A stretch of DNA of 39,936 nt, taken from a virus. Shown piece by piece: positions 1-39,936 of the stretch (the stretch's first letter is position 1; each line of letters begins with the position of its first letter). The position numbers and the translations under genes are program-made. The DNA is taken from positions 1 through 39,936 of the IMG/VR virus record IMGVR_UViG_3300036886_000082; one strand, given 5' to 3'. The notes under the pieces are model-generated. The model was given only the letters and a program-made list of their open reading frames with translations. It searched no databases and had not been told where the DNA came from.

Positions 1-96
1 AAGAGATTCTAAAGAAGGAACTTATTCAACGTGGATTTGACTTGCCCATTTAAATTGAATACAACGAACTAGCACAACCCCAATGACCCAAGCCAG
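1..96. repeat. Terminal direct repeat, left copy
   Basis: The first 96 bases are identical, base for base, to 39841-39936. The gene at 39069-39893 is complete only at the right end, and its last codons recur here. The contig is therefore circular or terminally redundant, with 39,840 unique bases. A 96-base overlap could be a true short terminal repeat, but it is also the size of overlap that a k-mer assembler leaves on a circular sequence. The sequence alone cannot separate these. Confidence 0.95.
3..53 (+). CDS. 3' end of the replication initiator-like gene (partial copy)
   Basis: The last 16 codons and the TAA stop of the gene at 39069-39893, present here because the contig ends overlap. 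It is the same gene, not a second one. The reading frame is the one that continues from 39840 across the circular joint. Confidence 0.9.
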   Translation, partial: EILKKELIQRGFDLPI

Positions 97-98
97 CC

Positions 99-272
99 AT
101 GAACAAAAATAAACGCACCAATTCAAAGACAAGGGCCAAAAATCACAATATAACTAAGATGTCTCCAATGCCAAAGGAGTTAGAAGATTGGATGATACGA
201 ACTTTTGATGATTACATGTTAAAATTACTTAAAAGGAAAACAGGACAAAAATTCTATGGTGAAAGAAAATGA
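99..272 (+). CDS. Small basic protein, 57 aa, function unknown
   Basis: Open frame of 57 residues starting at ATG 99, rich in Lys, Arg and Asn in its first 20 residues, with an amphipathic second half that contains an EDW segment. I do not recognise a family. It lies directly after the replication initiator-like gene once the circle is closed, and its stop overlaps the next start as ATGA (269-272), which suggests translational coupling. The ribosome binding site is weak. A nine-codon frame at 83-112 overlaps its start and may be only noise. Confidence 0.6.
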   Translation: MNKNKRTNSKTRAKNHNITKMSPMPKELEDWMIRTFDDYMLKLLKRKTGQKFYGERK

Positions 273-514
273 TTATCACCCTTTCCATTGAACATGCCGA
301 ATATCTCATTGATTGTATATTGGCCTTTTCTGAAGGGGATGGAGGAAAAATTAATTCTCATCTTTGGAATGCCTTGAAATGCGGAATAGAATTTGATAAG
401 GAAAAACAAAGAACGTGGGTTTATAAACCATCCAACGAAGATATCTTGGAAACCATCAAAGAGAAATATCCCCAAGCCTCTGCCTATATCACCTATATGA
501 AGGATTTTCAATGA
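269..514 (+). CDS. Hypothetical protein, 81 aa
   Basis: An 81-residue mixed alpha/beta-looking protein with no signal peptide or membrane segment. The start is fixed by the ATGA overlap with the previous gene and its end overlaps the RusA-like start by four bases (511-514), so it belongs to a tightly packed rightward operon. It contains a WVYKPS stretch and an acidic middle, but I do not recognise the family. Its position immediately before a resolvase-like gene suggests an early DNA-metabolism role, which is inference only. Confidence 0.65.
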   Translation: MIITLSIEHAEYLIDCILAFSEGDGGKINSHLWNALKCGIEFDKEKQRTWVYKPSNEDILETIKEKYPQASAYITYMKDFQ

Positions 515-909
515 AGATTGAATTCACCATCCCCCTCACCAAAGACCTGATCGTCTCCGAGGCCAATAGGGGGATGGAAAATAGATTCGTAAAAAAGAAA
601 AGACATAAAATACAAAGCGATCTTATTAATACATTCTTGAATATACATCTACCCAAGGATGTACTTGAGATTCTCCCATGTGAAATTACCATGATCCGAA
701 TTGCTCCTCGACAATTTGATGAGGAAGATAACCTTCGGATGGCTTTTAAGTGGATCAAGGACTACATTGCTGCTCGCCTAATCCCCGGATCGAAGTCAGG
801 TGGCCATAAAGACGGGGATAAGCGCATTACTTGGCTGTATGGCCAGGAAAGGGGCAAGGTTAGGGAATATGCGATTAGGGTTGAGATAACAAATGATAAA
901 CAAATATGA
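511..909 (+). CDS. RusA-like Holliday junction resolvase
   Basis: A 132-residue protein with the RusA-type acidic core: a DEEDNLRMAFKWIKD segment around residues 70-84 and a second acidic element, KDGDKRITWLYGQ, around residues 99-111. The family pattern is an Asp-x-Asp-Asn motif on a helix followed by a further Asp that binds metal. Such proteins cut four-way junctions and, in phages, resolve recombination intermediates or branched DNA before packaging. Length fits the family (about 120-150 aa). The start overlaps the previous stop. The call rests on motif recognition; a catalytically inactive relative cannot be excluded. Confidence 0.65.
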   Translation: MKIEFTIPLTKDLIVSEANRGMENRFVKKKRHKIQSDLINTFLNIHLPKDVLEILPCEITMIRIAPRQFDEEDNLRMAFKWIKDYIAARLIPGSKSGGHKDGDKRITWLYGQERGKVREYAIRVEITNDKQI

Positions 910-1060
910 TTTTTTTGAAGATCAATTAGATGTTTATATTGAATATAGAGGATTAAAAGTTAATAAAATGTTTTTGGAATATGAAAAAAAAAGGTTAGAT
1001 GAAGAAATTGATAAACTTATTGGAAAAGGAAAATCATATAAGGAAGTTCGAACCAAATGA
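893..1060 (+). CDS. Small charged helical protein, 55 aa
   Basis: ATG 893 opens a 55-residue frame that overlaps the resolvase end by 17 bases and ends in an ATGA overlap with the zinc-ribbon gene at 1057. The protein is highly charged (runs of Lys and Glu) and predicted to be helical from about residue 20 onward. No family is recognised. Its placement between two coupled genes is the main reason to call it. Confidence 0.55.
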   Translation: MINKYDFFEDQLDVYIEYRGLKVNKMFLEYEKKRLDEEIDKLIGKGKSYKEVRTK

Positions 1061-1257
1061 ATTGTAATTGTGAAGTCAACTTTTGTCCTATTTGCGGCGC
1101 AGGAACGCCTCAATATAGAGAAAAACAAACACGAGAATGGGAAAAGATTTGTCAAGATTATGGTCATATGTATACTTGGATGCCTCAAAATAAACGTGCT
1201 TGTTTGAGATGCGGTAAATTTGAGGATATTCCATTTATATCTCCTTCCAGTGAGTAA
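1057..1257 (+). CDS. Small zinc-ribbon protein, 66 aa
   Basis: A 66-residue protein with paired cysteines: C3, C5, then a CPICG knuckle at residues 11-15, and a CLRCG knuckle near residues 49-53. The two knuckles separated by about 35 residues are typical of a treble-clef or ribbon that binds one zinc. No partner domain is present, so function is unknown. Its last 23 bases overlap the tail of the leftward gene at 1235-1450, so the two are convergent. Confidence 0.6.
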   Translation: MNCNCEVNFCPICGAGTPQYREKQTREWEKICQDYGHMYTWMPQNKRACLRCGKFEDIPFISPSSE

Positions 1258-1450
1258 CATCATCCAGCCTTTCATTAGGCCGATTGGCATCCCACCAATG
1301 ACTAATAGGATGGCCATAAAAAGCAGCCCAGCCCATTGCATCTTGATAGTAATAGGCTTCCTGTTCCTCTCCATTACTCCTATTCACTTGGAATTTACCT
1401 GCTATTCCTCCTGGGAGACCTTTGCGAATATCTATCCATTCTTCTGACAT
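1235..1450 (-). CDS. DUF551-like small protein, 71 aa
   Basis: The leftward frame encodes 71 residues starting EEWIDIRKGLP and ending DDVTHWKEI. The WI...LP opening and THW ending are the signature of the DUF551 family, common small phage proteins of unknown function. Two further DUF551-like genes occur at 31779-32006 and 32577-33011. It is last in a leftward run of four small genes and overlaps the end of the zinc-ribbon gene. Confidence 0.6.
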   Translation of the reverse strand: MSEEWIDIRKGLPGGIAGKFQVNRSNGEEQEAYYYQDAMGWAAFYGHPISHWWDANRPNERLDDVTHWKEI

Positions 1451-1494
1451 ATTTTTCTTTGTTTATCTTCAATTAAATATTTATCCAATATAGA

Positions 1495-1692
1495 TTAATC
1501 TTCATCGTGAAAATCAAAAGAGTTGATTAAATTTTGAACTGCCATCAATTCAATGTCGTATTTAAATATTTTATTATTAATTTTGGGTTCAAAGCCTTCA
1601 AAGCCTTGAATATGATTAATATTATCTTGTGTCAAGCTTTTTAAAACTTCAAGAAAATCAATCAATGATTTTCCTTTATTTATTTCTGACAT
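1495..1692 (-). CDS. Hypothetical protein, 65 aa
   Basis: Start chosen at 1692 because the same bases precede the start of the next gene upstream (1874), and because this ATG sits inside the end of the preceding frame, as in coupled genes. A longer frame to 1758 has no better ribosome site. The product has an acidic C-terminus (FDFHDED) and no recognised domain. Confidence 0.5.
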   Translation of the reverse strand: MSEINKGKSLIDFLEVLKSLTQDNINHIQGFEGFEPKINNKIFKYDIELMAVQNLINSFDFHDED

Positions 1693-1874
1693 ATATTCTT
1701 TTCCAATCGTTCCAACCGCTGTTCCAAATCTTTTGTTCTTGAAGATGAAGAAATCCATCCAATATAACTTAATATAAATAATTCTTTTGTGTTTGTATTT
1801 ATCCAGAAATTTGCATTAATCAATTTGTCACTCTCGAAATCCGGATCTCTTTTAGATTCTATTATCATTTGCAT
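1680..1874 (-). CDS. Hypothetical protein, 64 aa, with duplicated LEQRLERLEKNIC tail
   Basis: A leftward 64-residue protein. The last 15 residues (LEQRLERLEKNIC plus two) are nearly identical to the end of the neighbouring upstream gene. The DNA of this tail also holds the ribosome site and start of the next gene, so the duplicated piece is a coding tail plus a translation start. The middle (NANFWINTNTKELFIL) looks like a beta hairpin. No function is recognised. Confidence 0.5.
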   Translation of the reverse strand: MQMIIESKRDPDFESDKLINANFWINTNTKELFILSYIGWISSSSRTKDLEQRLERLEKNICQK

Positions 1875-1894
1875 ATATTCTTTTCCAATCGTTC
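1690..1894. repeat. Direct repeat covering two gene junctions (1690-1712 and 1872-1894)
   Basis: A 23-base stretch starting CATATATTCTTTTCC is identical at 1690-1712 and 1872-1894, and similarity continues for about 14 bases more. On the leftward strand each copy encodes the LERLEKNIC end of one protein and supplies the GGAAAAG-like ribosome site and ATG of the next. This looks like duplication of a gene junction. Confidence 0.75.
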
Positions 1895-2074
1895 AAGCCT
1901 TTGTTCCAGATATCCCAATTCCATTATCTTCTTCTTCAATGCCGAGTTCTCGGCAAACAGCTTTTTTCTTACGCGATCTTGCGATTCCCTCATTGCCTTG
2001 ATATCCATAGCCATCATCTCCAATTCCGTTGGAATAGGCTCAAATAGATCAAACTGTATAGCTAGTGCGTTCAT
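1865..2074 (-). CDS. Small coiled-coil protein, 69 aa
   Basis: First gene of the leftward run. The ATG at 2074 is preferred over a GTG at 2080 because an AAAAGG site lies five bases before it. The protein has a central charged helix (MAMDIKAMRESQDRVRKKLFA, residues about 24-44), a second helix, and ends LEQRLERLEKNIC. Small proteins of this make-up (an ELEM...MRESQDRVRK...LEILER pattern) recur in phages as uncharacterised helical proteins. The function is unknown. Confidence 0.6.
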   Translation of the reverse strand: MNALAIQFDLFEPIPTELEMMAMDIKAMRESQDRVRKKLFAENSALKKKIMELGYLEQRLERLEKNICK

Positions 2075-2138
2075 ATACACCTTTTTAGTTCCAGCACTTT
2101 ACACCACATAGCCAAATCACACAATACAAAATAAAAAG

Positions 2139-2167
2139 TTGACTTATCATAAATATTTGACTATTGT
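2139..2167 (+). promoter_or_regulatory. Probable rightward promoter before the ParB-like gene
   Basis: TTGACT at 2139-2144 and TATTGT at 2162-2167, separated by 17 bases, match the sigma-70 layout. The -10 box overlaps the left arm of the inverted repeat at 2162-2222, so a protein bound there would block it. It would serve the genes from 2254 onward. Confidence 0.5.
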
Positions 2168-2222
2168 GATCTGCTTGAATAACGACCCTTAAATGTGATC
2201 GTTATTGTGACGGATCACAATA
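2162..2222. promoter_or_regulatory. Nested symmetrical inverted repeat, operator or structured site
   Basis: Outer arms TATTGTGATC (2162-2171) and GATCACAATA (2213-2222) are perfect complements. Inner arms AATAACGA (2178-2185) and TCGTTATT (2199-2206) are also perfect. The spacers between outer and inner arms are both exactly six bases, around a 13-base centre. GTGATC occurs three times counting both strands, each with a GATC. The site lies between the leftward run ending at 2074 and the rightward ParB-like gene, which fits an operator or partition-type site. Confidence 0.65.
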
Positions 2223-2253
2223 GCGATGAATATTATTGACTATTTGGATATAG

Positions 2254-2718
2254 ATGACCAAAATCAACTGGACTCTCGTTACTTGGAAGATCAAAGACCT
2301 CATCCCCCATCCCCAAAATCCACGCAAATTAACATCCGATCAATATCGCCATCTAAAACAGTCGATGGATAAATTCGGATATATCGATAAAATAATCATT
2401 AATCAGAATGGTAGTATAATCGGAGGCCATCAGCGTTATCAAATCCTCAAGAAAGATAAAGTCAAAGAAGTCGAATGCTGGGTGCCTGATGTCCTATTGG
2501 ATGATAATGAAATTAATGAATTGATGGTTAGATTAAATCGAAATCATGGCGAATGGGATTATGATATACTTGCTAATAGTTTCAATGTCCCAGATTTACT
2601 TGAATATGGCTTTACAGCTGATGAACTACACTTCGACGTTGAAGGTATAGCAGCCGATGAATCAGAAGATAAACCCAAGAAAGAAAAATCCTGTCCCCAT
2701 TGTGGAGGTGCATTATGA
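2254..2718 (+). CDS. ParB/Srx-fold N-terminal domain protein
   Basis: A 154-residue protein with the ParB/sulfiredoxin fold signature: LIPHPQNPRKL near residues 15-25 and the GSIIGGHQRYQILKK motif around residues 53-67, where GGHQRY is the phosphate-binding GxxR-type box. In phages such single-domain proteins are usually found next to DNA methyltransferases; nuclease or CTPase activity is known for some ParB-fold relatives but cannot be read here. It ends with a CPHCGG knuckle. Its TGA overlaps the methyltransferase ATG (2715-2718), so the two are translationally coupled. Confidence 0.8.
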   Translation: MTKINWTLVTWKIKDLIPHPQNPRKLTSDQYRHLKQSMDKFGYIDKIIINQNGSIIGGHQRYQILKKDKVKEVECWVPDVLLDDNEINELMVRLNRNHGEWDYDILANSFNVPDLLEYGFTADELHFDVEGIAADESEDKPKKEKSCPHCGGAL

Positions 2719-4496
2719 ACGCACAATTGGATCTATTCCCTCAGACAGACACCCAACAAGTCATCCAAGGTGATTGTCTTGAAGTAATGAAGCAATATCC
2801 TGATAATCATTTTAATTGTGTATTGACAGATCCCCCTTATGGCCTCAAATTCATGAATAAATCATGGGATCATGGCATACCTGGGATTGAATACTGGAAA
2901 GAACTATTGCGAATCTGTAAGCCTGGGACAATGGGCCTATTCTTCGGGGGGACTCGCACCTATCACCGATTAACATGTGTCATTGAAGATGCTGGATGGG
3001 AGATTAGGGATTGTTTAATGTATGTCTATGGTTCGGGCTTTCCCAAATCCCATAACCATTTCGGACTAAAAGGATATGGAACAGCATTAAAACCAGCATA
3101 TGAACCGATCTTGCTTTGTATGAAACCATTGGATGGAACATATGCTAAGAATGTTGAGAAATGGGAGAATGGGGGAATTAATATTGATGGGTGTAGGATT
3201 GAAAGTAATCTACATTCAAAAGAAAGAAAATCCTCTACTGAATTTAATCAATCCTCCGAATGGAATAAACATAAAAACATTGATACATTTTATGATGCTT
3301 CTAAAGGCCGCTGGCCCGCGAACATCCTTTTTGACGAATTTAACGAACGAATATTATTCTTGAAGGACAATGTTTCTCATGATATAATCCTAGCCATTAA
3401 GGAGTATTTTCATGATTACAAATTGCCTAATCTGCCAAAAAGAGATAGAAACCTACCCAAGCCGAGTAAAGAAAAACAAAGCCAAGTTTTGCAGCAAGAA
3501 ATGTTACCACAAGGAATTGAGCATTCGTCAGAAGGGCGAGAAACATTTTATGTGGGGAAAGAAACACAAGAAAGAATCAATCCAAAAAATGCAACAACGA
3601 CCAGTAAAAAAGGGGAAAGAGAATCCAGCTTTCAAGGGACACTGGATGAGCCGAGGCTACCGCTATATCAACCTAGAGAGTCTTCCGAAAGATCAGCAGG
3701 AAATAGCTATTCAAATGACAAAGCGGAGTGGGATTGCGGAACATCGCCTAATGATGGCGTTGAAATTAGGAAGACCATTACTGGCCTGCGAAGTTGTTCA
3801 TCATGTGAATGGAGTGAAGGACGACAACAGAACGGAGAATTTAGAAGCAATGGACAATTCGACACACAAGAAAGAGCACAAGGAAATATTGAAGGAATTG
3901 AGAGCACTGAGAAAGGAGAACGAAGACTTAAGGTTCTTGCTTGCGACATACCAGAAAAGTGGCTGAAATACTTTGAAGAAACGGGGTGTGAAATTAGGTC
4001 CCCGTATTGTGCGGCGGAGATGCTTGATGAACAGAGTGGAGAATTGAAATCAGGATCTGGGAACAGACGGCCTAATGGTGGTGGTGATATGTTCTCAGGA
4101 TTTTCACCAATGAAGGCGGAATTTGAATCTTCTTCCGGTGGTGCATCGCGTTTTTTCTATTGCGCTAAGGCTTCGAGTAAAGAAAGGAATTCTGGGCTTG
4201 AGGGGATGGCTGATATTCCCGCTTCTTGTAATTTAAGATCACAAGGTGGTCTTACTAAACCAAAAAAAGAATTTATGGTTAAAAATTCTCACCCAACAGT
4301 AAAGCCTATCAAATTACTTGAATATCTACTCAAATTGATCGCCCCTGCAAATACGCTAGTTATAGATCCATTCCTTGGATCAGGATCAACATTAATAGCA
4401 GCTAAAAACCTTCATATTTCTGGAATTGGTATTGAAAAAGAAATTGATTATTGTAATATTGCAAAGAAAAGAATTGAAAATTGGGAGAATGAATGA
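2715..4496 (+). CDS. DNA N4/N6-type methyltransferase with an internal insertion
   Basis: Start at 2715 follows a GGAGG site and overlaps the ParB-like stop. The frame gives 593 residues. Motif IV, TDPPYG, is at residues 38-43; SHPTVKP and DPFLGSGS (motif I) lie near the C-terminus, so the order is IV then I, the beta class of amino methyltransferases. It would methylate adenine or cytosine N in a short target, for protection or regulation. Between the conserved GRWPANILFDE (around 3308-3340) and AAEMLDEQSG (around 4012) lie about 670 bases that hold an HNH gene in the +1 frame. The methyltransferase frame has no stop there, but its translation becomes Ser/Glu/Gly/Arg-rich and looks disordered. 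Whether the full product is active is unknown. Confidence 0.85.
   Translation: MNAQLDLFPQTDTQQVIQGDCLEVMKQYPDNHFNCVLTDPPYGLKFMNKSWDHGIPGIEYWKELLRICKPGTMGLFFGGTRTYHRLTCVIEDAGWEIRDCLMYVYGSGFPKSHNHFGLKGYGTALKPAYEPILLCMKPLDGTYAKNVEKWENGGINIDGCRIESNLHSKERKSSTEFNQSSEWNKHKNIDTFYDASKGRWPANILFDEFNERILFLKDNVSHDIILAIKEYFHDYKLPNLPKRDRNLPKPSKEKQSQVLQQEMLPQGIEHSSEGRETFYVGKETQERINPKNATTTSKKGERESSFQGTLDEPRLPLYQPRESSERSAGNSYSNDKAEWDCGTSPNDGVEIRKTITGLRSCSSCEWSEGRQQNGEFRSNGQFDTQERAQGNIEGIESTEKGERRLKVLACDIPEKWLKYFEETGCEIRSPYCAAEMLDEQSGELKSGSGNRRPNGGGDMFSGFSPMKAEFESSSGGASRFFYCAKASSKERNSGLEGMADIPASCNLRSQGGLTKPKKEFMVKNSHPTVKPIKLLEYLLKLIAPANTLVIDPFLGSGSTLIAAKNLHISGIGIEKEIDYCNIAKKRIENWENE
3412..3966 (+). CDS. HNH homing-type endonuclease nested in the methyltransferase gene
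   Basis: A 184-residue frame in the +1 phase relative to the methyltransferase. An AAGGAG site (3399-3404) sits seven bases before its ATG. Domains in order: a four-Cys zinc finger (CLIC at 5-8, FCSKKC at 26-31), a NUMOD3-like DNA-binding segment (GEKHFMWGKKHKKES, 42-56), a NPAFKGHW element, then the HNH core with EHR at 110-112, HH at 130-131 and a downstream DNRTENL, ending in a charged helix. This is a free-standing homing endonuclease architecture. The nested location, with both frames open for 185 codons, is unusual. Confidence 0.85.
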   Translation: MITNCLICQKEIETYPSRVKKNKAKFCSKKCYHKELSIRQKGEKHFMWGKKHKKESIQKMQQRPVKKGKENPAFKGHWMSRGYRYINLESLPKDQQEIAIQMTKRSGIAEHRLMMALKLGRPLLACEVVHHVNGVKDDNRTENLEAMDNSTHKKEHKEILKELRALRKENEDLRFLLATYQKSG

Positions 4497-4792
4497 ACAT
4501 ATTTAGATGTATTTGGAACGCCCTTTTCAAGGATGATGAACCTGATAAAGGATCACCATTATATACTAACTGTGATTTCTGCCGCTGGTGTTTTGGTGAT
4601 GGTTATCGCTGTCTATCATCCTATGGTAAAAAGCAAATGTGGAACGATCTTCATCCAGAATTATTTGTTTTTAATGCTACCGATGAGATATATCAAAAAG
4701 ATCAGTTGATGTATGAATATTATTTGAAATACCTACAAACAAAAGATTTTAAAAATGACAGCACCAATGAAAAGCCCAACTCCATGCCCTGA
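4493..4792 (+). CDS. Cysteine-containing hypothetical protein, 99 aa
   Basis: The ATG overlaps the methyltransferase stop (ATGA). The 99 residues include CDFCRWCFGDGYRC at about 27-40, a cluster of four Cys that could hold zinc, followed by a Tyr-rich helical part (YEYYLKYL). I do not recognise the family. It continues the operon towards the terminase genes. Confidence 0.6.
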   Translation: MNIFRCIWNALFKDDEPDKGSPLYTNCDFCRWCFGDGYRCLSSYGKKQMWNDLHPELFVFNATDEIYQKDQLMYEYYLKYLQTKDFKNDSTNEKPNSMP

Positions 4793-4877
4793 AGATCAGC
4801 TTGTACGCAATAAGATAATCGCTATGGCTGTTTTTGTTATTTTTATTGTTTTATCAATTTTCTACATATTTATTTAA
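4755..4877 (+). CDS. Small single-pass membrane protein, 40 aa
   Basis: ATG 4755 opens a 40-residue frame that overlaps the end of the previous gene by 38 bases. The first 22 residues are polar (PTPCPEDQLVRNK) and the last 18 are a hydrophobic membrane segment (AMAVFVIFIVLSIFYIFI). The next gene starts two bases after its stop. It could be a holin-like or signal-anchor protein, but a 40-residue protein with one segment cannot be assigned by eye. Confidence 0.5.
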   Translation: MTAPMKSPTPCPEDQLVRNKIIAMAVFVIFIVLSIFYIFI

Positions 4878-4878
4878 A

Positions 4879-5295
4879 ATGGCACTAGGAAGACCTGAAA
4901 AGATTCCAAACTGGGATATTGTCGAATTGAAAATGAAAGCTGGCTGTAATGCTATAGAAATATATGGCGAATTAGGAATGGATGATGAAACATTCGCCAA
5001 ACATTTTAAAAATAGATATGGAGAAAGTTTTCCGATTTATTCGCAGCTAATGCACAAGGGCGGAAAAGGAAATATTAAAGCCAAACAATATGAGAAGGCA
5101 ATGAAAGGCGATAGTAGAATGCTTTCTTTATTAGGTGTAGAATGGTTAGGTCAAGGGAAAGTAAGTGATACAATTGAAAGTCAACAATACGAGCCATTAA
5201 TAAAGTCAATGATGGATTGCATGAAGGAATCTCAAGACTTATCAAAAGATCTGAATAATGCCGATAATATCAATCCAAATGACATCATGTCATAA
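4879..5295 (+). CDS. terS: Terminase small subunit
   Basis: Start set at ATG 4879 (MALGRPEK); a longer frame begins at a TTG inside the membrane protein gene and adds only a frame-shifted copy of its hydrophobic segment. The 138-residue protein has an N-terminal helix-turn-helix-like region (WDIVELKMKAGCNAIEIYGELG, with YGELGM at 29-34) and the AKQYEKAMKGDSRMLSLLG...WLGQGK block typical of small terminases. It would bind phage DNA and direct the large subunit to begin packaging. It lies one gene before terL. Confidence 0.7.
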   Translation: MALGRPEKIPNWDIVELKMKAGCNAIEIYGELGMDDETFAKHFKNRYGESFPIYSQLMHKGGKGNIKAKQYEKAMKGDSRMLSLLGVEWLGQGKVSDTIESQQYEPLIKSMMDCMKESQDLSKDLNNADNINPNDIMS

Positions 5296-5621
5296 TGCGT
5301 CACAGGCGCAACACCTGCCCCAGGCGGAAGCTCCTCTATTCTTTTCAGGAAGTCATCTAGCATGGTCATTAACTCTTCTCTGGTGGGCGGTGGAAGGCGA
5401 ATGTCTTCTTTAGGCGATGGCTCTTTTTCTTGTATAGTTATTTCAATTTCATTTCCCAGATCATCAACACGTAGAAAGTTCTTCCAGTCTCTAGCTATAG
5501 CCTTTAAATACTGCAATCCGCCATCGACAGCTATTTCACCACACTTGCAGGATACATAGTCATGTACATGTAAACTTTCAATTATATCGCCACAAAGCTT
5601 GCATTTAGCACGATTTTTCAT
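5232..5621 (-). CDS. Leftward zinc-finger protein, DUF7695-like, between terS and terL
   Basis: A 129-residue leftward protein beginning KNRAKCKLCGDIIES, with CKLCG and a CKCGEIAVDGG knuckle around residues 25-35. This opening is typical of a family of small phage and plasmid proteins of unknown function (I associate it with DUF7695). The C-terminal half is acidic helix. It is antisense to the last 64 bases of terS, so the packaging genes are interrupted by an opposed gene. Its own promoter was not identified, and the short gap to terL (5622-5635) must hold it or lie within terL. Confidence 0.65.
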   Translation of the reverse strand: MKNRAKCKLCGDIIESLHVHDYVSCKCGEIAVDGGLQYLKAIARDWKNFLRVDDLGNEIEITIQEKEPSPKEDIRLPPPTREELMTMLDDFLKRIEELPPGAGVAPVTHYDMMSFGLILSALFRSFDKS

Positions 5622-5635
5622 ATATACTTTCCTTT

Positions 5636-6910
5636 ATGCCTGATCCACTAGCCCCAAAACAGCTTCAGTTTATGCGTGAGTCCAACGCCCACTGGAATTT
5701 GGCTCATGGCTCCGTGCGTTCTGGTAAGACAGTATGCACAATATTCCGCTTCATGCAAGCGGTTTATGAATGTCCTGATAGTAAAATATATATAGTAGGA
5801 CATACCTTCGACACAGCCCAGCGCAATGTTGTTAAGCTGATAATGGAAAGTCCTGAGATGGCGATATTTCGCCCATTCTGCAGCTGGTCGGGGAAGAAAC
5901 TACATTTCAGGGATAAGTCAATAACTGTCCTTGGAGCTAAGGACGAGGGTTGTATTGGTAGTTTTCAGGGCGACACCTATTCACTAGTCTATTGTGATGA
6001 GATGACGCTATATCCCGAATCCATCATTGATATGATTGATACAAGGCTTTCTAAGCCCTATTCCATGGGTTTTGGAGCGATGAATCCCTCCCATCCTAAT
6101 CACAAGATAAAACAATGGATTGATAAGGCGGAAAATGGGGACAAGAACTATTACTCACTTCACTTCACTCTCGATGATAACCCCTATGTGGATGAACAAT
6201 ACAAAGACCGGATTAAGAATTCGTTATCGGGATTGTTCTATAAGCGTAATTACCTAGGCCTCTGGTGTCTTGCTGAAGGGGCCATTTTCGACTTTTTCGA
6301 TGAGAAGGTTCATGTGTTACATCGACCTCCTGCGGCAGCCGAATATTACATTGCGGCAATCGATTACGGAAGCGCTAATGCTTTTGCGTGCCTTATCATT
6401 GGCGTATCTACTGGACGATTTACCCAGACAGGTAAAAGATTATGGGTCGAGAAAGAATATTTCTGGGATCCGAAAAAAACTGGGCGACAGAAGGTAGCCT
6501 CAGAGTTTGCATCTGATATACAACAATTCCTAGAACCATATCCAATACGGAGTTTGTATATTGACCCCAGCGCAGAGGCATTCCACTTGGAACTTAGGCG
6601 TCTGGGATTGCATGTAGTCCACGCAAATAACGATGTTAAGAATGGAATCATGACCATGACATCTGAGATGATGAAAGGGAATCTATATATATTAGCTGAA
6701 TGCAAAGATACAATTAGAGAGATACAAAGCTATGTGTGGGATTCTAAAGCAGCGCAGAAAGGCTATGATGAACCGCTGAAGAAAGATGATCATTTAATGG
6801 ATTGCTTAAGGTATTGTTTGCATAGTCACAAAGTTAGTATATATGAGCCATATAAACATAATCCAACAGAATACCAAAGGGATCGATTTGGAAGACAAAG
6901 CAACTTTTGA
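5636..6910 (+). CDS. terL: Terminase large subunit
   Basis: A 424-residue packaging motor. Walker A GSVRSGKT is at 25-32 and Walker B LVYCDE at 117-122, with a GAMNPSHP segment at 147-154. The C-terminal RNase H-like nuclease shows metal-binding acids in AIDYGSANAF (Asp243), YIDPSAEAF (Asp310) and KKDDHLMDCLRY (Asp385 region). It pumps DNA into the prohead and cuts concatemers. Length fits a Terminase_3/PBSX-type large subunit. The next ORF overlaps its 3' end. Confidence 0.95.
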   Translation: MPDPLAPKQLQFMRESNAHWNLAHGSVRSGKTVCTIFRFMQAVYECPDSKIYIVGHTFDTAQRNVVKLIMESPEMAIFRPFCSWSGKKLHFRDKSITVLGAKDEGCIGSFQGDTYSLVYCDEMTLYPESIIDMIDTRLSKPYSMGFGAMNPSHPNHKIKQWIDKAENGDKNYYSLHFTLDDNPYVDEQYKDRIKNSLSGLFYKRNYLGLWCLAEGAIFDFFDEKVHVLHRPPAAAEYYIAAIDYGSANAFACLIIGVSTGRFTQTGKRLWVEKEYFWDPKKTGRQKVASEFASDIQQFLEPYPIRSLYIDPSAEAFHLELRRLGLHVVHANNDVKNGIMTMTSEMMKGNLYILAECKDTIREIQSYVWDSKAAQKGYDEPLKKDDHLMDCLRYCLHSHKVSIYEPYKHNPTEYQRDRFGRQSNF

Positions 6911-7298
6911 AGTAGTGCCAAAATCATTTAAGAAGATAAAGGCAAAGTGGGATGTTGATAAAGATGATAATCGGGTGATTATAACTGACAATCAATTATC
7001 TGCCCTACAGAAAGGTAAATACGACATTGATTATGTTCTTACATTATTACGCATATTAACAATTCAATGCGAACAGTTAAGACACAGACCAAAAGAAGAA
7101 ATGTATTTCTCATTGAAGGAATCAATCAATAGGTTAATGTCAATGCTTCAAACAGAAAAAGAACAGATGAATGCGCCAGTCAATCCACATATCAGCTTGA
7201 CGTGTCCCAATTGCCATAAGGAAGTAATCATATTAAAAAGCGAAGCAGATCATTATCAGTGTCCATGTACAAAGAAAAAAAAGTTAATATCATGGTGA
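6843..7298 (+). CDS. Hypothetical protein with C-terminal zinc ribbon
   Basis: The frame is open from 6843 and overlaps terL by 68 bases, but no ribosome site precedes that ATG. A TTG just after a GGG near 6890 is an alternative, so the start is uncertain. The body is helical (LLRILTIQCEQLRHRPKEE). The end carries CPNCHKE and CPC knuckles around residues 120-142, a small zinc ribbon. Its function is unknown; it sits between terminase and portal and might act in packaging. Confidence 0.6.
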   Translation: MSHINIIQQNTKGIDLEDKATFEVVPKSFKKIKAKWDVDKDDNRVIITDNQLSALQKGKYDIDYVLTLLRILTIQCEQLRHRPKEEMYFSLKESINRLMSMLQTEKEQMNAPVNPHISLTCPNCHKEVIILKSEADHYQCPCTKKKKLISW

Positions 7299-7355
7299 TA
7301 TTGCATTAATAAAATGTTTAATGGTAATATGGGGCCAATATATTATTGAGGTATA

Positions 7356-9497
7356 ATGGCTCTATATCTTCCCCCTTGGAATAACGCTGTAGAGCCTAAT
7401 CAAGGGAATGTTCGTCAGTGGCTTGACAATCTATATAGTAAGTTTCAACCTGTAGAGCAATCCCGCTGGAACCAGTCAAATATTGATACGCTGTTTTATG
7501 CAGGTAATCAGTCATATCTTAATCGCAATCTATCATTTACTTCCGGCCTTACAGCGCAGCAATATTACTTCAATCTTGTCCAACAGCCTGTTAATATGGT
7601 CACTGGGCATCAAAGACAGCATAGAAAGTCAATTGTATATCAAGCAGCCGACGGAGCAGATCCTCAGACGACAGATGAATATACACGATTAATGATGGGT
7701 GCATGTCAGAAAGAGGGGATACATCAAGACTTTTCCAAGTCATGTGAACTATCTGCTGTAGCAGGCATGAACCTTATACAGCCTTATCTTGATTTTACTG
7801 GTGATGATCCTGCACAGGGCCAGCTAAAATTAAAGATTTGGGAATACAATAGCTTCCTAGTTGATCCATATTTCCGAAAATTGGATATGTCCGATGCTCA
7901 GTTTGTCTGGTGTCAGGAATATATTAGCAAGTTTGAAGCTGAAGAGCGTTTTCCCGATAAGGTTAAAGACATCAAGCCAATGATGGGATCTCCTCAGCGT
8001 TACGGATCATTCTATTTCCTTCCCGAAAACTATAACATGGCCCGTAATGACCTAATGGTCTTATCATATGTTTGGTACAAGTGGAAAAAGAAGAAAAAGA
8101 GACTCTATTCAAGGAAGAGAAATCAATTCTTTGATTTTGCTGGTGGTGAAGCACAATTAGAACAGATATTATATTCTATTGATGACTTGGAACCAGTGAC
8201 AGTAATGGCACCATGCTGGAAAGTGGCAGTAGTATTAAACGAACAATTAATGTTCAATGGTGAAAATCCGTTATGGGATGGTCCAGAATGTCCATTCATA
8301 CCTAATGTATGGAACTATGATCCGCATATTAGTCAAAATGACCTAAGATCTCGTTCTTTGATATTCCCCATGCGATCAAGCCAATTCCTATTCAATTTTA
8401 AGATCATTAATAATAACGATATCGCTGTGGCCACATTGAACAATGGATGGAAGCGTAAGCAAGGGGCTGTTGCTAATGAGGACAATTTAAAAAAATCAGG
8501 TCAAGGATACGACGTCATTATTAATGATGGATATGAAATGACGGATGTTGAGAAGATTATACCATCTGCCGTACCAGAATCAGATCTTGCCCTGGCGCAA
8601 CAGATGTCCGACCTAATATTCAAGACATCAGGCATAGATCTAGAAAACTGGTCAGGGCAACAGGATAAGCAGATATCCAGTCTTACCCTCCTTATCAAAC
8701 AAGCGGCCAATCTACTACCTTTCCAGAAATACTTTGACCAATGGGACTACGCTCTACAGCTCGTTGGTGAAAGGATGCTGCAATATGCCTTGAATAACTG
8801 GAATGCGGCCAAAGTATCATTGATGATAGGGCAAGATCCATCACCCCATTTCTATTCTAGGATATTCGCCAAGTATCAGACGGTTGTTGAAGAAGGATTA
8901 TTGACACCAACCCAGCGGACATTACAGGCTCAGCAAATGATGGATATCAATCAAGCGTTCGGGCGTGAGGTAATACCTGCCAGTATGATAATTAAAGACA
9001 TGAATATCCAGGGCAAAGCGGAAGTGGTCAAATTCCTACAGGAACAGGAACAGAAAGCTGCACAGCATGAACAAGAACAGATGCAGGTTGCCCATTCCTT
9101 CGAGCATGCCAAATTGCAAGAACTCATGTCTAAGGCATTGGCTAATATCGCTAGGGCTAGGGAAGATCATTCACGTAGTGAAAGTAACCTTGGCCTATTT
9201 GAAGAGCGTATATCAATGATACAGCGCAATCAGGCGATGACGCTTAAAGAGAAACAATTAGCCCTTACTGGATTACTAGAGAACATTCAGAAGTTCGGTG
9301 AAATAGAGACTTCATATGCAGAAAACAAATTAAATATTGAAGCTTCAAATGTTCGGACAATAGAAGAAATGGAAAAGCAGGATGTTGAAAGGCGTACAGA
9401 ATCAAACAAATTCCTAGAACAGATACTAGGAGCTGGTATGGGTGCGATGCAGCAACAAGAGCAAGCACCTTTACAACAACAAGAGCAGATGGTATAA
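7356..9497 (+). CDS. Portal protein
   Basis: A 713-residue protein preceded by a GAGGT site. The N-terminal two-thirds have a portal pattern: Trp/Tyr-rich clip and stem parts, SCELSAVAGMNLIQPY, and YNSFLVDPYFRKLDMSDAQFV, followed by a long stem helix region ending in a Gln-rich coiled coil (QEQEQKAAQHEQEQMQ). This is the long portal type of podoviruses. As a dodecamer it would form the DNA entry vertex, bind terminase for packaging and later hold the tail. Its position after terL supports the call. Confidence 0.85.
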   Translation: MALYLPPWNNAVEPNQGNVRQWLDNLYSKFQPVEQSRWNQSNIDTLFYAGNQSYLNRNLSFTSGLTAQQYYFNLVQQPVNMVTGHQRQHRKSIVYQAADGADPQTTDEYTRLMMGACQKEGIHQDFSKSCELSAVAGMNLIQPYLDFTGDDPAQGQLKLKIWEYNSFLVDPYFRKLDMSDAQFVWCQEYISKFEAEERFPDKVKDIKPMMGSPQRYGSFYFLPENYNMARNDLMVLSYVWYKWKKKKKRLYSRKRNQFFDFAGGEAQLEQILYSIDDLEPVTVMAPCWKVAVVLNEQLMFNGENPLWDGPECPFIPNVWNYDPHISQNDLRSRSLIFPMRSSQFLFNFKIINNNDIAVATLNNGWKRKQGAVANEDNLKKSGQGYDVIINDGYEMTDVEKIIPSAVPESDLALAQQMSDLIFKTSGIDLENWSGQQDKQISSLTLLIKQAANLLPFQKYFDQWDYALQLVGERMLQYALNNWNAAKVSLMIGQDPSPHFYSRIFAKYQTVVEEGLLTPTQRTLQAQQMMDINQAFGREVIPASMIIKDMNIQGKAEVVKFLQEQEQKAAQHEQEQMQVAHSFEHAKLQELMSKALANIARAREDHSRSESNLGLFEERISMIQRNQAMTLKEKQLALTGLLENIQKFGEIETSYAENKLNIEASNVRTIEEMEKQDVERRTESNKFLEQILGAGMGAMQQQEQAPLQQQEQMV

Positions 9498-9536
9498 AAA
9501 AAAATTTAACCGAGCCACATGGCTCAGGGGGATAAT

Positions 9537-9755
9537 ATGTCAGGTAGAAAGATAAGCGATCATTCCTTCTTTGCGGGTGGCAAAGGGAAGAACTCAGTAT
9601 TGCCAGATGGCGTACATACTAAAGTAGAGACATCAGCCGAGGGCGATGGTGCTTTGAAAGAATATCAAGACACAACTGATAAGATTAAAGCGCAGCAGGA
9701 AGCGGCTAAAAGCAAAATGAAGAAGCATGTTCAGCCACCGGCTTATAGAAATTAA
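9537..9755 (+). CDS. Small basic hypothetical protein, 72 aa
   Basis: ATG 9537 follows AGGGGG (9526-9531) at a good distance; an upstream in-frame ATG at 9519 has no site. The product begins SGRKISDHSFFAGGKGKNS and ends in a basic helix rich in Lys and Gln. No family is recognised. Small proteins of this sort often lie between portal and scaffold genes in podoviruses. Confidence 0.6.
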   Translation: MSGRKISDHSFFAGGKGKNSVLPDGVHTKVETSAEGDGALKEYQDTTDKIKAQQEAAKSKMKKHVQPPAYRN

Positions 9756-9759
9756 TTTT

Positions 9760-9829
9760 TAGCAGAGGCGGAAGCTTGGACGCACGCGGTTAAAGACCGA
9801 TGGAAAGAGGGTGAAACCCCCTCCTGCTA
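9760..9829 (+). ncRNA. 70-base tRNA-shaped structured element
   Basis: Lies in the gap between two small genes. TAGCAG (9760-9765) pairs with CTGCTA (9824-9829) like an acceptor stem. GAGGG (9807-9811) and CCCTC (9819-9823) enclose a seven-base loop exactly in the place and size of a T arm. A GCG/CGC stem with a TTGG loop resembles a D arm, and CGG-TTAAAGA-CCG resembles a short anticodon arm. The T loop lacks TTC and the anticodon stem has only three pairs, so it is not a normal tRNA. It may be a decayed tRNA, a tRNA mimic or another structured RNA. Confidence 0.35.
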
Positions 9830-9846
9830 TTTTATAACGAGGATAT

Positions 9847-10041
9847 ATGAAATTTAAAAACGAATTAGATAAGAAGCCATTGGATCACAAGTACCCTTAT
9901 GATGAGCGCTCAGGTGACTTTGTGAATAAAGGGTCGCATTATGGCGTAGGACATAAGCAGCCTGTTGGCCATAAAGGCACTGCAAAAGCTACAAGTGATA
10001 TGATGCCAATGAAAACAGGAAAGATTAATGAAAAAAGTTAA
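9847..10041 (+). CDS. Small basic protein, 64 aa
   Basis: Preceded by an ACGAGG site. The protein is rich in Lys, His and Gly (HKYPYDERSGDF, GVGHKQPVGHKG) and probably disordered. No family is recognised. It overlaps the next small gene by 14 bases. Such Gly/Lys/His-rich small proteins beside scaffold and portal genes may be minor virion or DNA-binding proteins; this is inference. Confidence 0.6.
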   Translation: MKFKNELDKKPLDHKYPYDERSGDFVNKGSHYGVGHKQPVGHKGTAKATSDMMPMKTGKINEKS

Positions 10042-10198
10042 AAGCTTAAAAGAGAATAACACCTCCAATAAGAAGATAGGGATGGGGAGTTTCACCGGTT
10101 CAGGCGTTAAAAACCCTATTGGACGAGTGAAAGAGGGCATGGGTATGAATGCAATCAGTAAAAACAAACTCAAAAAGCCGCCAAAATCTCTGGCTTAA
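10028..10198 (+). CDS. Small Lys/Gly-rich protein, 56 aa
   Basis: ATG 10028 lies inside the end of the previous gene and opens a 56-residue basic protein with a GMGSFTGSGVKNPIGR stretch. Its last 29 bases are antisense to the end of the leftward gene at 10170-10688. No family is recognised. Confidence 0.5.
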   Translation: MKKVKSLKENNTSNKKIGMGSFTGSGVKNPIGRVKEGMGMNAISKNKLKKPPKSLA

Positions 10199-10688
10199 AT
10201 CTCCTAGAAGCCAATTCATTTTTATGATCTTCAATAACCTGTTTGTAGATAGCTTGCCCTTGTTGTTCGGATAGATCATCAGGCGCAGGTTTTTCTAATT
10301 CCTGTCTGTTGAAGTCAAATAAGTCACATGACCAAGTTATAATGTCGTTCTCAAACAATTGCCCTTTTTTATGTTGTTTCCAGCGTTCTCGTGGTGGTAT
10401 GATCCAACATATTTCCACATTATCTGTTTTGGATATAGCACGGAATAGATAAGAGTTAGTCTGTGCTTTGGGCTTTGATATTCTAGGCTGCCATATCATC
10501 CTTTGTTTAGTTCCACAATCGGATGTTCGGGAATGCGCAAAGATGTAGATATAAGGGGACTTTTCTTGTAAGGCAAGTGAAAGGGGATTGGTCTTTAGGC
10601 AGTCTGAACAGCCTTGATTAATATTATCGGATTGATCCGCATGGAAATGCTGTAGTCTGTCATGTGTTTCTAGTCTATTAATCTTCAC
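10170..10688 (-). CDS. Conserved phage protein of unknown function, 172 aa
   Basis: Leftward, with a GTG start at 10688 inside the end of the upstream small gene. Distinctive blocks are IFAHSRTSDCGTKQRMIWQP, PKAQTNSYLFRA and WIIPPRERWKQHKKG. I recognise these as a recurrent phage family (IFAH.RT...IWQPR..KPKAQTN) found near capsid genes, with no known function. The C-terminal third is acidic and helical. It sits opposite to the surrounding virion genes. Confidence 0.65.
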   Translation of the reverse strand: MKINRLETHDRLQHFHADQSDNINQGCSDCLKTNPLSLALQEKSPYIYIFAHSRTSDCGTKQRMIWQPRISKPKAQTNSYLFRAISKTDNVEICWIIPPRERWKQHKKGQLFENDIITWSCDLFDFNRQELEKPAPDDLSEQQGQAIYKQVIEDHKNELASRRFKPEILAAF

Positions 10689-10851
10689 AAACTTCAGCCC
10701 ATCCTATATGAAAGTTAAAACTGGCAATTTGATGAGTGCCTATATAAAATTCGATTATATCACCACCTAATTTAGCTGAGAAGTTTGCAAAAATTGAATC
10801 GGCCTTAATTACATATCTGGTATTGGCAAAAAAAATTACATATTTTTTCAT
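10678..10851 (-). CDS. Small hypothetical protein, 57 aa
   Basis: A leftward 57-residue frame starting at ATG 10851 and ending in an 11-base overlap with the 172-residue gene, so the two form a small leftward operon. It contains IFANFSAKLGGDIIEFYIG, which looks like a compact alpha/beta protein. No family is recognised. Its start faces the promoter of the scaffold gene. Confidence 0.5.
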   Translation of the reverse strand: MKKYVIFFANTRYVIKADSIFANFSAKLGGDIIEFYIGTHQIASFNFHIGWAEVCED

Positions 10852-10854
10852 TTA

Positions 10855-10883
10855 TTTACTCATAATCTAAATTTTAGTATAAT
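10855..10883 (+). promoter_or_regulatory. Promoter for the scaffold-GroES-like genes
   Basis: TTTACT at 10855-10860 and a perfect TATAAT at 10878-10883 are 17 bases apart. The start point would be about 10890, giving a short leader to the scaffold gene. It begins where the leftward pair of genes starts, so the two units are divergent. Confidence 0.65.
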
Positions 10884-10933
10884 TCGCTTATCACGAATCG
10901 CATAGCAGCGTCATGGCTAAAGGAAAAACTATA

Positions 10934-11578
10934 ATGTCACAAGATCCCCAAACAAATCAAGCTCCGTCAGATAAAGAACTAAATTTTAGGATGCTTGAAC
11001 AGAAATACGAACGCCAGTTACAGGCGGAAAGAGGCGAAAGGGAACGGCTACAAGCGGAATTAGCCCAACGCCAATCACCAAGGCAGGAAGAGCCAGAAGA
11101 TGATCCAGAGCCTTATGTAGATCATAAAAAATTAAATAAGACATTGGCTAAATTCGGAGAACAGACAAAGCAACAAACGCAATCGGAAATACAAAAGGCC
11201 GTCCAAGCGGCTATATCAGACGAAAGGAAGAATAGTTGGTTGAATAATAACAAAGACTTTTATGATGTTTTGAAACATGCTGAGAAGTTTGCAAAAGCCG
11301 ATCCAGAATTAGCAGAGACGATATTAGGAATGCCAGAAGGATTCGAAAGGCAAAAGCTCGTCTATCAAAATATCAAGGCATTAGGGCTACATAAGGACCC
11401 ACCAAAAGAGCCATCAATACAAGAAAAGGTTGATGCCAACAGGAAAGGGCCATATTACCAGCCGACAAGCGTCGGATCAGCACCATATGCAGGATCTCAA
11501 GGGGATTTCAGCCCACAAGGAAAGAAAGCGGCATATGAGAAGATGCAAGAAACAAAAGCGAGGTTAAGACTAGGATGA
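10934..11578 (+). CDS. Probable capsid scaffolding protein
   Basis: The frame opens at 10913, but 10934 (MSQDPQTN) is preferred because AAAGGA lies upstream of it and nothing precedes the first ATG. The protein is highly charged and Gln/Glu-rich, with a coiled coil over about residues 18-50 (LEQKYERQLQAERGERERLQ), an acidic linker, and a C-terminal basic helix (KMQETKARLRLG). That layout, the length (214 aa), and the place between portal and capsid genes fit a scaffold that guides prohead assembly and leaves or is degraded. There is no sequence motif that proves it. Confidence 0.6.
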   Translation: MSQDPQTNQAPSDKELNFRMLEQKYERQLQAERGERERLQAELAQRQSPRQEEPEDDPEPYVDHKKLNKTLAKFGEQTKQQTQSEIQKAVQAAISDERKNSWLNNNKDFYDVLKHAEKFAKADPELAETILGMPEGFERQKLVYQNIKALGLHKDPPKEPSIQEKVDANRKGPYYQPTSVGSAPYAGSQGDFSPQGKKAAYEKMQETKARLRLG

Positions 11579-11826
11579 TAGAAGCAATTGGAAAGAATAT
11601 TGTAGTACAGCCGATATTTGAAGAAAAGAAATCTTCATTACTCATCCCGACTCATGAGCCATTACCAAAATACTGGAAGGTATTGTCTATCGGGAAGGAA
11701 GTAGAGGGGTTATCAATTGGCGATCTTATCTATCTAGCCCACTATGGACAGAATAATATAACAATCGAAGGTGTCGATTACTACGTCATCAGCAAAGACA
11801 ATGTATTTGGGAAACATAAAATCTAA
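11575..11826 (+). CDS. GroES-like (Cpn10-fold) co-chaperonin
   Basis: An 83-residue protein with the Cpn10 pattern: NIVVQPIFEEKKSSLLIPT at the start, where the mobile loop lies, then KVLSIGKEVEGLSIGDLIYL and a closing ITIEGVDYYVISKDNVFG. It is slightly shorter than bacterial GroES (about 95 aa). T4 gp31 and related phage proteins replace GroES to fold the capsid protein inside host GroEL. Its ATG overlaps the scaffold stop and the capsid gene follows, which fits that role. Fold and role are inferred from pattern and position. Confidence 0.7.
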   Translation: MIEAIGKNIVVQPIFEEKKSSLLIPTHEPLPKYWKVLSIGKEVEGLSIGDLIYLAHYGQNNITIEGVDYYVISKDNVFGKHKI

Positions 11827-11829
11827 AAG

Positions 11830-11876
11830 ATGACACAAATTTGTATCAAATTAAAATTGACATAAATTTGTGTCAT
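11830..11876. promoter_or_regulatory. 13-bp perfect inverted repeat over the capsid promoter
   Basis: ATGACACAAATTT (11830-11842) and AAATTTGTGTCAT (11864-11876) are perfect complements 21 bases apart. The right arm lies between the -35 and -10 boxes of the capsid promoter. It can be an operator for a dimeric repressor or a hairpin at the 3' end of the scaffold transcript; no T run follows, so a simple terminator is less likely. Confidence 0.6.
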
Positions 11877-11884
11877 GATAAAAT
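11857..11884 (+). promoter_or_regulatory. Capsid gene promoter
   Basis: A perfect TTGACA (11857-11862) and TAAAAT (11879-11884), 16 bases apart. The start would be near 11891, giving a leader of about 130 bases before the capsid ATG at 12023. I see no gene in the leader (11885-12022), only short partial stems such as GACG/CGTC near 11954-11971. A dedicated strong promoter fits the need for much capsid protein. Confidence 0.65.
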
Positions 11885-12022
11885 AAAGTTTCGCCAGTCC
11901 TGCCGTTATGGACATTCGCGTAGTGGAGATCGCAACCACAATCAGATATGGTCGAGAACGGACGTAATAGGCTCGTCTACCGATCATCATATCACCCATT
12001 AACATACAACCAATAGGTTGCT

Positions 12023-13790
12023 ATGTCCGGTCAAATTACGAATACAGGTAATTTGGGTCCAATGATTTTACAGTCGCTTGCGCCTGCAATGTTATATGTC
12101 CCAACTGCCAGTTTCAACTATATTACAATATGCGACAAAGTATCTATGCCAATGAATGGCGGTACTACATGTCGTTTCATGCGCCCTAGGGCGTTAACAC
12201 CTCCAACTATTCAGTTGGGGAATAGCGGTATTGATCCACCAGCACAGGTGCCACAACGTGACATCATTGATGCACAAATGGCGTTTTTTGGTCGACAGCA
12301 TAGTGTAGACGAGTATTTACTCGCTGCATAACCCGTGCCAAAATAGTTGATGATTGCGACGGGATGTATCATCAACGAGCAGGTGTCTGATAAGGAAAGC
12401 CTGCTTTAAACCTGTTCTAATAAAAGCTGGGAACTCTTGAGATAAATGAAGCCTTCATGTATTATATCTACGGATCAACATGAAGGAGATCATTATGCAA
12501 GACAATCAGAGGGAAGAATTAATTTATCTAGCCGGTCTTTTTGACGGTGAAGGTACGATAACCATCAATTCAGGGTATTCGAAAAAATATGTGATAGCCA
12601 ATCACTGTTCGGATATGGGATATGGTGTGTTAGTTAGACTTGGTATGAATGATGAAAAAAGTGTTCGTAGATATCATGATTTTTTTGGGGTAGGACAATA
12701 TTTTCCAGAAAAAAGTTATAAAGGTTATCGAGCAATGCATAGATGGCAATCTCGAAATCAGGCACAGGTAAAAGAAGTTCTTTTAAAACTTGAACCTTTT
12801 TTAAGATTAAAAAAACCTCAATGTCATTTAGCTTTGAAATTTCTGGAAGAATGTACGAGGCCAAAAGGTGTAAGAATCGGTATTCCATTTACACAAGAAA
12901 TGATAAAAAAACGTTACGAATTTTACATTCAAATCAAGATACTAAATGGGGTCGATGTGACCGGTTATTCACCCGCAACGACTAAACGAATGGGGCGCCC
13001 AAAAAGTGTTCGGGCGCAAGCGATAGTCTGATCTTATAGGCGACTATAAGAGGCTGGCAGAAATGACCAGCCCACACAGCAATGTGGGGTAACAGAATGA
13101 ATCCTTCAAGACCAAGAGGGCGTTTTAGCTTGGGTAGGAGACCGTTTAGCGGTTGCCATGCGCCAGGCTGAAGATTTGATTTTGCGCGATTATATTATTT
13201 CCGCAGCGTCAGAAATCAATGCTGGATCGGGTTCAAATGGATTTAATCCAACGAACTACGGTGTGGCGGATTTTAGTATTTTAGCAGCAACATTAGACAG
13301 CAACAATGCCTTCAAGTTTATGACAGGTATTGAAGGTATGGATCGTTTTGGTACAGGTCCACAAAGATCAGCTTATTTCATGTTGGCATCAACAGAGCTA
13401 CAGCCTGACTTTGATTCCTTAGTTGGTTCTGGATTTAAGAACCAATGGGACTACCCAAGTAATGCCTCTGCGTTGCCACAGGAATATGGTTCTATATACA
13501 ATATCCGTATATTAACCAGCTCTGAAGCACCAGTGGCACGTAATGCGGCAGCTAATAGCGCAGGCACACTTGCCGACGTGTATTATAATGCTGTAGTAGG
13601 TAAACAGGCCGTAACACATATTGATCAGGATGGTTTCTCGATGAAATTGATTTATCGTGATCCATACTTCTCTGGTATTTTGGCACAGAATGCTACCTTA
13701 GCTATCAAGTTTGCCCAATCGCAAGCTTTGACACAAGATACAGCCGTTCGGATCTCATTATGTACTCGTCAATCAAACTTGGGGGTATAA
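12023..13790 (+). CDS. Major capsid protein, gene split by an intron
   Basis: Exon 1 (12023 to about 12329) begins MSGQITNTGNLGP and ends SVDEYLLAA before a stop. Exon 2 (about 13111-13790) continues QEGVLAWVGDRLAVAMRQAEDLILRDYI. Together they resemble the N4-gp56-type coat family, where GTT.RF.RPR is followed by a beta region and a rLg.smRQtED..iRD helix. Joining T12329 to A13111 restores one frame through a TAC codon and gives 328 residues. The intron carries an endonuclease. A second possible junction is 12321/13100. Without splicing, only a 102-residue fragment would be made. Confidence 0.8.
12330..13110 (+). mobile_element. Group I intron in the capsid gene
   Basis: Structure seen: GCAT|(12326-12329) with GTGC (12335-12338) gives a P1 with the expected U.G pair at the 5' splice site. 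GTTGATGAT/ATCATCAAC (12346-12354, 12368-12376) is a perfect P2. AGCAGG/CCTGCT pairs at 12378-12405. GACTA (12980-12984) with TAGTC (13024-13028) fits P7 and encloses a perfect P8, GCGCCC/GGGCGC (12995-13017). CTTATAG-GCGA-CTATAAG (13033-13050) is P9 with a GNRA loop, followed by a GGCTGG/CCAGCC stem. The last base would be G13110. P1 is short and P3-P6 were not resolved, so the ends may shift by a few bases. Confidence 0.75.
12495..13031 (+). CDS. LAGLIDADG homing endonuclease in the intron
   Basis: Start at 12495 follows AAGGAG (12483-12488) by six bases; an in-frame ATG at 12480 lacks a site. The 178-residue product has one LAGLFDGEG motif at 12-20, so it should act as a homodimer. The acids in the motif bind the metals that cut an intronless capsid gene to spread the intron. 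Its last 50 bases run through the P7-P8-P7' core of the ribozyme, so protein and RNA fold share sequence. Further motifs are FFGVGQYFPEKSYKGYRAM and a basic end (RMGRPKSVRAQ). Confidence 0.85.
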   Translation: MQDNQREELIYLAGLFDGEGTITINSGYSKKYVIANHCSDMGYGVLVRLGMNDEKSVRRYHDFFGVGQYFPEKSYKGYRAMHRWQSRNQAQVKEVLLKLEPFLRLKKPQCHLALKFLEECTRPKGVRIGIPFTQEMIKKRYEFYIQIKILNGVDVTGYSPATTKRMGRPKSVRAQAIV

Positions 13791-13792
13791 TT

Positions 13793-14932
13793 ATGACTGA
13801 ATATTCAAGAATGGTTAAAGGTAGTTTCACATCTACAGCAGCGGCACAAGTGGTACAAATACCATTTCAGCCAGATTATGTAGAGATGACGAACGTATCA
13901 GCATGGATTACGCCAGCTAACCATGGTATACCATTTGCTAAATGGGACCCTAATTTCCTTAATAGCACACCTGCTAACGTGACATTGATTGAAGTTTTCA
14001 ATTCAACACCTGTATTGCTTACCGATTCTGTGTTATCAGCATCTGGTGGTATTACAACATTTGCAGCAGGTCAGCTATTGCAGTTTGGCCCTACATTGAA
14101 CATCAGTGGGATAACCAAGGCGAGTGCTGCTGTAGTAACAACCACAGCAAATCATAATTTGGCTAGTGGTAATGTTGTTGTGTTTCAAGGTTTGTTCCAG
14201 TCATCAACAACTGGTATGCCACAAATTAACAGCATTCCATTTACAGTTACTGTAACAGGTGCAACCACATTCACAATTCCATGGAACACTAACCAGTCAA
14301 ATTATACTGCGTTATCTGGTTCTCCTGCTTCAGCGACAGTGAAACAGGTTCTCTATCCTTATTTGTATTTCCCAGGCGTATCGGTTATTAGTGCTCTTAC
14401 TTTAAGCACTACTACAACTGTTACAACTGCAAGTGCACATAATTTTAGAGAAGGACAAGAAGTAGCCTTTAGGATTCCTGCTCTTTGGGGAACTACACAG
14501 CTTAATTCATTACCTAACGTTACGGTTCCAGGATCGCCAATGTATGGTTATGTTCAATCTGTATCAGGCTATAATAGTTTCGTTGTTAATATTAACTCTA
14601 GTGCTTATACAGCCTTTAACAGTAATCCAACATTTGCACAATCGGTAGGCTTAACGCCTGCTCAAGTTGTGGCTGTTGGTGATGTTAATACTGGTGGGTC
14701 TTTATATAGTGGTGGGGCGTTATATCCTCCATTATTCTATGTGCCAATTGGTACAACACAGGTTAATACTATTAATGGTCCTGGTATTAAGAACGCATTT
14801 GCCAATAACACAAGCCAAGGCTTTATTATTGGTGCAGGAACAGGTGTGACTGACACGTCAGCTGTTCTTGTAGGTGCGAATGGTAACTTAATCGAGTGGA
14901 GAGCATTTATCCACGATTTAAGTATTCCATAA
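13793..14932 (+). CDS. Virion structural protein with two FCCH-like beta domains
   Basis: Start at 13793 after a GGGGGT site; an upstream in-frame ATG lies in the capsid gene end. The 379 residues are Thr/Ser/Gly/Asn-rich beta sequence. Two repeats of the form A.vtTta.Hn...G..V.f....(G..qiNs.p) occur (about 110-170 and 200-265), a pattern known in phage virion proteins as the ubiquitin-activating enzyme FCCH domain. The second repeat is related to the whole product of the gene at 15000-15416. It lies directly after the capsid gene, so a head decoration or neck role is likely but not proven. Confidence 0.65.
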   Translation: MTEYSRMVKGSFTSTAAAQVVQIPFQPDYVEMTNVSAWITPANHGIPFAKWDPNFLNSTPANVTLIEVFNSTPVLLTDSVLSASGGITTFAAGQLLQFGPTLNISGITKASAAVVTTTANHNLASGNVVVFQGLFQSSTTGMPQINSIPFTVTVTGATTFTIPWNTNQSNYTALSGSPASATVKQVLYPYLYFPGVSVISALTLSTTTTVTTASAHNFREGQEVAFRIPALWGTTQLNSLPNVTVPGSPMYGYVQSVSGYNSFVVNINSSAYTAFNSNPTFAQSVGLTPAQVVAVGDVNTGGSLYSGGALYPPLFYVPIGTTQVNTINGPGIKNAFANNTSQGFIIGAGTGVTDTSAVLVGANGNLIEWRAFIHDLSIP

Positions 14933-14964
14933 TATTGTATATTAATAATTTTTAATATATAACT

Positions 14965-14990
14965 AGGGGTAGGGATAAAATCCTACCCCT
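14965..14990 (+). terminator. Hairpin terminator after the capsid-region gene
   Basis: AGGGGTAGG (14965-14973) pairs perfectly with CCTACCCCT (14982-14990), followed by TT and then AGG that serves as the ribosome site of the gene at 15000. The T run is short, so termination may be partial, or the hairpin may protect the upstream mRNA while letting some transcription through. Confidence 0.55.
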
Positions 14991-14999
14991 TTAGGTGTT

Positions 15000-15416
15000 A
15001 TGTCAGCGATAGTAGGTCCTGTAGCATTATATTCCAACGTTCCAATTCATCCAGAATACTACAATCCCAGTCGATTTGTTATATCAGCCATTGGATTAGG
15101 CTTGACGACATTGATAACGACAACAAATAATAATAATTACTACATTGGACAAGAGGTAAGGTTTATCATTCCCCCTAGTTTTGGATGTAGACAACTGAAT
15201 GGATTATCGGGGATTGTTATATCGATACCAAATCCAAATCAGATAAAGGTAAATATTGATTCAACTAAGTTTGATCCACTGGTGTCATCATTAGCGACGA
15301 CATTACCGCAGGTTTTGGCTATAGGCGGAATTAATTCCGGAGCCATAAATACAAATGGGAATATGAATGAAGGCACATTTATTCCCGGCAGTTTTATAAA
15401 CGTATCACCATTATAG
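15000..15416 (+). CDS. Small virion protein with one FCCH-like domain, 138 aa
   Basis: The ATG at 15000 follows an AGG and a strong hairpin. The product aligns by eye with the C-terminal domain of the preceding gene: TTLITTTNNNNYYIGQEVRFIIPPSFG...QLNGL matches the TTVTTASAHNFREGQEVAFRIP...QLNSL block, and both end in a Gly/Asn-rich ...VLAIGGINSG / VVAVGDVNTG element. It is therefore a partial paralogue that arose by duplication. A neck or head-surface structural role is likely. Confidence 0.65.
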   Translation: MSAIVGPVALYSNVPIHPEYYNPSRFVISAIGLGLTTLITTTNNNNYYIGQEVRFIIPPSFGCRQLNGLSGIVISIPNPNQIKVNIDSTKFDPLVSSLATTLPQVLAIGGINSGAINTNGNMNEGTFIPGSFINVSPL

Positions 15417-15423
15417 GTAAAAA

Positions 15424-16017
15424 ATGAACGATATAGCGAAAAACAAACCAAAAGCTCAAAACTCACTGGCAGCACAAGAGTTAGACAAAGCTCAGGAACA
15501 ATTCCAACAGTTTGATGAGAATGTCAAAAAAATGACAATGGATAGGATGAATCAAGCCCCAAGACAGGAAACAGAGCCACAAACAAAATTATCTCAAAAT
15601 GAGATAGCCAAAAAGCCTGATATCTATCTAAAACCTAAAAGGACGATAGCAACACCAAACAAATTCAATGAAGATTATCGAGAGGCTTATAATTTCGATA
15701 AAGAATATGTTCATTTCATTGCGGAAAACAAAGAAATTATTGGTGAAGACATTACAATATGGACATTGCCTTATGCAGGTATGCCAGCGGAAGAATGGGT
15801 CGTCCCAACAAACAAGCCATTATGGGGTCCAAGGTACTTGGCAGAGCAAATTAGAAGGAAAACCTATCATAGATTGGTTATGAAGGAACAAGTAATTGAT
15901 TCGATGGGCGTAGGTCAATTCTATGGTCAAATGGCTGTGGATACTACCGTAGATCGATTGACATGTGTTCCGGTCAGTACTCGTAAATCCGTATTTATGG
16001 GAGCATTGTCAGCTTAA
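15424..16017 (+). CDS. Conserved phage virion-region protein, 197 aa
   Basis: The first 75 residues are charged, Gln/Lys-rich and probably coiled or disordered (LAAQELDKAQEQFQQFDENV). From about 100 a folded part begins with DITIWTLPYAGMPAEEWVV, LWGPRYLAEQIRRKTYHRLVM and ends near SMGVGQFYGQMAVD. I recognise this combination as a recurrent neighbour of podovirus capsid genes but know no function. It ends in a TAATG overlap with the neck gene. Confidence 0.6.
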   Translation: MNDIAKNKPKAQNSLAAQELDKAQEQFQQFDENVKKMTMDRMNQAPRQETEPQTKLSQNEIAKKPDIYLKPKRTIATPNKFNEDYREAYNFDKEYVHFIAENKEIIGEDITIWTLPYAGMPAEEWVVPTNKPLWGPRYLAEQIRRKTYHRLVMKEQVIDSMGVGQFYGQMAVDTTVDRLTCVPVSTRKSVFMGALSA

Positions 16018-17213
16018 TGAACTTGTTATCCGACATTATAACATACGTCCGTCGCATAATCAAAAGTCCATCAGATGCTGTTATTACAGACGCTTTGATT
16101 ATTGATTATATAAATCGTTTTTGGATGATTGATGTTGATGCTCGGATACAGTTATTTGATTTAAAAACCAAATATGCCTTTCAGACTGTTGCAGGAGTGG
16201 ACAGGTATAATATGCCTTTATATTCTCTTCAGATTGAAGGGGGACAGAATGTAGGCATGTATCCTGTATATCAGGGTTTTTTAGCCCCTGTATTTATTGG
16301 TGGAGTAAACGCCACATTACATACACAGCGTAATGGATTTTTTCAAATATATCCTAATGTTCCACAATATTTTCAGGATGTGTTATTAGGTAATGGAACA
16401 GCTGGCCCCTATACTATTAACTTCCCAGTTATGCCTAACAACTCCGTTCCAGTTAATCCACCGATAGAATACTTGCTAAGGGGACATGTTGATATGAGTG
16501 GTATCATAGCCACAAACAACAACCAAGACCCTCCTATAGTATCGACATTGAATTTAAAAATACCAACGACAAGCGTTGATCCTGCGATTTGGATTTCTAC
16601 AACAGATGGGACAGGTGCTTCTGTCAGTGTGACAGATAGTGGACAATTCCTTTCTGGCAATGTCAACTATGGATTGCTAATGACACCAGGCAATGCACCT
16701 TATGGAAATGCTATATTGCCAGTGGGTAGCGATGGTAAGAACTATAGCGTTAATTCCAATACAGTAAATTATTTTACAGGCATTGCCAATGTTACTTTCC
16801 CTGTGGTTATACCTTCGGGCGTCCAAATCAATGCACAATGCTTATTTTTCCAGTCTGGCCTTCCACGAACTATATTATTCTATAATAATGTTCTTACACT
16901 TCGTGCACCCCCTAGTCAATCATGGCTTATTGAATTGGATGCTTATCTATCTCCTTCGGCATTTTTGAATACAGCACAAGCCATACCATTTGGTTATATG
17001 GCGGAATATATAGCGAGGGGAGCAGCTAGAAAGATACTTTCTGATACAGGCGATACCGAACAATTTATGTTTTATGAGGGATTATTTAGGGAACAGGAAA
17101 TGTTGGTTTGGAAGAGAAGCCAAAGGCAATTTACAGCTACTAGAACAGAGACAATATATAGTCATGGAATGAATCAGGCGCAACAAGGCAATAATATTGG
17201 GGGAAGCACATGA
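16017..17213 (+). CDS. Head-tail adaptor / neck protein, tail tubular A or gp4-like
   Basis: A 398-residue protein. The start MNLLSDIITYVRRIIKSPSDAVITDALIIDYINRFW is a helical adaptor opening, followed by a beta-rich insertion, and the C-terminal helices around AYLSPSAFLNTAQAIPFGYMAEYIARGAARKIL and FREQEMLVWKRSQRQF. Adaptors of this kind (T7 gp11, P22 gp4) share helix pairs that bind under the portal, with an Ala-rich ARKIL.DTGDTE.. block. The gene order, before a very long nozzle-like gene, supports it. Confidence 0.5.
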   Translation: MNLLSDIITYVRRIIKSPSDAVITDALIIDYINRFWMIDVDARIQLFDLKTKYAFQTVAGVDRYNMPLYSLQIEGGQNVGMYPVYQGFLAPVFIGGVNATLHTQRNGFFQIYPNVPQYFQDVLLGNGTAGPYTINFPVMPNNSVPVNPPIEYLLRGHVDMSGIIATNNNQDPPIVSTLNLKIPTTSVDPAIWISTTDGTGASVSVTDSGQFLSGNVNYGLLMTPGNAPYGNAILPVGSDGKNYSVNSNTVNYFTGIANVTFPVVIPSGVQINAQCLFFQSGLPRTILFYNNVLTLRAPPSQSWLIELDAYLSPSAFLNTAQAIPFGYMAEYIARGAARKILSDTGDTEQFMFYEGLFREQEMLVWKRSQRQFTATRTETIYSHGMNQAQQGNNIGGST

Positions 17214-17824
17214 GTTATCCTATTAACGTTAATATCCCGAATGCCCCTAATGATCCAGCTGATGATCAGCCATTGATGGAACAAAACTTCGCCAATATCT
17301 CAAATTATTTAAATGTCGATCACGTTTTGGCTGGTCAAACAGGAAATGGATTTCATGAACAAGTAACTTATTTTAGTGAGAATGTACCTATATCATTACC
17401 TGTTGATCCTACCGCGATTGCCTTTACAGCTAATGCACAGACTATTGTCGGGGTAATGACAGCACAGCAGGCAACAGGCTCAGCTTCTCCAGTTGCCCAA
17501 GACTTTTTCGCTAATGCCAATGGTGTATTTCCCTTAAATGCGATTAGGGCGTTTGGGACATTCTTAACTGTAGGAGTTACAGGAGCAGTAACAGTAGTTA
17601 ATGGATTCAATATCGTTAGCGTTACATATAGCTCTGTTACAAAAATGTATACTATAAATCTAACTGTTGGAGCTACAAACTCCACCACATTTATTCCTAT
17701 AGTAACATCAGGAAGTTTTCTTGAATTCTTTTCAGCAGCAGCGACCGCAAATACATTAACATTGACACCCAAAAGTGGTGCTTTCCTTGGTTTATCAGTC
17801 AATTTCGTTATCTTACAAGGTTGA
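17210..17824 (+). CDS. Virion structural protein, 204 aa
   Basis: ATGA overlap with the adaptor gene. It opens SYPINVNIPNAPNDPADDQPLM and continues with a helical NFANISNYLNVDH segment, then a hydrophobic Ala/Thr/Val-rich beta domain. The N-terminal PNAPNDPADDQPLM block is recurrent in phage tail-fibre attachment proteins as I recall. It could cap or line the tail. Its exact role is unknown. Confidence 0.55.
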   Translation: MSYPINVNIPNAPNDPADDQPLMEQNFANISNYLNVDHVLAGQTGNGFHEQVTYFSENVPISLPVDPTAIAFTANAQTIVGVMTAQQATGSASPVAQDFFANANGVFPLNAIRAFGTFLTVGVTGAVTVVNGFNIVSVTYSSVTKMYTINLTVGATNSTTFIPIVTSGSFLEFFSAAATANTLTLTPKSGAFLGLSVNFVILQG

Positions 17825-17830
17825 GGAAAG

Positions 17831-20575
17831 ATGCCCGATCAAATATATATAGGCAATTTTCCACAGGGACAAGTCGATAATATATTGCCATTTAATATTG
17901 ACAATGCCGCTTTCCCAAACCTATATAATTTCTTTGTGTGGAGAGGAAGAGCGAAAAAGAAGCGTGGGACTGCAACTTTAGCTAGGCTTCAAGTACAAAT
18001 TAAATCGGTATTATCACCAACATTACCGTGGCAATACGGCCCTTTAACATTAATTGGAGGAGTCGGAAATCTAATAACTGGCCCTTGGACACAAGGATTA
18101 TCCGCCACAACATTTTCTTTAGATGCAAATAGTAGTATAACGCCTGGCACTATATCTGTAATAGTAGGAGCAAATACATATACAGAGCCATCAACTCCAA
18201 ATGGTATATTAATAGGGACTCCAGCAGGATCTGGTTCAATTAATTATGCCACAGGACTTATTACTATTGTTGGTGGTGGTGTTGGACCATTGACAGGTAC
18301 ATTTTCATATTATCCAAACCTTCCAGTATTAGGTTTAGAAGACGTTATTCCAAATATAGGCAATGCCAATTTCCCTATCCAACAAAGTTTTGATCCAATC
18401 TATAGTTATCAAATTAATCAATCATCAGCTACACCTTTTTATTATACAACAGATTATTATAAGTATTCCAATAATCAATTTTATTGGTCAAATACCGATG
18501 ATAAGCAGTTTTGGAGTACAAATTATCAATCGGCTTTTTGGGTGACGAATGACAAACCAGGATTGCATTTTGTCAATGGAACATATGTTTCTGGAACGGG
18601 AACATCAGTCATTACATTTACATTTACATCAAACAGTGTTCCATATGCAACATTAGTTGCCGGAACAGCTACAACAGCCGATCAGTTATGGTTTAATGAA
18701 TGGCCTAGCTCATCGACAATTAACGGATTAGTTGGATATGTATCAGCAGTTGTAAATGCTGCTACAGGAACATATCAAGTGACATTTCCTAATAATGTGA
18801 CTGTTTCTAGCACTGGAATAGCGCAATTGCTAACCAATAGTATTATTGGTCAGGATGGGATCAAATGGTATGATGGTGATCCTACAAGCGGAACCGGATT
18901 GCCTACTGTTACAGGTTTAGGATGGGTTAACTTCGCTCCTCCACTTACAGCATTGACTGTCGGTATAGCAGATCAAAACCCAGCATTATATTATCTAGTT
19001 GGGGCATTAGCGATTATTCCGACAAAAGACAGGTTACTGTTCTTCCGTCCTCAGATTCAATCTTCTAATGGATCGGTGATAGTCCTTCAAGATACTGTAT
19101 TATGGTCATGGAATGGAACGCCCTATTACAATTCACTCGTTCCAACCAATACTACCAACTCAGAAACATCCAATGTTAAAGCTTACTATGTCGATCAGAC
19201 AGGATATGGCGGATACCTTCCAGCAGGTATATCACAACCGATAATGTCAGTGACAAAGAATGAAGATGTCATATTAATTGGATTTGGTGGTATTGGAACA
19301 AAGACAAGGTTCTTATATACTGGCAATGACCTTCAACCATTTCTATTTTATCTTATCAATTCAGCGTTACCTTCATCATGTACATTCTCGGCCCTTACAT
19401 TTGACGCAGGAGCGATAGAAATAGGAACATATGGGATTACCCTAACGACACAACAATCATGCGACAGGATTGATCTAGTGACCCCAGATTCAGTATTTAA
19501 AATACAAAATCTAAATAATGGTCAAAATAGAGTTAATGCCATTCGTGATTTCTATAGGGAGTGGGTTTATTTCTCCTATCCATTACAAAGCAGCAATTGG
19601 AAATATCCTACACAATCCTTTTTCTTTAATTATAGAGAAAATACATGGGCTATATTTAGGGAAAACTTTACCCATCATGGAACATTCAGAAGACAGACAA
19701 AAAATACATGGGCAAGTATCGGAAAGAAATTTGGTTCATGGGCTAACTGGCGAGAGCCTTGGAATTCTGGTTCTGGTGGTGCTTTATTCCCTCAAATAAT
19801 AGCAGGAAATCCACAGGGTTTTGTTTTGATAAAGGATCAGGGGACAGGTGAAGCACCATCAGGAACTATAGCAGCCATCGCCAATGATGGTTTTGGATTC
19901 ACTCAGATCACATCAATCAATCATTGTGTCAATGCAGGATCAAATAAAGAAGGTACATATGGTGATTATCTTTATTTCCTCAGTTCAATAGGCACAAACC
20001 CCTATTTAAATGGAAAAATTGGCCTCGTAACAAAGACAATAGACGCCAATAACTTTATTGTTGATATACCATTTCAGGCAAATACATATTTAGGTCTTGG
20101 CACATATACAAGATTGATACAGCCATTATTACAGACTAAACAATTTCCTATGTACTGGGATCAGGGAAGAAAGTGCATCCTAAAAGCTCAGAAATACCTT
20201 CTGGGCTACACAGCCAATTCCCAAATAACTTTAAACATTAACCTTAGCCAAGACCCTGATGATATTTGGAATGCTGGTAATATTGTACCTTCACAAGGCG
20301 TATTAAATAGTGGTTTAGAATATTCTCAAACTCTTTATACCTGTCCAGAAAGTTCTAATCTGGGTCTTTCTCCGGCAAATACTAATCTACAAATGCCTAC
20401 AGCCCAAGGACAATATCAGATATGGCATCGAAGTAATACAAGTTTGATAGGTGACTCTATTCAATTAGGATTCACCCTAAGTGATGCCCAAATGCGCAAT
20501 CTCACATATGCCACTGACGAAATTACCTTACATGGTATCCATCTTACAGTAGAAAAAGGGCCCCATCTTGCATGA
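17831..20575 (+). CDS. Large tail hub / nozzle-like protein, 914 aa
   Basis: Preceded by GAGGAAAG. The protein starts DQIYIGNFPQGQVDNILPF, has many Trp, Tyr and Gly residues and alternating short beta strands in its middle (NQFYWSNTDDKQFWST), and a C-terminal block QTKQFPMYWDQGRKCILKAQKYLLGYT. Proteins of this size and beta-propeller character in this position (T7 gp12, P22 gp10) form the nozzle of short tails. No unique motif identifies it, so the call rests on size, composition and gene order. Confidence 0.5.
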   Translation: MPDQIYIGNFPQGQVDNILPFNIDNAAFPNLYNFFVWRGRAKKKRGTATLARLQVQIKSVLSPTLPWQYGPLTLIGGVGNLITGPWTQGLSATTFSLDANSSITPGTISVIVGANTYTEPSTPNGILIGTPAGSGSINYATGLITIVGGGVGPLTGTFSYYPNLPVLGLEDVIPNIGNANFPIQQSFDPIYSYQINQSSATPFYYTTDYYKYSNNQFYWSNTDDKQFWSTNYQSAFWVTNDKPGLHFVNGTYVSGTGTSVITFTFTSNSVPYATLVAGTATTADQLWFNEWPSSSTINGLVGYVSAVVNAATGTYQVTFPNNVTVSSTGIAQLLTNSIIGQDGIKWYDGDPTSGTGLPTVTGLGWVNFAPPLTALTVGIADQNPALYYLVGALAIIPTKDRLLFFRPQIQSSNGSVIVLQDTVLWSWNGTPYYNSLVPTNTTNSETSNVKAYYVDQTGYGGYLPAGISQPIMSVTKNEDVILIGFGGIGTKTRFLYTGNDLQPFLFYLINSALPSSCTFSALTFDAGAIEIGTYGITLTTQQSCDRIDLVTPDSVFKIQNLNNGQNRVNAIRDFYREWVYFSYPLQSSNWKYPTQSFFFNYRENTWAIFRENFTHHGTFRRQTKNTWASIGKKFGSWANWREPWNSGSGGALFPQIIAGNPQGFVLIKDQGTGEAPSGTIAAIANDGFGFTQITSINHCVNAGSNKEGTYGDYLYFLSSIGTNPYLNGKIGLVTKTIDANNFIVDIPFQANTYLGLGTYTRLIQPLLQTKQFPMYWDQGRKCILKAQKYLLGYTANSQITLNINLSQDPDDIWNAGNIVPSQGVLNSGLEYSQTLYTCPESSNLGLSPANTNLQMPTAQGQYQIWHRSNTSLIGDSIQLGFTLSDAQMRNLTYATDEITLHGIHLTVEKGPHLA

Positions 20576-21042
20576 CAACCAATCTACAAAATACACCTTA
20601 TCTACCTCGTCAAAGGAACTTTCCTAATCAAGATTCAAATGTTTTATCTCAGGAAGTAGACAAAACATATATTGAAATGGCCACAAGGATCAATGAAAAG
20701 ACAATTGGGATATATGCAGTAAATTTTCCTATTGTAACAGGCAATCAATGGTTTTTGACAGGATCAACAACAAAACAGCAGACACTTAGACAAGTATATA
20801 ATTTTACAACAACGACAGACATTGCTCATGGAATACCATTAGCACAAGTGCAAATAGCTAATGCATATGGGCAATTTACTGATGGGAAAAACTGGTATGG
20901 TTTGATATTTGCTAGTAATGTATCCATTATTGGACAAAGGACATTCTACATTGATCCAGTGAATATTAACTTTCTTGCAGGAGCAGGCGCTCCAGCATTA
21001 ACATCTGGTTTTATTGTAATAGAATGGATTTCTCAGGTATAG
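20572..21042 (+). CDS. Conserved tail-associated protein, 156 aa
   Basis: ATGA overlap with the nozzle-like gene. Blocks: YLPRQRNFPNQD, LSQEVDKTYIEMATRINEKTIGIYAVNFPIVTGNQWFL and QTLRQVYNFTTTTDIAHG. This is a common short phage protein that couples a helical N-terminus to a beta domain, seen as a fibre or tail-accessory protein. It ends with a beta strand (FIVIEWISQV). Its function is inferred from position. Confidence 0.55.
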   Translation: MTTNLQNTPYLPRQRNFPNQDSNVLSQEVDKTYIEMATRINEKTIGIYAVNFPIVTGNQWFLTGSTTKQQTLRQVYNFTTTTDIAHGIPLAQVQIANAYGQFTDGKNWYGLIFASNVSIIGQRTFYIDPVNINFLAGAGAPALTSGFIVIEWISQV

Positions 21043-21064
21043 TTAAAATAAATTTGAGGTAATT

Positions 21065-21781
21065 ATGGGATATGGGATGCAAAATTCTAGGAGTCCGCAA
21101 GTTGGGGGACATAATGTACAACGAGTACAAAACTATACACCCCAGCAAATGCAACTACATGAAAGAGGATTTGAAAATGTAGCCCCTGGCAGCTATACCG
21201 CTCGTCTAGCAGCTGGAGACCAATCCCTATTTAATGAGATGGAAGCCCCAGCCATGCGCCAATTTGGCGAAATGCAAGGGGAAAACGCCTCTAGATTCAG
21301 TGGAATGGGGATGGGAGCTAGAAGAGGAAGCGGATTTCAAAACTTCCAAAATCAAGCGACATCTAACTTTGCCCAAGACCTACAATCACGCCGCCAAGAA
21401 TTACAAAGAAACGCCATTCAGGACATGATGTCCATGTCTAATCAAATTTTAAGTCAACGCCCATATGAAAATATTCTCGTTGAACCTAATAAGAAAAAAT
21501 CCTTTTGGCAAAAGTTGATCGGAGGAGGTGCTCCAATTGTTGGAGGTATTGCAGGAGGTGTTTTGGGAGGGCCAGCGGGGGCAATGGCAGGGTTTCAAGC
21601 AGGCAATGCTGTAGGGCAAGCCTTTAATGGCGAACAAGGAGGCCAGATGGATTATTCAGGAATGGCCAATCTACCAAACAATTGGGATAACTGGGGTAAT
21701 TCAGGGAATATGTTACAAGGTGCATCAGGAATGCAATCAAGAGGAAATCGAAGAGGATTAGGTTACGCAGGGGCATATTAG
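21065..21781 (+). CDS. Internal virion / ejection-type protein with glycine zipper, 238 aa
   Basis: GAGGT precedes the ATG. The N-terminal half is Gln/Arg/Met-rich helix. From about residue 150 there is a Gly/Ala zipper (GGGAPIVGGIAGGVLGGP) that can insert into membrane, and the C-terminus is Gly/Asn/Trp-rich. Such proteins sit inside podovirus heads and are ejected to carry DNA through the envelope. It is followed by two further candidate ejection genes. Confidence 0.55.
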   Translation: MGYGMQNSRSPQVGGHNVQRVQNYTPQQMQLHERGFENVAPGSYTARLAAGDQSLFNEMEAPAMRQFGEMQGENASRFSGMGMGARRGSGFQNFQNQATSNFAQDLQSRRQELQRNAIQDMMSMSNQILSQRPYENILVEPNKKKSFWQKLIGGGAPIVGGIAGGVLGGPAGAMAGFQAGNAVGQAFNGEQGGQMDYSGMANLPNNWDNWGNSGNMLQGASGMQSRGNRRGLGYAGAY

Positions 21782-21790
21782 GAGATAATT

Positions 21791-23029
21791 ATGATTCAAG
21801 TATTAAAAGAATATAGAGAACCATCTACATCAGAAAGATTTGGACAGGCTTTTGCAGGTCTTGGAAACTATGCTGCTAATGCTATTCCTCAATATTTAAA
21901 ACAAAAACAAGAAAGACAAGAACATAATCAAAATTTAGATAAAGAAAATGAAGCAGCTAAAAAATTAGGCATTGATCTTACGGTGACTAACGATCCTAAA
22001 ATGCGTCAAGAGTTATTGGCAACAGCATTAAAAGGCAAATATGAAAAACAAAAAACACTTGAAGATGAGTTTTTAGAAAATCAATCATTTGGACATATAA
22101 AAAAGACTTTTGGTGAAAAGTTTGCCAATATATGGAAAGCGGCTCCTACAGGCGGGAAAACAGAACTATTGAAACATGGTATTGATGCGGTATTGAGGGG
22201 TGATAATCTTGAAGAAATGCTAGAAGGTGTTGAGCCACCAGAAATTCCTGCAAATAATGATGAAATAACAATACCGCAATTGAAAAACGGAAAACTGCCG
22301 AAAGAATTTGAATGGCCTGATTATTCAAAAAGACCAGCTGGATATACTCCAAAAGATTGGTCAGAACAAAGAAAAACATGGCGAAGTGAAAATTCACCTA
22401 TTTATTTGGAAAATAAAAAGAAGTTGGCAGCCAATTCAAAAGATGAATTAGGGATAAAAAATCTCAAAAAAATAAATAAATCTGAAAAACTTCCTGAAGG
22501 ATTTGAAAAACTTATAATAAATCCTGAGACAGGGGAAATATACGGAGCAGCTCAAATAGCCGGATTGGCATCTAAAGAAGCTCAGGAATGGGTTAAGGAA
22601 ACAGCTAGATTCCAAAATAGAGCAAAAGATACTTTTGGATCTAGAGTTACAAATTTCGACTTGGTTAGTTATATGAAACAATTTCCGAGTTTATTAAACA
22701 CAACCGAAGGGCGTGAAAGAATTTTAAATATGTTGGCAATCAACAACAAATTAGACACTATTTATGATAAAGCATTAGAGAAGATATATCAAAAATATGG
22801 ATTAAATGGGATACCTCAAGAAGAAGCGGACAAATTAGCTCAAAAGATGATCGAAGAAGAAACTAAAAAACTATATGATGAATATCTTGAAATAAACGAT
22901 AAAAATGAAATGGAGACATCCGATAACTTATCAGGAATAATGATAGATCTTATCGGGCCAGATGGCCAAACATATGAAATTGACCAAAGACAAATCGATA
23001 AACTTCCAGAAGGATTTAAAGTTATATGA
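21791..23029 (+). CDS. Probable ejection / internal virion protein, 412 aa
   Basis: A highly charged, helical 412-residue protein (KEYREPSTSERFGQAF, YLKQKQERQEHNQNLDKENEAAK). It has no cysteine-rich or enzymatic motif. It follows the glycine-zipper gene after a short gap and overlaps the next gene by four bases. Long helical proteins in this position are typically internal core proteins. I cannot see a lysozyme motif. Confidence 0.45.
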   Translation: MIQVLKEYREPSTSERFGQAFAGLGNYAANAIPQYLKQKQERQEHNQNLDKENEAAKKLGIDLTVTNDPKMRQELLATALKGKYEKQKTLEDEFLENQSFGHIKKTFGEKFANIWKAAPTGGKTELLKHGIDAVLRGDNLEEMLEGVEPPEIPANNDEITIPQLKNGKLPKEFEWPDYSKRPAGYTPKDWSEQRKTWRSENSPIYLENKKKLAANSKDELGIKNLKKINKSEKLPEGFEKLIINPETGEIYGAAQIAGLASKEAQEWVKETARFQNRAKDTFGSRVTNFDLVSYMKQFPSLLNTTEGRERILNMLAINNKLDTIYDKALEKIYQKYGLNGIPQEEADKLAQKMIEEETKKLYDEYLEINDKNEMETSDNLSGIMIDLIGPDGQTYEIDQRQIDKLPEGFKVI

Positions 23030-24324
23030 GTCTCCCATCTTCTCTCAGATTAAAGAAAAATCCTGTATCTGAAATGAAAGAAGAACCCTTTCTTTCCAAT
23101 AAAAAGCCCTTACCCTCATCTTTAAAGATAAAAAAACAAAATCCGCAGTTTGAAGGCGAAAGCGAAGAAGAAACAGAACGAAATATTGAAAGGAATCAAG
23201 CTAGGACATTAAGCCGAATGGGAGAATCTGTTCTAGGGGCGCCAGGGGATATAGCTTCTTTTATATCTGGTGTGTTTGGTAAGGAACAAAATATTTTACC
23301 TACTTCACAAAAACTTAAACAATACAGTGAAAAAGCTTCTCAAGGTTATACAAAAGCTAAAAATGAAACAGAAGAAAACTTTGATGAATTATCCTCAGAT
23401 ATAGTTAGTATGACTTTTCCAGGAGCTGGTGGATATGGTTTTGTTAGAAATATTGGAATTCCAATTGTCGCTAACCTTATTAAAGAAGGATTCAAATACG
23501 GGAAATCATCTGATAAAACACAATCCTATGCAAAAATAGGAACAATGGTTGCTTTAGATCTTGCCACAAGGAATAAAGGAGGGGTAAAAGCTCACATTGA
23601 TTCCTTATTTTCTAAGGCAAGAGAGAATCTACCAAAAGGTGTTTCAGTAGATGCTAGAGGATTAGACAAGTCCCTAACTGCATTAAAAAAAACTCTTTTA
23701 CAAGGTGGATCAAGACCATCTTCAAAAAAAGCTCTTAAAAAAGTATCTGAATTGCAGAAAAAAATAAAAAATGGGAAAATAGATCTTCAATCATTAGAAC
23801 AATATCGACCTTCGATTAATGAGGCTATAGATGAACTAGGTGGATTTTCTTCTCAGGTTCCTTATAAATATAAACCTACAGCGATTAGAAATCTGAATCA
23901 AGTAAAGGGAGAGGTAATTAAAACTCTTTCTGAATATGGAAATAAATTTAATCCAGAATTTTACAAATATCATAATGCTTCAAATGAAGCATATGCTGCA
24001 TATGCACAAAGCAATAAAATTACTAAATTCTTACAAGAAAAAATTCCTTTCATACCACAAAGTAAAGCTGTATCGACATTATTCAGTTATGGAGCATTAA
24101 CAGGAGTTGCTGGACTTACAAAATTAAGTCCACTTACTGCAGCTGGAGCAGTAGCTGCAGCTTCAGGATATCAAGCTTTTAAAGTGTTAAATAGAATCAA
24201 AAATAGTAAAGTTTTGGCGAAATATTATGGTAATGTTTTGAAAGAAGCCACAGCAGAAAATATACCAAAAACTCTCAGAAACCTTCGTGCTTTAGATGAA
24301 AAAATGAAAAAGGAAGAAGGTTAA
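23026..24324 (+). CDS. Probable ejection / internal virion protein with membrane segment, 432 aa
   Basis: The N-terminus is charged and helical; around residues 350-385 lies a hydrophobic stretch (FSYGALTGVAGLTKLSPL, AAGAVAAASGYQAF) rich in Ala and Gly, suitable for membrane insertion. A second hydrophobic part (SVLGAPGDIASFISGVFG) lies near residue 68-85. It is last of the three ejection-type genes and overlaps the end of the leftward island. No enzymatic motif is seen. Confidence 0.45.
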   Translation: MSLPSSLRLKKNPVSEMKEEPFLSNKKPLPSSLKIKKQNPQFEGESEEETERNIERNQARTLSRMGESVLGAPGDIASFISGVFGKEQNILPTSQKLKQYSEKASQGYTKAKNETEENFDELSSDIVSMTFPGAGGYGFVRNIGIPIVANLIKEGFKYGKSSDKTQSYAKIGTMVALDLATRNKGGVKAHIDSLFSKARENLPKGVSVDARGLDKSLTALKKTLLQGGSRPSSKKALKKVSELQKKIKNGKIDLQSLEQYRPSINEAIDELGGFSSQVPYKYKPTAIRNLNQVKGEVIKTLSEYGNKFNPEFYKYHNASNEAYAAYAQSNKITKFLQEKIPFIPQSKAVSTLFSYGALTGVAGLTKLSPLTAAGAVAAASGYQAFKVLNRIKNSKVLAKYYGNVLKEATAENIPKTLRNLRALDEKMKKEEG

Positions 24325-24410
24325 TGATCATTTAATTCAGGACCACTTCCATCAGATATTATAAAGTGAATAAATAATGCAACAAAAAACCAAAATATAA
24401 AATAAATCAT
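24321..24410 (-). CDS. Very small membrane protein, 29 aa
   Basis: The leftward ATG at 24410 follows GGGG in the end of the previous gene and its TAA overlaps the ejection gene stop. The product is a hydrophobic segment (IYFIFWFFVALFIHFII) with an acidic tail SDGSGPELNDH. It is the third gene of the leftward HTH operon. A longer in-frame start at 24521 would run through the other frame of the 47-aa gene and is not preferred. It could be a holin-like or toxin-like peptide; nothing proves either. Confidence 0.45.
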   Translation of the reverse strand: MIYFIFWFFVALFIHFIISDGSGPELNDH

Positions 24411-24411
24411 A

Positions 24412-24555
24412 TTAACCCCTATACCTTTCACATAAATATTCCAGTTCATCTTCAATTTCTTCTTGAGTTGGTTCGACGCCATAATCCTTTTTCCATTCGT
24501 GGATGATGTTATCAATAGCAACTCCCCTAGATTCTTCTAAATATGGGTTACTCAT
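24412..24555 (-). CDS. Small acidic protein, 47 aa
   Basis: The leftward ATG at 24555 follows GGAG and shares a base with the stop of the HTH gene (TAATG). The product has a WKKDYGVEPTQEEIEDELEYL helix and no known domain. It is coupled between the HTH regulator and the membrane peptide, so the three genes may work together. Confidence 0.5.
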   Translation of the reverse strand: MSNPYLEESRGVAIDNIIHEWKKDYGVEPTQEEIEDELEYLCERYRG

Positions 24556-24776
24556 TATATTTCTCCTTCTTTAATCATTTCTATTACTTTTCTCAGATCA
24601 AATAATGCTAGTCGTTGAATCTCTGATTTAGGTATCCTATAGGTTTTCTTTTTCCCATTACCCATGTCGATCGCTTGTATTTTACCTTTCTTAATACATC
24701 GACGAACGGTATTTGAATGAATATTCAGTTTATTAGCGAATTCATCAATTGTCAGAAAATCAATATCATTTTCCAT
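24555..24776 (-). CDS. HTH DNA-binding protein, excisionase/MerR-like
   Basis: Start at 24776 (MENDIDFLTIDE) with GAGGTT upstream; a longer frame to 24788 has no site. The 73-residue protein has LTIDEFANKLNIHSNTVRRCIKKGKIQAI at residues 8-36, the winged helix-turn-helix of the excisionase/MerR family, followed by a KKTYRIPKSEI wing. It should repress or activate the promoters around 24797-24877 and may control the fibre genes or its own operon. No integrase gene was found that would need an excisionase. Confidence 0.75.
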   Translation of the reverse strand: MENDIDFLTIDEFANKLNIHSNTVRRCIKKGKIQAIDMGNGKKKTYRIPKSEIQRLALFDLRKVIEMIKEGEI

Positions 24777-24796
24777 ATCTAACCTCATTTGACCTT

Positions 24797-24825
24797 ATTT
24801 TACCATATATGTGATTAATTGTCAA
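24797..24825 (-). promoter_or_regulatory. Leftward promoter for the HTH operon
   Basis: On the minus strand, TTGACA (complement of 24820-24825) and TAAAAT (complement of 24797-24802) are exactly 17 bases apart. It faces the HTH gene start at 24776. A mirrored TTGACA for the opposite direction is 24 bases to the right, so the two promoters are divergent and share the space between. Confidence 0.7.
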
Positions 24826-24849
24826 ACCAGGTTAATTCAAAATTTTAAT

Positions 24850-24877
24850 TTGACATATACAAATTAATTGTTATTCT
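24850..24877 (+). promoter_or_regulatory. Rightward promoter for the fibre genes
   Basis: TTGACA at 24850-24855 and TATTCT at 24872-24877, 16 bases apart. It would drive the fibre gene at 24904, so the fibres have their own promoter under possible control of the divergent HTH protein. TGTCAAA (24820-24826) and TTTGACA (24849-24855) form an inverted pair across the region. Confidence 0.55.
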
Positions 24878-24903
24878 GATTACAACTTAACAAAGGATTA
24901 TAT

Positions 24904-27591
24904 ATGAGCATGGCATATGGGATTGGCGGATTAATCAGTGTAGCACCTAAACCAATACAGGGATATAACTCTCCACCAGCAAGCTTTAAAGGCTTGCTAG
25001 GCCAACAATTCTTTGACTTTAGCCAAACGCCCCCAGTGGAATATATTTACAATGGTCAGACATGGACAATAGGTGGCGCAAGTCCAGCAACGACGACTGC
25101 ATTAGGTACAGTCTTTCTTGCGACATTAGCACAAACGGAATCAGGTGGTGCGCCAAGTGCAAGTTATGTCTCTTCCGCTAATGATGTCGCTACAGCCCTT
25201 TCAGCCATTGTAGTAGGAGCCGGCGTTCCAGCGGCTACATTTCAACAAGGTTATGTATTTCTAGCGACAAACGCACAAGCACAAGCGGGATCGGTTTCTA
25301 CAAATACAGTTCTTACACCATCAAATGCAGCAGCAATTTTTGCCGTTCCTTTTGCGCTTGGTTCTACAACACCAGCAGCTGTAACATCTACAGCACTAAC
25401 CTCTGTTGGAATAGTCAGCTTAAATGCTACAGGCACAGCAGCTACTACAATCGGGGGATCTTCTGGTGCTATTACAATAGCGGTAGGAGCAGGAAACTTC
25501 TCACTAACTGGTGGTGGAAATACCGTCGGAATTGCGAACGATGCCGCAGCCAATCTAGTTACCCTAGGTAGTACAACCGGAGGGGCTTCCTTAACTCTAA
25601 AAGCTGGATCAGGCAATTTTGTATTTACATCAGTTGCAGGTATGACAGCGACAATGTTTGCCGCTAATACAACAGGTGCAATTACAATCGGCGGTACAGC
25701 ACAATCTACAGGCGCAATAACATTAGGTAACAGTTCTGCGACCAATACTTTGAATTTGGGAATAGGTAACGGGGCCAATACAACTAATATCGCCACAGGA
25801 ACAGGAGGAAATACCCTCCATATAGCCGATGGCGCAGGAACGAACACTATCACGTTAGGTAGTGGGGCATCCATTAATACTATCACTATCGGATCGGTTA
25901 CTTCAACAAGTGCGACTACCATATTATCCGGTACAGGTGGCTTTAACTTGGACTTTGCGGCTGGTACAGTAGCGGCAATAGGAGCAAGTTTAACTACAGG
26001 AACATTGACAATTGGAGGAACTGCCCAAACAGGAAATCTAGTTCTAGGATCAACATCAGGTGCATCACAAAGCGTATTAATTGCTAATGGCGCAGGTGCA
26101 ACAGGCATCGTATCTATTGGTAACGTTACAACTGCAGGTATGACGATCAACTTGGGATCGGCTGCTTCCATTGCAACAGCCAACGTCGTCAATATTATGA
26201 CAGGCGCAACGCCAGGAGCTAGTGAGACGCTGAATATTATGTCCGGTGTAGGATCTGCTGGGAACCAAGTATTTGCTTCCCAAGGCGGAGCGATTACACA
26301 AGGCACAAATACCTCGACATTCTTCGGGGGCATTATCACAGGTGGTACAAACAGCTTCAACGTGTTCAATAATGCTTTTACCGGTGGTACAAACGCCATC
26401 GATTTGTTTAGTGGTGCTTTTACAACTGTAGCAGCAACATTTAACCTATTTAGTGGTGCAGCAACTTCTATCGGTACAGCAAATATCGGAACAGGGACTT
26501 CGGCGGCTCACGTTACAAAAATCGGTTCAAATGCTGGCGGTAACGTCACCATTATAGGCGGATCTACTGCTACAATTGGCATTGGACTTGGAGGTAATGC
26601 AGCGCAAATCATTACAATTGGCGCAGCAGCGCAAACAGGGAAAATATCGATTGCTGATTCTACAGCGGGATTAACTGCCGTCGACATTATGAATGGTGTT
26701 GCTGGTACAGCTCAAACCTTAAACGTTGCTTCTGGTACATCTTCAACAGCTGCTCAAACTGTAAATATACTGAGTGGTTTGACACCTGGCGCGACAACGA
26801 CATTGAATTTACTCAATGGTGTCGGATCAGCGGGTAACCAAGTAATCACCGCTTTAAATGGTGTTTTAACTCAAGGAACAAACAGCTTCAACGTGTTCAA
26901 TAATGCTTTCACAGGTGGTACAAACAGCGTAAATATCTTGAGTGGTGCCTTTACAACCGTAACACCAACCTTCAATTTAGTATCTAATAACGGTGCAACA
27001 TCCGTAGCTACTGTTAATATTTGCACTGGTTCAGGCGCAGCTCATGTAGTGAATATTGGCTCTTCCGCAATGGGTAATATGACCATTACACAGGCAGCAG
27101 CAAGTACCTTTGCTTTAGTTGGATCTGCTGGAACTGTAAATTTAGCTGCTGATCCCGCCGCCAACATTGTAACCCTAGGATCTTTGACAGGGGCTGCAAG
27201 CCTTACCTTAAGATCGGGTTCTGGTGGTATGAGCTTGGCCACTGGCTCAACTACAGCGGGTAACGTTTCCGTCACACCTAATACAGCATCAACAGCCTCA
27301 GCGACAGTCACCGTAACGCTGAATAGCCGTGTATTATGTACCACATGGACAGGATTTACTACCGCCTCAGCAGGTACACAAGATTTTACAATTGTATCAA
27401 GTAAAATATTGACCACTTCAGCAATAATTGTTACTGTAACAAACCTTAACGCTTCCACAAATGATGCTCGTATGGGTTATTTGGGCGTTACACAATCAGC
27501 CGGACAAATAATTGTACACACCAAAAACAATGGTGCTGGTGCATTAGGTGCTGGCGATAACGTATTAATCAACGTTTGGGTACTATCTTAA
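24904..27591 (+). CDS. Long repeat-rich tail fibre protein, 895 aa
   Basis: AAAGGA precedes the ATG. The N-terminus (to about 110) is an adaptor-like part with QQFFDFSQTPPVEYIYNG. The rest is nearly all beta-solenoid-like repeats of the type T.tIG.G...., NTITLGSGA, ITIGGTAQ, and LNI.(S/N)G, with almost no charged residues. The C-terminus (TVTLNSRVLCTTWTGFTT) is a distinct globular end. The protein is likely a trimeric fibre that binds a surface receptor. Exact DNA repeats inside suggest growth by recombination. Confidence 0.65.
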   Translation: MSMAYGIGGLISVAPKPIQGYNSPPASFKGLLGQQFFDFSQTPPVEYIYNGQTWTIGGASPATTTALGTVFLATLAQTESGGAPSASYVSSANDVATALSAIVVGAGVPAATFQQGYVFLATNAQAQAGSVSTNTVLTPSNAAAIFAVPFALGSTTPAAVTSTALTSVGIVSLNATGTAATTIGGSSGAITIAVGAGNFSLTGGGNTVGIANDAAANLVTLGSTTGGASLTLKAGSGNFVFTSVAGMTATMFAANTTGAITIGGTAQSTGAITLGNSSATNTLNLGIGNGANTTNIATGTGGNTLHIADGAGTNTITLGSGASINTITIGSVTSTSATTILSGTGGFNLDFAAGTVAAIGASLTTGTLTIGGTAQTGNLVLGSTSGASQSVLIANGAGATGIVSIGNVTTAGMTINLGSAASIATANVVNIMTGATPGASETLNIMSGVGSAGNQVFASQGGAITQGTNTSTFFGGIITGGTNSFNVFNNAFTGGTNAIDLFSGAFTTVAATFNLFSGAATSIGTANIGTGTSAAHVTKIGSNAGGNVTIIGGSTATIGIGLGGNAAQIITIGAAAQTGKISIADSTAGLTAVDIMNGVAGTAQTLNVASGTSSTAAQTVNILSGLTPGATTTLNLLNGVGSAGNQVITALNGVLTQGTNSFNVFNNAFTGGTNSVNILSGAFTTVTPTFNLVSNNGATSVATVNICTGSGAAHVVNIGSSAMGNMTITQAAASTFALVGSAGTVNLAADPAANIVTLGSLTGAASLTLRSGSGGMSLATGSTTAGNVSVTPNTASTASATVTVTLNSRVLCTTWTGFTTASAGTQDFTIVSSKILTTSAIIVTVTNLNASTNDARMGYLGVTQSAGQIIVHTKNNGAGALGAGDNVLINVWVLS
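26347..26909. repeat. Direct repeat inside the long fibre gene (26347-26378 and 26878-26909)
   Basis: A 32-base stretch starting ACAAACAGCTTCAACG is identical at 26347-26378 and 26878-26909. It encodes the same NSFNVFNNAFTGGTN block in both places, 531 bases apart and in frame (531 is 3 x 177). This could allow deletion or duplication of a 177-residue module without breaking the frame. Confidence 0.85.
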
Positions 27592-27610
27592 ATTAACAAT
27601 TAGGAAAATC

Positions 27611-27853
27611 ATGCTGAAAAATATATCACAGTTAGAATTTGTAGTAGGAGAAAAGTCAGGGCGTTTATTATTCGACATGGACACACCCATTCAAATAGTA
27701 AAGGAGATTCTATTTCAAGCGCAAAAATATGTTGGCCAAGTAGAAGATCAAGTAAAAGCCCAATACGATGCTCAGATGGCCGAACAAAAAGCCAAAGAAG
27801 AAGCGGAAATGCCAAAAACAGATTTGCCAGTTACTGACGAAGTAAAGGATTAA
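27611..27853 (+). CDS. Small protein of the fibre cluster, 80 aa
   Basis: AGGAAA precedes the ATG. Residues 1-40 are a globular start (QLEFVVGEKSGRLLF, TPIQIVKEILFQAQKY), and the rest is a charged coiled tail (QYDAQMAEQKAKEEAEM). No known family. It starts 20 bases after the fibre gene and could be a fibre chaperone or minor tail protein; this is inference. Confidence 0.55.
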   Translation: MLKNISQLEFVVGEKSGRLLFDMDTPIQIVKEILFQAQKYVGQVEDQVKAQYDAQMAEQKAKEEAEMPKTDLPVTDEVKD

Positions 27854-27854
27854 T

Positions 27855-28187
27855 ATGAGTCAAACCAATAGAATTGCATGGGAAGTATTACGTAGCGTTG
27901 ATTCGGCGACATTTACTGGAGTATATGTGAATTTAGGAACACCGTTGAAGTTCCCTTCATATATTTGTAAAATGGTTAATCGTTCGACCGTTGATGTGGT
28001 TATATCAACGGATGGTATCAATGACATGGATATATGCCCTGCAAATGGCTTTTGGCTTTATGACGAAGGTAAGGTGGGGGTAGCTGGCTACTTCCCTGCC
28101 TTATCCGAAGGGACTCAGATAATGGTTAAAGGTGCTGCTTCAATTGGATTGGTGTATTTGGTATCTCAATATATAATTCAAGGGTAG
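27855..28187 (+). CDS. Small structural protein, 110 aa
   Basis: One base after the previous stop. It begins SQTNRIAWEVLRSVDSATFTG and contains DMDICPANGFWLYDEGKVG. Beta-rich sequence, no known enzyme motif. The opening, with an aromatic/Val pattern, is typical of small fibre-base proteins. The family is uncertain. Confidence 0.5.
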   Translation: MSQTNRIAWEVLRSVDSATFTGVYVNLGTPLKFPSYICKMVNRSTVDVVISTDGINDMDICPANGFWLYDEGKVGVAGYFPALSEGTQIMVKGAASIGLVYLVSQYIIQG

Positions 28188-28190
28188 ACA

Positions 28191-28763
28191 ATGAGCCAAG
28201 CTGGGATAAATAATACAACTTCAGGACCTGTTCCTCCAAATGTGCCTACAAGTTTCGTTACTGATAATGGAACTGTCATACCAGCTGCAAATATAGTTAA
28301 TATCAATGGTGGTTCATCTACAAGCAATAATACCAATGGTATAACGGTAATCGCCAATCCAACAGGATCTAATAATGAAGTTGTTCAACTGACAAATAGG
28401 GCTATAGGATCAGTTACAACAACAGGAGCGACATCGGCCAATGTCATCACATTTCCACTAGGCGCCATTCCTGGTGTCTATACCTTTGATATTGTAATTG
28501 CCGGATATGCCAAAACGGGTATTGGTTCGCCTTTAGGCTGTGGATTTACAATTGTAGGATCAGTACGGACGACAGGCGCAGCAGTGGTATTAGTACCGAC
28601 ACAAGTTGTCGACCACTTTGAAGAAGCTGGTTTGATTGGTGTAACGGCCCTAATAGCTGTCAGTGGTAATAACGCCCTTGTCACTGTGACAGGCGTATCG
28701 GATGGTGCAGCAGGTTTCGTAATTGACTGGGTCGCTACATTGACATATACCGAGGCGACATAA
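28191..28763 (+). CDS. Fibre-like structural protein, 190 aa
   Basis: A Gly/Asn/Thr/Val-rich beta protein with a repeated opening style (NNTTSGPVPPNVPTSFVTDNG) and a globular end (VTGVSDGAAGFVIDWVATLTY). It ends in a TAATG overlap with the next fibre gene. It probably forms a fibre segment or tip. Confidence 0.5.
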   Translation: MSQAGINNTTSGPVPPNVPTSFVTDNGTVIPAANIVNINGGSSTSNNTNGITVIANPTGSNNEVVQLTNRAIGSVTTTGATSANVITFPLGAIPGVYTFDIVIAGYAKTGIGSPLGCGFTIVGSVRTTGAAVVLVPTQVVDHFEEAGLIGVTALIAVSGNNALVTVTGVSDGAAGFVIDWVATLTYTEAT

Positions 28764-29869
28764 TGCCCGGATTTGATACAAGTTTACTCGGATCAGTCTT
28801 GTATTGTCAGAATATTGATTTCACTGGTAATTCATTAACTTCAGGTACACCCCAAGTAACATTAGACGGTCAATTGCTGATTGGATCGGCTGTAGCGCCT
28901 CATATTAGAGTAGCTACGTTGTCAGCAGGATCAGGAATAAGCATTACAAATGCCAATGGTGCGATAACAATCGCTGCATCAGGCGGTAGTGGGTTGACAG
29001 GAACAGCGACGCAATATGCTACGCTTGTCGGAGCCGCTGGAAATACTGTCGCATCAATCGGACCAAGTTCAACATCAGGGCAGCTTTTACAATCTGGTGG
29101 TAATGCAGCCAATCCATCATTTACAACAAATACCTATCCTGCAACAAATGCCGCTGGTGATCTGCTATACGGGTCATCATCCAATGTCATTTCGTCACTA
29201 GCTGTTAATACAAGATATGGATCTCCACTTGGATCAGATGGCACTAATCCTACCTATTTGTCACCTATGAAGTATATATGGTATTACACGGATTTTAATG
29301 ATTCTGTTCAAAATAATTGGACTTTTACTGGAGGGATCACAACTTCATCAATCGCAGGACATCCAGGAGTTAACACATTAACTTCCCCTTGTAATGGCTC
29401 CCCTAGTGGGTTTACTTATGGTTATGTGATGGGATCAGGTCTTATATCATTAGAAATGATCTTACAAGTACCGGTTTTATCTACAGGAGGAACAAGATAT
29501 TTTTTTACTTGTGGTTTTGGTGATAGTACTAGCACATCCTCTGGCTCTAATAATGGAATTTATTTTTCATATATCGATAATGTAAATGCAGGAAAATGGC
29601 AAATTGTCTGTTCTAATGCCTCTACATTTACAACAACAAACACGACAATAGCAGCTGATACAAGCTGGCATCGTTACAGAATTGATGTTAATGCCAATGC
29701 GACATCAGTTTCTTTTTATATTGATGATGTTTTAGCAGGTACAATAACAACACATATTCCAACTATTGCGATAGATATATTTTGTAATATAATTAATTCA
29801 GTTGGGGCGTCATCCATACTTAATCTTGACGCCGTAACATTCTATCAAGCCCTAACAACAAGTAGGTAA
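28763..29869 (+). CDS. Tail fibre with lectin-like C-terminal domain, 368 aa
   Basis: The first 75 residues (PGFDTSLLGSVLYCQNIDFTG, then GQLLIGSA and the ITIAASGG block) are shared with the next gene. The middle is a collagen-like linker of Gly, Ser, Thr and Asn. From about 180 a new domain begins with YYTDFNDSVQNNW and contains SWHRYRIDVNANATSVSFYIDDVLAG, a pattern of concanavalin A-like lectin/glucanase folds, so it may bind a glycan. It is a likely receptor-binding protein. Confidence 0.6.
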   Translation: MPGFDTSLLGSVLYCQNIDFTGNSLTSGTPQVTLDGQLLIGSAVAPHIRVATLSAGSGISITNANGAITIAASGGSGLTGTATQYATLVGAAGNTVASIGPSSTSGQLLQSGGNAANPSFTTNTYPATNAAGDLLYGSSSNVISSLAVNTRYGSPLGSDGTNPTYLSPMKYIWYYTDFNDSVQNNWTFTGGITTSSIAGHPGVNTLTSPCNGSPSGFTYGYVMGSGLISLEMILQVPVLSTGGTRYFFTCGFGDSTSTSSGSNNGIYFSYIDNVNAGKWQIVCSNASTFTTTNTTIAADTSWHRYRIDVNANATSVSFYIDDVLAGTITTHIPTIAIDIFCNIINSVGASSILNLDAVTFYQALTTSR

Positions 29870-29870
29870 T

Positions 29871-31556
29871 ATGCCAGGCTTTGACACAAGTACAATAGGG
29901 TCCGTCTTATATGCACAGAACGTTGATTTCACCGGCAACAGCCTGACATCAGGCACTCCCCAAGTATTAGCCAATGGACAATTGCTGATAGGGGCTGCTA
30001 CAGCGCCATATATCCGAGTTAATACGTTGACAGCGGGGACAGGCGTTACAATCACCAATGGCCCAGGAAGTATCACCATTGGACTTGCTGGTGGGGGAGC
30101 GGCACTAGAAACATTGTCAGATGATGTTGGGACATCCATTACTCCATCTGCAAATAACATCCAGCTTGTTGGTCACGTCGTCGAACAAGGGGCAACTAAA
30201 TTCTCGACGGTGGTCGCTGGAACGCATATTGCAAATATCAATCCTATGTCAATAGCTAGATGGATTGTCGATCCTTTGGGATTTAATGGAACTCATACAA
30301 CAATAGCAGCAGCAATTACATCAGCATCATCAGGCGATACAATTTATATAATGGATGGAACATATACAGAAAATCCAACATTAAAAAATCAGGTTAATCT
30401 AGTTTCATTGTCTTATGGGCAAAATAATGTTGTTGCTTCTAATGTTACAATTATAGGAAAAATAACAAGTGCTGTAGGTGGTAATCTAATACAAGGGATA
30501 AATTTACAAACAAATAATGATTTTTGTGTTGTTTCAACAGTTGGAACAGTTTATTTGCTGAATTGTGGTATATCAGCGACGAATAATACTCCATTTAGCA
30601 TTACTACTAATGCCGCTGCCAATATTACATTAAGAGATTGTTCCGGTGATCTTGAAACTACTGGAATAGCTCTTGTGTCAATGTCAAATGGTTCTTTAAA
30701 TCTTTATAACACCTATTTTTCAAACGTCGGCATCTCAACAACATCAACAACCTGTTCAGCTGGTAGTATAAATCTCTTTGATTCAATCATAAATATGCCT
30801 TTGACAACTTCATCAACAGGAATTGTAACAGCATATAGATCAACAATTAATAATGCTACAGGCAATGCAATATGCCTAACGACTGCTGGATCAGGAATAT
30901 CGACAATTGAAAATTGTACCCTTTTGAGTGGAACTGCATCAGCAATATCAGTTGGAACAGGAACAACAGTTAATGCCTATGGAGATACAATAAATTCAAG
31001 TAATACTAATGCTATTACTGGATTAGGTACTTTAAATGAAGCTGACTTAGTTTTTACTGGCTCATCATCATTGATTAATACATCAACAATTACCTTAGCC
31101 CCCGTTTCTGAAATATATGCTAAAAATGGTATTACATTTGACAATTCAAACATACTCACCAATTATGCGACAGGAACATGGACTCCGACACTGGTCGGAG
31201 CATCAGTAGCAGGAACGACAACTTATACGACCCAGCAAGGATATTATACTCGAATTGGTAATATGGTAACGATCTGGGGATATTTAAATATTTCCGCAGC
31301 TACAGGAACAGGCGACGCCTTATTTGGTGGTTTCCCATTTACAATAAAAAACCAATCAAACTTTTTTCCTGTAGGATCATATCTTCAGGAAGGAGGAAAT
31401 TTTCCTGTTGGAACAACCATGTTAACAATGCAAGGAAAGGTGAATACACTTACAGCAAATGTTGCGGGAACAGCCACAGCTGGTGTAGCAACAAATTTAA
31501 GTTTGGCTAATACAGTTAATTCATTTATGTTTTTCCAGATGGCTTATCAAGTTTAA
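29871..31556 (+). CDS. Tail fibre with beta-helix body and a shared N-terminus, 561 aa
   Basis: The N-terminal 75 residues parallel those of the preceding gene (PGFDTSTIGSVLYAQNVDFTG). From about 135 a pectate-lyase-like beta helix begins, with HTTIAAAITSASSGDTIYIMDGTYTE, a sequence form typical of right-handed beta helices in tailspikes. The C-terminus (GTWTPTLVGASVAG, then YYTRIGNMVTIWGYLNIS) is a widespread phage fibre tip. It may cut or bind surface polysaccharide. Its stop overlaps the tail of the leftward gene at 31525. Confidence 0.65.
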   Translation: MPGFDTSTIGSVLYAQNVDFTGNSLTSGTPQVLANGQLLIGAATAPYIRVNTLTAGTGVTITNGPGSITIGLAGGGAALETLSDDVGTSITPSANNIQLVGHVVEQGATKFSTVVAGTHIANINPMSIARWIVDPLGFNGTHTTIAAAITSASSGDTIYIMDGTYTENPTLKNQVNLVSLSYGQNNVVASNVTIIGKITSAVGGNLIQGINLQTNNDFCVVSTVGTVYLLNCGISATNNTPFSITTNAAANITLRDCSGDLETTGIALVSMSNGSLNLYNTYFSNVGISTTSTTCSAGSINLFDSIINMPLTTSSTGIVTAYRSTINNATGNAICLTTAGSGISTIENCTLLSGTASAISVGTGTTVNAYGDTINSSNTNAITGLGTLNEADLVFTGSSSLINTSTITLAPVSEIYAKNGITFDNSNILTNYATGTWTPTLVGASVAGTTTYTTQQGYYTRIGNMVTIWGYLNISAATGTGDALFGGFPFTIKNQSNFFPVGSYLQEGGNFPVGTTMLTMQGKVNTLTANVAGTATAGVATNLSLANTVNSFMFFQMAYQV

Positions 31557-31737
31557 TACATGGGCAATCGGGATGATGTAATAACAGGATGGGACGCCAT
31601 AGATGCCCATCCAATTCAATTATTGGATCGCAATAGAACTCACATAACTGTTTAACTTCACCTTCTTCCAGATCCTCACAGTTACACCCGAAGCAGGCGA
31701 CGGGCGTTAGGAATAGGGCTATAAGTATATTACGCAT
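31525..31737 (-). CDS. Small secreted or lipoprotein-like protein, 70 aa
   Basis: The first 20 residues (MRNILIALFLTPVACFGCNC) form a hydrophobic signal-like region with a TPVAC site that only partly matches a lipobox. The rest has further Cys residues and a DCPCIKLD stretch. It is the last gene of the leftward accessory run and its end is antisense to the fibre gene. AGAGGAAA precedes the start. An outer-membrane or periplasmic place is likely; function unknown. Confidence 0.5.
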   Translation of the reverse strand: MRNILIALFLTPVACFGCNCEDLEEGEVKQLCEFYCDPIIELDGHLWRPILLLHHPDCPCIKLDKPSGKT

Positions 31738-31778
31738 GGGTTTTCCTCTTTGAAGCGTTTAAATCGCATTTTTCATAA

Positions 31779-32006
31779 TTAATCCATTATTGCCATAGAT
31801 TCATAATTCGACCAAAAATCTTTTATACTATCCAACTTTATATAATGCGTCGGTTGTTGCCATTCATTAGGCATCTGCCAAGGACTATTCCAATTTCTAA
31901 AACCGAAATAAACGACATGGGGTTTTCTGTTTATTAATACAACATACCATCCTGCTTCTTTTTCTGAATCTGGTTGTTTTATTTTGATATCATTCCATTC
32001 CATCAT
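31779..32006 (-). CDS. DUF551-like small protein, 75 aa
   Basis: The leftward frame begins EWNDIKIKQPDSEKEAGWYV and includes PTHYIKL, a W..I...P...THY layout like the DUF551 family, although weaker than its relative at 32577-33011. GGAG lies about ten bases before the first of two neighbouring ATGs. It overlaps the next upstream gene by 17 bases. Confidence 0.5.
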   Translation of the reverse strand: MMEWNDIKIKQPDSEKEAGWYVVLINRKPHVVYFGFRNWNSPWQMPNEWQQPTHYIKLDSIKDFWSNYESMAIMD

Positions 32007-32286
32007 TTAAATCATTCTCCTTGGCGATACCTTTAACATTCTTGGATAGGTTTTTTAATACACTCAGCAAAACATCTTTGTGGTATTCTTTTTTAGTCCC
32101 ATAGGCGATTACTAATGCCGTAGAGGAAACAAGAAGAGATAGCATCGTATTTGGCCTGTCTAAGCCATCCCAGGAATATTTATCATATTCGTCATTGATA
32201 AGATGAATGATCTTTTCCCTTATCTCAAGTACTTGACGGCCGTTTTTGCTGTCTTGATTAATTTCTTTTTCAGTTGGATTCTTCAT
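31990..32286 (-). CDS. Hypothetical helical protein, 98 aa
   Basis: AAGGAG seven bases before the ATG makes a clear start. The protein is helical with a hydrophobic mid-part (TMLSLLVSSTALVIAYGTKK), not long enough to be a certain membrane helix, and charged ends. No family is recognised. The gap upstream (32287-32383, 97 bases) has a TTGACA on the leftward strand (32364-32369) but no clear -10 box. Confidence 0.55.
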   Translation of the reverse strand: MKNPTEKEINQDSKNGRQVLEIREKIIHLINDEYDKYSWDGLDRPNTMLSLLVSSTALVIAYGTKKEYHKDVLLSVLKNLSKNVKGIAKENDLNDGME

Positions 32287-32383
32287 TCACATTCTCCTTT
32301 ATGGGCCGATAAGATAGGTTATGTTATTCAAAGTGTAACTTATTTTTTCAATTTACTAATTACTGTCAATACAAATGATTAAT

Positions 32384-32584
32384 TTAATAACTATCATAAA
32401 ATTCTTTTTCAGTTTTCCCAAAACAACGCCATATAAAATACTCTCGAGCAGTTTTAATCCAAACATATTCACATAGCTCCCTAGCATGTTGTGGCGTTAC
32501 TTTCAATTTCACACAAACAAATGCGGGGGTGATTTTGATATGGTTCTGGGCGAGCTTTTCAGTTTCCAGTTGGAGGTTATTCAT
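32384..32584 (-). CDS. Hypothetical protein, 66 aa, HTH-like
   Basis: A 66-residue leftward protein. The stretch ITPAFVCVKLKVTPQHARELCEYV (about 18-41) looks like a short helix-turn-helix, suggesting DNA binding, but no family is certain. It overlaps the start of the DUF551 gene by eight bases. Confidence 0.5.
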   Translation of the reverse strand: MNNLQLETEKLAQNHIKITPAFVCVKLKVTPQHARELCEYVWIKTAREYFIWRCFGKTEKEFYDSY

Positions 32585-33011
32585 TTGGCTCCTTTGGCAT
32601 GTCAGGCAAACTCATCCAATGAGTAACAGTACGTCCTTTATCAAGAATTGATTCACCGTTATAATCATCATACCAACTATCATTCATTCTTTCGGCAATT
32701 TGAATAAAATTCATTTTTACTTTTGGTCTGTCATCATAAATAATCACTAGAACGTAATGATTGTTTGGAGGAAGTCTTTCAGATACTTTTATCCAGTTCA
32801 TTTTATTTTCTATACACCAATCATCAATAATTTTTCTGTGATTGTCTGAAATTTCTTTAACAGCTTTTTGAAGCAAATAATCATCCATCTTATCGACAAC
32901 ATCAGTCAGTTTATCCAATTCAGCTTCCAAGAACATGACCCGATTCTCAATCTCATTCAAATAGCATTTGCAATTGGCATCATCCTGTCCGCAGGTGTCA
33001 CATTCATTCAT
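32577..33011 (-). CDS. DUF551-containing protein, 144 aa
   Basis: Cys-rich start (CDTCGQDDANCKCYL), then a coiled coil (ENRVMFLEAELDKLTDVVDKM), and from residue about 72 a clear DUF551 domain: NWIKVSERLPPNNHYVLVII ... VTHWMSLPDMP. DUF551 is widespread in phages and its function is unknown. It is the best of three DUF551-like genes in the window. Confidence 0.75.
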   Translation of the reverse strand: MNECDTCGQDDANCKCYLNEIENRVMFLEAELDKLTDVVDKMDDYLLQKAVKEISDNHRKIIDDWCIENKMNWIKVSERLPPNNHYVLVIIYDDRPKVKMNFIQIAERMNDSWYDDYNGESILDKGRTVTHWMSLPDMPKEPNE

Positions 33012-33198
33012 ATTTCACCTTCCCCACCTTCCCATTCATACGACTAATTATTTCTCCTATTGAAGGATCGATGCCATTTTCCAGAAGGATGTCGATGTAA
33101 CATTGACTTTTTATCGTCATATTATTGGTTCTTTGCATCCAGAAAAAGGCGATTTCACGCAACTCATCAATGTCTTTACATTCATAGGGATTTTTCAT
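33004..33198 (-). CDS. Hypothetical protein, 64 aa
   Basis: A leftward protein that starts KNPYECKDIDELREIAFFWMQRTN. Helical and of mixed charge with no recognised family. It overlaps the DUF551 gene by eight bases. The ribosome site (AAGAA) is weak. It is the last coding frame before the iteron region. Confidence 0.5.
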   Translation of the reverse strand: MKNPYECKDIDELREIAFFWMQRTNNMTIKSQCYIDILLENGIDPSIGEIISRMNGKVGKVKYE

Positions 33199-33413
33199 TT
33201 CTTTATCTCGTGATTATGGAAATTCATTATCATCAAAGGCGAGCTGCCCCGCCTAAGCGGGGGCGGCGTAGCGGGTAACTAGTACCGTTACCGTTACCGT
33301 TGAACTCAGAAACATCTAAGATTAATTCACACTATATTGTGGAGCTATTCAAAAAAAAAAGCTCTTGTACTATCTGGCTAAAGCTCTTGTACTATCTGGC
33401 TAAAGCTCTTGTA
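33199..33413. other. Non-coding region with hairpin and iterons, candidate origin of replication
   Basis: No gene is seen. In order it has a GC hairpin CCCCGC-CTAA-GCGGGG (33247-33262), three tandem TACCGT units (33283-33300), a run of ten A (33351-33360), and three tandem 22-base units starting AAAGCTCTTG (33358-33379, 33380-33401, 33402-33423), the third running into the next gene. Iterons beside an AT tract and a hairpin are typical of initiator-bound origins. No DnaA box was identified. Confidence 0.5.
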
Positions 33414-33423
33414 CTATCTCCCT
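33358..33423. repeat. Three tandem 22-bp repeats (iterons)
   Basis: The units at 33358-33379 and 33380-33401 are identical. The third, 33402-33423, differs only near its end (CCCT for GGCT). Its last bases overlap the 3' end of the leftward gene at 33414-33635. Exact head-to-tail copies of about 22 bases are the usual size of initiator iterons. Confidence 0.85.
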
Positions 33424-33635
33424 GTAAGCCCTTTTATAACAACCATCCTTTCCAAAGTCTCAATTCTATTTTTTTCTGTAATTTCTTTTAAAATATCCAT
33501 GGACTTACAATCCTTACATTGGCAGCTTTTTTCACCATCTTCATAAATTCGAATATAACCATACAAAGAAAATTCAATACATCCCGCTTTTTCTTCGACT
33601 AATTGCTCAAATGTTTTTCTTGATAATTCGGTCAT
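33414..33635 (-). CDS. Hypothetical protein, 73 aa, CxCxxC motif
   Basis: The leftward protein starts TELSRKTFEQLVEEKAG and has a CQCKDCK motif, a likely metal site, near residues 39-45, followed by a helical tail. No known family. Its stop lies in the third iteron, so the repeat touches coding sequence. Confidence 0.5.
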   Translation of the reverse strand: MTELSRKTFEQLVEEKAGCIEFSLYGYIRIYEDGEKSCQCKDCKSMDILKEITEKNRIETLERMVVIKGLTGR

Positions 33636-33639
33636 TTCT

Positions 33640-34122
33640 TCATCCTTTAAAATTTATAACCTGATCGGCTAGTGATTTTGTTTGCTCCATTACCCAATCC
33701 CATGTCCGATATTCTCCTTTAAATATAGTAGGAGTTCGTTTATATTTTTCCTGAAACTCCACTTCAAATATTTTTCGAAATTCCATCATACTTGGAACTA
33801 TATCATTTGAATGGGCGCAGTCAAAACCTATCCAATATTCATCTTCATTTTCTAATTCGCCATATGTTAAACCACCATGAACATCAATATCATCAATATC
33901 ACTATAATCCTTATTAAATAGAGGATGGTCTTTTGGAATCATCACATAACCACAGAGATGACCTCCAAAAAAACGGCCGCTGTTTTCATTTGCTATCATC
34001 CTTTTGATCCGGCATTTAAATCCTTCGTAATAGAATTCAAAATTATCAGGTTCACTAATCCATGCGCCATTTCCCATGTGTTCAAGTTTCCATTCTGATG
34101 TATAATTTTCTTTTCGTATCAT
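33640..34122 (-). CDS. Conserved phage protein of unknown function, 160 aa
   Basis: Recognisable blocks are GRFFGGHLCGYVMIPKDHPL and HGGLTYGELENEDEYWIGFD CAHSND in the middle. This pattern (GGLTYs....WWFGFDCAH) recurs in many phages and plasmids with no known role. The C-terminal part (TWDWVMEQTKSLADQV) is helical. It lies in the leftward accessory operon. Confidence 0.65.
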   Translation of the reverse strand: MIRKENYTSEWKLEHMGNGAWISEPDNFEFYYEGFKCRIKRMIANENSGRFFGGHLCGYVMIPKDHPLFNKDYSDIDDIDVHGGLTYGELENEDEYWIGFDCAHSNDIVPSMMEFRKIFEVEFQEKYKRTPTIFKGEYRTWDWVMEQTKSLADQVINFKG

Positions 34123-34126
34123 TTCT

Positions 34127-34309
34127 TCATCCTTTCATTTTTTTTTGTGGAGTTACATCCTTTCCACAAACTCTACACATACAAATCCCATTTTCCCACT
34201 GGCGAGCATTATGTAGACATTTACCTTCAAAATCAAAGATCTTCAATAAAGATTTTTCATAACTTGGAATTAATTCTTGTTTTAGATCTTTATCAAAAAA
34301 ATCCGTCAT
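34127..34309 (-). CDS. Small Cys-containing protein, 60 aa
   Basis: ATG 34309 overlaps the stop of the upstream RHH gene (ATGA), so the two are coupled. It has a CLHNARQWENGICMCRVCGK stretch near residues 31-50 that can bind zinc. No family is recognised. Confidence 0.55.
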   Translation of the reverse strand: MTDFFDKDLKQELIPSYEKSLLKIFDFEGKCLHNARQWENGICMCRVCGKDVTPQKKMKG

Positions 34310-34455
34310 TTCTTCATTCTTTCCAGTTTCTCATGGACAGCCTCAAGTATCCAGCCGGTCATATGTTGACCTTCAACCTTCCGCATCGCCTTTTGTATAG
34401 CCTTGTGGGTGTCTGGCGTCATCCTGATACAGACTATCTTAGATCGTTCTATCAT
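34306..34455 (-). CDS. Small ribbon-helix-helix-like DNA-binding protein, 49 aa
   Basis: The leftward ATG at 34455 follows GAGGTTATT. The 49 residues ERSKIVCIRMTPDTHKAIQK ... TGWILEAVHEKLER match the Arc/CopG fold: a beta strand then two helices. Such proteins bind operator DNA as dimers. As first gene of the leftward run, just after the promoter, it may autoregulate. It is too short for the usual ORF length cut-off. Confidence 0.65.
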   Translation of the reverse strand: MIERSKIVCIRMTPDTHKAIQKAMRKVEGQHMTGWILEAVHEKLERMKK

Positions 34456-34477
34456 AATAACCTCATGTATACCATCA

Positions 34478-34507
34478 ATTATATATAAACATACGCAATA
34501 AAATCAA
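34478..34507 (-). promoter_or_regulatory. Leftward promoter of the accessory operon
   Basis: On the minus strand, TTGATT (complement of 34502-34507) and a perfect TATAAT (complement of 34478-34483) are 18 bases apart. It serves the genes from 34455 leftward to about 31525. Confidence 0.65.
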
Positions 34508-34582
34508 GCGAAATAATTAAAATTTTTGTTGTGTCCCTTGTCCATTTTGGATATGGTGACGGGGATAACAAAGGAATTAAAT

Positions 34583-34729
34583 ATGGTAGACAAAGTTAAA
34601 AAGACGATGAAAGAATTTTCTAAGGGCGAATTGCATTCAGGATCTAAAAAAGGCCCTAAAGTTAATTCAAAGAGCCAAGCACTGGCCATAGGTTACTCAG
34701 AGGAAAAGAAAAAGAAAGGAAAAAAATAA
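34583..34729 (+). CDS. DUF6496-like small basic protein, 48 aa
   Basis: AAAGGA precedes ATG 34583; an upstream frame start at 34526 lies in a different context and has no site. The protein has KEFSKGELHSGSKKGPKVNS and QALAIGYSEEKKKK, typical of DUF6496 proteins, small basic proteins often seen in phages and prophages. The C-terminus is nearly all Lys. The function is unknown. Confidence 0.7.
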   Translation: MVDKVKKTMKEFSKGELHSGSKKGPKVNSKSQALAIGYSEEKKKKGKK

Positions 34730-34902
34730 TGTTCAATAAGCTATTTGCCGCATTAGGACACATCACCCAATTCCGACAGGTGACCGATAATCTTGAAAGT
34801 TTATTATCACACTTTGAAGAGGATTATATCAAAGACAAAGATGCCAAGAACGCCGCCATTTCCGCAGTAATCGAAATTTTGGAAGCGCATAAAGACAAAT
34901 AA
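34729..34902 (+). CDS. Small helical protein, 57 aa
   Basis: Shares a base with the previous stop (TAATG). The product has FNKLFAALGHITQFRQVTDN and an acidic helix (LLSHFEEDYIKDKDAKNAA), giving an all-helical 57 residues. Such small proteins recur next to DUF6496 genes in phages. No function is known. Confidence 0.55.
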   Translation: MFNKLFAALGHITQFRQVTDNLESLLSHFEEDYIKDKDAKNAAISAVIEILEAHKDK

Positions 34903-34934
34903 AACGAACATTAACTCATATAAGGGACATTATC

Positions 34935-35060
34935 ATGGACAAGAAAATTAAGAAGATCGAAGCAAAGGAGAAATCCGCTTTGAAAGGCACTAAGGAACTT
35001 TTGAAGGCTGATAAAAAACAGGATAAAAAGATGGATAAAATGAAAAAGAAGGGATGTTAA
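34935..35060 (+). CDS. Small Lys-rich protein, 41 aa
   Basis: AAGGGA precedes ATG 34935. The 41 residues are almost entirely Lys, Glu, Asp and Met, ending KKKGC. It shares a base with the start of the next gene (TAATG at 35058-35062). It may be a nucleic-acid-binding or disordered peptide. No family is recognised. Confidence 0.5.
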   Translation: MDKKIKKIEAKEKSALKGTKELLKADKKQDKKMDKMKKKGC

Positions 35061-35437
35061 TGTCATTGGACTTTTATTTGGATGATGAAGAAAAAGAAGA
35101 AGAATGTAAATGTGATATGTGTGACCATGTTCATATACGAAAATATCGGCGTTGTTTATTTCATGGACACATAACACACAACTTGGCTGAAATGGCTAAT
35201 CATCTAAAAATTTATGAATGTCTCTGGAGACCAGATGAGAATAATTTAAAATATGCAAAAGAAATTATTCCTATATTAGAACATGGATTAGATAAATTAA
35301 AGACAAGTTCTCAATATTATAAACAATATGAACCTAGTAATGGATGGGGAACAATTGTAAAATTTATTAAATTTATCGATGACGTTCTATTCCACTGTAA
35401 AGAATATCCAAATGCTGAAATAAGAGTGAGTAGATAA
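35060..35437 (+). CDS. Conserved phage protein, 125 aa
   Basis: Start at 35060 fits the TAATG overlap; an upstream ATG at 35054 is in the same frame. It has CKCDMCDHVHIRKY and HITHNLAEMANHLKIYECLWRP, then GLDKLKTS and NGWGTIVKFIKFIDDVL. The THNL..MA.....YE.LWRP pattern is common in phages in this region and has no known function. Confidence 0.65.
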   Translation: MSLDFYLDDEEKEEECKCDMCDHVHIRKYRRCLFHGHITHNLAEMANHLKIYECLWRPDENNLKYAKEIIPILEHGLDKLKTSSQYYKQYEPSNGWGTIVKFIKFIDDVLFHCKEYPNAEIRVSR

Positions 35438-35438
35438 T

Positions 35439-35633
35439 ATGAAACACCTATTAGTCCTTCCCTTAATTTTACAGGGATGCGCTGCCTTGGCCCCAATGGC
35501 CGACGATCTAGAGAAGATTGAGACAGATAACGCACTTGAAATAAAGGTACAGCGTGGAGCTTTAATTAGAGATACAAATATTCATATCGAAATGGATGTT
35601 GTGAATAAAGATCAGTCCTTAAGTGGGAAATGA
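35439..35633 (+). CDS. Small lipoprotein, 64 aa, possible outer spanin
   Basis: The N-terminus MKHLLVLPLILQGCAALAP is a signal peptide with a lipobox LQGC, so Cys14 would be lipidated and the protein held in the outer membrane. The rest is polar and ends NKDQSLSGK. Small lipoproteins in phages are often outer-membrane spanins; no inner spanin was recognised beside it. This lipobox is one reason to infer a Gram-negative host. Confidence 0.6.
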   Translation: MKHLLVLPLILQGCAALAPMADDLEKIETDNALEIKVQRGALIRDTNIHIEMDVVNKDQSLSGK

Positions 35634-35669
35634 CAAGGCAAATATTATTAAACGATTTAAAGAGAGATT

Positions 35670-35870
35670 ATGACTAGAGATTGGGAAAAATTTACTAATG
35701 ATGAGATATCATGCATATGGAAAGGCTATGTGCAAACAGAATTCAAAAATTATGATGTATTAAATCTGTCTATAGCTCCAAGTATAAAAGAAATGCGTCT
35801 TACACCTATGGAAATTGTCAGATTAGTAGATGAATTGATGAATCGTCTAGAAATAAAAAGTGAAATATAG
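35670..35870 (+). CDS. Hypothetical protein, 66 aa
   Basis: A small, mostly helical protein starting TRDWEKFTNDEISCIWKGYV. No known family. It is the last rightward gene before the convergent hairpin region at 35871-36090. Confidence 0.55.
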   Translation: MTRDWEKFTNDEISCIWKGYVQTEFKNYDVLNLSIAPSIKEMRLTPMEIVRLVDELMNRLEIKSEI

Positions 35871-35903
35871 GATCAGTCGTCTAATGGCAAGTGAACTACA
35901 TAA

Positions 35904-35922
35904 ATGTAAAGCGGCTTTACAT
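35904..35922. other. Perfect 8-bp hairpin ATGTAAAG-CGG-CTTTACAT
   Basis: Seen in the convergent intergenic region, just after the last rightward gene. The loop is three bases and there is no T run, so it is not a terminator. It may be an operator-like palindrome or part of a structured 3' end. Confidence 0.5.
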
Positions 35923-35926
35923 AAGG

Positions 35927-35960
35927 AAAAAAATCCCACCTACCTTCTCGTAGGTGGGAT
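35927..35960 (-). terminator. Terminator of the leftward replication operon
   Basis: An 11-bp perfect stem (35933-35943 with 35950-35960, ATCCCACCTAC/GTAGGTGGGAT). Read leftward it is followed by seven T (complement of 35927-35933). It lies about 130 bases beyond the leftward gene stop at 36091. Confidence 0.75.
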
Positions 35961-35994
35961 ATAGACCATTTTGCCGGCATCGACAAATTGGTCG

Positions 35995-36030
35995 TGGCTA
36001 TGTTGACTTAGTCCTCCACATAGCCATTTT
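35995..36030 (+). terminator. Hairpin followed by ATTTT, possible rightward terminator
   Basis: TGGCTATGT (35995-36003) pairs perfectly with ACATAGCCA (36018-36026). The loop has a small inner GAC/GTC stem. TTTT follows at 36027-36030. It could end rightward transcripts, or be part of a structured RNA. Confidence 0.5.
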
Positions 36031-36062
36031 GTTCATCTTCCAAATGAGGAAGAAGGAACTCG

Positions 36063-36092
36063 AAAGACACCTTAAAAAGTGTCTTTTGTTTT
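36063..36092 (+). terminator. Rightward terminator of the 34583-35870 operon
   Basis: AAAGACAC (36063-36070) pairs with GTGTCTTT (36079-36086), followed by TGTTTT. It lies just before the leftward gene stop at 36091, so rightward and leftward transcripts overlap for about 160 bases between the two terminators. Confidence 0.7.
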
Positions 36093-36477
36093 ATGTAACA
36101 TCATCAGAATATATTTTCCAATAGGCCGTCGCCTGTTTTCTATATGGCTCAAGATCCATATTCTTTATGGCGTCGATGCTATGGAAATCCACGTTACCTT
36201 TCCTGACAACACGCTCGACCTTCACGCCACCGCCAGCAGCGTTTCGGTTATTGGCCATCTTGATAAGCTGATCCCTCAGCTCCTTTTCGCTATCTTCCAA
36301 CAGCTTCATATCTTCTTTGACCTTGCGCCAGGCCCAGACTGTTTCTATCCAATCTGGGTCTTCGCGTTGTTCAAAGCGGGACTGGGCGTTTTCGATCATC
36401 ATCAGATCGTAATCAAGTCCCATCATATCCTTAACAAAGGACTCATCCCTATCAAGGGAACAGGCGATTTGTTTCAT
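36091..36477 (-). CDS. Phage recombination-region protein, 128 aa
   Basis: AAGGAGG precedes ATG 36477, a strong ribosome site. The C-terminal part GGGVKVERVVRKGNVDFHSI and LEPYRKQATAYWKIYS matches a recurring phage pattern (GGGv.v....rkGnVDy..ip...dlepYRk..s..W.I) usually found beside recombinase genes, with no known enzymatic role. The first half is a charged coiled coil. It is last in the leftward replication operon. Confidence 0.6.
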   Translation of the reverse strand: MKQIACSLDRDESFVKDMMGLDYDLMMIENAQSRFEQREDPDWIETVWAWRKVKEDMKLLEDSEKELRDQLIKMANNRNAAGGGVKVERVVRKGNVDFHSIDAIKNMDLEPYRKQATAYWKIYSDDVT

Positions 36478-36486
36478 ATTTCCTCC

Positions 36487-37254
36487 TTAGAAGGGTAGGT
36501 CATTGACTGGTTGTTCAACTGGGTTCTTGGCCAATTCCTTACGTACGGCCTTCAGGATGCGTTCGTAATAATCGACTGATAATTCCTCAAGCTTTGTAAT
36601 ATTGCTCTTGTGTAGGGCTTCCCAAATAGAATCTCTGAAAGGCTTATTGGATGATGCCAATAGGTCATTCATTTCAATGATCTGGCGATCACTTGGCCGC
36701 TTGATGTCGGGTGATGGTGCTTTGATATCAGCTTTAATAAATATTCCTTGGGTGGTATTACGCCATTTACTGTCAAAGGGATCTTCCCCAGTAAATAGGG
36801 CCTCCAAAAAGCAAGGGTTAGCAGCATATTCATCCATAATCCTATCACTGGCTTGTTTGTGAGGTAATGGGCTGATGGAATATTCTGTATTTTTCTGTTC
36901 GCCTTCTTTGGATATCTTGATATCATAAAAGTAAGGCTCACCCCAATCGGCATCTTTACAGAGTTTCTCTAACGCCTTTCTAATTGTCGCTTGGGTAAGC
37001 TCCAATATCTGTATTTTTTCTTCGTTATAATTCCAGACTATCATTGCCCAGAAATGCTTAACTGGCATTTTAGGGTCGATTGATGTTAATGGTTTCTCAT
37101 CATATTTGTATCTGATTGGCTTTTTGTTGTCCCAGTCCTCCCATCCTTGGATAGAGGCTGATAGGATTCTAAAGCGATTTTCGCCTGGTTGCAATTTGGC
37201 ATAACTTTCGGAGCTTGATTTTGGTGCTACATAGTTTGATGGTAAAAAACTCAT
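36487..37254 (-). CDS. Single-stranded-DNA-binding-like protein, 255 aa
   Basis: Start at 37254 (MSFLPSNYVAPKSSSESY) with AAGGA before it; an upstream in-frame start at 37293 adds 13 unlikely residues. The opening MSFLPSNY with KLQPGENRFRILSA is a phage family, and the protein ends NDLPF, like the acidic Phe-tipped tail of SSB that recruits replication partners. It would coat exposed single strands in replication and recombination. The fold cannot be shown by eye. Confidence 0.7.
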   Translation of the reverse strand: MSFLPSNYVAPKSSSESYAKLQPGENRFRILSASIQGWEDWDNKKPIRYKYDEKPLTSIDPKMPVKHFWAMIVWNYNEEKIQILELTQATIRKALEKLCKDADWGEPYFYDIKISKEGEQKNTEYSISPLPHKQASDRIMDEYAANPCFLEALFTGEDPFDSKWRNTTQGIFIKADIKAPSPDIKRPSDRQIIEMNDLLASSNKPFRDSIWEALHKSNITKLEELSVDYYERILKAVRKELAKNPVEQPVNDLPF

Positions 37255-37280
37255 ATTTGTCCTTGTTGTTTGAATTCCCT

Positions 37281-37331
37281 TTACAAAGGGCATTGATTTA
37301 ATTTATATGTGTAAATGTAATCATCTTTCAT
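37281..37331 (-). CDS. Possible 16-codon leader peptide before the SSB-like gene
   Basis: A 16-codon open frame starting at ATG 37331 with AAGGAG placed eight bases before it, a better ribosome site than many neighbours. The peptide is MKDDYIYTYKLNQCPL. It ends 27 bases before the SSB-like ATG at 37254. It could control the SSB gene by translation, or be a chance frame. Confidence 0.3.
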   Translation of the reverse strand: MKDDYIYTYKLNQCPL

Positions 37332-37361
37332 GTGATTACTCCTTGACTTTTTGGGTTGCTA

Positions 37362-37389
37362 GGGGGCTGATTAACACAGCCCCCTTTTT
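37362..37389 (+). terminator. Strong hairpin terminator, oriented rightward
   Basis: GGGGGCT (37362-37368) pairs perfectly with AGCCCCC (37378-37384), followed by five T. It sits just downstream of the leftward gene at 37391-37642 but its T run is on the rightward strand, so it would stop antisense transcription entering the leftward operon, or act as an attenuator. Confidence 0.65.
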
Positions 37390-37390
37390 A

Positions 37391-37642
37391 TTAACCTGGT
37401 GGGGCGTCAGTCAAGCATCGTCCCATCGGCATTTTGATATCTAAGTATTCGCATAATTCCTCAATACAGTGTTCCATGATCTCAGAATTGTAGCGGCCTG
37501 GTGTGTAAAGCTGATCAAGTACTCCAGAGAAAAAATCTCGCACTTCATCTATTTTCTTGTCTCGTTCTTCGCACTGATAACAGATAAATTCAGGTTCACA
37601 GTCATCATATTGGTCAGATAATCTGTCGAAATATAACGCCAT
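37391..37642 (-). CDS. Hypothetical protein, 83 aa
   Basis: Start at 37642 (MALYFDRLSDQYDDCEP) with AAGGTG before it; a frame from 37657 adds five residues that overlap the upstream gene. It has ICYQCEERDKKIDEV, with paired Cys, and an acidic helix (HCIEELCEYLDIKM). No family is recognised. The start shares bases with the upstream stop (TAATG). Confidence 0.55.
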   Translation of the reverse strand: MALYFDRLSDQYDDCEPEFICYQCEERDKKIDEVRDFFSGVLDQLYTPGRYNSEIMEHCIEELCEYLDIKMPMGRCLTDAPPG

Positions 37643-37821
37643 TATGCACCTTCCCATTGTTTGATCGTCATCAAGTCATTCCTCATCCGCAACATCGACC
37701 AGCTTATCCTTTCAAGCTCCATCAGCACATCATCACAATATTTCTTATCATTTTCTATTGTCGTATCAATGTTTTGACATAACCGGTCGGCTGTGTCAAT
37801 TAATTCTTGTATATTGCTCAT
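37642..37821 (-). CDS. Small helical protein, 59 aa
   Basis: ATG 37821 with AAAGGA upstream. The 59 residues SNIQELIDTADRLCQNIDTT are all-helical with charged faces. A ten-codon frame just upstream, with its own AAAGGA, ends in a TAATGA overlap with its start and may be a leader. No family is recognised. Confidence 0.55.
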   Translation of the reverse strand: MSNIQELIDTADRLCQNIDTTIENDKKYCDDVLMELERISWSMLRMRNDLMTIKQWEGA

Positions 37822-37870
37822 TATTTTAATTCCTTTGTCTTTTTAATTAGCATTTGTCCTTTGCCTTGTC

Positions 37871-38107
37871 CTAATTTTTTTTGATTGCTTCAGCAATTAT
37901 CTTTGCAGACATCTTTTCGCTATGGATGTTATACCATCTTCTCAAGCTTTCAATATTTGAATATTCAGCAGCCTTAGTTGTTAAGTCCCATCTACCTAAA
38001 GTAATTGTTGAAGAAACTTGCCATTGCTTTATCCCTTTGCACCAAGTGACAAGAATTTCATCGTCTTGGTAAGTCCACCGGCTATTGTTGTATTTTTGTG
38101 TGGTCAT
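37871..38107 (-). CDS. Hypothetical protein, 78 aa, first gene of the leftward replication operon
   Basis: AAGGAG precedes ATG 38107. The product begins TTQKYNNSRWTYQDDEILVTWCKG. It is Trp/Tyr-rich in the middle (WQVSSTITLGRWDLTTKAAEY) and has a basic tail. The layout suggests a small DNA-binding-type protein, but I recognise no family. Its promoter lies in the divergent region at 38108-38220. Confidence 0.55.
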   Translation of the reverse strand: MTTQKYNNSRWTYQDDEILVTWCKGIKQWQVSSTITLGRWDLTTKAAEYSNIESLRRWYNIHSEKMSAKIIAEAIKKN

Positions 38108-38141
38108 CTTATTTTCTCCTTGTCTTTTTTTTTTTGTTTTG

Positions 38142-38204
38142 TTACCTTATCGGTATAACACCATCTTACCATTTGGTTAAGATTTAACGCAACAGAAAAT
38201 TACC
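38142..38204. promoter_or_regulatory. Divergent control region with repeated TTACC half-sites
   Basis: TTACC occurs at 38142-38146, 38166-38170 and 38200-38204, with its complement at 38152-38155 (GGTA) and 38175-38179 (GGTTA). ATCTTA (38163-38168) and TAAGAT (38178-38183) are a six-base palindrome around one pair. Candidate -10 boxes are TATAAC (38154-38159) or TAAGAT for rightward, and TATACC with TTAACC 17 bases upstream for leftward. It lies exactly between the leftward replication operon and the Cro-like gene at 38221. Confidence 0.55.
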
Positions 38205-38220
38205 GAAAAAGAGAAAAAAT

Positions 38221-38517
38221 ATGAGATTAAATGAATATATTGATATTAACAAAATAAGCCCATATGCCCTTGCATCAGCTTTAGGAATATCCTACAAGCA
38301 TCTTTATCATCTACGCAAAGGAAATGATATGAAGTTATCACTTGCCAAAAAAATCCAACAAATAACTTTCGGCGCGGTTAGATATCGAGACTTGGAACCG
38401 ACAATTGAATCTTCGGATGACGAACTAGTAAACGAATCAAAACATCTCCCAAATGTTGATGGCCCAAGTCATATACCTGATAAAGGATGGCCTGATAAAA
38501 ATGGAGGATGTCCTTAA
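38221..38517 (+). CDS. Cro/CI-type HTH repressor-like protein, 98 aa
   Basis: Residues about 3-50 (NEYIDINKISPYALASALGI, then SYKHLYHLRKGN, then LSLAKKIQQITFGAVRYRDL) match the Cro/C1 helix-turn-helix, with the ALASALGISYKHLYHL core. The C-terminal part is acidic and Pro-rich and may be flexible. It probably binds the TTACC sites before it and controls the divergent promoters. No CI-type second repressor or integrase was found, so lysogeny is not shown. Confidence 0.7.
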   Translation: MRLNEYIDINKISPYALASALGISYKHLYHLRKGNDMKLSLAKKIQQITFGAVRYRDLEPTIESSDDELVNESKHLPNVDGPSHIPDKGWPDKNGGCP

Positions 38518-38589
38518 TAATGTAACAAGAATTTTATGATTGAAGAAAATAATTGATATGATTATGTATATGAATCCCTAAATAAAAAA

Positions 38590-38614
38590 GGCCAGTAGGA
38601 GCAAACTACTGGCC
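38590..38614 (-). terminator. Leftward-oriented hairpin terminator
   Basis: GGCCAGTAG (38590-38598) pairs perfectly with CTACTGGCC (38606-38614). Read leftward, six T follow (complement of 38584-38589). It would stop leftward transcription coming from the replication initiator side before the Cro-like gene. It also lies at the end of the rightward Cro-like gene and may partly end that transcript. Confidence 0.65.
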
Positions 38615-38638
38615 AAGACAAAGGATTAAGTAAATTTG

Positions 38639-38926
38639 ATGAAGGATTATCCGCCGTATGAATTTTTATTAAGATGCTTTGAAAATTGCCCTATTGCCAT
38701 TTTAAATTATCTCACCCTCTGGCAAAAAAGGCGAAGTAATCTCGTTGATTTGTCAAAATTGGTGGAAGAATGCGACGATACTAGCGAACTCGATAATTTA
38801 TTTCAAGATATATTCTCCTTGCAGCAGTGCAACCTACTGGAAATCGTCGAGAGCGACGCCGAGATATATATCAAACTGGAACTCGATCAGGGGAATGATG
38901 CGATGATCGTTTGTGATTTACAATAA
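38639..38926 (+). CDS. Acidic hypothetical protein, 95 aa
   Basis: ATG 38639 is preferred to the TTG at 38636. The product begins KDYPPYEFLLRCFENCPIAI, then WQKRRSNLVDLSKLVEECDD and a strongly acidic remainder (IVESDAEIYIKLELDQGNDA). It looks like a small helical protein, possibly a replication accessory. No family is recognised. An AAAGG lies rather far (about 14 bases) before the start. Confidence 0.55.
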   Translation: MKDYPPYEFLLRCFENCPIAILNYLTLWQKRRSNLVDLSKLVEECDDTSELDNLFQDIFSLQQCNLLEIVESDAEIYIKLELDQGNDAMIVCDLQ

Positions 38927-38954
38927 ATAAATTTTAATATATGATTAAACAGAA

Positions 38955-38978
38955 AAAGCCGGTTAGTAGACCGGCTTT
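38955..38978 (+). terminator. 9-bp hairpin with A/T flanks, possible bidirectional terminator
   Basis: AAAGCCGGT (38955-38963) pairs perfectly with ACCGGCTTT (38970-38978). The stem starts and ends in A and T tracts, so either strand can form a terminator-like hairpin. It follows the acidic gene. Confidence 0.55.
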
Positions 38979-38995
38979 CCCACTTTTAAATTCCG

Positions 38996-39032
38996 CTATG
39001 TTAAGAAACACACAAGATAGTTCTTAACATAG
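38996..39032. promoter_or_regulatory. 12-bp perfect inverted repeat before the replication initiator gene
   Basis: CTATGTTAAGAA (38996-39007) and TTCTTAACATAG (39021-39032) are perfect complements around a 13-base spacer. It is 36 bases before the initiator ATG. It can be a palindromic operator for autoregulation or a stem in the leader RNA. Confidence 0.65.
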
Positions 39033-39068
39033 AAGAATTCCTAATTATTTTACAAGAGGAATTTTCCT

Positions 39069-39893
39069 ATGTCAGAAAAAAACATTAATTCAAAATCTTC
39101 ATATGCTGTACTCCCATCATTTGTTATGGATGATGACAATCTCAATGAGGGGGCCAAAATCCTTTATGCCAGAATATCTATGTATTCACAAGAAGGCAGA
39201 TGTTGGGCTTCTAATGACCATTTTGCAGAAAAACAACAAGTAACAACTCGTTGCATTCAAAAATGGCTAGCTGAATTAAAGGATGCTGGATATATCGAAG
39301 TTGATATCGAAAAAGGTGGATTCCAAACCAAACGTGATATATGGATTGTGAACGACTTTAAAAAAATGTTTACGAGACGCACTGTAGTTCGTCCCGAAGC
39401 GAACGGTAGTTCGCCCTCTCCTGAACCACAGTTCACCCATATAAATACAAGTGATATAAATATAAAAGAACAACAACAGCCTGCTGCTGTTTTTTATTTT
39501 GATATCCTTGAAAAAGTGTCTATCTCTGGCGATGAAAAAGTCTGGCTTTCACAACATTTTCCTGTTGAAGATATACAAATTGCCATTGATTGGGCTACCC
39601 ATCCCAACACAGTTCTTTCTAAGCCTTTAGCTGCTGCTCTAAAATGGGCCTGTAAAGCCAAGCCAATTATCCAGGAAACCCTTGAAGAAAAAATTACTTC
39701 TAATAAGAAATATACCGAGGAATTATCAAAAATTCATACCTCAAAGCACTATAAACTTGAAGCTTATAACACCAATGCTTATATTGAACCTCTTCAAAAT
39801 GGCTCTGTCTGTGTTATCAAATATGATGAAACTGGATTCAAAGAGATTCTAAAGAAGGAACTTATTCAACGTGGATTTGACTTGCCCATTTAA
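39069..39893 (+). CDS. Replication initiator-like protein with winged HTH, 274 aa
   Basis: AGAGGAA precedes the ATG. The N-terminus (SSYAVLPSFVMDDDNLNEGAKILYARISMYSQEG) and the CWASNDHFAEKQQVTTRCIQKWLAELKDAGYIEV helix-turn-helix, with a wing, match phage and plasmid replication initiators of the O-protein kind. After a linker rich in Pro and Gln (about residues 113-140) comes a helical C-terminal region. It probably binds the origin and recruits host helicase; that is inference. Its stop lies in the terminal repeat, so the gene crosses the contig ends. Confidence 0.65.
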   Translation: MSEKNINSKSSYAVLPSFVMDDDNLNEGAKILYARISMYSQEGRCWASNDHFAEKQQVTTRCIQKWLAELKDAGYIEVDIEKGGFQTKRDIWIVNDFKKMFTRRTVVRPEANGSSPSPEPQFTHINTSDINIKEQQQPAAVFYFDILEKVSISGDEKVWLSQHFPVEDIQIAIDWATHPNTVLSKPLAAALKWACKAKPIIQETLEEKITSNKKYTEELSKIHTSKHYKLEAYNTNAYIEPLQNGSVCVIKYDETGFKEILKKELIQRGFDLPI

Positions 39894-39936
39894 ATTGAAT
39901 ACAACGAACTAGCACAACCCCAATGACCCAAGCCAG
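39841..39936. repeat. Terminal direct repeat, right copy
   Basis: This is an exact copy of bases 1-96. It contains the 3' end and stop codon of the replication initiator-like gene, followed by the leader of the small gene that begins at 99 in the left copy. Joining the two copies gives a continuous rightward gene order across the contig ends, which supports circular closure. Confidence 0.95.

Follow-up and report, generated by a model that had tools for sequence, protein, structure and literature searches.

A phage DNA methyltransferase gene with an out-of-frame HNH endonuclease gene inside it, and the avoidance of stops in the host frame

An HNH gene inside an unbroken methyltransferase ORF

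How does an HNH endonuclease gene come to lie inside a DNA methyltransferase gene whose own reading frame has no stop across it, and is that frame kept open by selection? The window, by which we mean the whole stretch of DNA analysed, is a virus contig of 39,936 nt. We found that its methyltransferase ORF runs unbroken from 2718 to 4496 on the plus strand and encodes a beta-class DNA methyltransferase of 592 aa (PF01555, PHROG 67), with a ParB-like gene (2254-2718, phrog_620) adjoining it upstream on the same strand and terminase and portal genes downstream. N6_N4_Mtase homology flanks an insert, and both methyltransferase halves match (PF01555). The N-terminal part (2718-3338, plus strand), delimited by alignment to uninterrupted homologues, extends from motif IV (TDPPYG) to GRWPANILFDE, and the C-terminal part (4011-4496, plus strand, stop codon at 4494-4496) carries AAEMLDEQSG, HPTVKP and DPFLGSGST with the invariant residues retained.

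At the insertion point, more than 80 IMG/VR homologues without the insert read GRWPANVLFDE-x-AAEMLDEQSG. Between GACGAA (3333-3338) and GCGGCG (4011-4016) there are 672 nt in the window against 3 nt in these relatives, so that the insert amounts to 669 nt (223 codons), a multiple of three. The interval 3339-4010 (plus strand), which includes the 3 nt of one native codon, gives 224 codons with 0 stops in the methyltransferase frame, compared with 27 stops in the third frame and 11, 7 and 11 in the antisense frames. The preliminary description had placed the insertion at 3340-4012, which is right to within 2 nt, and had counted 185 open codons; the frame is open even longer, across the whole insert. 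The 5' end of the insert (3339-3411, plus strand; FNERILFLKDNVSHDIILAIKEYF) lies upstream of the HNH start, belongs to the methyltransferase frame only and is predicted to form a helix. The 3' end (3967-4010, plus strand; KYFEETGCEIRSPYC in the methyltransferase frame) contains an inverted repeat, ACGGGG...CCCCGT (3981-4005), just 5' of the insert's terminus and with no T run behind it. Searching the fetched loci gave no homologues of either end in the methyltransferase frame; an empty-site allele did not turn up at high DNA identity. Since the insert splits the conserved motif FDE/AAEMLDEQSG, activity of the long methyltransferase is not assured.

The HNH gene (3412-3966, plus strand) encodes 184 aa and has its own AAGGAG ribosome-binding site (3399-3404, plus strand), 7 nt before the ATG. 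All the elements first read from the sequence are present: the zinc-finger cysteines, a NUMOD3 segment (PF07460, E = 1.4e-4) and an HNH_3 core (PF13392, E = 6.8e-8) whose active site is intact, with invariant H130, H131, N139, N143, H152 and H156. The local RNA fold near the ribosome-binding site is not unusual (z -1.0). An AlphaFold2 model of the HNH protein has a mean pLDDT of 82.5, and its top PDB fold match is I-HmuI (1u3e), at low significance (probability 0.84, E 0.54). A single-sequence query of IMG/VR confirmed no relative of this HNH protein; relatives were gathered there with alignment queries.

I-HmuI, like other HNH endonucleases encoded in phage group I introns, is of the same nuclease class, and such introns typically sit in conserved motifs and carry HNH ORFs. 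The insert might thus be an unrecognised self-splicing intron, removed from the mRNA before translation, which its position in a conserved motif, its HNH ORF and the 6-bp inverted repeat at its 3' end would fit. However, the self-splicing intron in which HNH genes of the I-HmuI type sit was not found at the window: Rfam gave no match there even at E up to 5, nor in 16 sources at gathering thresholds, and neither Rfam nor folding revealed a group I core structure around the HNH ORF. Additionally, the non-ORF part of the insert is only ~116 nt, and the insert folds no better than shuffled sequences (z +1.2). An intron had been named at the outset as the finding that would undo a reading through the insert, and the Rfam searches did not produce one.

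Host-frame stops are avoided in the window and across phage loci

A stop arises in the host frame of the window wherever an HNH codon ending in T is followed by a codon starting with AA, AG or GA. We observe a codon-final T in 0 of the 72 cases before AA, AG or GA, compared with 28 of 111 elsewhere (Fisher P = 1.8e-7). Synonymous permutation within the gene, which preserves both protein and codon usage, predicts 9.5 host-frame stops where 0 are observed, and 0 of 20,000 permutations left the frame open. Together, the permutations and the avoidance of codon-final T indicate that the methyltransferase frame has shaped which codons the HNH gene uses, and chance is excluded as the explanation of the open frame. 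When relatives are compared at equal HNH identity, the host-frame peptide is barely better conserved than a control frame, indicating that it is openness that is selected, as for a tolerated loop, and not a defined fold. A spliced intron or ribosomal bypass needs no open host frame, so its maintenance argues that ribosomes read through the insert. In an AlphaFold2 model of the long methyltransferase (17 sequences), the core is confident and matches M.BceJIV over both halves (TM 0.63); the insert lies mostly below pLDDT 45, and the host-frame loop is accordingly predicted to be disordered, a low pLDDT from so shallow an alignment being weak evidence.

To place the window among other phages, loci were gathered by HNH-based and methyltransferase-based IMG/VR searches; they are the best 80 of each search, mostly metagenomic, and not a random sample. 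HNH genes were found by profile and classed by their surroundings, gene starts were assigned mechanically, and L010 (a stop in its forced translation) was left out of the alignments. With the window counted, and among the best 80 per search, 72 HNH genes at 63 loci lie inside an ORF with methyltransferase homology. Removal of duplicates, recognisable inteins and four ambiguous cases (L191, L196, L334, L336) leaves, on the same basis, 45 HNH genes at 39 loci that are out of frame or antisense in methyltransferases without a recognisable intein, the intein split having been made by eye from host-frame ends, plus Pfam on some hosts. The nested arrangement proves common in phages. Thirty-four of the 45 are in relative frame +1, seven in +2, which is the window's class, and four are antisense.

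Across these 45 HNH genes we find 0 host-frame stops, compared with 127 expected under synonymous permutation, so the selection on the open frame that had been expected from the window alone is borne out. The avoidance is extreme in the +2 and antisense classes and less so per gene in the +1 class, for which 44.5 stops are expected in 34 genes and ~10 of 34 would be open after permutation. Free-standing HNH relatives have 5.7 (+1) and 10.5 (+2) stops per 100 codons, and are open in 3 of 106 and 0 of 106 cases, respectively. Because the label "nested" presupposes an open frame, the fairer count is that of HNH genes flanked by both methyltransferase halves: 52 lie in a single ORF together with both halves, and 5 were flagged otherwise, of which 1 is convincingly broken (L200). 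There the frame is really broken at the first HNH gene, and a second HNH gene is counted against the same break (read by eye); among the other flagged cases, L317 is split upstream of its HNH gene, and L282 and L314 contain several methyltransferase genes. Homologues with a broken frame, which the preliminary description had set as a test of its reading, are thus represented by one clear case against 52 intact ones, and the objection mostly fails. Of the 104 loci selected by methyltransferase, 101 carry a single uninterrupted ORF, and the other 3 are cut off by the contig edge.

A host frame held open by selection speaks against a spliced intron, which would have no reason to avoid host-frame stops, yet 45 of 45 non-intein inserts have none; we regard an intron at the window as very unlikely. 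A second alternative is that the HNH element inactivated the methyltransferase and that the open frame is accidental or serves only transcription-translation coupling. Phage methyltransferases are often dispensable, as PMC11855218 argues, the host-frame peptide is not conserved, and L200 is a split methyltransferase that persists. Nevertheless, the stop avoidance goes far beyond accident, the methyltransferase flanks retain their catalytic motifs with a low dN/dS (0.07 in L031/L046, the closest insert-bearing pair), and for ribosomes to reach the HNH start the frame would have to be open only as far as that codon, with no need of openness across the gene itself. We therefore consider inactivation unlikely.

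Several individual loci extend the picture. In L200 (1666-4092), the methyltransferase is split by an HNH gene near the window's site and its C-terminal part starts from a separate ATG, much as in the genes-in-pieces cases; a likeness to the ends of the window's insert, noted by eye only, was dropped as unproven. Antisense HNH genes in an open methyltransferase ORF occur in L181 (7712-8308 and 8522-8986, two in one methyltransferase), L086 (3420-4037) and L346 (2276-2782). The isolate Escherichia phage BUCT618 (OM735461; L188, 1402-2004) is laboratory-tractable and carries an HNH gene (PF13391/PF01844) out of frame in an annotated methyltransferase that spans 989-2851 of L188, with 0 host-frame stops. 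The methyltransferase of L045 holds a different nested ORF (2713-3195), which has paired CxxC and weakly matches NinG-like sequences (E 0.007); this suggests that nesting may extend beyond HNH_3. Mahavrat gp62/gp63, flagged as nested from annotation, are actually adjacent genes.

Insertion sites, HNH relationships and inteins

Insertions occur at methyltransferase profile positions ~94, ~112, ~157-200, ~201 and ~270-290, each of which tends to one relative frame, and such coupling of position to frame across loci is as site-specific homing predicts. The window's site is position ~201, where among the loci examined only the window has an HNH gene in one ORF with the methyltransferase. The proposed search for homologues with the same nested HNH gene gave a divided answer: the kind occurs at 39 loci, the window among them, the window's very insert was found at no other locus, and members of the broader HNH family turn up at varied sites and in varied hosts. 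In an HNH protein tree built on few columns and with many open forks, 26 changes between nested and free states are needed, and on the starred branches at least 5 are unavoidable for the +1 methyltransferase class; we take these changes to reflect several origins or transfers, and not as a count.

Upon examining the inserts at position ~94 (L086, L282, L308, L313, L314, L330, L333, L343 and L350), we observe intein-like host-frame ends (YG-CLSEDTEIL...FVTGN-SGFPKS) with an out-of-frame HNH gene in relative frame +2. Of these, L333 and L343 were scanned with Pfam, which recognised no intein in either; the set reads, from the host-frame ends, as an intein with an out-of-frame endonuclease. Similarly, L223 (2005-4230) is a long ORF, a terminase intein, with an HNH gene (3408-4052) out of frame (+1), and further +1 HNH genes lie in long ORFs of L215, L224, L227-L229, L231, L236, L244-L246, L248-L252, L256, L263 and L266. 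Hint/Intein_splicing domains were present in 5 of 5 scanned long-ORF hosts (L215, L223, L228, L251, L256), and in the scanned intein hosts the HNH gene sits at the usual place of the in-frame endonuclease domain. Overall, 18 unique out-of-frame HNH genes in long, intein-type ORFs contain 0 host-frame stops compared with 56 expected.

The window's insert could itself be intein-like, translated in frame and spliced out as a protein, with the HNH gene as its out-of-frame endonuclease. Such elements exist in relatives, at methyltransferase position ~94 and in Hint/Intein_splicing ORFs of terminase and other proteins, but the window's insert neither starts with Cys/Ser nor ends with His-Asn, Pfam detects no Hint domain in it, and we find this reading hardly credible.

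Published precedent and a proposed mechanism

The idea itself is not new. The arrangement is that of the "ShiLan domain" of mycobacteriophage ShiLan gp65 (Arsenault, Gosselin and Gogarten 2025, PMC11855218; earlier Gosselin et al. 2023, PMC9957025). Pacc40 provides a second case (PMC11855218) and Applejack a later one (PMC12613952). Of what was first proposed for the window, the out-of-frame HNH gene, the selected open methyltransferase frame and a loop predicted to be disordered all stand; the remark that no description existed has to be withdrawn (PMC11855218). ShiLan and the window share an HNH ORF out of frame inside an N6/N4 DNA methylase, a methylase frame without a stop, no detectable intron or intein signature, and a host-frame translation predicted to loop out. 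When the window's HNH protein was compared with 50,697 phage records, ShiLan-type methylases topped the list at 30-31% identity. The list is ordered by the product of coverage and identity; by E-value, some free-standing HNHs score slightly better.

The insertion site, which bears on whether two elements are the same and is unneeded for their being of the same kind, differs, being profile position ~112 in ShiLan and ~201 in the window. The relative frame is +1 in ShiLan and +2 in the window, and the ShiLan HNH gene starts with GTG without a recognisable ribosome-binding site, whereas the window's has ATG with AAGGAG; ShiLan is a mycobacteriophage, and no actinophage link is shown for the window. 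At site ~112 (L305 2983-4668, L294, L288, L300), the insert begins, in the host frame, with residues similar to the native stretch that follows the insertion point (PIIMCSKP / PIIMAMKK), possibly a target duplication as reported for ShiLan; by eye, no ShiLan-like copy of the downstream target was seen at the start of the window's insert. HNH genes lodged where a phage gene is functionally critical are likewise known from Aeh1 mobE in nrdA and T4 mobA in gene 60/39, whose host genes are split into separate coding regions (PMC2988022), in contrast to the one ORF of the window. The accessible part of PMC11855218 contains neither a test of stop avoidance nor an antisense case; what is new relative to it is where the insert lies, its frame and separate ribosome-binding site, the statistical demonstration that stops are avoided, and the antisense cases. 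The out-of-frame HNH genes inside inteins may be new as well, and earlier work may exist (bioRxiv 2025.01.02.630785, cited by PMC11855218).

We consider it likely that an HNH homing gene was inserted in the methyltransferase without a splicing device, the host frame being threaded through it and the methyltransferase kept with a loop. The endonuclease gene would have entered at a conserved codon of the phage methyltransferase gene, and synonymous codon choice in it would avoid every methyltransferase-frame stop. Ribosomes starting at 2718 would then make the 592-aa methyltransferase, presumably functional, whose variable (target-recognition) region would contain a long disordered loop, and those starting at 3412 on the same mRNA would make the endonuclease. 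By nicking or cutting the uninterrupted methyltransferase target of a co-infecting phage, the endonuclease would allow repair to copy the insert. The patchy distribution in the published precedent (PMC11855218, PMC9957025) counts for this explanation.

More broadly, we lean towards the view that phage homing endonucleases can occupy a conserved gene in a third general manner, frame threading, alongside introns and inteins. It would operate in sense or antisense, with synonymous codons selected for an open host frame and a disordered loop tolerated; it would have arisen repeatedly and at several sites of one methyltransferase family, and would also place endonucleases inside inteins. What looked like a peculiarity of one family becomes a widespread pattern that can be measured, in that avoidable host-frame stops are avoided, which indicates that the host reading frame is in use, where earlier work could only suppose so. 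The stop-avoidance test can be applied to any nested ORF, and annotation pipelines that forbid overlaps miss such endonucleases. How a selfish gene persists in a useful gene without splicing is now directly testable.
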